Part shown: piece after piece, positions 1-64,000 of the stretch
How positions within the stretch are numbered: the stretch's first letter is position 1
How the letters are laid out: each line of letters starts with the position of its first letter
Assembly: GCF_032118995.1 (NCBI RefSeq)
Contig: NC_092661.1
Coordinates: 19,169,185 to 19,233,184 of the forward strand
Direction: 5' to 3'
Source: Asterias amurensis
Lineage: Eukaryota > Echinodermata > Asteroidea > Forcipulatida > Asteriidae
Length of the DNA: 64,000 bases
Position numbers and translations under genes: made by a program
The notes under the pieces: model-generated
Database searches by the model: none
Seen by the model: only the letters and a program-made list of their open reading frames with translations
What the model was told of the DNA's origin: nothing

Positions 1-245
1 TTGATAGTGTGAGTGGGGGGTGTTTGAAATTTGAAGTGACTAGTATACTTGCGGTGCAATTATGTCTAAATCTCTTTTTTTGAGGAGGGCTGGCAAGTTA
101 ACTAGTTTTAGTTACTTCTTAAGTGTGAGTTATTGTACCACCGGTATGCTACAGGTTATTCTAGAAGCCTTCATAACCTTTAAGACAGCATACATAGTGC
201 TTTCCATAGACTTTCTCCTAATCAGTGAAGTATGTTTTCTTACAG

Positions 246-3200
246 TTCCTTGGGTCTTGCCATCCCACCGAGAGTACGCTTTCTCCAGCGAGCTGCCAAG
301 AGGAAAGAAGAACAAGGCATGCAGAAACAGAAAAAGAAGGATCTTCGTGAGCTAGAAGATGGGCACATCCCTTTGGAATCGTCTGCAAAAACAGGTAAGA
401 AATATTATATTGGGTATTTGTTTCGTTCAATGTATTGAGTTTGATGTTAATTTCTATTAAGGCTGGTGGTTCTCTCATTTAAGGGAACAAATGGCCTAGA
501 TTAATGGTTGGCATTAGTATTTTCCAATACACACTCATAGCCTGAACTTAATATTGATCCTATGCAGTTGTTATATAGCGCTTTATCACACCCAATTGAG
601 TCTCAAAGCACTATTCACACATAATGCCAGCAATCTTGTTCATTAATTGTTGATGACATTTAACCATGGTGCGTCTTATAGCACCTGAGCTTTTAGAGCT
701 GAGATTAGGTATCACTTCTTGATAATAATGAGCTCCTTGTACTTTATCAGTTCTGAAGCAGCGAAGGAGAGGTTTAGACCTGGCAATGGAAGAGGAGCTG
801 GAGGACGCTGGAGATGACGCTCTTGACAGCATTGTTGCAAAACTCAAGTCAACCGTACCTCAGAGAATGAAGGGCGGAGCTAATCTTACTGTGATGTCAA
901 GAAAAGAGGAGGAAGAAGGAGATATGGACGCAATCGTGGCAAAGCTCAAGTCAACTGCTTCTCAAAGAATGAAGGGTGGGGCTAAAAGAGATGAGACGGA
1001 GAAGCAAAGACTGCTAGATGAGGAGGAGGATGAGGAGTCAACAACCATCTCAAAATCAAGGACTTCTAAACAATCTCAAAGTGAAGAAGAAGAATCCAGT
1101 TCTGATGAGGATTCTGAGGATGTTTCTCAGGAGAATGAGAACCTTGCAGGTTTCCAAGAAGAGGAGGATCAAGATGAGGAAGAGAACTTCCTTGTAGTCA
1201 AGAAGAAAGATGTGTTTGGCATTAAACTGGAGAAACCGGTATGTACTTTATATTCATTTCTTTTGAAGGAAGTGTGCTGTACTACCTTGTCTATAGACCG
1301 TATTGAATATGACATCACCGTTCAAATATCTGCCCTACAACATGGCGTCTGTGCGTGTTTGTGTGCATGTGCCGTAGAAATCAAACCGGGAATGCTGCGT
1401 GATGCGTGCTTCATTGATGTACGCGTTTAGACGCACAAACGGTTTACCCTACAATATGCCGACTTTCATAGCAAAAAAGGGGTTATTCAGTATGGTCTAT
1501 ATGGCATGTAAAAGTTTGTAATTGATAACTAATAAATCAGATTAAAATATACCTGGCTGTTACTATCTGCTTGATATTCTTTTTAGTTGATTTGAAGTAA
1601 TGCTCTTCATGAACGCCCAGGCCTTGTTCATGCTATGACATCACTGGTGGAAGAAGAAGCATTACCAAAGTGTTTGAATTTGATTGTATGGAAGAACAGG
1701 CATTTCTTAATTTTTCTTGTTCCCCATGTAATACTTCATGAGCAATTTTGTATTTGTTTATTTTTTCGAGGGGGAGGGGTACTCCCTGAGTGCATTGTTT
1801 ATTAAAAATGAACGTTGACATAGCATCATGGTCAAGGCAGTATAGCATACATCCTTTAAGATCAAATTGACAGGTTGTACAGATCCTTAGCTAGTCAAAT
1901 TTTTGTTTATTACCCAGTCATTTTCCCTTGAAAGATTTAAAAGCCACTGTTTACTAAAACAATCCTCTTGTTTGATTCTGCTGGTATATTCAAAACATAA
2001 AGCAGAAAATACAATCTTTTATAACAATAAAATATTGATAATTATTTCCACTATTTACTGGACAGAAACAACGAGATCCTGCAGACGAAACTATAGAGGA
2101 AGCTAAGAAACAAGCCAAACCCAAAAAGCTGAGTAAAGTAGCCGAGGCAAAGAAATTACATCGGATGAAAATAGCTGTCAACACCAAGAAAGTGTTTGAT
2201 GAGGAAGGAGAGGTAATGAATCATTCATTTATTCATAATTTATGCAAATTTGTACACTTGACTAGAAGAGTTTTGTTACACTATTCACATTAATATAATT
2301 TCTTGTAATGAAATTATCACAAATAAATTAAATGTTACATGTTTTTTTATCAATATATTTCACTAGATAATGTTGTGGCCTACATTCATTAAGTGGTTCT
2401 TCTTAAAATAGTTTTGCTATTAAGATGAACCTAATCTTTGTTTTTGTAAGCAGCAAATGTTGTGGCCAGGCGTTCTAGTTCACCAGATCCAAGCTCTGCT
2501 CTTGTCAGCAACAGATAGTGGGTTTGAATTCCAGTCGTGACACTTGTGCCTTTGAGCAAGGCACTTAACAATAATTGCTTCGTAAAAAGTTGGGAAGGTA
2601 GTGCATTCTGCTCTACCAGCGGGGAACCTAGTGGATGATAGCCATGCCTACATCCTTAGGGACTGTGAAGGGGTTAACCCTGTTTAGGCTTCAGGATTTA
2701 GAGGATTTCTCATATAGAAGAAAGCAAGAAACGATACATGTTAAAGGACACACAAGAGAGGCACATATTGGCGACCCTAAACGGGAAGAAGTTTCAAATA
2801 CAGTCATTGAACATCACTCTTGAAGGGGCACAGAAATGCTCTCCTGGTAAGGGCCACTTCTATGAAGAAGATAAGTTTTATATTGGAACTTGCAAAGGGC
2901 ACCTCAGCAAAAGCATTTCTTTTTCTTTGGATGTTAAATTTTTCCTTCCGATGTACTTGATGAATGAATCATTCTGTCTATAGATAACCAAGCAGTGGCC
3001 GCCACTCCCTAACACTGGCGACTCAACAGAGGGCGGTATTGATATTGAGAAAGCCAAGGAATGGATGCGCGAGGAGGACCAGCTTGATAAGCAAGTGTAC
3101 CGAGAACGCATCAGGGCTAAGCATAAGGTGAGATATGGGCTAAGCATAAGGGGAGATATGTGTGAAACATGGGTGAAATATGGGCTAAGCATAAGGTGAG

Positions 3201-4900
3201 ATATGGGCTAAGCATAAGGGGAGATATAGGTGAGATATGGGTGACATATGGGCTAAGCATAAGGTTAGATATGGGCCAAGCATAAGGTGAGGTATGGGCT
3301 AAGCATAAGGGGAGATATAGGTGAGATATGGGTGACATATGGGCTAAGCATAAGGTTAGATATGGGCCAAGCATAAGGTGAGGTATGGGCTAAGCATAAG
3401 GGGAGATATGGGTGAAATATGGGCTAAACATATGGTGAGATATGGGCTAAGCATAAGGTGAGATATGGGCTAAGCATAAGGGGAGATATGGGCTAAGCAT
3501 AAGGGGAGATATGGGCTAAGCATAAGGGGAGATATGGGCTAAGCATAAGGTGAGGTATGGGCTAAGCATAAGGGGAGATATGGGTGAAATATGGGCTAAA
3601 CATATGGTGAGATATGGGCTAAGCATAAGGTGAGATATGGGCTAAGCATACGGGGAGATATGGGCTAAGCATAAGGGGAGATATGGGCTAAGCATAAGGG
3701 GAGATATGGGCTAAGCATAAGGGGAGATATGGGCTAAGCATAAGGGGAGATATGGGCTAAGCATAAGGGGAGATATGGGCTAAGCATAAGGTGAGATATG
3801 GGTGAGATATGGGTGGGTAAACAGCAAGAAGGTGATAAGAGACCTAGTCCGTATTGACCCAATGCACTTAAGAAATCTTAGTAGAACCATTTTGCGAGTT
3901 TGTTTCCACATTGGCCACTTTGGAATGCCTTTGTTGTTCAATCTCTGCATGGCACTTCACCGATCTACCTTACGACATCGCCTCAAGCAAGAACTCAATG
4001 TTTTACAGCATGAACCCGTTACTCTAGCTATGCTATCGATCAGTTGGCTTAACAAACACATTCTGCAACGATGGTCTTGGTATTCCAATTGGTAACTCCA
4101 AATCATCAAATAAGCTAGCACCATCACAAATTTCAAGACTCTTTTCAAAACATTCCTGTTCAAGTCATCATAGTTTTGCTCTTTAATCTATTTTCTTTTG
4201 AGCGCCCAAAGACTTTTTTCCCAAAGGTGTACAGTGCTATAAAAATACAACCTAGAAAGTTCTGCAGTAAAACCATGTAAAAGAAAACTCTCTAATGATC
4301 TGTGGTAGAGCCAGTGGTGTAACAATTCTTATCATTATTCATTTATTGTTCTTGTTCAGGCGGAAAGACTGAAAGCCAAAGAAGAAAAAAGAAAATTTTC
4401 CAGACCCAGAAAGCAAGCAGACTCGGATGATGTAAGTATTGTTTCAATTTGTAATATGCAGCCAGAAAGGCCTACTTTTCTTTAATGACTGTAAACAACC
4501 GACCAACTTTTCACATTTTTACCAGAATGAGGACGCAGGTGCCACTCTTGACCTTGGCAATGACTTTGAGGCCTTTGACCCCGACACACTACCTGACCCT
4601 GATAAATATGCAAATGAGGAGACCGACACAGACGAGGACGAAGAAGAAGATGTTAAGAAACCAGTGAGGAAACTTAAGAAGAAGAAGACAAAGAAGGAAG
4701 AAACCACACCAGAGACCGCATCAGCGAAGAGGAAAGCAAAGCCTGAAAAAGAGGGGAAAAACAGCAGCAAAAAGAAAAGGAAGACGCAGAAAGGGAAGGA
4801 AGATGCTGGTATGAATGACAAGGAGGAGTTTGATACTGGATTGACGTTGCAGGATGATGAAGCCCTGGCCATGCATATATTAGCAAGTAGTCAATTCTAG
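246..4900 (+). CDS. DDX10: DDX10 (DEAD-box RNA helicase) C-terminal part, six 3' exons
   Basis: Exons I can join: 246-394, 751-1238, 2066-2212, 2984-3127, 4360-4431, 4526-4900 (stop). All are bounded by AG/GT and phases agree, giving about 457 C-terminal residues. The helicase core lies upstream of the window. The match to remembered human DDX10 is clear: SLGLAIPPRVRFLQ near the start, the acidic stretch ending KKKDVFGIKLEKP, SKVAEAKKLHRMK, QWPPLPNTG, GGIDIEKAKEWMREED, FDPDTLPDPDKY, and a closing DTGLTLQDDEALAMHIL. DDX10/Dbp4 is a nucleolar ATP-dependent RNA helicase of small-subunit pre-rRNA processing. This tail is a charged, Lys/Glu-rich extension typical of the family. Exon 751-1238 holds an internal duplication of an IVAKLKST..QRMKGGA segment. 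Exon 2984-3127 runs straight into a 23-bp minisatellite that copies its 5' splice site. Identity is very likely; exact exon ends are by eye. Confidence 0.95.
2480..2690 (+). repeat. tRNA-derived SINE-like copy in DDX10 intron
   Basis: A B-box-like GGGTTTGAATTCCAGTCGTG is followed by GACACTTGTGCCTTTGAGCAAGGCACTT and a body reading GTAAAAAGTTGGGA, TAGTGCATTCTGCTCTACC and CTAGTGGATGAT. The same body recurs at 21215-21395 in the same orientation. That dispersed pair, with an internal polymerase III box, supports a SINE. No clean 5' A-box or 3' tail was defined, so boundaries are approximate. Confidence 0.6.
3116..3815 (+). repeat. 23-bp minisatellite overlapping a DDX10 exon end and copying its splice donor
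   Basis: About 26 tandem units of a 23-bp sequence beginning GCTAAGCATAAGG(T/G)GAGA. Several units carry 11-bp or 22-bp insertions of the (G)GTGA(A/C)ATATG type. The first unit starts at 3116, inside the DDX10 exon. Its first 12 bases are the last exon codons (Ala-Lys-His-Lys) and its remainder is the start of the intron, so the exon-intron junction lies within the unit. About eight units keep AAG|GTGAG; most others have GG in place of GT. A higher-order block recurs around 3230-3400. Long open frames on the minus strand here are repeat artefacts. Confidence 0.93.
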
Positions 4901-7900
4901 GAATAGAGTAACACTTTGGCTGTATTCAAAATGTACTGGCTGCAGCTGTAGATTGACAATTCACTTAGGACAGTCCAACATCAGAAACCATAATCAGATA
5001 TGAGAAATTTAGTTTTGGGAAATTAGGTTTGGGAAAAAGTCAGTTATTTTCTTCAGATATAAAGATATCATGGCCTTAAATCAACATGTCTAACACCATG
5101 GATACTGTTCCCAGAAGGTCCTTGAAGTCAACAGCTCCAGGGATTTACCAAAAGATGGAAATGCCATCATTTCAATACCTCCTAAAATTTAAATCCTAGT
5201 TTCAGACCGTTTTGTCAACAATGGGTCTCAACCCTACATGAGGGACAGTTCAGCATTCATCAAGTCAAGCACCATGTGGAAGCTCGAGCCAAGCATTGGA
5301 TATCTGCATTTGGTCAATCTTTGATCTGATATTTGTGCACAACTAGATCATATTATTGTCTTGTTTTACAGGCTAGGTTTATCATTTCTTACAAAGTAAA
5401 TGCAATTTGACCTGGAGTTCTTCAAGCTCACTTGGTTTCTCAATCAGTTCGAAGGAATAAGTTCCTTAAAAAAATACAAATTGCTAAAATGTTTACTCTA
5501 CGAGGCAAGATCATACATTCAGTTTAGCATCGCTACAGGCATGCTCTTCTTACTCAAGTCTGATTTCCAACATTTAGGCCCTCAGACTAATCAGCAACAT
5601 TGTTATTAAATAGCCTCAAGATTCTAAGAAAGCCAGTATCATGTGTACAAGTAGGTCAGCCCTAGTACTCAAAGCCTGATTGAAGAAATTAGCAGAGTGG
5701 AAAAGGCTCTTCAAAGACCTGAAGAATTTTATTCTCTGAACTTATCCAAGGCGAAATCCTTGAAACTATTTACAGAATTATGTTTACAGCAAAAGTTTTA
5801 GTTTCCTTTTAAATTGCCTGTCCTTGAATGTACTGGTTATAAATTGCAGTGGTATCATTGCATTTGCAAATAATATGAAGCCGTAAAATAACTCCATGTG
5901 ACCCTGCAAAGACATTCCTTTAGCTTTGTTAAAGGTTTATCCATAAACCACTCCGACGCAATTGAAACCTACCTACTACATGGCAGGATATAGGAAGATG
6001 ATTTTTATCTTGACACAAACATGTGGGCCCAATTTTATTGAGCTGCTTAAGCACAAAAAAGAAAATACCCACACAAAAATCGTGCTCACCAAAATAAGGT
6101 TACTTGCCAAAATTCATTGTTACATGTGTATCATCTGTGACTGGTTTCCAGAATTCCTGGTTTAGCTAGCTAAGCAGAAAATGTTGAGTAATAATATTTT
6201 GTGCTTGTAAAATGCAACTGAGCTCTATCAAATTAGGCTGGTTGCTGATATTTATGTAAACTCTCTTTGAACAAGTTACTGCAATTAAACCCCCAAAACT
6301 TTGAACAAGTTTACTTCAAATGTGTTTGTAGTTCTTGATTGGTTTCCTGTTTTGTTTTACAGAAACAACCTCATCCAAACCCAACCCTTCCTAACTCAGC
6401 CACCAACCCAACCATTTCCCAACTTGCCGTCCAAAAAATCTAACCTGTCTCTGTTACCATAGAGCAATGAACTGTTCCTTGCTTTATGCTGATACCATTC
6501 TGTAAATAATCCTTAGTTTGTTTTCCAACACAGTTGCATTGACGTCAGATGACGTCATATGGCTTCTCACAAACAGGGCCAAACCAAAAAGCAATCCTTC
6601 TGATCACACACCCCCCCCCCCAAGTCTTGGCACTGCATCCAGTAAATTTGTCATCTCTAATTGTAAGGCTTGACCCTGAGGCCTACGCTGGGGGCATTTC
6701 ATAAATTAATGGATGGTTAGCTTCAATTGACCATGAACATAATGGAAATAACACTTAAGTACATGGACATTTTGTATGGTTCTTAATAACCTATGGACAC
6801 GTAGGATGTTCAAGGATGTACTAAACCGCACAGTAGTGAAATTTATTCATCTATATCAAGTCCTTGCTTCGATGATAAATTCAAGAAGGTTTTTAACCAA
6901 ATGAAATGATCATAAATTACAGGAAGGGTATGTGTTTACTATTCACTAAAACAAGTGTGGGTCGGTTTGATCATGGAGGTAGAAATCCATGGTTTCATAC
7001 CAACAAGTTTGGACAATGTTTTGTGAAGCTTGGTTATTGTTCTGGAAAATGGACAATATTCTTCTTAACCTTACTTTGTAATTGTTTAATGGCCAAATAA
7101 AGAATAAGAATAAGAGTATAAATATCAAAGTGAACTGCATTTCTCAAGATGAAAAACCCTAAACTTTTAGGAAATACCACCATCCTGACTACTAAAACTG
7201 CTGAAAGATTTATTGAAGATCTGTGTATTTGGGTGAACCAAACTTCCTTGAAGCCTTGTAGTTAATCAATTGTTGAGTGTAGTTTGCATGCGTTTGCCAT
7301 TTATTGCGAAGGTTTGGCTATATTTTGTTGGTGTATAAATGATAGGTATTTATGTAATCTTCTCTTATGGGATCAACTGGGATTACATGCAACAATGTAT
7401 CCCATGAATGATGTATATCCAAGCTGATTTTAATTCAAAGCTGTATAGTTCAGTCTTAGCATGGAGCCATCACCAAACAAAACCCAAAAGATATTATAGG
7501 ACCAGTGGATCAAGACGTGTGTTAAATTGCAAACAATGTATTCTAATTTTAAATATGACCTTCCTTTTGTGCACACCTAAGACCGTCTGTAGGAAACCCC
7601 TTTTAAGAAAATGGTTCAACCCAAAATAATGTAAGACAATGCAAACAAATTGACAAATATTCACAACTTTTAAAACAAACATTATTTCAACATTATTTTC
7701 AAAAGACAAAGTAATGATAGGGGGGGGGGTTAATTTTTTTTTAACTTGAAGGGAATGATATAGTGGATATACTATTTCAGATAGGTGGTGATGTTTGTAC
7801 AAACTTGTTGAAAGGATAGCAGTGACAATGGGTGTAAGAACTGAAAGGTCATTGGCTATCTAACTATAAGTGCACTGCTGGGTAGCATTGAATGGTACAT

Positions 7901-8324
7901 AAAGGGAGGGATTGGTGGGTGACATTGGACATTAATACCAACCTTCTCATCCAATCAACTCAAACACATAAAGAGACCACTACATCCGGTTTGTGACTGA
8001 GTTTATAAGGTGAACCATCAACCCATTGCAAAGGAAAGAGAACTTGTTCAGTAGAGAGTTCTGCGGGAAAAGTTTAAGGAATACAAAATCTCGATGAAAG
8101 TTTGCTTGTGTTTGTTAAAACAGAAAATTATTATCATCGTGCTGGGTTTTCAACGCGTGGTGTCTGACTACGGAATTCACTTCGGCAACGAATTATAGAG
8201 AGAAGTCAACTCTTTATCATCAACTGTAATGTTTTAGTCACAAAGCGCAAAAAAAAAAAACGTTGTGGTTATTTGCTTCCCTGGTCCAAGCTTTGGTTTT
8301 TACGCAGACGTTGATCTACAAATC
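4901..8324 (+). other. DDX10 3' flank / intergenic stretch before the astacin gene
   Basis: No conserved coding sequence was seen. The first AATAAA that looks useful downstream of the DDX10 stop is at 7096-7101, so up to about 2.2 kb could be 3'UTR; this is uncertain because it has no transcript support. A foldback element sits at 6025-6239. Homopolymer runs occur near 6609 (C) and 7722 (G). Short open frames in this stretch have no recognisable product. Confidence 0.5.
6025..6239. mobile_element. foldback MITE, GGGCCCAATTT family, copy 1
   Basis: The left end GGGCCCAATTTTATTGAGCT is mirrored by an inverted right end reading AGCTCTATCAAATTAGGC. Internal AAGCAC and GTGCTT motifs are also inverted. 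A second copy is at 14854-15028 and a decayed fragment at about 59535-59605. It is short, has no open frame and is dispersed, so it reads as a non-autonomous DNA transposon of unassigned superfamily. Confidence 0.65.
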
Positions 8325-11300
8325 ATGGAAATAATTTGTTTGTTTTCAAAGCTACTCCCAACTTGTCCATCTTCAAAGTTATCAGTGGCGCTTGTTTTCG
8401 TAATAATTACATTCGTATTGGACAAAACAACTGCACGACCGTGTAGCCGGAATGATCACGAACGTGGTAAAAGTCAGAGGAAAGTTTTTGAAGCGAGTGC
8501 GACGACTTCTTCAAGGGAGCCGGAAGCGCTTATGGACGGAGGAACCATTGTTGGGAGGATTGGTGAGACTGAACATCCTGGTGACGAAAGACCATGGCAG
8601 ATAAATCAGGGTGAGTTGGTTTTACATGGTTTTACGTAACAAAGTTTATTTATGATCCGAATTATATAAAAAAAAAATTACACAAAATTAGATCGGGGGA
8701 AAAAGCACAAATGAATGGTTGATATAATATGTCCATGAAATAGTAGCCCCCCCCCCATACACAGACACTTTAAAACAAAAAGGGGGCTATCTCGTTAATA
8801 CGTCACTTGATCCTTGAGCTGATGTAAAAAGGGGAAACATTTTAACACTCTTTCAGGGCTTCAGTCGAGGTTGTTCCATTCTTTGACCGTGTTATCACTC
8901 TCACAATGTCCCGTTTTGTTTTAGGCATCGCTGGCTGTTTATCCCACCCCCGCATCTGTAAATTCCTGCGTGGAAAATGTTGTTTTTCGCCCCTGAGCAG
9001 AAACCATGCGTAACATGTTTATATCAAAATGAGTTCATGAACTGTTTCTATTACAAGGCGATGCTCGACAAATAAACAGACACTGTTCAGAAATAATAAA
9101 GAAACGCGATAAGCTGGCTTTGCTTCAACCTAAACCTGCCCTTGGTACGCACGCATCTTTGATTTCCGAAGATGTTTTTGCAGATGTTCTTGAATGAAAT
9201 GATTGAGAGAACTAAAGTCACCTCGAATGGAAAGGATATAAAGCACCTTGTTGATAACCTCTAGATCTTGTTCCCCAAGGATCCATTAACTGTTTTCATA
9301 TCATTTGTATTTGCGCATAATTATAGAGCAGAGTGTTTTTCACTTTTCATGATAAAATATATTTACATTAAATGTTGCCGCTATCCTTTGTTTTTCAAGA
9401 ATTATTGATTGTTCAGTAGAACATTTATTTCCACATTTGCACATGAAGACATCAGCCTAAAGGCTTGTGATGGATGTGCCCGTTGCAACAAAACAAAACA
9501 GGATAACAGCACATGTTGTAGAATAAAGAAATAACTGTTCCGATTATATTGCCCAAACTAAAACTTAATTTACATTACTTAAAATCTATGAAACGTTCAA
9601 ATAAACGATCGAATCAATGATCAGAATGTGCAGGGTCAAAGATTTCGCCGCGTTTCTGTTAGATATTGTGAAGGAAAAAGTCATCCTGACAGTGGGGTTC
9701 CGTGTTAATTTGTTTTCATTTGCGGATCAAAATAAATAGTTTGACCTACCGGTCGAATCTGGCCGAGACGTCAAGGTTTCACAGCTTGAGAAGGGCGAAC
9801 TTTCTTAAACATCGGATATTGAGAAAATAAGATGTTAGGGTCACTGGCCCTCTATTGCCAACGGAACTTTGCAAAATAAGTGAAAATTTATCAGAGTAAT
9901 TTTCGATGATCAAAATTGTAATTTGTCAGTGTTGAATTCCTTTCTTTTTTGCGGTATTAATGTTAATGTTTCTTTGTAGGTCTGTGTCCACCGCCGCTAG
10001 CTCATTTATGTACTGTTGAAGTACCAGGCCCCTCTGGTGGAAGTAAGTGTAACACCCCCATTTTAAAATGTAATAACTCATGTTTCTGGTATCCAATCAC
10101 GAAAAAGGGAATCCTCGAGAAAACAAAAGGAAAAAAAGTCTGTAAAATTGTTGAGGAGGATGGCAATTCTATTGTGTAGAAAATGTTTTCCCCCGGCCCA
10201 TGGTGGTGTAAAGTGGCAGGCAGAACCAACCAAAGTCCTCCTTCGAATCGGGTTGCACAAAAATCAAAATAGCTAAAAAAACTAATTAAATAGAGAAACA
10301 GTGTAATTAATTTATTATAATAATGGCATATTTTTTCGATGGATAAAGGCCATCATCGCATTTGGGGTCTTACCATAGACGGAATGCGCTTTACAAAAAC
10401 GGTTGATATGATCCAGGCCTACACATTTCGTTCCACACAAATTTGTGTTAGATGGTTAGCCTTGGGTTTTTTAATTTGATTGTTGAGACAATACAAACTA
10501 ATACTTAATTTATTTCCCACAGGCCAGCAAGCCTTCGTGACCCCATTCTTCGAGGGTGATATTGTTCTAGATCCCGGTACACGACGCAGCTTGGGCGTGG
10601 CCAGTATGATGCATCGTGCTAAACAACACGGTCGCCATGCCGTGAAGAATGCTCAGCGCTCCCGTAGGGTGAGGGCTGCGGTCAGACCAGTGAACCAGAG
10701 GTGGAAGGACGGGGTTATTCCATACACAATTGACTCTGACTTCGGTAAGAAAATAACAGGAAAGAAATAAAATAGTTCAAATTTGCTGTCAAGAAAAAAT
10801 GTAGACATGAAAGAAGAAAAACACGAAATAAAATTTGAACAAAAATTGATGAATTTCAAACAGGCGCATTTTCTGGTTAAATTATGCTTATTTTAATTTG
10901 CATACATTGATCTTTCGGCCAACAATCCAAGCCTAATCATCACCATTCTTACCCAATAACGTTTTGTTTATCTTAATCATAATGAATTGCGTTTTGATAA
11001 ATGGATGTATTGAATTTTTTTTTTTTTTTATCTGGTGGAAAAATTTTAACATTTGTATTCAAATGTACCCAGCAATGAATGAAAGCTCTATATGTTCCAC
11101 AAATTGATCATATCTACTTTGGCATATAAACATCTTCAAACTCAAATAATTTAAATGTAATTCATATCTCTGACCATTTTTTTAAAACATTATCAGGACA
11201 TTTTTTTCCTAAAGTTTGTCATTAGCTAATATACTATAATAGTATTTTTAATCAAATGATTAAAATCATTTGAAGCAATACTTCATTTGAAACTTGACTA

Positions 11301-13202
11301 CGGAAGTTTCACCAACATGTTTACCATATATTGAATTGTTGTATTGAATTGCTATCTTATTACTGTATATTGAATTGCTATTATATTGAATTGCTTTCTT
11401 ATTGCTATAATATATCAAATTGCTTGCTATATTATTGCTTTGTACTGAATTGCTATCTTATTGCTATATTATATTGACTTGCTATCTTTTTCTTCACCAG
11501 CCCCATCTACAGCTAGATTGATCCGAGCTGCTATGAAGCACTGGGAGAGACACACATGCATTCATTTTAGACATCATAGACCTAAGGACAGAGACTACAT
11601 ACGCTTTGCTTACTTCCCTGGGTAAGAATCTCTTCTTCTTTTCCGCGAAATTTGTGACAAACTTTGATTGAAATTAGACGTTTTTACCTCAGTATTCTGG
11701 TCAAGCAGTGTAAGTGATTTCTTCTCTAAGTTATTGTGAATGGATGTTCAAATCCTTGTAGCCCATTATGCCCCAATTGAGCAAGAGATAATTTTGTCAG
11801 ATTTTGGGTAATGCAGTGGTTGTTTTTCTGATCTTCTCTATTTGATTTTTCCCACAGCTGTTGGTCTTTTGTTGGGCGTCAAGGAGGGCAGCAGATTATC
11901 TCCATGGGTCCAGGTTGTTCAGTCTTAGGCACCATCATCCATGAAATCGGCCATGCCGTGGGCTTCTGGCATGAACAGGTATAATCAAGAAAGTGACATG
12001 CTTTTTATAACCTGATATCCGACCTGATGAAACCCACATAAACTTTTTTCCCTTAGACATTTACCCAAAATGTGTAAATTTCAATCATACTTAAATACCC
12101 CACCTGTGGACTTTGGTTTTAAACTGCATTGCATGACCTTATATAAAACCAAGTGTTGACTTGGGTATTATCTGAATTAAAAATCACATAGAACTTGTTG
12201 GCAGATTCTGATGGATTTTGGTCACTTTAATAAACACCTGACAGTGAAGTTTTGGTTCGTAACAATGAACTTAGAGTTTGTAAAATTCACAACAGCTATT
12301 CCTTTTCAGTCGTAACTGTTTAAAAACTTCATCATTCACAGTTTTTTATTTTTTATTTTAACAGAGCCGTCAGGACAGGGACAAGTACGTCAAGATCATG
12401 TACCACAACATTGTTCCTGGCACTGAGGAGAACTTTGGCATAATTGACCCTGTTAATGTAACTAGTCTGGGCTTCCCCTATGACTATGAGAGTATTATGC
12501 ATTACCCTCCCAATGCCTTCACTGCAACTGGTCTACCTACAATCAAGATTAAGAAGATTGGTCGTAGGCATGGATTCAAGATGGGTCAACAGGAGGGACT
12601 GAGTGCGTTGGACATAGCACAGGTCAATGCCATGTATCAATGCAACCAGAGGAAAATGGCTAAAGAATCAGATGGTATGTACAATACTTATTTGTTTCAA
12701 TGTGTGAAAACGAAAGCTTAACAATTTTCAAAATAAGCTAGTTAAGTTCTTTCCATGAAGTTGGCAACATATTTAAGCAATTCAAAAACATCTTTAAAAC
12801 ATTGAAATGCTTTGGCTCAGGACAGTCGCAACTAAAGTGAATTAACTGAATTGAGTCTTTTTTAACCCAATATGAAAACATTCTCGTTGTATTAAAATAC
12901 ATTTCCTTCCCTCCCCCTTGATAGAGGAGTGTACACCAAGCAAGCGAGGGGATGGACGCGAGTACAGAGGTAACCGGGACTTTACCGTCTCTGGAACAAC
13001 TTGTCAGAAATGGAATTCGCAATGGCCACATAAGCAGGAATACTGGAAGAGTGAAGCAGAGCGGAACGAGAGACAAGGATTGGGGGATCATAATTACTGC
13101 CGTAACCCATCAGGAAAGAGGGAAAGACCGTGGTGTTTTACAACACTCAAGAAAACCAGGTGGGAATACTGCGATGTGAAAACATGTGCTCAAGAGACAT
13201 GA
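8325..13202 (+). CDS. secreted astacin-family (M12A) zinc metalloprotease with C-terminal kringle
   Basis: Seven exons: 8325-8610, 9980-10042, 10523-10744, 11501-11621, 11858-11978, 12365-12674, 12925-13202; phases agree and encode 466 aa. The chosen ATG at 8325 places a hydrophobic signal segment (about residues 19-33, [14 protein letters not shown]) near the N terminus; an earlier in-frame ATG at 8265 would add 20 residues. The propeptide has the FEGD aspartate-switch motif (about 126-129). A basic RSRR precedes the mature start [10 protein letters not shown]. The catalytic domain shows [13 protein letters not shown] (259-271; three zinc histidines plus catalytic Glu) and the SIMHY Met-turn (about 314-318). 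The last exon is a full kringle (about 376-462): paired Cys, YRG, NYCRNP, PWCF and a closing YC..C. It is probably an extracellular processing or matrix protease. Substrate is unknown. No EGF, CUB or MAM domain is present. Confidence 0.93.
8611..9979 (+). other. first intron of the astacin-kringle gene
   Basis: 1.37 kb intron between the signal-peptide exon (donor CAGG|GTGAGT) and a small 63-bp exon (acceptor TTTGTAG|GT). I saw no coding sequence, hairpin or repeat family in it beyond short A and C runs near 8670 and 8746. Confidence 0.7.
11330..11488 (+). repeat. degenerate AT-rich tandem repeat before an astacin exon
   Basis: Irregular repetition of TTGAATTGCTATCTTATTGC-type units (about 25-30 bp, diverged). 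It runs almost to the polypyrimidine tract and acceptor of the exon starting at 11501. Confidence 0.6.
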
Positions 13203-14003
13203 GATGTAGGGATGAGAAATGATTTGTGTTACCGTTTCAAGTAATATGGCATAACGTCAATGCTTTGAGGTAAATCTTCAAGGTCAGTAACTTGAGTCTG
13301 TGCACGGTGTTGAAACTATACGATGAGATGTCAAACTGCAACTATTCTTTTGTGAATACTGCATTGGAAAAGTCTGTATGACAATCCTTCATAATGGTAC
13401 AGTGACTGTACTTGGAGTAACCGGGTACAATTAAGATGCTATCATCAGGTTGGGATGGGGCACTGAGGAGAGCATACCGACTACCAACAACTGCAATTAG
13501 ATGTTTAGTTGTTGGCCTTATGAACAACCAATCGTAGGAGCTGTTACATGCATCATGCTCAACTTAACAATCAAGAGTGTTATGACAATCCCTTGCTTTT
13601 CTGTTGACAGCTTCATTTAATTGTGTTTATTCATATAATGTTTATGAAAACGGGGAAATGTATATGATTTATTTGCTGCAAAATTAGTTTAAAAGAGATG
13701 TATTTATGACAACGACTGAAAGAGAAGAGTATTATTTGTTATTGCCGAGATATTTTTATAAAAAAGCTGCAGTCCTGTAATTCTTTGTTTTTTTAGGTGA
13801 TAAGTGCTTGTTAAAAGAAACACATCAATTGATTGTTTTAGATTTCATTAAGGCTACGGAACAAATACTTGTTGAATGTGTACCAACTTTTACTGCAAAT
13901 CCACATAATTACAATTGTAAAAAATATTTCTGTTTGTCTTTTTTCCTATTTTCAAAGTGGTCTTTGCTGCACTTGTCTTGTCTATTTTATAGGTTTACTG
14001 AAT

Positions 14004-14009
14004 AATAAA
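14004..14009 (+). terminator. AATAAA polyadenylation signal, astacin-kringle gene
   Basis: AATAAA about 800 bp after the stop at 13202. It is the first clear canonical hexamer seen after the coding end, so it likely closes the 3'UTR. No transcript evidence. Confidence 0.5.
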
Positions 14010-14853
14010 GTTAGGCTTAATATTGGCTCAACCCTTAAGAGACCATAGCGGCCAGTTATGGCTTGAACTAAATATGCCCAAAGCAAAATTGTCATCTACT
14101 TCCACTTGACCAAAAAGGTCATTCTCCAAAGTTTCTCTTTGCTTCTGAAACAAAACCATACAGTTTTTCCCCCCAAATATCACCAATAAAACCGATGTAT
14201 GGGTGTATGGTGATGATTATACAGAAATGAATGGTCTCTAAAGGGTTAAAAGTGAATCACATTTTTACAGAAATATTTTATTCTCGCCTCCATTTTTCAT
14301 CTTCCTCCCTCATATTTACTTTTACTTTGTTATGTGGCTGCCTGACAAATAATATATATAATAAAAACACAGACTATTTATTATTTATTATATCCAATAT
14401 GATTTGTATATTACATATTTTATTTATAACAAAGTAGTTTTACTATAATTTTGTTTTCTGCAAATTTTCCATCATAGTAAAATACTTTTACACATTTTGG
14501 AAAGTTCCTAGAAAAATAGGAAAAGACCCTCTGGCCGAAATCATTCCACTCTTTGAACGCAATTCATGTTCTCTTGTTTACCCCATTTCAATATGTGTAT
14601 AAACCATACAGCTCATCACTTTGAGGGTTGTTTCACATAATATAGTGTCTGTTTCAAGAACAAAAATAGAAAAATTTCAAAAACCTGAAATGATTACTGG
14701 AAAGTAAACTTATGTTTTTTTAACTTATTAGATACAATGAAATAATTTACATGTTTACTAGCTGAACCCTGTAAATGAGTCTCGAAATACGAAGTTCATG
14801 TAAGAATGCATTTTGTGATCCACCATTTACCCCCAATCCAATTCATGATAAAA

Positions 14854-15028
14854 CTAGGCCAACAGCTCTACAGAGCAAATTTGCTTAACAATTTCCTGCT
14901 TAGCAGAAAGAAGCAGGATACCAGTCACAAATTGTACTGTGACATGGTATTTTGGCTGTCAACCGTAATCTGGTATGTTACTGTGCTTAGCTACGTTTTG
15001 TGCTAAGCAGCTCTATGAAATTGGGCCC
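14854..15028. mobile_element. foldback MITE, GGGCCCAATTT family, copy 2
   Basis: The right end, CAGCTCTATGAAATTGGGCCC, is the reverse complement of the family left end seen at 6025. The left end begins CTAGGCCAACAGCTCTACAG. No open frame. Confidence 0.6.
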
Positions 15029-15657
15029 TCGGGTCTTTTGACATTTGAGTCATCAGTTCGAATTGTGGTGACATCTTAGACATTCTCAGGTAACATTGAT
15101 ACTTGGCCAGTCTTGGTTCCATTTCTCTATTGTACAACCTACATGTGATAGCAGGCAGTGAAGCAGTTGTGTCACCTAGCCAGGGTCACTGTGCTCTCTA
15201 TCTCTCTAAGCGTCCTCTTCCCTTGGGTCAGTAACATTCTGATTGCCATCTGTAAAACAATCACAACACAACAGTTTCATTTAAACGCTGAGAATGTCAA
15301 TTCATATCTCATTCAATAAGCCATTTGCGTGTTAGATTTGAATATTGTCTGGTACAATGTTGGCTTGATCACAAGTTGCCACTTAAATTTGAGTTCCTAG
15401 GGGCAAGCCTTTGAGTAGTAAATGTAAGAGACGTTGAACACCCATACAAAATTCTGAATGGATGTGTATGGCACAATGGTATCAGGGTTTGCTCACCTGG
15501 AGGTTGCTATGCAAAGGCTTGCCCCGAACCATTTGACAAAGTAACTGTCTATATTCTGGGGAATTCAAATGGCAGCAGTATGCTACATTGTGACTAAGCA
15601 AGTCATTGTATCAGACACTATTCAAATGTAACTCACTATAGGCTTATTCAACACAAA

Positions 15658-15799
15658 TTAGACCCAGTAATTGGGGCGCTGTACTCCTCTTTTCAAAATG
15701 TTGTTATTATCGGGCACTGTACTCCTTTGTTTGAAATTTTGTCATTATCGGTCATACTACTGATAAAGACAGTTTTTAAAAAGGAGTTACTGGGTCTAA
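15658..15799. mobile_element. MITE with 13-bp TIR TTAGACCCAGTAA
   Basis: Perfect 13-bp terminal inverted repeats, TTAGACCCAGTAA at 15658-15670 and TTACTGGGTCTAA at 15787-15799, enclose 116 bp with an internal duplicated GGGCACTGTACTCCT-like segment. A second 5' end of the family is at 17278-17290. Non-autonomous DNA transposon, superfamily not assigned. Confidence 0.75.
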
Positions 15800-16069
15800 A
15801 CACAAATGATAATGCTTCAACTGTTTCATTCAGTTACCTCTTCATGTTGGCTCTTATTTCTTTTGAATTCCTCCCTGGCCCATACTCTTAGTTCCACTCT
15901 ATCTTTGTCATCAGGAACTCTTCTCAATGCTCGATGTACATCCCGGTATAGACTCAAAACTTGTTGCCTCAGTAGAAACTATCATTCAACACAAACGGAA
16001 AGTGGTCATTTATTTCAATAATTCCATTTTTGTTTTGGCACTTGCATTTTCCTGTTTAATTCGGAAAAG

Positions 16070-16156
16070 TTTCCGTATGGCGCCACCACTTTTTCATTCG
16101 ATATGAAATAATATAGTATCTGATTTACCTCAATGAGATATGGCGCCATACGGAAA
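16070..16156. mobile_element. 87-bp MITE with TIR TTTCCGTATGGCGCCA
   Basis: A perfect 16-bp inverted repeat, TTTCCGTATGGCGCCA at 16070-16085 and TGGCGCCATACGGAAA at 16141-16156, encloses a short AT-rich core (CATTCGATATGAAATAATAT). A decayed relative with the same core is at about 17547-17610. No open frame. Confidence 0.8.
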
Positions 16157-18584
16157 GATATCCCAATGCTGGACTAGCTTAGTTAGCTTGTCAATTCACC
16201 AGCTTTTTGTCACTATTTCATGTTTTAATTTGGATGCTGTATACAGCACTACTACCAGTCTACGTAAATCTTTATTTTTTTACTGCCTGCCTCTTTTTCT
16301 GCTGACCCCCGCCTGAGCTCTGAGCGGAGTAAACTCACTCATCACTGTCAACACTGACACTGGGCTGAATTGTACATTAATTATTCACTCTTTCTGAACA
16401 CAAATTGCATACACTGTTTAGAATAAAATGGTTTGGGTCACTTGGTTGAAAACTTGCCGTTAAATTAAGAACAATTCCACTTTCGTTTGATAAACAATGA
16501 CTTAAAAATTGTACCTGCTTGAACGTCAAAGCTTGTGGTATCTTGGAGGCTGCCATGTTGTAGCCCGCCCTCACTTGAATTTGGAAATCATTGTGATGTC
16601 AACAGAGGGCAGGCTTTTTTCAACATTCTATGCTTTTCCTTCGCTCGTCCCCAGCGCCTTGCTTAAACCAAAGGCGCTGGGATGGGCAAACGTATTATGC
16701 ACTGTCATTGGTTTATAATGCGCAATCCATCATGCATCACACTCACACTGCACCATATTTATATGCAGTGTACGCATGACGTACTTCCTGAACAAGAATC
16801 TCATCCCAGCGGTCCTGGATCTGGCAGGCCGCTGGGGCCGAGCGAATGCTTTTCCCACTGACACGACTCTGTGGCTCATTTTTCAAAATCGATTCCAAAA
16901 AGGGAAAACATCAGGAAATTGCCCCGGACCACAAAGTAGCGGGTGTTCTGCAGTGCTGAAAGAAAAGGTGAACATTAGTCTGGTGCCGGTGTTCTTCCCC
17001 TTTGCTCGATCGTGTTGGTGAGTCTGGCCTTATGACAAAGAACACGTGATTGGCGGCCTTTTAAACATTTATTTCAAACATTCACGAGTCGGTGCGGTGC
17101 AGTCGGCACCCCCGACCAAAAAGAAAATCGAAAAACATCTTGAAAAGTAACCGACGTACATCCAGCATAAAGAAACCATTAGATAAAGGTTAGTGTTATT
17201 GAAATTGTATCCAAATCATTGCTCAAAAAAGACAAAAGAAAAATATTGTGTTCAGTTAGACCATAGAGCAAGGAAGGTTAGACCCAGTAACTGGGAGTGT
17301 ATTCCTTTTTCGAAATGTTGACGTTTTCTGTCATTCTAGCGCCGCGCGCCCCAGCCAAAACCTGTCTGGTTTTGATAAAGTGCAACATTCATAATCATAC
17401 GTCACACCAAAAATGCCCCCCAAAATGCCCCCAAAATGACGGAAATACCCAACGAATTACCTTCAAAACTGCCAACTGGCCTCTCCATATGTTTAAGATG
17501 TAACTCCAGGCGTAAAATTGCACTGACGGAAATTTTGGGGCAAGTTTCTGTATCATGCCACCACTTTTTTATTCGATATGAAATAATATTACCTCAATGA
17601 GATTCCCATTTTGTAAAAATGAGTGAAAAAGTTATCCCATCCCAACGACTATTTTAACAAAGGCCTACATCGGGAATGTTAAATATATACAATACAAATG
17701 CAAAAAATATAGTGCGTCTGCGACTCTGCGTCTCATATCCAATATGGGACGCAGACGCGCTATATCTTTCTGTATTCCATGCGTGCTTGTGTGATAACTT
17801 ATTATACAAATAACATGCAATAAATTATAACGAGTTGTTGAAAGTTCAAGTTCTTAATTAAGTTTCCGTACTTTATTTTTCCCTTTCACAATTTCATTCA
17901 CTGGGATTGGGGATGGGTTGTATTTCCCCCTTTTCACAATCTCATTCACTGGGTTTGGGGGGGGGGGGTAACACAGTCCTGAAACAATATAAACATGTAT
18001 ACAGTTTAAGTTCCAACACATTTTAGTTATGCCCTACAACTTCAAAACGTACAAAAAATGTCAACCTCAAATGCCTCGACTTTTGGGTTTTAAATAGGGT
18101 TTGTGTTTTCTTTCCGGTGTAGTGTTTGTTTTGTTTTGTTTTGTTTTCTATTGTGTAAAGATTCAAAATAAACAAACATTAAGCAAAACCAAACCCCTGC
18201 ACAATATCTGCTTACAAGCAGAAATGGCTTCAGCTTAAAAAATGCAGACAGCATTTTTGGACAAAGTTATCACTTTAAACAAACTTCTTTACGGCATCTG
18301 CATTCTAAATGGAAGTTGATTTTACGTGGGGCAACATTTATCACTATGCTACATACCATTAAAAATAGGTACTGTGAAAGAATATGAGAAAAACAATCAC
18401 AGAAATTTTAAAATGTGTGATGAAAACAAGGGTCGAATAGAATGATCTCTTATATTATGTTACAATCTAAGCTATGAATGAACTAACACACCCTATATAC
18501 AATTTCGACAGTCTTTTTGTGTGACAAACCATCATTGAAAATAGCAAATACAGTCCCATATCCTACTATTGACCTCTTGCACAA

Positions 18585-18840
18585 TGGGTGCGTTCCCTGG
18601 GTCGACCCTGCGGTGCTCACTCGGGTGAGCCCCTGACAAGAGCTAATCTGAGCCCCTGACAAGAGCTAATCGAACGATCACACTCGCCCTCTCGTGGTGA
18701 CGGCATGCACCTCAGGTCACCCCTAAGTGACCCACTCCACAAGCAGGGCACTGGGGGCTGACCCGGAAAGCCCCGTCAAAGCTATTCAACGTACCGGGGC
18801 AGACCGGCGTCGACCCAGGGAAGCTAAACGAACGCACCCA
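18585..18840. mobile_element. GC-rich inverted-repeat element (TIR TGGGTGCGTTC)
   Basis: TGGGTGCGTTC at 18585 is mirrored by GAACGCACCCA ending at 18840, and the inner TCCCTGGGTCGAC is mirrored by GTCGACCCAGGGA. The interior holds direct repeats of GAGCCCCTGACAAGAGCTAA. It is much richer in G+C than its surroundings. Probably a non-autonomous DNA transposon. Confidence 0.65.
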
Positions 18841-19509
18841 ACGTGGGGTGCACTCACACCAAATCTTGTGTGCCATTTTGCGAGTCGAAATATACACAAA
18901 GACAACCAAAAATGATGGTTCATTTAGAAGTACGTTCCTCGTTGTGTCAAGAGTCTATATCCAATTAGCCTATTTGAGGTATGGTGGACACTATAAGAGA
19001 GCCCTTTTTGGATTGGGTGCATACAGACAAATTAACCCAAACCAATAAGTGAAGCAGCGATGTGTCAACTATACCTCAAAATAGCCCAATGGTAAAGTGA
19101 GGGATTCAGAAGGAATGGAGCCAGTAGGCCTTAAATAACAATTGCGTATAGTCAGGCATTCCAATGTTATCCAATGTTATCCAATGTTATCCAGGAGAAG
19201 AGGCCACATGAAAAAATACTTAGTCTGTGTGACAAGTGAATCATCTTGTCTATGTATAGCGCCCTCAGTTGGCAGCTCCTACAACTGGATGGTTTCCAGC
19301 TAGCTGTACACAGTTCTCACATGTTATGATTTATGTTAATTACATATGGAGAGTTTATGACAACACGGTATGAGAAGCCCAGTATATTGTTTCCTAGTGA
19401 GTTATTTCTGATAGTATTTAGTTAGAGAAAATACTATAACAGTCTGTAAGGAGCAAATGGGAACAAATCTAGAAGTATAAACATAATAGAATAATTTAAC
19501 ATTGATTGG

Positions 19510-19514
19510 TTTAT

Positions 19515-19515
<1 letters not shown>
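19510..19515 (-). terminator. AATAAA overlapping the TRAPPC3 stop codon
   Basis: On the minus strand the stop codon reads TGAATAAA, so a hexamer overlaps the stop. Used as a poly(A) signal it would give an almost absent 3'UTR. A more distal signal is at least as likely. Confidence 0.3.
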
Positions 19516-25236
<5,721 letters not shown>

Positions 25237-25555
25237 TTTTGTTGCTAGTTGAATTGCCGTCTTATTTCAATTGGAGGTAAATCGAAAATTCACTCGAGGA
25301 AAACAACACTACAACACTTATAAGTAGTGCCAGTATATTCCCTAAGTCACAACACAGTCTATACGTTACGAAACAGAAGCTATGACAAGGCACCAGTCTA
25401 TCTATACTTCATGACTTTGAGAACGATGTCGGATAAAAACCCTGGGAAGGATTACTATTCTGACATTCTAATTTACTTCCTGTTTTCATTTCGGCCCGTG
25501 TCGTTGGAACGGTAGTGGTGCATTTCCCGCACCGAAACACCAACATTAATCAAGA
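25237..25555. promoter_or_regulatory. compact head-to-head promoter between TRAPPC3 and CNK
   Basis: Only 319 bp separate the TRAPPC3 start codon (minus, 25236) from the CNK start codon (plus, 25556), so both 5'UTRs and core promoters must fit here unless non-coding first exons lie elsewhere. Visible elements: an ACTTCCTG ETS-type site near 25478 and a TATAAGTAG near 25319. Neither is proven. Confidence 0.6.
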
Positions 25556-28500
25556 ATGTCTTCCTTACATATCACATCGTGGACTCCACAGGAGATTGGC
25601 AATTGGATTAAAGGTAAATATCACCTATTTTTTATTTCTGGTATACTTTTCTGGAGCTTTGATTTTTGCAGCGAAGGAACGCACTGTGCTACTTACTAAC
25701 TAGCTCTCACTCAGCAAACCCACGGTCACGGAATTGAAAAGTCATCCAGGACACAGCTGATTCTGATTGCCGGAGGACGTTCAGTCAGGTTCAGTCACTG
25801 TGTGCCCGGGCCCTAGATCGGCATCTACTAGTACTACCGCATGGTCGGTGTAGATCAGCGGTCTTTCACCACGCACGACACCAAGTTTTTGACCACGACC
25901 TACCAACCAAAGAAAATCTCAGGCACCCAAAACAAACTCAACTGTGACCCACCACCACCCACCTTTTAATAGACCATGGAGGTACAATGTAGTTAGAACT
26001 TAGACTGCATGTTAGGAATTAATAATGTAGCCTATGATTGTTGGGCTGCATTGCTATGGCTGGCTAGTCTTCCATAGAGAACAGAAGAAATAGCCATGAT
26101 GGCAGTGTAATCATGGTCACTAAAAATGACTTATTATTCCATTTATTTAGACAGATAAAAATTAAAAGAGAAGGGCAATTCCCCGTGAAGAAGTGGACAC
26201 TGGACATGACCTCAAAATTTAGAATTGTATTTTTTAAGTAAAAATTGGGCTTATATGGTAGCATATACATCAAATATTCAGGACAAAAATTGTTTCAATG
26301 TCATGTCTTTGCAAGAAAGATACAAACAAATAATTTTTGTGCCAACAATGTTTTATCATGAAATTTTGTGTAAAAAAGTTGTGCAACTTCAATTTACTAC
26401 TGAATGGGCAAACAGTGGCAAGCAAAGATTAATGCCAGCCAATGCACGGGATCGCGGGGACGGGAGGCGTGGGTTAGATATGCGACGGGATAAGGAAGGG
26501 GCACACGGTGGTACAAGGAAGTGGGGGGAAATGAACGGGGCTGGTGAGGGGGAAAAAAGAAAGGGGACTTGAACACGATACAGGACTGCCCACAACGTAA
26601 ACCCTCCCCTGTACACAACGCTACACTTGCATCATTTTATATGTAGAGCTTTCTAGCGGGGTTGCCGCACTTCGCGCGGCATCCCCGCTAGTATAACTAA
26701 AGCGCATTGATACGGTTATTGTGAAATGGGCTATCTAAGAGTTATTGTTAAATATTATTAATGACTAAACCTCCCACAGCAATCAGCTGTCCCATGCTGG
26801 CTGATTTCTCAATCCTGTGAGTTCAGCAGAGCTAGAATAATAATAATAATAATTGTGGCTTCTTATATAGCGCACATGTCCGTCACTCAGTGACGCTCCT
26901 GGCGCTGTAACATACAGTATTTCCTGCAAGATGTGGGACTACGTTTTTTGAATTATGAGACCTAATTCTGATAGCACCATGTAATGTTTTACAAGGTGCT
27001 GTGGCGCAGTTTGCTGCCGATCGGACCAGGAACACCGGGGCGAACCCCTTCTCTTTTCGATAAGTACACGGGGTTCTTTTACATGCGTTACATAACACAT
27101 GGGACCAACGGCTTAACGTCCCATCTGAAGGACAAAGCAATGGTGAAGTGTCTTGCTTAAAGACACAAGTGTCACGGCTGGGGATTCGAACCTACACTCT
27201 ACTGATCACAAACACCAGAGTTTGAATTTGGTGCTCTTAACCGCTCTGTCACAACACTTCCTAAAGTATGCATTTGATGAAATAGTTGTTGCTTTGAAAG
27301 CTCATGCAGTTTGTTTTATGTCATTGTTTAGTATTTACGTGCTTCTATCTTCCTTGTTTTATCTATTTGATGGGAAAAGATGATGTTATCATTAAACTAT
27401 TATAACTCAACTGATGGAGACAAATTTAAAGGGAATTACTCAAAACAAATATTAACTTAAAAACTGACTTGGTAACGAGCATTGGAGAGCTGTTGATAGT
27501 ATAAAACATTGTGAGAAACAGCTCCCTCTAAAGTAGCATAGATTTTGAGAAAGAGGTAATTTCTCACTAAAATAATAAAAGACTTCTAGCAATAAAAGAC
27601 TTCTAGCTAGAAGTCTTTTGTTCCTATCTGAAAGCACACAAATTCGTCCAACAAGGGTGTTTTTTCTTTCATCATTTTCTCCCAACTCCGATGACCAATT
27701 GAGCTCAAATTTTCAGGGGTTTGTAATTTTATGCATATGTTGAGATACACCAAGTGAGAAGACTGGTCTTTGACAATTACCGATAGTGTACCTTCCCTTT
27801 AAACACTTTTCATTTTCATTTACATGTGTGTACGATTTTTTGGTGACAAAATTCACTTGTAAGAAATTAATCAATTTTTAATATAACTGAAGTAGGTTCT
27901 AACCCCTGAAAACATTAGGTTTAATTGTGCATCAGAAATTACTTTAAAAAAACCCAATTCATATAAATGTATTCTGGAGAAGTAGTGAAATGGCAAAAAT
28001 AATAAAAGTAAAGACAACCAAAACATAAACCATGATTTTCAATGGTGGCCATGCTTCAACCATTGTTGATGTTGACAAAAAATACTTACCTGTTCTGACG
28101 AGAAAATAATTATTTTTCTTTAACAGTTTTGTATTTTTAAAATAAATTTATAAGAACTTAATTAATAGCATGGAGGATCAAAGCTACTCATTAAAAAGAA
28201 AATATGTTTTGGGAAACAAAACTGTATAAGAAAAAGAGAGTGAAAAGTGTAACTGATTGTTCTTTCGTTTCTAAACAACCTTGATTGAAAAACTGGAAAA
28301 ACAGCTTTAAAAAAACAATGTAACTGCATAATCAAAGATAAACTGTTTCCATGATTAAACATGTGTTTATCACTCTTCAATCACTAGAAGCCTTGCTGTA
28401 CAGCAACCTTTGATAGTATGTGGAGAAATATCACTTCGAAGTAATGTGGTTATAATGCAAAAAGTTATCCGTTTTCTGCCCCAAATTTAAATCTGAGGAG

Positions 28501-31500
28501 TGTATTCCTAATAGGGATTATTCTTTATTTACCCATGGAAATTTTTGCTCCAGACTTCGGCAGTATCTTAAAATGAAAAAAAGCAACCACCTTTTGAAAA
28601 TAAAATTCCCCGATTAGCTTTATCTTCATTTAAAACAATGCAGATGTCATCAAACCAAGGAGTTACACCTCTTGCACTTTAAAAGCACAACTTTGATCCT
28701 TTGAGCCAAAGTTAATTGGTTCAATTCCAATTTCCTTGAAAGGCTCTGCATTTAAAAAAGCCTCATTGTATGCAAATTGTACAATGATAATGAAAAGCTG
28801 TCTGACTTTTAAAAATTATTTTTGATTGAGTCGTGTCTTGAGGAAGTCTTGTATTTAAATCATGTTAACCAACAGTATATAATATGAGTTGACTTTTAAG
28901 GATCTAATACATGTTTAGTAAAAGCATGATTACTTTTAACTACAATCAGACACAAATTAATGACTAGTCATGATCACTCATCAACAAGATTCAAGAGCTT
29001 TTAAAGCCCTTATATATTAAAAGGCAAAATAACTTCCTCTTCTTCCTTGTGTGGTTTCCTGACTTCAGAGTATGAAAATATACTGTGTCACCCCTAGTAC
29101 TGTATTTCTTTGTTTAAAGGAACCTTGGAGACTCTTCATCATAATTGTCTGTGAATTGTACATCCTGTGTTTTATACAGCAATGTCATACCTGTGTAAGG
29201 TTATTAAAAGTAACTATACCTGTTGCAGTGCATTTAAACTGCAACGATTTCCCCTTATACAGCAGAGCTGTCAATCCAACTTAAAGGAACCAGTGCCTTG
29301 GATCGGACGAGTTGGTCTATTAAAAGCGTTTGAAACCGTTTGTTATGACATGCATATGGTTAGAAAGATGTTTTAAAAGTAGAATATAATGATCCACACA
29401 AGTATCACTCAAAACTGCACGGTTTTCCTTTTACGTCGCGAACTATCACGGTCGGCCATTTATGGGAGTCAAAATTTTGACTCCCATAAATGGCCGACCG
29501 TGTTAGTCGACAGGGTAAAAAGAAAACCACGCAATTTCGAGGCATATTTGTGTAGATCATTGTATTCTACTCTTACAATATCTTTCTAACCATACATTTT
29601 ACAACAAACGGTTACAGAACGATTTTCAAAGACCAATTCGACCGATCCAAGGCAACGTGTTCCTTTAATGATCATGTTCAAGAAACTGCTGAAGACGTAA
29701 ATATTTTAACAATAAAACACAAACAGTTAATGACAAGTAAGCTCTTTAACTGTTTGTGTTTTGTTCACTGTTTGTGATTTTTTTTATAGGAGTGCACTTT
29801 TGAAGAACCTTGTTGAACTGTTTGTTAGTATAGTTCAAACTTTGAACTAATAGTCCTGGTTACAATCAGATTCAGAAGCTTATCTTTCAGACAAGCCACC
29901 TAAGACTCAAATTAGCCATTTACCTAGCTGGGATAATTTCAAAATGAATGTTCAAAAAACCAAAGTACATACTATAACCTGCTAGTCATGAAATATGTAA
30001 AAATTTAAACACAGTAACCAGAAAAGTTTGTGCAAGCATTCCGCAAGTTGCACCATGTTAAGTATTCAAGAAATCTTGTACAGCTTTAGAAGCACTTCTA
30101 TAACAATAGGCAGGGCTCGAAATGTATACTGGACTGCAGACTTGTGGCCAAAGATTTAAGGGCTAGGCCAGCAAACTCAAGACCAGATCGTCACTCTTTT
30201 ACAATTGAATAATGATACCTCATTGTGTCATAATGTTAATTAATAAACATTTTGCGTTCAAATGTTGAATTTGAGTCTGCTAAATATCTTTAATTTCCAT
30301 CAAGTATCTAAGTGTGCTTACCAATATGACAAACAAGATAAATCTTCTCTAAGCGGTTGTTCAAATAAAAGCAGTTTATATTAGTATTATAGTCATTTAT
30401 GAGCTAAATATATTGGTCTTGTCAAAAGAATTTGGAATATGTGTGGAAGTTGTAATCAACATTTGAGAATTTTTAAGGTTGGATGAGGAAGGGTCCGGGA
30501 AGGAACAATGTTATACTTGCATGACCTTAAAATTTGCACGCCATGGACAATGTTTTCTCTTCAACTGGTTTCACTTATAATTTAAAGTAAAAGTAACAGG
30601 AAGAGAAACACATCTGCTATAAATTGAAACATTTCCAACATAAGTTTATGTTTTTACAACAAGTACAATGGTTTCCTGGTTTTGTTAAGTTTCGCCAGCC
30701 AACTTACTTTACTTGCCCATCAATTGTGTAGGCTGAAGATATGCTTCAGGGAGTTTGTTCAATGAAATACACTTTCAGGGAGATACTTTTACTGTTTGTG
30801 CGCTGAAAGTTCATGGACATTCATTGTGTAGTTACAAATATGTTTTATTCGGCAAAGTTGTTGACTACTTAACTATAACTCTGTAGCAGGAAGTGCATAT
30901 TATAAAAACTTGGCCCATACTAACATAATATAAGAAATATAGCAGTTTTAAGTGTATTTGTTATTGCAATACTGCAATTCAAATATGCTATGCCTATAGT
31001 CATCAGATGTTTACCTGAAAGTCAAGGTACTTTAGTCAAGGTAAATTAAGAGTACAGTCTATTAAGTGTCAATATCCCAGACTTGTTTTCAGGCCACAAT
31101 GTATTAACTGCTACCTAAGTATCAAGGTAATAATGGAGTTTAAAGTTTTGGTAAATAAGACTTTTGTTTGCTAGTCATAGAATAGAAACATCAAATTGGT
31201 TGATTTCACTAGATGTAGATGCATTACATGTAGGCAATGATGACGCTGCTATCCCTTTTAACAGTTATTTACAAAAAACAAATTTAAGTTAAGATTTTAA
31301 GATATATTGTTTTACTATTGTGCTCATGTAATGAGGCTTGATTAATAACTGAGTGACGGTTGAGTTCATATCTTATAAAGAGGGTAATCGTGAAAAATAA
31401 ATAAATAAACCAAGCAATAACTCCATGTATCCATATCGACACTGCATTATTCCGACCAATGATGTCTTGGTGTGTATTTTCGATTTTAAAGGACTGCGCA

Positions 31501-34500
31501 CTGTGTTTAAAGACAGTGGACACTATTGGTAATTGTCAAAGACCAGTCTTCTCACTTGGTGTATCTCAACATATACATAAAATAACAAAGCTGTGAAAAT
31601 TTGAGCTTAATTGGTCGTCGAAGTTACGAGATAATAAAGAAAGAAAAGACAACCTTGTCGCACGAAGTTGTGTGCTTTCAGAAGCAAGTTGATTTCGAGA
31701 CCTCATCTAAATTTGAGGTCTCGAAATCAAATTCGTGGAAAATTACTTCTTTCTCGAAAGCTACGTCACTTCAGAGGGAGCTGTTTCTCACAATGTTTTA
31801 TACCACCAACCTCTCCCCATTACTCGTAATCAAGAAAGGTTTTATAATGATAATTATTTTGAGTAATTACCAATAGTGTCCACTGCTTTTAAGGCATGGG
31901 AGACATGGATTTCCAGCCTGAAGGTCTTCTTTAATTTGTTGTTGTTGGAAACTTGACTTTTTTTTCTTCTAGGACTTGATAATGCCTTAGAGCAGTACAT
32001 CCCAAACTTCATTGAACATCAAGTAAATGGTGATCGTCTGCTGAAACTGACGATAGAGGAATTAGATACCTTGAACATTACCAAGATGGGACATAAGGAA
32101 CTCATGCTGGAAGCTGTCGACCTTTTATCAGTCGTGGTAAATATAAGATTTAAAATTAATTTCTGTATTCAAATAGAATACTTTACAAGTGAGGTATAAG
32201 GAATAAGGATATGGAAATATGATGTCAAAATTGTGTTGGTATTTAAAAACATGTCATCAAACTGTTAATTTCCAGTACTCTTATCCAGTACTTTCTATGT
32301 ACACTACAGTACATGACAAACTTAGGATGCTAGAGCTGAAAACATTGTGTCTTTAAGAAGCCCTTACACCCCAGGTTAGTAAGATGTTTTAGAGAGGTTT
32401 GGGTAAATGTTTTGTTCTTGAAAGAGTATTTTAATATTGGCTATCCAATAAAGATTAAAAACAATACAAACAAATGTCTCCACTGGGGAATTCTAAAGTT
32501 GTTTGTACGAAGTCTATGGGAGGATGTTGTGTACAGCAGGGACAAGGGAAATAGTTAAAGAAATCTCTACAGGGATGCAACAGTGTGAACATGTGTGCAT
32601 GCTCAAAATGACATTACCACCAAGCCCTGTATCTTGTAACTAATGCAGTCTGAATCGCTATTCAGAGACGATAATTTCTGAGGCAATAGGTTGTTAACTC
32701 TTTTAAATGTGTATATTTGTTATCTCTTTGTAATTTGACTGCAATTCAGCCTTTGTCTGTGATGGTCTTTGTTTTTTAAAATAAACCATTTCAAATCAAA
32801 TCAAATCAATTATCAGATTTCACTTGATTTCTTCCAGCATTATGGACATCCAAGCGAGAATCTTCAGTCAGTGGCCCTGAAACTGAACACCAATGCAAGC
32901 AATCTAGCTAACCTGCTTCAGCAGATTACCCAGTCAGGGAGCCATGCAGGGGATAGATTGTACTCGCCACCATCAACAATCCTACAGAGAGTGTCTGAGA
33001 CGATATCATCCGCTAAGACACTTATCTCATGGCTGGACAGGTATGATGTCTAAGAATGCTCAAGCTTCCTTGAGGGGGCTGAGATGGTTTAAGGAATTAA
33101 TTAAATGGCCCAGTGACCAGGGCTAGGGTGTAAAAAGCGCTATATAAAAACCTATTATATGCAAATTAAAAATGCAATGACTTTTGGAAGATTCTTAAAC
33201 CATACCCTATAAATTTTAGTTGAGAACCAAAAAGAAAACTTACATTCATTTTACTTTTTTTTATTTTTATTATTAACCAACATCAAACATTATTTGTTCA
33301 CATTTTTTTTCATTTTAAAACCAAACCATAACAATGAACAACCCTTCCCTCTTACAAATCATTTAATGACCTGGAAATATTTCTCATTTTTCAGACCACC
33401 ATTTTCAAACAATTCAGAGAAGGATTTCCAGGAGTTCAGCAAAGAGATTTTACAATACGCCTTGGACATGACCCAAGCTGTACAGCAGCAGTCCAACCTA
33501 ACAGCCGCTTTACCTGAAATCATGGCAATTGTGAGTAAAGTGGGGATCATAAACTAAATCATCCTCGTAAAATGCATAAATACCTCTGTGATAAACACCT
33601 TTGCAGTGGTTGTACCTGCAAACAAGCAGTGTTTGAATCCAATTTGAGCAGGACTGAGTTTATAGTGCTTTACAAAGTGAAAAGTGAAATAACCCCAAAT
33701 AATATTCTTTATTCCTGACGCAATTATTACATTTTCATTTAGGATAAGAACTATTGATGTGCGACACCATACCCATACAACTTTTTTGACATGAAATAAC
33801 TAGGGATGAGTTGTCTCTTTACAAGTTCATGAAATTTCTCCCAAAATTAGTTTTTGCTTTTTTAACAAATCAACTTACAATACAACTGAACCTTTCCCAA
33901 TGCAAATTTCCATCTACTTCACAAGATGCTCATGAAATCAGTGAAGAAAACAAACCCTCTGCAGACATCACCAGTGTGATATCTTCTCTGTGATAAGGGT
34001 ACAGTAACACAATTATGGATATCAGACTTCTTGATTTTTTCCCCACACAAAACCAGGCAAGAGAGTTTACTGCAATTACAGATAATTTAAACAGACAATC
34101 AACAGATCCTCTGGTGATACAACCAACAACAGTTGAAGAAGTTCGCATCAGGAAGAAACAGATAGAAGAGGAACTGGTAAGCAATCCCAATTATTGCACA
34201 ACTAAACAGCAGTGCCGTGCATACGATTAACATGTTCACAATATTTTCTTTTTTGAAGATTTCTGGCCGAACCTTGAGAGGCCATAGTGATTGTAAACAA
34301 CATGTACCAAAGATCCCTTAGCAGTCCAAAATGCTGCAAGATTGACCTACTTACCTAGAATGGTTAACTCATATTGTTAGTGATGGCCTTGATCCATTGA
34401 TTATCTACAATTGATTTTATCCTCTTCCTTCTTTCTATAGCCTCTTACCTTGACAGGCTTTTTATCAGTACATGCTGATATGACTGGGGCCACACAGGTG

Positions 34501-37500
34501 ATGCATCTATAAAGACAGTACACGTAAAAAAAACTGCATCCCTACTCCCATCACAGAATCAGCCATTTTGTTTTACTCCCATTCATGTCATTGAACCAAA
34601 GTGAGGCTGAGAGTTAGTTTCCATTGATAATGATTGCTCACAGGGATTGTTGCAAATATGGTAGTAGCATGAACACGATATATAGGACAATATGTGACAC
34701 TCTATGCCATAACCAGGCACTTCCTGCCAAAACTTTTAACTGGGTTTAATATCTCATCAAACAGATCAGCTTTAATATAACACCTATTTAGGGCAAACAT
34801 TGTACGAATTTTCTTATCAGAATAAAGACATCACAGTGTTTCGATGCTGATGGTTTGGTTTTCTGTACTTTTAATGTCATTTTTACTAATTCCAAGAAGT
34901 GACTTTGGCATAGGGTGATTACATATTTTTAAAGAGAGACTCCAATTTCTGTTTTTACAGCATGCATTATTTTGATGGATTCTCAATCGTGTTAGGTAGT
35001 AGAAATAAGATGATCATTCATTTGGAGACACCATTCGTAGAATTTGGTGGCATAATTTTATTGAGAAGTAAGGTAGCTTTTAGTAGGTACCCCTAGCAGT
35101 TTCAAGAGTATCTTTTGTGATTGACTTTCCATCAGTCAGAGTACAGTAATTCTGAAGGTCAACAATATCTCTAATGGTTTGATTTCCTTAATTCCAGGGG
35201 CTGTTTATCAAAACATCCACTATTGACGGAATTCATTACATAACAGGCACCAAGGAGCAGGTAAACTCAGGAAATAGTCTAGCATTTTAACTACTGAATG
35301 AAGCTTAGTATTTGATAGTTAATGTTTAAGGGGGTCAATAAAATGGTTGTTATTGAGAAAGTTATTTTTTAAAAGTCACCCAATAAACAAATTACATCAG
35401 CCATTTGGAGATATGGTGGACACTGGTTGAACACACATGGTGCTCACTGACTGGACACACATGGTGCTCACTGACTGGACACACATGGTGCTCACTGACT
35501 GGACACACATGGTGCTCACTGACTGGACACACATGGTGCTCACTGACTGGACACACATGGTGCTCACTGACTGGACACACATGGTGCTCACTGACTGGAC
35601 ACACATGGTGCTCACTGACGTGACACACATGGTGCTCACTGACGTGACACACATGGTGCTCACTGACTGGACACACATGGTGCTCACTGACTGGACACAC
35701 ATGGTGCTCACTGACTAGACACACATGGTGCTCACTGACTGGACAACATGGTGCTCACTGACTGGACACACATGGTGCTCACTGACTGGACACACATGGT
35801 GCTCACTGGTTGGACACACATGGTGCTCACTGGTTGGACACACATGGTGCTCACTGGTTGGACACACATGGTGCTCACTGACTCACTATGCAGCTTTGAA
35901 CACCCACACCAAACAGTGTATTTGTATGATGTTTGCCAAATCAAAACAATTGCTAATTGGGAGACTTTACAACACAAGGTGGCAGCAAATATACATGGTA
36001 CTATTCATTGTTTACATTGATATGAGCATTATGATCAGGGGGAGGGGGGGTACAAATCTTTTGATAGCCTGTTTCTTTCTAAACTGTTTTCAATAATAAC
36101 TCATGTAATATATTTTATATGTTGTTGGGTTTCTAACAACTGCTTACATTTAATTTTGGTTATCACTTTTAGTCGGCAGCAAACTTAAGCAGGAAAGTGG
36201 GCTCTGGTGATGAACTGTTAAGAGTAAATGGACAAACTGTGGTAAGCTTGAGAATGTCCCTAGATAACATTTTATGAAGACGTTGTGTAGAAAGTCAACA
36301 TGATGATACTGCCTTTGTATTTAAAAATTTACTATTGAGGTAAGCGAGAAAAACATCCCATGATCGAATAACCTGCAAGATATTAAAGGCAAGGTTTACT
36401 TTCGGTAATTGTCAAAGATCTGTATCCTGTCTTTTACTATTTAGACTCGAGGCATATTTAAACTTCAATAGACTAGAGCATGATAATGTTGATGTATTGA
36501 AACAGATGTTTACAGTTACAGACCCTATGCACAACGCGAAATGCTACATTGACGATGAGCTCACGGGGACGTCTTTTCACGCAAAGAATAGCTAACGTCC
36601 AGTCATTTGCCTCCTTTGACCCCATTGAGGCCGCTTTTTGACCAAGGGATCTATTGACCAAAGACTGATCACCCATTTATTCCTTACACAGGTGAGTTGG
36701 GAGCACCGTAAAGTCATAGAGGCTCTTAAGGCTGATTCTATGGGGGTCTACTTGACCCTACGTAAACGCCCCTGCAACCTTGGCTCTCCTGGGCAGATAA
36801 TCAGACCTGGTAACTCACAGTATCCTCCACTCTTCGGTACGCCACAACTCAGACGCAATGATAGTTTTACCAACATGAGACCCACAGTTGTGAATGGGGA
36901 CTTCCTCATGCCAGCTTCACCCTGTGATTTACTGGCTACTAAAGCAAGAAGGTAACACAGAGCCATTCAACTGAGAATAATAATTCAAATAACTAAGAGA
37001 TGTATCGAATAACTAGGGTTTCAACACTTTTTCACTTGGTTAAGATCAGCTCCCATATGCTCAATGCTCTTTTTCTCTGATATTTTCAAACGTAAATTAA
37101 AGTTCTAATTCATTGTAAATTTCCAGAATGACTTATTGCAGAGTTTATTTTTATGTTTCCCACTGTCATACAATCCAGACCGTTTAAAAGGGATAACAAC
37201 TTTTACCTTCAGTTCCCCCAAGTTATTGTTATCTTACATCTTTTTGTAGACACTTATCAAGAGTGGATTTAGCCTTGTTTGGGGCAGACTTGCATTATTA
37301 CAGACTTGCATTATTACAAATGATAATTGCAGATTATATGTCGCGTAACTTCAGATCTATTGACTCTGATGCCTTCGGTCATGATCTTGCTGACAGGATG
37401 GACTTTGTATCATTGTCTGCCCATGATGACATTAATGATCTTGTTGCTGGACTATGGCTGCTGCCTCCTGAATGGTGTTTCACAGAAAGATGTTTTCTTC

Positions 37501-40500
37501 CTTCAACGGCTCCAAAACCGCTGTGCCAGACTTATTTTTAGCTTCCAAAATTGACTCACACATCTTCACTTCTCAAGCAATTACACTGGCTTCCAGTTGC
37601 CCAACGCATTCAATTCTGTACTATGGTCCACACATATAAATCCCTCAATCATTGTGCCCCGGATTATCTCTCTTCTCTCCTTTCACTCCAGACATCTTCT
37701 TACTCTCTTCGCTCTACTACTGGTAAATCCCTTTCAGTTCACAAAACCCATAAACTTGCAGGTGACAGGACATTTTCAATTGCTGCTCCCCGACTATGGA
37801 ATTCTCTACCTACCCTAACCAGAAGCTCAAACAGTGTCCCAGCCTTCAAACGTGCTCTCAAAACCAACCTTTTTACCTCTTTGTAGTTGGTCGTCTTTGT
37901 CTTTGTTCTGTCCTTTCCCTCTTCTTTCTTTCTCAGCGCCTTGTATCCTTTGGCAATTTGGCGCTTTATAAATACTGTTATTTATTATTCTTTTTATGAT
38001 GTGTTCTGCAATGTAAAGATATTTTGTATTTCAGTCCTAACTCTAACAACATATTTCCTCTTTGTTTTGGACATGTTGTTGCCACACTGCAGTAACAGTA
38101 ATAATGGCAGATAATTTGTATTCTGCAATGTAAAGATATTTAGTATTTCAGTCCTAACTCTAACAATATAGTTCTTCTTGTTTTGGACATGGTGTTACCA
38201 CACTGCAGTAACAGTGATAATGGCAGATAATATGTATTCTGCAATGTAAAGATATTTTGTGTTTCAGTCTTCACACTAACAATATAACTGCTCTTGTTTT
38301 GGACATGTTGTTGCCACATTGCAGTAACAGTGATCCTGAGCCCCCATCAGTAGACACCCATGAAACTCAATCTGATCCAGAATCACTCCTTCAAGAGGCG
38401 GAGAGAATCAAACGACAACGAAGAGGAACAATGGGAGAGGCTCTCCAGAGGAAAGGGAGTAAAGGAACAGTGACATCAGAGGGTAGACCAAGATCACTCC
38501 CTATTAATACTGAAGAGTTAGAGGCTGAAAGTAAGTCAATAATTCATGTTGCCAAGTAGGCCTGGGCGACTAGTGAAATTTAATACTCGACTAGTCACGC
38601 CTCAAATAGTCGTGACTTTGACACTAGTCATGACTAATTTTTAATTCCAAACAGCATTGCGGCATGTTTGGTACGGCCACAATAGTAATTTTCAGGCTGA
38701 AAGGATTGAAGGAATGTGTCGCTGATGTCTGGTTGTGTTTCGTATAAAAGTTATTTATTTTGTCGTGAAGACTCGTTAGCAACACAATTGGTTTACCAAT
38801 TACATAGTCAGGAATATTTTGTGTAGACTATTTTTGTAGTATCGCCATGATTAATCGAGTAGTTGAAAAACAGTAGTTGCAATTAAGCAATCAATAGTCG
38901 CGACTACGACAGTAGACACACTAGCCGCCCAGGCTAATTGCCAAATAAGGGAGAAAAGGGGAACATTGGACTAGGGAGTGAATTTGTCATCTCAAACTGT
39001 GTTTACCGTATCAGTTGTATGAATCCATAGAATCAAGTTTACCATCATTCCATCAAGTATAATGTGCCTGAGTTTTCTGTAATCTCAGGACTGAACGGAA
39101 AGTTCTGAGTAGCCGTACATTCAGACATGGTTTTACTGTTGATTATTTGAAAACAATTTTCTTGTATAGCATAAATTTAATTTTGTTTTAGAAATGTAGA
39201 TACTGTGTTAAAATGGGGAACATTGAGAAATGTCAATTCAGGTTATTAACTTTATTTTGAACTTTCTAGTTCATATAATTTAAGTAGGTCAGATATTGCT
39301 GCTGTTTGCATCTGCTATGGGCACTTTTGTACAAGCCATTTCTGGCCACTATGGTCACTATTGTACAAGCCATTTCTGGCCACTATGGTCACTATTGTAC
39401 AAGCCATTTCTGGCCACTATGGTCACGATTGTACAAGCCATTTCTGGCCACTATGGTCACTAAAGGTTTAAAGGGTGGCTGCAGTGTTTTTCTTAGTCAT
39501 TTTAAAACGATTAAACATGACTTTTTAAACCTGAAATATTTTTTTTATTTTGTTTTATTAAATGCGCAAGTATTTTACAAGTGTAGTTAGGGACCAGACT
39601 CTTTTTGCCGATGATATGTTTGAATTCCCGACGTGACGTCGATGGTAGGGGGCGGTAACAATCCACAAAAGGGGGGGGGCATGACTTATTCGCTAATTAC
39701 GCCAGTCAGATATGTTGGGAATAAACAAAACACATTTTTTTATTGATGTTCAATACATATATCAGAAATAAATGACAGCAAAATTAACTGTTTTATTTGA
39801 ATTCACTGCAGCATCCCTTTAAACACATACAATATTCAATCATGTTCTCTTGTCATTTGATTGCAGTGGAATTAATAAAAGCATCAGGGATTTCCCCTCG
39901 ACCCAGCTTCTCACCCATCGCAGGAAGCCCTCCTACTGCAAGCACCCAAACCACTCCCTCACCACATGGAGATAAAACAATCAACCAATATGACACACCA
40001 AGCCCCAATAGTTCCTGCCTTACAAGAAAGGTTACAATTTCAGAAGAAAAGGAATCAAACCCGGTGAACCCTTCAACTTCTGTCTCAAAGGTAGATCCTG
40101 ATAATCAGAAGCCAACACACAACAATAGCTCCCTAGATGTAGAAGATTGTCCAGTTCCAGAGGGCAGCAAACAACACTCAGAACAAAACCAAAGAACTGA
40201 AGAGGAACCTGGTCAAAAAGACATGCATTCAGAGACTGCCATAGAACCCAGTTCTGAAAACTCAGAGGCTAAGAACACTAACAATAATGTGGCAGCCTTG
40301 GAAGAAGCTGGTCAACCTGAGGGTGCTACGAGCTCCTCTGAGGTTACAACATTTGAAACTGAGGATTATGTGGTAGTAGATGTACCACCTCCTTCACCCA
40401 AAACAGTCACGTAAGTAAAAAAAAAAAAAACAAGTACTTGATTCAATATTCAAAGCAGACACTGAAAAGAAAATTATATTCATTTCCCAAACCTTTTAAC

Positions 40501-43500
40501 AAAATTATTGTTGAAACAATGTCCTAAAAATATTATAGAAATAACTATAGGAAACTGACTGGGTAAATTTTAAACAATGAAAAAATTACTTGTGATCTCT
40601 GCCTACACAACAGTTAACAGTTGTTTGGCTTCTGATTGGCACCCCGATCAAAGATATTGACAAAATGGGGAGACCACCAGCATAGAACTAGATGGATTAG
40701 TTGGTAGAGCATGTTTTTCCGGAGGTCATTGGTTCAAATCCCGCTCTAGTCAAGTGTTCTTTGTTCAGCCAAAATCAAATGCTTTTTACACAATCACTTG
40801 GACAGAAGAACAGGTCATTGAAGAAACAAAACTAGACATGAATTGGTTATATATGATAGTACAATGTAGAGTATCATGGCCGAGTGGTTAAGAGCATCAA
40901 ATTCAAGTTCTGGTGCTAAGTCACCGGAGTGTGGGTTTGAATCCCGGTCGTGACACTTGGTCCTTGAGCAAGATACTTTACCATAATTGCTTCTCTTCAC
41001 CCAGGGGTATAAATGGGTACCTGCGCGGGTAGAGGTTGATATTGTGAATGGAAAAGCCTTTGGAGTGATATAAACTGTTGCCCAGGTTGTATACTCCCAA
41101 GGGAGCTGAGAAACATCAAAGGGATGTTATTGGCCCTATGACCAGGGCACTAATGTAAAGCGCATTCATACGGTTATTGTGAAATGCACTATATAAGAGT
41201 TATTATTTTGTATTTATTTATTTATTTATTTATGTTGATTTGCCTACAGCTTTCTTGAAATGAGGAAACAATCAAGTGCATCATCTATATCATCTATCCC
41301 ATCACCAACAGTAAGTAACACATCAAGTCACAATAGGGGTGTTTTATGACAATTTAATACAAGTACACCGCTACATGTAGATGACACTTTTTTATTGATT
41401 TGAGGTAGGGTCATCATTTTGATGTGGTAAAAACTAAAAATCTACATTAACAGTCACATGTGAAAGTTTCAGCTGAATAGTGTCTCCTCAAGAAAACCAC
41501 AAAAACTTTCTTTTACAAAAAAAGTTGAATCTACCCGCGTTTAAAGAGGTGACAACATTCATGAACAGACACCAACCCTCAGAAATCTGAGGATTGACTC
41601 ATGCATGAATTGTTTTCCAGATTTAAATCTTGTCATTGATTTTAAAATAAGACAAAACAAATTTGCAGGAGGCTTACTACTATTACAATCTTTAAAACAC
41701 AGGGTAATTACCCCAGTCTTAACCTATCTTTTGAGCTGACATTATGTTGTCCTTCTCTCTTGATCGTTCCCAAAACAGGTTGGTGTAAAACTAAGACCAA
41801 AAAAGAAGAAATCTAAGTATAAGGTGACAAGAGGTGTTTCATGTATTGACTTGGGTCCAGGGGAGTGCCAAGGATGGCTACAAAAGAAGACAACAACCAA
41901 GTTTAGAACAACTTGGGTGGAAATGTGGTTCGTCCTTCAAGAGTTTGTTTTGTATTACTACAAGAACAAGAAGGTGGGTCAAAGAGCAAAGGTCAAAGTT
42001 TGTGATTGTTTTTAAAACCATACAAGAGCAATTCCTTGTGTGTCACTAAATCTTGCATGAATTATGAGCAAAAATATCTGTGCCGAAAACCATAATTTAC
42101 AATGTTTGTCGTTTCTTGTATTAATTCATAAGATGTGGCTATGTTAATGGAGTAGATCGCATAGTTCAAACGTAGTCCCACATACCTTGCAGGAGAAACT
42201 GTATGTTTCAGTGCCTTGAGCGTCACTAAGTGACAGATATGCGCGCCATTATAAGAAGCAACTATTATTATTATTATTGATGTAATTCCACTAGAAGCCC
42301 TACCCACTTCACACAAACTAGCACTACTTATTACCTTTCAACTAAAGGAAATACATTGAGCTACATGAAGTGATTCTTAGAAGAAGAAAAATCTGTCTTT
42401 TACACGTGTTTTGCAAAACCTTGGGTAGTATCAGGACAATGTTCTGTCATATTAGGAACAACTCTGAATGATAAATTAAAAGATGTTGATAAATTCAACA
42501 CAGATTTATTTCAGCTTTGAAAAATGGCTTTAAAGTTTGAAGCCAAAGTGAAAACTTTGTGTGTGCAGTTAAAATATGCTTGTGTCACATTGACTTTACC
42601 GACAAATTACAAAACTACACAATTGATGTTAACAATAATTTGAAATTTTACAATCTGACATCAAAAACAAAATTCCACAAATAATGTGCTATTCCTGCAT
42701 CACTCAAACTTAAATAGGTTTCCCTGCCACTTTTTTTAAATGTTTGGGATTGGTTTTAAATGTTTTAAAAAGATATGTTGAGAAGGTGGTGAACTAAACT
42801 GAACAATGTGAAGAGGTTGAGTGATTTATCTTTCTTCAATTAATATCGGTGTACACCAAAAATATTTATTTTTTTTCTGCACAGGATGATAAAGCCAAGG
42901 GATTACTCTGTCTGCCAGGCTATCAAATATTAGAAGCTCCCGAGATCAAGAAGGAACAGTAAGATATTTTCTTGTTGAATCGGGTTACTCGTTACTATTG
43001 ATTCTATACACATGTTCAAAGCTGAAAGGCAGTGGACACTATTGGTAATTACTCAAAATAGTTATTAGCATAAAACCTTTCTTGGTGACGTGACAAGTAA
43101 CGGGGAGAGGTTGATGGTATAAAAGATTGTGAAAAACGGCTCCCTCTGAAGTGCCATAGTTTTTGAGAAAGAAGCAATTTTCCACAAATTTGATTTCGAG
43201 ACCTCAGATTTAGAACTTTAGGTCTCGAAATCAACCATCTAAACGCACACAACTTTGTGTGACAAGGGTGTTTTTTTCTTTCATTATTATCTCGCAACTT
43301 CGATGACCGATTGAGCTCAAATTTTCACAGGTTAGTTATTTTATGCATATGTTGAGATACACCAACTGTGAAGGCTAGTCTTTGACAATTACCAATAGTG
43401 TCCACTGTCTTTAAAGGTAGGAGTCACAAATTGGTTCTAATCTGTGAAAGTTTCAGCAGAGTACAGTGCCTACTTTATTCTTATCCTTCACACCATGCAA

Positions 43501-46500
43501 AGCTTCACACATCACATACAGTGCCTACTTGTTTAAAAACAGCTACAAAACTCTCCCAGTATTTTCCCATGAATGTAGAATCCATCAATGTTTAGCGAAG
43601 TGACAGCGAGCACCAACCACATTTCTTGTCGCATGGAAACCAACCCTCTGAGAAATGATCCCTACATGAATCATTTCTCAGATTCAAATGTTTTTTACTG
43701 ATTTCTAATCAATGGCTGCAGTTCATATAAAACAATTTCATATGATGCTTACAACCATTACTATCTTTATACCAAGTGAGCTTTCAGATACAAATTACAC
43801 CTTTTTTTGTGGGGGTCATAAGTATGACCTGATACTTCACAGGCACAGTGGATGCAGTTGGCTCTATGCCCTGGTAATTGCCCTGGTGCCCCTTGAAATA
43901 GTCCAGTACAAATTTACATTTCCCTCATACGGGCGCCCTTACTAGGGAAACACTGCCTTGCCCTGACTAGAATGAAGTACCAGGTCTGATAGGTAACCAA
44001 GGAAATTGAAGATGGATAGATGCAAGCAAGCCCAAAGTAAAGTCTTCTTGGGGAGTTAATTTCACACAGAGCTAAGATTTATCTTACACCATGCATCATT
44101 CATAATTTCTAAGCTAAATGTGGTGTCACAATACAAATCACTATGACAATATTGACAGTCTCCTGACGATGACTAGAGCAAGCTAATCGAAATATTGAGA
44201 CCAATTAAAGAACGGACTCCCCGGTAGTACAGTTAATCATGATCCTATAAGCTAAAGTAGTAGTCCCAGCCTATTTTCTGTACCATCCGCCTGGGTTATA
44301 GATAAAAAAAGCAGGGCAGTTTTTTTCAGAACTGAGAAGTCTCCCGAACCCCCGAACATCTACTCCGTGGTAGTAGACTAAGGCAAGACAGTTCTCTAAG
44401 AACAAACACTACCTGGCAAGTAGATAAACACATGGTGTTACTGCAAACCAAATATATATTACTATTGACAATGCATCTTAAGATGAATATAAGTGATTTG
44501 TGAAATCAACCCTGGGCTGTAAATCACAATCATGTGAGTTATTGTACCACTGGCTGTAAGGGCAGTGTTACCCTGTTTGAAAAATGATGGCTGCATTTCC
44601 CAACCAAACAAACAATTCATGTTCATGGACCTCCTGGACCACAGGTAGTCCACCATACCAGTGATGAGGTCAGACCATGGAAATTGTGCACATATGTGCC
44701 TCATACATAAACAATCATCTAATGAGGTGCTCTTAACTCAGTGAGGGCACTGTATGCGTCTGTGATGTCATACATGTATGCAATTGGACTACTACATGTA
44801 CATTCAACACACAAATCCAACATGTGCTAAACACACATCGGTGTATAATAATTATGGCTAAAACCAAATGAATATTCTTTGTCTCTGATGCAAATTTAAC
44901 ATCTATTAAATCCAACATGGTTTTACTTTATTTATTTGAAACAGTGCATTCAAGGCTACTCACAAGGGCACCAGTACACTCTATTTTTCTGCAAAGCATG
45001 CTGAGGATAGGAAGAAATGGGTTGATAAACTACGTCTGGCATCAATCGTGTTCAAAGAGGAAAAAAATATGCGACAGTCTATCATTTTCCAATCAAAGGA
45101 CTCTTTGGACCTGGTCGACATGATGCAAAGTAAGAGGCCGTTGACATTTACTGCATTGATAACAATCCAGTTTTAAGAAGTGTTTTAAGAAGCTAAGGAC
45201 AAAAGCAGTCAAAGGAAGCAGCTTCCAACTGCTGCATCAACGTTCATCTACCGGGGCTGCCATTGTCACTATCACTACTAGACTTAGATAGGCCTTGCAA
45301 GGCACAACCACAAATACCCCTAACTAACTTCAACAGATTCACATGCCATGGCAGAATACATTTTTCTGCGGTTGGTTTTGGTCGTCATATATTCCTCACA
45401 AATCCGCCATTTTCATGATATTTGAGTTATGAAGCTTATGAAAATTGTCCACCCCCAGAAACGGGCCCTAATATTTAGGACTCGGTATCTGTGTACAGCA
45501 CAGAGGAAGAGTCCTATATAGGACTAGCAGCTCTGCCTTCTACACACTTTGTTGAAAGTCTTTTGTGTTCTTATTTGAAACTAGGTGTTGAGGGTTACCA
45601 TAGTGAAAGTGATGATGAAGACAAGGATAAGAAGAGTGACCAGTCTCCTCCCTGGTCTCCATCATCCAGCGATAGATCAGGAAACACATCCAGCGAGGCA
45701 GGATCTCCCCAACGATCACCCAAAAAATACAAATCTCCAGCCTCGCCCAAGATTGAACCAGGTACATCCTCCCCGAAAATCTTTCAAAAAAGAGGCACTA
45801 AAAGAGATCCATTCAGCAGCGCACATTCCAGTAATTCTCCCAAAGGTAGCCCCAAAATCATGCAACGTGTGCTGGGGGCACTTCGGAGGCACAGTCGTGG
45901 GAGTTTAAGCATTGACCTGTCAGAACTGGAAGCCCTTGAGAAAAATCCAAAGCGAAGGAACTCGACCCCATATGGTAAGAGGTGACCATTTTTACTGTGT
46001 TACTGGTGGGAAAACAGTGAAAGCAATTAATGTGGAAAAAAAAAATCTAAATACAATAAAACATTCTCAAAGTAGAAAGTGTAGGTGGAACTACTTAAAT
46101 ATTTCCTTAAAAATACATACATCGTTGTTTTACACACAAAATATAAATGATTAAAACAACCATCTCTAGTACTTTGATAAGTATCGATACCAATTGAGGA
46201 TTTTGGAACACTTGGGTCAGCAGACAGATCGGGTAATTTTTCCTTTGTTCCCATGTTTCTGAGCATCCGCACATTCAAGAACATTGCATCTATCTGGTAA
46301 GTCTGCTGCCACCTAGTGACCCAAAAAGCCCTGGTTTTGGAGGGTTCATCTTAAGAAACGTGCTTTCATTTTTTTCCAATCACACCTGTTTAAATGAAAT
46401 ACAGGAACTGTTTTGTCTCAAATAATCAGTTTGAAAAGTGATTTGAGCAGTTCATGTATATTTCAATTTTCCATTCATGGACCAACCTTCATTCCACCAC

Positions 46501-49500
46501 CCATGACCCATCACTAAACTTAACACTCTGTTTCTGTTAATCTTTTAATACATGAACAATGCTTGTCCATAAAAAAAGAATGGACTCGCACCAACTAACT
46601 GTTTCCTTTGGTGTTGCACACAACGTTAACTTTTACTCTCACAATAAACATTTGTGTTTCCTTAATATACACTTACAGTAGAAGAAATAGAGAAAACATT
46701 TAAATATTTAGGATTTACACCATAAACCAACCAATCAACTATTTTGAATTAGTCAAAATTATTAACCCTTAACCCACACCTGTGACGTCATGCTATTGTT
46801 AAATCGCTCCATTATTTTGCACGAATGGCGCGATGGTTACATCTATTCACCCATTGTGCACAAAAGAGTTAGGGTTGAAGTCAATGACGCCATGGACCAT
46901 ATATTATTTTGTTTTTAATGGTTTTTAACACAGGTTAATAGAGCTACACATGTATTGCAAAATGATCGTTAACACTTTCCACAAGTGAACAGCTACATTA
47001 TTAAATTATTATTTAGCTGAGATGTTAAAAAATAATTATAGTACTACAACAGTAATTTAAGCAGGTCTTAAAGTCAGATAAATCAATTTCATTTTAACCA
47101 GTATTTTTGTTTTTTGTTTTTATTAATTCAAAATGCTTAATTTACCATACACAAACATGGTAAGTGAGTAAAGTACCTAAAATTTAAGATTGCAAAGATA
47201 CTTTTTTCAATTTCAATAACAGGAATTCAACTGAAATTGTTGATCATAAAGGTAGCTTAAATTTGTTTATTAAAAACAAATCTGAAACTACAGGCTTGTA
47301 CGCGGGTAGGTCACTTCTTTTATCTTCACCTTTTGGGTTTTTTGTAGACCGAGAAAGTCGGCTACAACATCATCTGATAATCTGTTTCTATCACTAACTT
47401 GTATAAATTTACTTAAAGTCAAGAAACAAAATCACTTATCTGCTGCCACTTTCGCTCCCGATCTATGATGCCACTATCGAAGGAACGAGCATATTTCCTA
47501 AATGTTGGTCTTCGTCCATTGTTCACACACCACCAGTGGTGTTCACTGGAGTGAACAAGCTTACGTAATACATACAAACAATTGACTTAAAAATTAAACA
47601 ATATCGCGCCATTCTTGCGAAATAATGGAGCGATTGTAACAATAGCATGACGTCACAGGTGTGGGTTAAGTCGCATAATGCCCTCGGTGAACGCGCCATT
47701 CGTGGGTACGAATGGCCCTCGGGCTTCGCCCTCGGGCCATTCTTACCCACGAATGACGCGCACCTCGGGCATTATCCTATACATAATGCCTGTGTGACAG
47801 CAATAAATGTATAGTTTCACAGCATGTTTAAATACTGTGAAATAGATTGTTATAGGACTTTATACATTCTTGGAATGGTTTAACACTTTTGTAACGTTGC
47901 ATGTGAATGGATGTTGTGATGTTCTAAATGATGAATTAAAGCATGGTGTGTTATTAACACAATGTCCAGCAGTCGATTTCACCAAACTCTTCCTAACTTA
48001 GGATTAAATTTAGGACAAGTGAAGTTCCGTATCCATAGACGTTAGGACACATTGAAACTCAAGATAGGATTAATCCTAGTGTTTTGTGAAATCGGCTGCA
48101 GGTTCCTTACAACATTTATCCTATTTCCTGTCTGTGTGCGTTGAGTGCACTTTGGTTGTGAGTTATGTGTGCATGTTGAAATCACTATTGCTGAGTTAAC
48201 AGCATTAGCAACAGACTTGGATATAAACATAACCTCAAACTAATGTTACTTATTTATTGACCTTTAAGTGTCTAACATATTTGTTCCTTACTAAACAACA
48301 AGTAGGCTGTTTGTTAGTTTTATTTATAAGTTAATCATAAGGGTTTAAACATTAGAAATCAGGTTTAAAATGTTATCTTATGCAATGAAAGTCTAGTTAA
48401 ATGTCCAATAAATTTCCAATTAGTCTCAGTTCCAGTTTTGATGAGAGACAGTGAAGGCTCTTGTTACTGTGGTATGCTGGTTTGCCATAAGCTTAATAAG
48501 CATTATAACAGTAACACGATTCTATCTAATTAGTCGAAGCAGCCTATACACTTTCATTCCGTTATTTTCACTTCATAGTTTGTTAAGATAAAAGTGCTGC
48601 ACAGTGCCAAAGTCTGTTTACTTCTTTTTATTTATAAACCGCCAAGCTCCTTCACATGGTTCAAAGCACATCAACATAAAAGAACCCGATACTGATGTAT
48701 ACTTCATTTCTCAAAGGTTGTCTACCTAAGGTGGCGGCATTTCATGTTATTTTTCAGATTGAACTGAATGTACTCATCCCAGAACTAATGTTGTTACTTC
48801 ATTAACACTGCCTTTTGGGATTGTAAAGGATATTTACATATGCACAGTGTCAACTCTGGATTCCATGCTGCAACAAACAGTTCACATTGAAGACTTAATT
48901 GCTCTTCTCTATATTTTGATAACATTTTATTATCCCACAATGCACTAACCTCACCTTACCTTCAAATTCCCTCAAAAATACTTGTTACAAAAACAGTAAT
49001 TTGTCTCAATTCATTTAGCCGTGGCTACGATTAGATCGCCCTATCCGCCTTCACTTTAACCACATTGGTATTCTGAAAAATGTTCTGTGGTAATATTTTT
49101 CAGAGTATTTTGGAGCTTCTTGAGTAACAGTTTCCCTTTGATTATATCATTGCCACAATGAAACGCTGGCTTGACAAAGGCAAGACAGCAAAGGTTCTCA
49201 TGAGTCCTTAGATTTGATGTTGTCATTTGAGAAAATTGTGTAGGCACTCACTGTGTGAGTCAATGAAACTCTGCATTGGTATGCTGGAATCTCGGAAAGT
49301 TCATAGTGTGAGAAGCTTGTTTAAATTACACTTTGTAACTTTGTGCTAGATGCATCATTTACTGATAAATGCATGGACCATATGTTACACATAATGTTTC
49401 ATTGCATGTTATACTTGTGCAGTAAACACACACACTAATGTCTGCTGTGGCACCTGTCCAAATTAAAACAAGCACTGTGTGCTGATTGCACCCCCTCCCC

Positions 49501-52500
49501 CCTTCACCCCAACCCCACATTTCCTGATGTTGGTCCATTAGTGGTCCCCAAGCAATTTTATACACAAAGAAGAAACCAGAATATAAACAAATCACATACC
49601 AATAGTATGTTTTGATTTGACTACTTGTAAAGCAATGAATTCACTTTAGAATTTTCAATAAAGAAACAACACTTTGTAAAAGTTAAATGTTTTCAAATTA
49701 ATTATTTGGGGATATCCACCTCAAAGAAACTAGGAATCTACAGTCGTACATTAAATTTATTCCTCTGTATAATGATCAGACATTTAGTTTTGTTGTTTTC
49801 AAACGAAATGTCAATGAATCCTTCTTTGTGTATGTGTTGCTTAAAAATGGTCACCTCTTACAGAAACCCCAAATTAAGAAGCAATTGTATTTTATGGATG
49901 TTTCCTGCTTTTGAACTTCGTCACAACGTTCCGCGCAGGCTTCAAGGTATGTTGTTTAAATGTTAATGAAAGAGGTAATAAATCAATTAGTCAAAGTTCA
50001 GTCACATTTTAAATAAGAAGCACAAATTTGGAAAATTATGTTCATGTGAACTGCAAGATATTTACTGCATTTCATTATACGCTTCAAAATCAAAAGAAGT
50101 TAACAGATGTTTGAAAGTAACAATTTCATCAGCAAAGAGTATTGATTGTTTACATATAAAACAAGATGAAAACAATAACTTGATTGATATTTGTTATCTC
50201 TTTAAAAGGACACGTTGCCTTGGATCGGTCGAGTTGGTCTTTGAAAAGCGTTTGTAACCGTTAAAAAATGCATATGGTTAGAAAGATAATTTAAAAGTAG
50301 AATACAATCATCCACACAAATTTGCCTCGAAATTTCGTGGTTTTCCTTTTACTTTGCGAACTAACATGGTCGGCCATTTATGGGAGTCAAAAATATGACT
50401 CCCAAAAATGGCCGACCGTGTTAGTCGACGAGTTAAAAGGAAAACCGTGCAATATCGAGTGATACTTGTGTGGATCATTATATTCTACTTTTAAAATATC
50501 TTTCTTATCATATGCATTTTATAACAAACGGTTACAAACGCTTTTCAAAGACCAACTCGACCGATCCAAGGCAACATGTTCCTTTAAGAAATCTGCCAAA
50601 GCTGCATCAAATTGCTAACAATCGGGGGTGAAAATGAAGAAAAAAAATTCCTTTTTATGCTACTTAAATGTTTTTTCCCCATTATGTTGTAGAAGGGATT
50701 TCTTCCATTAGTTAATATTGTCTTATAAGGACATGTGTGAAACATTGGGCGATGATGGGCATGAGACTTGCTGTAGTAAAGTAGGGTTTAGTTAGCTGGA
50801 AAAGAAATAAACAATTATGCATTGCATGTTGATGTCAAATGTAGATAAGATATGTAGCCCCTTTGTAGTACCTATTGCATTTGTAGTTCATGTTTAGGTT
50901 CAAATATCATTTAAGTATTCTTTTTTGTATTCTGATTTTTTTTGTGGATTTGTTTACAACTTCATCTGGAATGCAGCTTTCTTTTTAACAAATCTATTGT
51001 TTGTGTATTGAGTTGTCTTAATGACTGTATTTGAACTAACTTTTAGAATTGCTACTAGCTTGTTGCATTTTAGATTTGATTTCTTTTTCCTTTTCCTTTG
51101 TGTAGCTTGATGTTTATGTCAATGCAAGTGCAACTTCGCCAAGTCAACATAGTTATTTTGTAATTGTGGGATTATATTTAAAGTTGGTCCAGCTATCACT
51201 ATAATAATCATTGCATTATAGCCGTGAGGTAGACTATGCTGAGTGTAGATAATGCTATATTTGTAATATTGAATTGTATAAGGATTGTACAAATAAGAGA
51301 AATGAATGTTGATTTTAATTGGTATGCCGAACCTTAATACAGTCCAAAGCATTTCTGGCAAATTCAACGGAAAGTATTTTCCCTGTCTCATAAAAAAAAA
51401 AAAAAAAAAAAAAAGATCAGACGATTTAGCCAGAAAAGAAGCAAATTTTGTACACATTTCAAAATGACTTCAAATACAAGCCCTGCAATCAACATCATAA
51501 GATTCTTGTTTCTTTGCTTCCTATAGATGTGTCTTTAAGTCCAACTCAAGATGCTAAATTTGCAAGAGTGTCCATCAGCGAACCTGCCACTCCTGGACCC
51601 TCCGACTCTGCCTCCCCTGGACCCTCAGACTCTGCCAACCCTGGACCCTCAGACTCTGCCAACCCTGGACCCTCTGACTCTGCCACTCCTGGACCCTCCG
51701 ACTCTGCCAACCCTGGACCCTCTGACTCTGCAATCCCTGGACCCTCCAACTCTGCCACCCCTCTAAGAGGAGATGATCCACTCCTTGATAGCTATAAGAC
51801 TATCATGGATACTTATGGATGTGTTGTGGGCTTTGAGAGAACAGCTGTGAGGACCAGTAAGCGATATACCAACAAGGATAAGTCATCTCTAAGGAGGATT
51901 CACACCGTGCTGGATAAGGATCCCAAGAAGAACAAGGCAGCTTTACAACGACGTGCTCTCCAGAGGACTTTAAAGGTACAGATACCTTCAGTAATTTCTT
52001 TGAAGTGAAATCAAATATTTTGTTTTCAGAAACCCTCTAATAAACTGGTAGTGGTGCCATGGTTTGCCAAGTGCTGTACCTTTCAGGCTGGCATTGGGTG
52101 CATGGTTTCTTCTCTTTTAAAGCTGGTATTATCAGGAAACTCTGTGGCTTGTGTACTGTGAATTTGCTCTCTACAGTCTCTTTTTGAACTTTGTGGCAGA
52201 TAAATGTGATTTCTTGTGCACCAGGAGGCCATGTACTTATTACGCATATTATTTGCCAAATTTCCTTCTGTCACCTTTAAAACGGTTTTAAAACAGTTCA
52301 GACTGTATCTTCTTTTGAAGGAAGTCATTGGAATATAATGGGTTTAACATTTTACAGAACTTAATTTGCTGGACTGTTTTTCTCCCGAAGGCCAAGAAAA
52401 CAGAGTTGGATCAGATTGAAGACATTCTTTCCAAGGCATCTCTAACATCAGAAGGTATTCAAGAATGGAAGAGAGATCATGAACATCTTCTAGAAACCGT

Positions 52501-52969
52501 CTTGCATGGTCCGAAACCTTACAGTCCAAGTGACTCTGGTTCAGACATAGATGGTGATCAGGATACCAAAGATCACACAGATGACAGCAAAAGTAATGGA
52601 ATTGTTACTTCAACGCAGGAAACAGTCGACAATAAAAAGAAAGAAAGTGAAGAAATGGCGAGTGAAAATGAAGTCGGTGAAAATAACTCAGATGTTCAAT
52701 CAGATGATCAGGGTTTACTCAGTGAAACATCTACCGAAGAAAAAGAAAGTACAACTGCTCCTGATAGTGTTGCTGAAGCTAAGAACATTGATGATGGGTT
52801 GCCGGAGGCTGGAGATGGGCGTGAAAGAAATGGTGTTGAGCCAAGCCCAGAGGTGGAGACTTCTACAACAGACACTGTGGTAAATAGCGGAATGGTTAGG
52901 ACATCATTGGTGTTAGATGAGAACTTTAGACCATGCACTGGGAGTGCCCCAGCAGAAACTAGTTTTTAA
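25556..52969 (+). CDS. CNKSR: CNK (connector enhancer of kinase suppressor of Ras) scaffold, CNKSR homologue
   Basis: Eighteen exons: 25556-25613, 31973-32136, 32838-33040, 33395-33530, 34057-34176, 34441-34497, 35198-35260, 36173-36241, 36692-36951, 38325-38530, 39867-40410, 41250-41310, 41779-41973, 42885-42958, 44945-45129, 45585-45974, 51527-51975, 52391-52969. They sum to 3813 bp, 1270 aa, and all phases fit. Domains: SAM (about 5-74; SWTPQEIGNWIKG, GHKELMLEAVDLL), CRIC (about 76-190), PDZ (about 245-325; GLFIKTSTIDGIHYITGT, GDELLRVNGQTV), low-complexity acidic/Ser region (445-630), PH (about 662-790; GECQGWLQKK to KKWVDKLRLAS), and a C-terminal helix (LDQIEDILSKASLTSEG, about 1080-1110) matching the CNK2 tail. 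It ends ETSF, a class I PDZ ligand like the ETHV of human CNKSR2. CNK proteins scaffold Ras-Raf-MAPK and Rho/Arf signalling at membranes. Exact paralogue not assigned. Confidence 0.95.
26653..26691. other. strong GC-rich hairpin
   Basis: CTAGCGGGG at the left and CCCCGCTAG at the right enclose GTTGCCGC / GCGGCAT arms and a small CACTTCGC loop. The imperfect palindrome stands out in AT-rich surroundings. It may be the tip of a transposon end. Confidence 0.6.
26699..26750 (+). repeat. 3' tail fragment of the 40874-type SINE
   Basis: AAAGCGCATTGATACGGTTA and then TTGTGAAATGGGCTATCTAAGAG match the 3' tail of the full-length SINE at 40874-41233 with few differences. Confidence 0.6.
26838..27256 (-). 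repeat. full-length tRNA-headed SINE (ATT tail)
   Basis: Read on the minus strand it opens with a tRNA-like head: A-box GACAGAGCGGTTAAGAGC, then B-box GGTTCGAATCCCCAGCC. A body follows with GGGACGTTAAGCCGTTGGTC and GAGAAGGGGTTCGCCCCGG. It closes with GCGCTATATAAGAAGCC and an ATT repeat. Same-family pieces lie at 57217-57510 and 42170-42281. The head resembles a Leu/Ser-type tRNA; this is inference. Confidence 0.8.
27426..27802. mobile_element. palindromic MITE family A, AGGGAAGGTACAC-type subfamily
   Basis: Starts TAAAGGGAATTACTCAAAAC and ends GTGTACCTTCCCTTTAA. The centre is a hairpin of AAGACTTCTAGC / GCTAGAAGTCTT. The interior matches the copy at 55110-55477, which shares the same centre and ends. 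Confidence 0.8.
29281..29668. mobile_element. ~385-bp near-perfect palindromic MITE family B, copy 1
   Basis: The whole element is one long inverted repeat. It begins TTAAAGGAAC and ends GTTCCTTTAA. The centre TGGGAGTCAAAATTTTGACT continues into CCCATAAATGGCCGACCGTG, mirrored on the left. TTAA bounds both ends, which would fit a piggyBac-type TTAA target; that is inference. A second copy is at 50202-50587. Confidence 0.85.
31508..31892. mobile_element. palindromic MITE family A, CAGTGGACAC-type subfamily
   Basis: Starts CAGTGGACACTATTGGTAAT and ends ATTACCAATAGTGTCCACTG. The centre is a hairpin of GATTTCGAGACCTCA / TGAGGTCTCGAAATC. It lies about 80 bp upstream of the CNK acceptor at 31973. 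A close copy in inverted order is at 43028-43412. Confidence 0.85.
33073..33162 (+). repeat. SINE tail fragment in CNK intron
   Basis: GGGGGCTGAGATGGTTTAAGG, then GGCCCAGTGACCAGGGC and AAGCGCTATATAAAAACC resemble the 3' half of the SINE at 40874-41233 (GGGAGCTGAG, GGCCCTATGACCAGGGC, GCACTATATAAG). Confidence 0.5.
35430..35884. repeat. 24-bp minisatellite in a CNK intron
   Basis: About 19 units of ACACATGGTGCTCACTGACT plus GGAC. Variants are GACGTG, GACTAG and GGTTGG, plus one unit short by 2 bp near 35743. Since 24 is a multiple of three and the unit lacks stops in several frames, it creates long open frames on both strands that are not genes. It lies between the two exons coding the first and second parts of the PDZ domain. 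Confidence 0.92.
36384..36440. mobile_element. terminal fragment of MITE family A
   Basis: ATTAAAGGCAAGGTTTACTT, then TCGGTAATTGTCAAAGATCTG, resembles the end of the AGGGAAGGTACAC-type subfamily at 55110. Only about 57 bp remain. Confidence 0.5.
37262..37990 (+). mobile_element. L2/CR1-type LINE fragment, 3' end with internal deletion
   Basis: The frame at 37551-37886 encodes the family-typical ORF2 C terminus: LHWLPVAQRIQFCTMVHTYKSL, APDYLSSLL, GDRTFSIAAPRLWNSLP, AFKRALKTNLF. Just upstream, in another frame (37327-37554), LLNGVSQKDVFFLQRLQNRCARLIF is the usual LQ.VQN.AARLI segment. The 5' part (37263-37430) reads like the stretch between endonuclease and reverse transcriptase (SRNFRSIDSDAF), so the palm and fingers are missing. 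The 3' end has GGCGCTTTATAAATA, typical of L2-like tails. It is non-functional and sits in a CNK intron. Confidence 0.85.
38004..38350 (+). repeat. 116-bp tandem triplication carrying the 3' splice site of a CNK exon
   Basis: Three units begin TTCTGCAATGTAAAGATATT at 38004, 38121 and 38237. Each contains TGTTTTGGACATG.TGTT.CCACA and GCAGTAACAGT. The acceptor AG falls at 38092, 38208 and 38324, exactly 116 bp apart. Only the third leads into the conserved open frame (exon from 38325); the first two are followed in frame by a TAA after seven codons. Confidence 0.9.
38560..38934. mobile_element. ~375-bp inverted-repeat element (TIR GCCTGGGCGACTAGTG)
   Basis: GCCTGGGCGACTAGTG at the left and CACTAGCCGCCCAGGC at the right are inverted with one mismatch. 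Inner repeats of AGTCGTGACT and AGTCATGACT are also present. No open frame. A hAT-like non-autonomous element is possible but unproven. Confidence 0.7.
39316..39466. repeat. 34-bp tandem repeat, about four units
   Basis: Units of TTGTACAAGCCATTTCTGGC followed by CACTATGGTCACTA, nearly identical, in a CNK intron. Confidence 0.88.
40694..40762 (+). repeat. tRNA-like sequence, SINE head or tRNA pseudogene
   Basis: ACTAGA at the left can pair with TCTAGT at the right. The interior has an A-box-like TTAGTTGGTAGAGC and a good B-box, GGTTCAAATCC. The D and anticodon arms do not fold cleanly. A related minus-strand sequence at 53425-53480 shares CCGGAGGT.ATTGGTTCAAAT, so this is more likely a dispersed tRNA-derived element than a working tRNA gene. 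Confidence 0.55.
40874..41233 (+). repeat. full-length tRNA-headed SINE (TATT tail)
   Basis: The head has A-box TGGCCGAGTGGTTAAGAGCA and B-box GGGTTTGAATCCCGGTC in the spacing of a Leu/Ser-type tRNA. The body reads GAGCAAGATACTTTACC, ACCTGCGCGGGTAGAGG and GGCCCTATGACCAGGGC. It closes with AAGCGCATTCATACGG, GCACTATATAAG and a TATT repeat. It ends 17 bp before the acceptor of the CNK exon at 41250, so the tail sits in that exon's polypyrimidine region. Fragments at 19812, 26699 and 33073. Confidence 0.82.
42170..42281 (+). repeat. 3' fragment of the ATT-tailed SINE
   Basis: ACGTAGTCCCACATACCTTG, GAGCGTCACTAAGTGACAG, GCGCGCCATTATAAGAAGC and a run of ATT match the 3' end of the minus-strand SINE at 26838-27256. 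Confidence 0.75.
43028..43412. mobile_element. palindromic MITE family A, CAGTGGACAC-type subfamily
   Basis: Starts GGCAGTGGACACTATTGGTA and ends ACCAATAGTGTCCACTGTC. The central hairpin GATTTCGAGACCTCAGATTT is mirrored. Closely related to 31508-31892. It lies in the CNK intron splitting the PH domain. Confidence 0.85.
44150..44280 (+). repeat. possible retroelement tail with stem-loop (Penelope-like?)
   Basis: GTCTCCTGACGA, then a GACTAG...CTAATC stem around AGCAAG, then GAAATATTGAGAC. The outer GTCTC and GAGAC also pair. The pattern recalls 3' regions of Penelope-like retroelements as I remember them and, loosely, a hammerhead core. No protein-coding remnant was recognised. Low confidence. 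Confidence 0.25.
46768..47670. mobile_element. ~0.9 kb element with ~68-bp terminal inverted repeats
   Basis: The left end CTTAACCCACACCTGTGACG, continuing through ATGCTATTGTTA.AATCGCTCCATTATTT, is repeated inverted at 47600-47670 with only a few differences. The interior is AT-rich and has no long open frame. A non-autonomous DNA transposon is likely. Confidence 0.75.
47673..47776. mobile_element. ~104-bp GC-rich foldback element
   Basis: A near-complete palindrome: GCATAATGCCCTCGG at the left, CCTCGGGCATTATCC at the right, inner arms CGCCATTCGTGGGTA and TACCCACGAATG, loop CTCGGGCTTCGCCCTCGG. It directly abuts the right end of the 46768-47670 element. Confidence 0.8.
47969..48099. mobile_element. 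131-bp palindromic MITE (TIR GCAGTCGATTTCACCAAAC)
   Basis: GCAGTCGATTTCACCAAAC at the left is mirrored by GTTTTGTGAAATCGGCTGC at the right, with inner TTAGGATTAA / TTAATCCTA arms. No open frame. Confidence 0.75.
49100..49257. repeat. dispersed repeat, copy 1
   Basis: TTTTGGAGCTTCTTGAGTAA, TTTCCTTTGA, GCTTGACAAAGG, GGTTCTCATGAGTCC, GATTTGATGTTGTC and GGCACTCA occur in the same order at 56820-56950. Family not recognised. Confidence 0.6.
50202..50587. mobile_element. ~385-bp near-perfect palindromic MITE family B, copy 2
   Basis: Begins TTAAAAGGACACGTTGCCTT and ends AAGGCAACATGTTCCTTTAA. The centre TGGGAGTCAAAAATATGACTCCCA runs into inverted GGCCGACC arms (GGTCGGCC/GGCCGACC). Homologous end to end with 29281-29668 and also bounded by TTAA. 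Confidence 0.85.
51585..51758 (+). repeat. 24-bp coding minisatellite in a CNK exon
   Basis: Seven to eight units of CCTGGACCCTC(A/C/T)GACTCTGCC followed by a variable AAC, TCC, ACT or ATC. They encode repeats of Pro-Gly-Pro-Ser-Asp-Ser-Ala plus one variable residue (about CNK residues 950-1005). The unit is a multiple of three, so copy-number change keeps the frame. Confidence 0.92.
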
Positions 52970-53424
52970 AGAAGTGTAAGAATAAATTGATGTAGAGTTT
53001 ATAAAGCTCAGAGGAGAAGGGGTTCTTGACTTGAAAAGCAAGTATCTTGGCTTTTGTATATGATTCATACTGGACAAATTTGTAGTTACCTTGTAGGTGT
53101 AATACCTGTAAGCAAGTGCCTTAAGCAGAAGAGATTAAGAACCAGATATTTTGTGGAGAGAAACTGAAGTTAAAGAGCTAATTACCAGAAATTTACGAGT
53201 CGTGGTGAAAACCTTTAGGGTTCACAATTAAGTCACTCACTCACTGGGTCGCCCACAGGCTAGGCAGACTCAATAAAGTGCACCACCCATAGATTGCTTT
53301 GAAGAAAATATTTTTCAAAAGATGGAAGTTGACGTGCATTAATTATGATGAAACTTTGAGTTTAAAACTTTTAGAGTTTTGAGAAAGCCTTATCAATTAT
53401 TGGGGTTAAACAAAGACACATATA

Positions 53425-53480
53425 ATAGAGTGAGATTTGAACCAATTACCTCCGGGTTAACCAAGTGAGCCATGTAGCTT
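53425..53480 (-). repeat. tRNA-like fragment
   Basis: Minus strand reads ATGGCTCACTTGGTTAACCC, then GGAGGTAATTGGTTCAAATC and TCACTC. The A-box and B-box resemble 40694-40762, but the piece is too short for a full tRNA. Confidence 0.45.
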
Positions 53481-53842
53481 TATGTTGCCATTCTCGTTAT
53501 TTGTTTTTCGATATATTTGTTTGACTGCCAGTTATCTAGAAGCCTTTAATGTTGGTACCCATGCACACAATTCTACTAACTCAGGCTGAATCTCTCAATG
53601 GTGATCTCAATTAAACTAATTAATTGACAGAAGTTAAGTATTTAGGTTGCAATGGATGTTGACTTTTATATATTGAATATAATTCACTGACGAAAAAGCA
53701 ACTTTTCAAGGGCTAATTTTTGATAGCATGCTGTATTGAGAATCGTGTCACAGTGTATACTGTTTACATGGTGATTGATTCAACAGTTAAATGTGTATCA
53801 AAGCCGTCACATGATTACCATTTGCTTAAGTTGTGCATAAAT

Positions 53843-53848
53843 AATAAA
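53843..53848 (+). terminator. AATAAA, candidate CNK polyadenylation signal (proximal)
   Basis: AATAAA within CATAAATAATAAAGC, about 870 bp after the CNK stop. A second AATAAA is at 54710-54715. Either could be used. Confidence 0.45.
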
Positions 53849-54709
53849 GCTATAAGTTATGTTGAATGTTTATCTTTAGCTTCTCAACTCTCAACAGTAC
53901 AAAAGTGCTAAAGTTATAAAATTAAAATTTTTAAATTGTAAAAAATCAAAAAAAAAATTAATGTATTTTCTTTAATAAGAGATTGAAACTCTTTTCAGTG
54001 CCCCGCCCCCTACTACTCAAAAGGTGACAAACTTAATACCTGTACAAGATCATAATCCAACACTACTAATGGCAGTTGATATTATATTCCATGAAAATAA
54101 TGACAGCATTCAGAAATGACTCGGGACGGGACAAAATACAAACACTGTCTGCAAAGGTCAGAGAGCTAGAGTCATGGCTTTGGCTACGTCTTTGCAACAA
54201 ATGTAAATTATTCATAATTAATAATTTTTTAAGAAAATGCATGTTGAGATTTATTATGATCCTTCCTTACTCTAAAATAAGTATTTATGTTCCTTTCATC
54301 TATTAAATCAAAATGAAAATGGCCTTGCCCTCTTGAAGATGAAATTCCATGAGTGTCAATCATTGTCAAACAATTAATTGCTGAGGTAAATTGTCTTTAA
54401 ATTAAAACTTAGATATTTAGTATCACTGACAATCTATGAAATCATAAAGGTTTGGCCACAGCAATGGCTGTACCTGTGCTGCCATGTCTGTAACAGACAT
54501 TATTGTTTTCAGTTTTACATTAATTTTGGTGTACAAATTGACTGGAGTGAGATTTGAAACCTTAGCGTGCACATGTACTTTGTTAACAGTAAATCTAAGC
54601 GCCATAAAACTTGTGCTTGGATTTGATATTGAGTACAAACAGATTAAAATGACACATTACTAACTGGTGCTGATCCATTCTTTTAACAGCTAGCTGTTAA
54701 GGTGGAAGG

Positions 54710-54715
54710 AATAAA
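54710..54715 (+). terminator. AATAAA, candidate CNK polyadenylation signal (distal)
   Basis: GGAATAAAGTAGG, about 1.7 kb after the stop at 52969. No transcript support. Confidence 0.35.
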
Positions 54716-55109
54716 GTAGGATGAATGGTTGGTTTTCCCAACTACATGTACAATAATTTCTAATGTTGTAAATATTTCCGTTGTATAAAGTTTGAGTTTT
54801 GTACATTTTTGTTGGCATACAATATGTAGATTTATGTAAATTAAGAGTGTGAGATAACCTTTGAGATGTAAGACAGTATATAAACAGTATATAGTGGGGT
54901 TATATAATTCAAGAAAGGTGACTATTTTTTATTGACTCTAACAATTGCGTATGGCAACAAAATGTTTTGGTGTAATTTTGTTGCATTTTTCATCTTATAT
55001 TGTTTTTTTGATGTATTACCCATTTGTATTGGAGTAGACATTCTTAAAATACTGTATTATTGAGAAAATTACTTTATTTTGCCGATGTAGCTCACCAGAC
55101 ATGAGAATG

Positions 55110-55477
55110 AAGGTAAAGGTATTTGTCAAAGATCAGTCTTCCCACTTGGTGTATCTCAACATATGCATAAAATAACAAACCTGTGAAAATTTGGGCTCAA
55201 GTGGTCATCGAAGTTCCAAGGAAATGATGAAAGAAAAAACACCCCCTTGTTTGACAAATTTGTGTACTTTCAGATAAGAATAAAAGACTTCTAGCTAGAA
55301 GTCTTTTATTATTTTAGTGAGAAATTACCTCTTCCTCAAAAACTAAGTTACTTTAGAGAGAGTCATTTCCCACAATGTTTTATACTATCAACAGCTCTCC
55401 AATGGGCGTTACCAAGTCAGTTTTTAAGTTAATATTTGTTTTGAGTAATTACCAAACGTGTACCTTCCCTTTAAGCA
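55110..55477. mobile_element. palindromic MITE family A, AGGGAAGGTACAC-type subfamily
   Basis: The interior CTTGGTGTATCTCAACATAT, CTGTGAAAATTTGGGCTCAA and central AAGACTTCTAGCTAGAAGTC match the copy at 27426. It ends GTGTACCTTCCCTTTAA. Confidence 0.8.
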
Positions 55478-55795
55478 AACTACTTATGATCAGGCCAGTT
55501 ATGTACATGTACTTAAATTATGTTATTGCTTCTATTATTTAGGGAAAGGGATAATACAAATGGCATGTGAAACCATTTGGATAAATAGTTGGTAAGTATT
55601 AGGAAATTTGCTAAAATGTGTAAATTTAGTTCCTAATTTCTTCTTTGTTAGGCAGCTGTTTGATTGTGTTTCGCTGATCACAGCCAACTATTTTTGTTTT
55701 AATGTTATATCATTTTAAAATGTATTTATTGGTTTGGCAACTACTTAATGTGTATTAGTGCTTTGTTAATAGGTACTATGTTATGTATCATAAGC

Positions 55796-56045
55796 CATTG
55801 GACACTGTTGGTAAACAGTATTGTCCAAGGCCCACACTTCTTGTGTCACAACTTATATATAAAATAACAAAACTGTGAAAATTTAGGCTCAATCGGTCAT
55901 CAGGGTCGGGAAATAACGGGAAAACCCGCCCTTGTTTCCGCACGATTCGCTGTGTCATGACATGTACGTGTTTACTATATATCCCTAATTCTCGATGTCG
56001 AGAATTGATAATTGTTTAAATGTTTTCTCAAAAAGTAAAGCATTT
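55796..56045. mobile_element. diverged MITE family A copy
   Basis: Starts CATTGGACACTGTTGGTAAA. It keeps ACAAAACTGTGAAAATTTAG and GGCTCAATCGGTCATC. A central GAATTCTCGA-type palindrome (AATTCTCGATGTCGAGAATT) is at about 55986. The right end is not preserved. Confidence 0.55.
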
Positions 56046-56819
56046 CATGGAATAATATTTTAAGAGAAGTCTTACCGTTACCTTCTGTAAGCCCTGTAAA
56101 TTATTTGTAAATCTGTGAACTTTTTTTTTTTTTCTGTTCCGAAAGTGTATAATGGCTTTAAAAAAACAAATTATTTCAGCTGTACACTTGCTCATAGCAA
56201 ATATAATTTTTGGGGGAGTTTGACCTGTCAGATTCAAGTTAATATTTGTTTTCACTATTTATTTTCTATTCCCACCCCCACCCCCATTCTAGAGATTAAT
56301 ATGGTATTTGGTGGAAGACATTTACTTTGTCCTAATTCATCAACCGACTTAGTAAGAAAGAGACGTAATCATTTTATTCATAATTGTTTTTTATTGACAA
56401 CTTCATCACAATAGTTTAGGTAAAATAATCGTGGATGACAACTTCATCAAAAATTGAAATTTTTCTTAAGCCTTAAGTGGCTGTTATGTTTTGCCTGTAG
56501 AGTCAGCTTTTAAGCCTTGGACATATAGATCAAAGTTTGAGCCGTTTCATATTCCAATAAGAAAAGTGCATGCATACTTAAGATAGGCCCCCCTTGCTTA
56601 TTTAAGTGGCACAGTGGACTGTATCAGTCTAAAGAATTCTGGGCCCCTACCCTACCACATCAAGTGCACAGGATGCTCTGCATGTACTAGTTATGAACTC
56701 AACATATTGCTCTTTAAATCTCTATCCAAAAACAATGGGGGTAAAACAATGCTTCTGTTGTTAAACTTCATGTTGGTATTTTTTATATTAATTTCCGTGC
56801 CCACCCGCGGAAGCTTCAG

Positions 56820-56950
56820 AGCTTTTTGGAGCTTCTTGAGTAATCATTTTCCTTTGAAACCCTGACTTGTCAAAGGAAAAACACAAAGGCTCTCATAATT
56901 AGTTCCAGGATTTGATGTTGTCGTGTTAAACAAATTAAGCAGGCACTCAG
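56820..56950. repeat. dispersed repeat, copy 2
   Basis: TTTTTGGAGCTTCTTGAGTA, TTTTCCTTTGA, CTTGTCAAAGG, GGCTCTCAT, GATTTGATGTTGTC and GGCACTCAG, in the order seen at 49100-49257. Confidence 0.6.
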
Positions 56951-57216
56951 CGAATTCCAGGCAGATGGCACATACGAAGCGTATCACAGTAGGTTTCTGC
57001 TGTGCACGCTACACACTGGAAACTATGGGTGTATATGAACGTCAGCCGTCTGGCTGTTGGCAAAAAACTCGAAGAAAATCCAAAGTTGTTCTGGGCGCTG
57101 AAAAATGTCGGCGGGCAAGTCTGTCTCAAATAAAATTTGCAGTTGTCAACGGACGTAAAATGGTTTAGGAATACATGTAATTACCTTTTGGTATTGTTAC
57201 TATCCTATAATCCTTC

Positions 57217-57510
57217 GTCCTTCGGATGGGACGTAAAGCCGTTGGTCCCATGTGTTGTGTAACGCATGTAAAAGAACCCAGTGCACTTATCGAAAAGAGA
57301 AGGGGTTCGCCCCGGTGTTCCTGGTTGTGGCTGCTTAATGCGCCGTAGCACCTTGTAAACCCTTATAAGTGCTACATAATTGGGTCTCAGAATCCACCAC
57401 TGCAATAACCTATCTTTCTGAAAGTTTGTATATACTCAGCGCCTTGAGTACCCTGTTTGGTAGATACGTGCGCTATATAAGACTTTGATATTATTATTAT
57501 ATTATTATCC
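57217..57510 (+). repeat. 5'-truncated ATT-tailed SINE
   Basis: CCTTCGGATGGGACGTAAAG, CCGTTGGTCCCATGTG, GAGAAGGGGTTCGCCCCGG, GCGCTATATAAGAC and an ATT tail match the body and tail of 26838-27256; the tRNA head is missing. It stops 55 bp short of the parkin stop codon, so it may lie in or near the parkin 3'UTR. Confidence 0.8.
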
Positions 57511-57565
57511 TGAACTGTCCCTGATACATGCTGATATGACCAGCCCATAAGATGGTCAGTTAACA

Positions 57566-60500
57566 TCAAACCAATGGTCGGTTAACATCAAACCAATGAT
57601 CAGCCATGCACTGGTGGTTCCATTCAATACTGCATACCCAGCACCATTCAAACTTGCACTGCTGAATTGGGCATATCATGTGCATACAGCCTCCTATAGA
57701 AGAAATATAATAATGTCAATGCTTAATGAAGCGCTAATTAACATGAGAAATATAATACAAGCCTTTTCCTGTACCTGATTTACTGGATTGCTTAGTGGAA
57801 AATAGCAGTTTTTTTTTTAAACAGGATAGAAAAGAAGAAGTGATAATCATCCAAAGAATCTACCGGCATGTCTTATTTTTTTCTGTATATGTTTCTGATA
57901 AACCGAGAGATACAAGTGACTAGCACTGTAACCCCAGGCCTGAAGATACTTAAGAAAAGAAGGCGATGAAGAAGTGCCAAGTTTAAATGTGGGTGGTAAA
58001 TCTTTAATTGGGAACACCTACATTTTAGTAATCAAGTCGGAACAGAAACCCAATCCTCGTGCAAGGCCCTGATCCAAGGTAGGATTTAAAACTTGGGGTG
58101 CTCCAGAGGAGAAAGGAAAGTCAATTTTTAGCAACACTTCTTCATGTATGAGATTGTCATTCGTAAACTGTTTTTTGTTTGCCTTTGGACCTTTTCGAAA
58201 CCTATACTTGGGGTCACTGCTTAATGCGTTGTTAGCTGTAGATGGATTGCACTAAGCTCCATCGACCACAATTCTCAGCCAAAGACAGCCTTGCACGCAT
58301 GCACATTTCATCAAATATGGCGGTCGTTGACGCTTAGTGCAATCCATCTATTATGAAAACATATGCTTTTGGTACAGGGCTTTAAAAGGCGGATAAAGCC
58401 TAAGCCGGAACCGAAGCCAAAGCCAGAGTTTCAAAAAGGTCCCAGACTGATAACCTTGATTCTTTTACCCACCATTTTTCTCTGTTGGTGCCTTACAGTT
58501 TGGACATTGCTTTGTTGATTGTCTGATTGTCTCTTTACTTTGGTCATGCTCCCATAATGCCTGGGCAGCCCTCTCACTGCTGACTGCATATGCTCCCCCA
58601 CCTCCATCTATCACAGTTTGTGTTGCTGATGTCTCACAGTCACCGCTGTGGTATGCATTTCGACATTGGCGACAAAAGACAAACTAGTCATGAAAAAAGA
58701 GAAAGAGAAAGTGGACTACAACTGTTAAAAATTACCCATTTACAGCAAGCCAAAGTTACTGGGGTCAAAATGAGGTCATGTTCATAATAGAATGGTGCTC
58801 TTTCCTAGAGATTGCTATCCTTATTTTATTACTAATAATCAGCCAGGGAATCAAACACACAGCCACATTGCTTTACTTGTCTGGCTGATGTATGAACAGT
58901 TTGAGATAAGCATGAAAGTGACATGACATTGCCCCCAGATCAACTTTACAATGATGGCCTTTTTTATGCAATGTATTTATACAATACAAGAGTATAAGTC
59001 CATTGTGTGTAATATTTGCCCAAGTCAAACTCTTACCCCACATCCTTGCCCAGCTTGTTGTACACATTCCACCCTCCTCGATCCAAAGTCTGGTAGCAGT
59101 CCAGCCCCACAACCTGGTGAAGGACACAGCACACCATCATTCTGAAGCAGACACTCCTCAGCCCCAAACCGTTGGTACCTAGCATACTACAAATAAAGGG
59201 AAGACAGGGACATCAGAAACATGTTTGCTGTCAAAAGGAAAATTGTCATTTCAAATATAAACTGCAGTATTGTATAAATATTGGAGGCATATGAGTGCAT
59301 TGTCACAGAATATAATCACAAGGTGAAATAGTTCAGAAACAGAATAAGTTCTATAAATTCACTGGTAGTGCTGCTGATTTAGTGTACATGATGTTTTGGT
59401 CATGTCTTGGTTACCTGTTCACTTCCGAGCACTCTGAAGTGATGGTTTTCTTTAATCAGTGATGCTGGACAGCCAACTATCAGAAAAAATAAAAGAAAAA
59501 AAATGTACAAAAATTAACAAAATGGGTTATTAAAACCTGCTTACCAGAAAATTTTTTTAACGAAGTGCTACTTGGAATCTAAGCAGCTTTATGCAATTAG
59601 GCCCGGACATAAAGTCATAAAACAGTTTTCTTTTCACATAACAGTAACACTCAATAATAATTATGTGTTTTATAAGATGGATTCTCACTTGGGCAACATT
59701 GGTTTCTTACCTGGGCATGGCAGTGTATAGCCAAATTCCTCATCAGCCAAGACAAACTGCCTGTCATCAAGTCGCACCTGGCAATATGAAGCAAAGCAAT
59801 CCAGACAGATGGTATGTCCACCAGCACATGGGAAGACTAGTACCGGATCACTAATTGGGAAGGCAACAAAATTGATAAATAATGTTGATTGTGGGGGATA
59901 AGTGTTAAGTAAAGTGTTGCTAGAATTAGTCCTTCAAACAACCAAATCATAAGTTAGATCTAAATTATGCCCAGAATAATGACTTGCTTAGACACAAAAT
60001 AACGCTTAGTAGAGAGGGACTTTTAACTGCCAGCTGCAGGTTAATGTGCTGGCACTCTACCAACTGAGCTATCAAAGTGGTCAGCTGGATCTGTTTGTTT
60101 GTTTGTTTGTTTGAATGATCTTTTTAACAATGGAACTCGGCAAAGCTCGCACAAGGGGATATACACGCCAAGCTCGCAACAGCCAATTTCTCACACACAT
60201 ACATTCGCTTACAGTCTATGATTATGACTAGCACAAATCTTGAAAAGTGATTGAGTAACTAACCAACAATACTCATTCTAGTCACTGTGAAATCAGCGCT
60301 TAGCACGGCTGGACCCGAACCAACATTGTGATCTTGCAAGTCTTGCAGACTAACCACTTGACCACGGATCAACACTTTGGGAAGTTACTTACCGGATATC
60401 TCCACATGTTAGACAAACTACGTCTCTTGTGTTGGACTTGATCAGATGTAAAGCAGCAGCTCTGTCATTATCTGCAGTCGGGTGACTGCCACACTTGAAG

Positions 60501-62992
60501 TAAAATTCCTGCAAATTAAACAAATTTACCTTCGTCATTTAACCAATCAGTGCATGATTCTTACAATGCCTTTCACTCTAAATATCCCTGTAACTCAGCA
60601 TTAAGTTGACAAAAACCAAACAATGAATAACTGGGAAAAACTCTTCCAATGTCTGTTTACTTCAAAAAGTAGCTTGAATTTTGAAGTTGAGCCAATTATG
60701 GTGTGCTACAATCAGTTCAATTTAATAATATTATAATCCATCAAGGATCTGACAACCTAACTAACACTTCTGTGAGTTCCAAAACCATTTTAGAGACTCC
60801 TTCATTTTTGATGTAAAGCATCTACAAATTTCAATCTGTCTTTGTAGTTTTGAGTAACAATAAGTTATGCACTGATTACTGCTTAATTAGTGACATACAG
60901 CTATTGTTCCAGAACATCCCTCAGTTTGGCATCTTCCAAAGATCCTATAGGGCTTCAATACATCATCCCAGCACGTTGGATCCTGAAAATCAAAAGAATA
61001 ACACATTCACAAAAGTTTGGAGAAGTATCTTTTTATGATCAATATAAACTTATTTGAGTTTTATTTGAAGTGAGATGTCATCATTGTACAGTAAATTGGC
61101 ACATTTGACTGAAAGGTAAACTCAGAGAAATGCTCCATTGGTAAAATCTCGACTCAATGAATAAGTATCAGAAAGTGAAAACCAAAAGTAAACACACACT
61201 GTTCACCTACAGATTTCTTACTAATTTATTGATTGCTTAACCAAAAAACTTCAGGAACTGTTTGGTTTGAATTAGACAAATTAAATCCCAAGTTTTGTGT
61301 CTAGCTCATACTTTACCTGTTGAACTATAAAGATACCTTCCTTACATGTACTGCAGCACACACGTAGCTTTCCTGGCTGTACAGATTGACAAGGAGTCTT
61401 GCAATAAACATAGAGCTTAGGCGTCGTCCTAGTGGCTGAAATTAAAAATTAAACTGGATGATGAAAATTTGCAGTTTTATAGCTCTATCCTGGGCAACTT
61501 GATTAGAAACAGTTACTCTTTAGGCAATAAAGGCAACATCATCTATGTTCCTCTTCATTGTATTGGTTCCTTTTGAAACATTCCAATAAAAACAAAAGTG
61601 TCTTTTACCACAGAAAACTACCTTTTCATTTTTAATCACAACCAAACCTTAAGCTTTCTATATTCTAACAAACAAATCTTTATCGTTTGGTTTGTAGAAC
61701 ATGCCTGTCGTGTCATCCTTTATTTTGCTACATTGTACACTACAATATACATGTATAATTATAGGGCCTGTTGAACAATCATTCCCCAATCGTTTGTCCA
61801 AAAAACTCAATTTGAGTTTCTATGGGTTTGGTTTTAATTATCTTTATTGAAAATTCATAGAATGCAAAGTCAGTTCATAATGAAAGTTAACTCACCATCA
61901 CCCGATTGTTGTGCCGTAGCAAGCTGGCCACCATCTGTGGCATAATTCGCACCCCCTAGTGGCTTAATATGTGGTTCCAAATCAAGATGAGTTTGCAGAG
62001 AGGTATACGTCTCATCTAACGCTGCTCCCTGGGTCGGTATCCTAGCATATCGTTCTTGGCTGCAGTTTGGTTCTAGTGTAAAACCTCTCCTCCTTGTTAC
62101 AAACAAAGTACTTGTCTCCTGCAGCTCACAATCCTGGTGGATTGAAAAATAAACTATGGTGAGTATTACAGTCAAATATCTCATTGGGTTTCTTGGTTAG
62201 AATATTGAGAGCATAGCTAATTTGTAATAGAAAGGTACCACATTTGGCAGCAGCCTAATTAAGAAAATAACAACAGGCGAGTTAGTTGCAATAAGGTAAC
62301 AACCCTCTTCGCCATCGTGAGGAGGGTTACAATACATTTTCGCAACTACAAGAGGGTGGGCTGTAAAATATTTTGTACAAGGGACATATGGGCTTAATAT
62401 TATCTTTGAAACACCTTGTAACCTTACTCTATGATTAGATGCAGCCATGGCTGTCAGCAGCCACAATAAAACTACAAATACCCCACGCAATTAAGTATAC
62501 ATGTAACTATATAGTTGCTCATGAATCATGCGCTGAAATCTTAAACTAAGACAAAAATTGAATGAATAACCTAATAAATAAGAGTAAGAATAACAGTTAA
62601 TAATATAAATAACAACCCCAAAGTTAAAGTACTATTTAGTATTATTTTAGTACTATAGTTAGATGATGCAAGTTGTACTTCATAAGTTAATCGTTCAAAT
62701 GCACATTCCAGAATACCTGTAATTTCATCCCATCAGACAGATTTTTACCACAAAAAATGACCTGGACCTCAGAATGGTCAAGAGCTCTAACACCAGCAGT
62801 GGCACTGGTCATATTACCCGTGGTGGCACTGGCAGTGGACGCAGCAGAATCCCCCACCACTGACACTGCTGCTGCTGCTGGCACTGCCGCCAGGCAGCGG
62901 GTAAACTCTCTTTTCAGTCGATCTACCGTCCACGACGCATCAACCAATACAGTCAAACTCTCCCCCTCAAATTTCACTAAAACTTCAAACAT
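57566..62992 (-). CDS. PRKN: parkin, RBR E3 ubiquitin-protein ligase
   Basis: Ten exons on the minus strand: 62992-62717, 62133-61896, 61435-61317, 60982-60899, 60508-60393, 59850-59711, 59476-59415, 59186-59037, 58683-58473, 57693-57566. They sum to 1524 bp, 507 aa (human 465), phases consistent. Ubiquitin-like domain about 1-108, with an Ala/Ser/Thr-rich insert; its Ser100 aligns with Ser65, the PINK1 target. RING0 ([22 protein letters not shown]), RING1 ([20 protein letters not shown]), IBR ([34 protein letters not shown]), REP helix with its Trp ([13 protein letters not shown]) and RING2 ([20 protein letters not shown]) are all present. Catalytic Cys is about residue 468, followed by the conserved His. 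The usual terminal WFDV is followed by NRPLV. Parkin acts with PINK1 to ubiquitinate damaged mitochondria. Confidence 0.97.
58239..58350. mobile_element. 112-bp palindromic MITE in a parkin intron
   Basis: TAGATGGATTGCACTAAGC at the left is mirrored by GCTTAGTGCAATCCATCTA at the right, a perfect 19-bp inverted repeat, with inner ATCGACCA/TGGCGGTCGT partial pairing. No open frame. Confidence 0.8.
59535..59605. mobile_element. fragment of GGGCCCAATTT-family MITE
   Basis: CTAAGCAGCTTTATGCAATTAGGCCCGG resembles the right end of the copy at 14854-15028. CTGCTTACCAGAA lies further left. Confidence 0.45.
60003..60082 (-). repeat. tRNA-like SINE head
   Basis: Minus strand: TTTGATAGCTCAGTTGGTAG then AGTGCC is a good A-box arm. 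The B-box is degraded (GGCAGTTAAAAGTCCC). It directly abuts the tail of the neighbouring SINE at 60090. Not a functional tRNA. Confidence 0.45.
60090..60372 (-). repeat. tRNA-headed SINE with CAAA tail in a parkin intron
   Basis: On the minus strand the head reads CGTGGTCAAGTGGTTAGTCT (A-box) and GTTGGTTCGGGTCCAGCCGT (B-box). The body is unique in this window, with TTGCGAGCTTGGCGTG and GCGAGCTTTGCCGAGTTCC. The 3' end is TTAAAAAGATCATTCAAACA with about five CAAA units. It differs in body and tail from the two other SINE families here. Confidence 0.72.
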
Positions 62993-64000
62993 TTTAACTC
63001 TACTAAGACTAGAGTATCCCAGGTGTATCAGGACTTGTTTGCTTGTTTGTTTATGTTTACATCTTCTCCGAAAAAAGATAACTCACGGGGGCTGACATTA
63101 TGGAGTGCGCCCTCATTTGACAGATGTACGTATGTAGTAGTCACGAATAGTTCGATGGTTTTGTTTTTGGTGAATGTTTAGTTCCCTTTATTTTAATGTC
63201 TAGGAAACAAATTTTATTTGCTAAAATAAATAAACTGAGAATGAATTAAACCAGGTAATACTAACGTTTTAGGGCATGAACATTTTAAAGCGCATCCGGT
63301 GGTCTTCTCTTGCAAGCCCATTAATGTTTGCTTTACGTGCTCAAGGCAAAACAACAAACAGTATTAATATGATAAGCTTTTTTTATTGCCAGTCTGCAGG
63401 TATGTAAATAAAGTCTAGGCCTACTACATGTGATGCATGGAGAAGGTACAGCAGTGGTTATTAGCACATAAGATAGCTCCATCTTTATCAACAATCGATC
63501 GAAAACCACAATTTCCCCAATATTCCAATTTATGGGTCAACTACATCGAGCGTACCCATACAGCCAGCTATATGATGTAAAAAGTTCTTATTGTTTTCAT
63601 TCAGGAATTTCTACCGTGTTTAGACAATGTCTTTTAACATTTCATCAACTGTTGATTTAAAAATGAAGTCTGAAATAGTTGCATGTGTGTTTGCTGAGCC
63701 GTATCTTCCTTTCTTAATTCCCCACCTGCGTCCTTTGTTAATGGCACTTACTTTCAGCCAAGACGCATGCTTGAGGATCTATGCGGTATAATAATCTAAT
63801 GCATGCCATAGCCACACCTTCTTCCGATTCTGGAAAGCTTGGGACGGGATGTTGACCGGTGCAAACCTCGGGGATGTGATGTTCCCTACTTCTACCATGG
63901 GGTCTGACGGCGCTACTGACGGCGCAACTGACGGCACGGGAATCCTTTGGGCGTGGTATTGATGGGGGTCTTGGACTACTCTTAACTGTGAGGTTCTACC
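62993..64000. other. upstream flank of parkin
   Basis: Contains the parkin 5'UTR and promoter and otherwise unassigned DNA. No PACRG coding sequence, the usual head-to-head neighbour of parkin in vertebrates, was recognised on the plus strand; it could begin beyond the window or after a non-coding exon. The last 170 bp are relatively GC-rich with a small repeat of CTGACGGCGC, function unknown. Confidence 0.5.

Follow-up and report, generated by a model that had tools for sequence, protein, structure and literature searches.

A 23-bp minisatellite across an exon-intron boundary of a probable sea-star DDX10 gene, with candidate counterparts at exon ends of other genes

The 64-kb stretch of Asterias amurensis DNA analysed here (the window) contains a gene identified as DDX10 from the helicase pieces encoded upstream of the exon under study. 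Their best match in the Protein Data Bank is human DDX10 (2pl3, E 1.9e-30), followed by DDX18 (7.8e-21), which places the helicase core nearest to DDX10, in agreement with an earlier, sequence-only reading of this DNA. The domain that follows the helicase core is CTE_SPB4 (3.5e-16), and an Rfam search of the 64-kb window returned no match at gathering scores. The exons and the repeat array that occupies their junction with the intron are as follows.

2984..3127, + strand: DDX10 exon, phase 0 to phase 0, delimited by open frame and splice signals and ending ...YRERIRAKHK; its gene identity is taken from the upstream exons
3114..3127, + strand: portion of the first repeat unit lying in the exon, GGGCTAAGCATAAG, found identical 23 nt downstream; the match stops further left
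3114..3810, + strand: minisatellite, parsed into 26 full units of 23 bp and nine half units of 11 bp
3128..3129, + strand: presumed authentic first GT donor, AAG/GTGAGA, joining both phase-0 exons without insertion or stop
3228..3409, + strand: higher-order duplication, a 91-bp block repeated, 91/91 identical
3387..3730, + strand: higher-order duplication, a 172-bp block repeated, 169/172 identical
4360..4431, + strand: following DDX10 exon, starting AERLKAKEEKRK..., phase 0

The exon frame is open in phase 0 as far as 3127, and frame and phase both support an exon end at that position. The C-terminal tail of DDX10, where the array lies, gave no match up to E 1 in Pfam and PDB searches, so that support for the join of 3127 to 4360 comes from the frame, the phase and the splice signals; AKHREKRLKER in the tail of human DDX10 is presumably the counterpart of the tail encoded by the array-bearing exon.

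Tandem Repeats Finder places the array at 3114-3802 (689 bp, period 23), and parsing gives the unit order ABghABijCDBijCDBhEABBBFBhEAbBBBBBAk, in which unit A is GGGCTAAGCATAAGGTGAGATAT and unit B is the same except for GG in place of GT. Fourteen exonic and nine intronic nucleotides make up the first unit, the DDX10 exon holds GCTAAGCATAAG, and the exon/intron join lies inside every full unit, so the tandem units cross an exon-intron boundary. What had been observed from the letters alone is correct: a 23-bp unit that begins in the last DDX10 codons and runs into the intron (the exon does end inside the first unit), an array of about 26 units, about eight intact AAG/GTGAG donors (AAGGTGAG occurs 8 times, always in full units), and GG in most of the other units (14 of the 18 full units that lack AAGGTGAG, alongside two with GTTAG and two with ATG/GTGAG). 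The 14 GG units comprise 13 with AAGGGGAG and one with CATACGGGGAG, all having one common base change and a single unit having a second. The splice signal is therefore kept in many, but not all, of the 26 full units, and the identity or near-identity of the 91-bp and 172-bp block copies shows that the array is homogenised within itself. The hexamer GGTGAG occurs 13 times in 3105-3815, a count that includes copies in three half units absent from the earlier description. A search of the genome (491,506,623 bases, 23 contigs, very common words skipped) matched the array sequence at one place.

Repeats of this type are already known. Excerpts of PMC3087553 describe tandem repeats that span exon-intron boundaries in amphioxus globins and Adh3, termed 'mirages', which are unstable in length, are reported without interference with regular splicing and are proposed as a source of introns; the globins are BflGb6 and BflGb9, with a unit of 150-160 bp, and the Adh3 units measure 10-72 bp. 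Part of PMC3902484 adds TnC and similar repeats in PGBD5 to the mirage cases. As far as these excerpts go, the DDX10 array resembles the amphioxus mirages in its boundary-spanning units, its splice signals in many but not all units and its homogenised units, and differs from them in being in a sea star and in its 23-bp unit, as well as in the side of the intron affected, given that BflGb6 repeats the acceptor side. A human minisatellite with multiple splice donors, in 6-16/IFI6 (G1P3), was described by Turri et al. 1995 (as cited in a passage of PMC4526556), and the DDX10 array is like it in that the units supply several donors, here predicted ones. The DDX10 array belongs to this known type of boundary-spanning repeat, represented by amphioxus and human 6-16/IFI6. 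In addition, part of PMC2812944 concerns human genes in segmental duplications, where internal tandem repeats at the boundary between exon and intron can lead to alternative splicing or new introns, but those repeats lie in recent, often polymorphic paralogues, whereas the DDX10 array has a single genomic match. Literature searches with echinoderm or mirage terms yielded no echinoderm case among the matches listed.

By U1 pairing energy, donors offered by the array rival that of the exon, and three further sites are needed to describe the predicted consequences.

3173..3174, + strand: the sole frame-keeping GT among 27 alternatives, TGG/GTGAAA, U1 energy -6.6; its use would add 15 aa
3197..3199, + strand: TGA in the frame of the exon, present in every exon extension past it
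3813..3814, + strand: GT just beyond the 3' edge of the array, U1 energy -11.2, the best of 2985-4359

The own donor of the DDX10 exon has a U1 duplex energy of -9.6, and among later sites three reach -10.1, two reach -9.8 and four more equal it at -9.6. Counting the donor of the exon, the 702-bp array 3114-3815 contains 14 + strand GT sites at or below -8 kcal/mol, and other 702-bp stretches of the window contain at most 4 on that strand; strong donors are thus offered by several repeat units, as in 6-16/IFI6. Since the first donor is matched or surpassed in U1 energy by several copies further along, U1 pairing alone cannot select it, and correct splicing would require an additional factor in its favour. 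The 27 alternative GT sites between 3160 and 3832 were traced into the next exons, and the one at 3173 is the only one that keeps the frame open: splicing from 3160, 3162 or 3196 would change the frame and run into a stop, and the remaining 23 of 27 take in the TGA at 3197-3199. The earlier suggestion that successive units shift the frame can accordingly be stated more sharply, as an in-frame TGA plus two frame shifts. The array RNA is predicted to be less structured than 20 of 20 shuffles (z = +3.3), so the donors are not hidden by predicted structure. The donor most likely to remain in use is the 5'-most, as the only one that joins both phase-0 exons without insertion or stop.

The same architecture appears, on the evidence of homology and donor position, in four other genes of this genome, one of them at two loci. 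The genome was searched for three strong donor octamers separated by gaps of 4-34 nt, and 21 loci around the resulting arrays (L033-L053) were examined; a homology-supported coding frame reaches into the first unit at four of them (L043, L044, L045 and L052). Further octamer patterns gave 16 more arrays, and short stretches of four of these (L054-L057) were examined, which added one more candidate.

L045: VWA-domain gene (VWA_4, 1.5e-14); 39-bp unit, 11.7 copies
L043 and L044: TP53I11-like gene (p53-inducible11 family); 42-bp unit, 48.6 and 30.5 copies
L052: HMBS (Porphobil_deam 2e-12; PDB porphobilinogen deaminase 9.6e-10); 32-bp unit, 3.2 copies
L054: formin-like gene, at the end of an exon (Drf_FH3 2.5e-14; PDB formin-like protein 1, 4.8e-15); 64-bp unit

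Among the first four of these loci, the following exon was identified for the TP53I11-like gene only: its array-bearing exon alone scores 8.4e-05 (23.1 bits, against a curated cut-off of 27), and joining it to the next exon gives 1.7e-16 over profile positions 3-70. Of the 17 unsupported loci, L033-L037 and L046 have no sense frame of at least 20 residues across the 5' edge of the array, and the others gave no family match above cut-off, with sub-threshold matches to RhlB (0.0017, in a low-complexity frame) and Rpb2 (0.18). In the second set, no coding exon was seen by eye at L055 or L056, and the L057 stretch stops short of the 5' edge of its array. For the 21 loci, 22 sense frames cross a 5' edge. 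All but two, which closely duplicate other frames of the set, were scanned, in some cases after trimming to the probable exon, and 2 of these 20 reached a curated cut-off alone. The control was drawn from 60 frames lying on the opposite strand or at the opposite edge; 20 of them, hand-picked among the longer ones, were scanned (8/21, 4/23 and 8/16 by class), and none reached a cut-off (best E 0.062). The difference between 2/20 and 0/20 is not significant, so the argument for the boundary cases comes from their individual E-values and from donor position.

These arrays differ in what their units would do to the reading frame. The 39-bp VWA unit is divisible by three and its frame is open through the array, and the 42-bp TP53I11-like unit is also divisible by three, yet a stop occurs soon after the first donor; the units of DDX10 (23 bp), HMBS (32 bp) and the formin-like gene (64 bp) shift the frame.

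The position of the exon end at the 5' edge of the DDX10 array fits the earlier suggestion that the array was seeded by the splice site, but no claim is made that donors are preferred seeds, because genome-wide triplets of donor octamers were not consistently in excess of reversed-pattern controls. Matches and control matches were 48 and 136 for AAGGTGAG, 17 and 4 for CAGGTGAG, 10 and 88 for AAGGTAAG, 26 and 7 for CAGGTAAG, 8 and 12 for AGGTAAGT (72 and 59 with long gaps), 20 and 35 for AGGTGAGT, and 10 and 15 for AGGTATGT, coming mostly from few arrays; the DDX10 array itself would be missed by these patterns because its AAGGTGAG copies are too far apart. A crude estimate takes the density of this one window, 3-4 arrays in 64 kb, together with about 10 exons per gene and 16,531 genes (a table row from part of PMC10625585, taken apart from its column heads). 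Random placement would then put a donor in the seed unit of roughly 150-360 arrays, so several boundary arrays need no splice-site mechanism.

Taken together, these data point, with a probability of roughly 0.85, to a 'mirage'-type minisatellite that grew from a duplicated segment of the DDX10 exon end and intron start. In the proposed account, a short segment across the exon end and the start of the intron would have been duplicated, perhaps at the GGG common to exon (CAGGGC) and intron (ATATGGG); GGG occurs both where the unit starts in the exon and in the intron after it, which makes a first duplication via microhomology plausible. Tandem expansion by slippage and unequal exchange may then have followed, with the 91-bp and 172-bp block duplications as its visible traces. 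The copy in the exon would be held by coding and splicing constraint, the other copies being intronic, and the effect of the array is most likely neutral or mildly deleterious. As nucleotides 3114-3127 are coding, the array was probably founded by the exon, and we infer the order of events from this coding constraint. The end of the exon also resembles the start of the intron, with a score reached in 0.5% of shuffles in a test made after the likeness had been noticed; this hints at an older 11-12 bp duplication, outside the proposed account.

The GG units are best read as one T-to-G mutation spread through duplication, which suffices for all 14 of them and leaves selection unneeded. The sequence-only reading had raised selection against decoys, in which GG variants are favoured for removing decoy donors, so that false splice sites are cleared from the array. 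This is improbable, even though GT has been lost in 14 of the 25 decoy units, 26 of the 27 alternative GT sites lead to a stop, and the mean mismatch per site is 0.091 in the donor core against 0.018 elsewhere, a figure to which one variant contributes most. GT is still present in 11/25 decoy full units and in 9/9 half units, and the 7-nt donor core accounts for 4 of the 7 distinct substitutions counted among full units (P = 0.13). Moreover, decoy GTs are intact at 9/10 in the VWA array, 27/27 and 46/47 in the TP53I11-like arrays at L044 and L043, and 5/5 in the formin-like array (six units read), a contrast biased towards intact GT because the search that yielded the comparison arrays required three intact donors; these counts use substitution-only unit matching, with HMBS left out. 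At L043, 11 of 47 decoys carry changes at +3 and +4 that would weaken donors without touching GT. By this comparison, arrays with abundant decoy GTs do survive at real exon ends, and a general purging of decoys is not supported. A mutational bias, with GG units spreading since G-runs destabilise the array in the manner of a G-quadruplex, is very improbable: the GT-to-GG change makes GGGG from GG, a four-G-run pattern that allows loops up to 10 nt matches the array 23 times, overlaps included, and GG units form the longest runs of identical units, but loops up to 7 nt give no match in the array, and the clustering of GG units is not significant against shuffles (7 adjacent pairs seen, 5.2 expected, P = 0.18; with one block copy left out, 3 against 2.7, P = 0.55). 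The interpretation first made from the sequence is, as a whole, partly supported.

Two other explanations concern the array rather than its variants. As a working regulator, the array would direct some splicing to downstream donors, giving stop-containing mRNAs, and its length would tune DDX10 output. The stops reached from 26 of the 27 alternative sites, the many donors strong by U1 energy and the poorly folding RNA would all suit such a role, and a passage of PMC4526556 says that two downstream repeat units act as donors in human 6-16. The alternatives in DDX10 would nearly all bring a stop, a difference from the 6-16 case. The regular splicing reported around amphioxus mirages argues against a regulatory role, the chance of which seems slim. 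An assembly artefact is extremely unlikely: tandem arrays are prone to collapse or expansion, but the 689-bp array is short relative to HiFi reads of the 15-kb library given in part of PMC10625585, and its units differ in a structured order. A minisatellite grown from the exon end remains the preferred reading.

With five unrelated genes of a single genome, these observations add an echinoderm to amphioxus and human, for which boundary-spanning minisatellites have been described. Near-identical tandem donors can test whether splicing prefers the first donor, a given exon length or the best U1 pairing, and frame-shifting units (DDX10, HMBS and the formin-like gene) can be compared with units divisible by three (VWA and TP53I11-like). 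Boundary arrays also bear on the origin of new introns, for which excerpts of PMC3087553 propose them as a source. It is possible, if on the doubtful side, that exon-end minisatellites are common and length-variable in sea-star genes, so that the set of donors and the share of stop-containing mRNA differ between individuals. If this is true, the DDX10 array would offer a natural test of spliceosomal choice between near-identical tandem donors.

Tandem arrays of the DDX10 type (window 3114-3802), in which the first unit spans an exon end and its splice donor, occur at further loci of the searched genome sequence (G000), and are listed here with an array beside a possible exon end (L050) and two other minisatellites of the window.

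L043, on C12: TP53I11-like locus, 42-bp exon-end array
L044, on C22: TP53I11-like locus, 42-bp exon-end array
L045, G000:C1:36701500-36709500, array near 36705391-36705710, minus strand: exon-end array, VWA_4-domain gene
L050, G000:C12:4626800-4634800: 14-bp array
L052, G000:C19:15376000-15384000: exon-end array, porphobilinogen deaminase (HMBS), three copies of a 32-bp unit
L054, G000:C16:11318400-11319100: exon-end array, formin-like gene
Window 35413-35883: 24-bp minisatellite, 19.7 copies
Window 51584-51762: 24-bp minisatellite, 7.5 copies, which could code for an 8-aa repeat

The DDX10 gene itself holds a second minisatellite further upstream (L002:1662-2162, in the locus covering that part of the gene; 16-bp unit, 31.6 copies), which is placed ~115 nt beyond a helicase exon's open reading frame and whose consensus unit lacks a GT donor. 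Within a DDX10 intron, window 2450-2650 resembles a tRNA-derived SINE, with a B-box-like GGTTTGAATTCCAG followed by GCCTTTGAGCAAGGCACTTAA.

The two TP53I11-like loci are ~97% identical over long common stretches (4,421 and 3,182 bp) and both carry the array, at different copy numbers. The pair would stem either from a duplication of recent date or from the separate placement of haplotype copies. In the formin-like gene, 41 nt of the 64-bp unit are exonic and pattern matches span ~1.9 kb. The three-copy HMBS array is perhaps a young case. At L050, the array starts 4 nt past the possible exon end CACAG|GTATGG; the frame upstream is open, and a Pfam search with it returned no match above the cut-off.

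In the VWA_4-domain gene, the reading frame is open across the entire array, where it would encode a 13-aa repeat (KFTSQNEPFNDPG), and the donor CAA|GTAAGT of the first unit is followed by a stronger CAG|GTAAGT in most later units. Therefore, it is possible that this gene produces repeat-containing protein forms.
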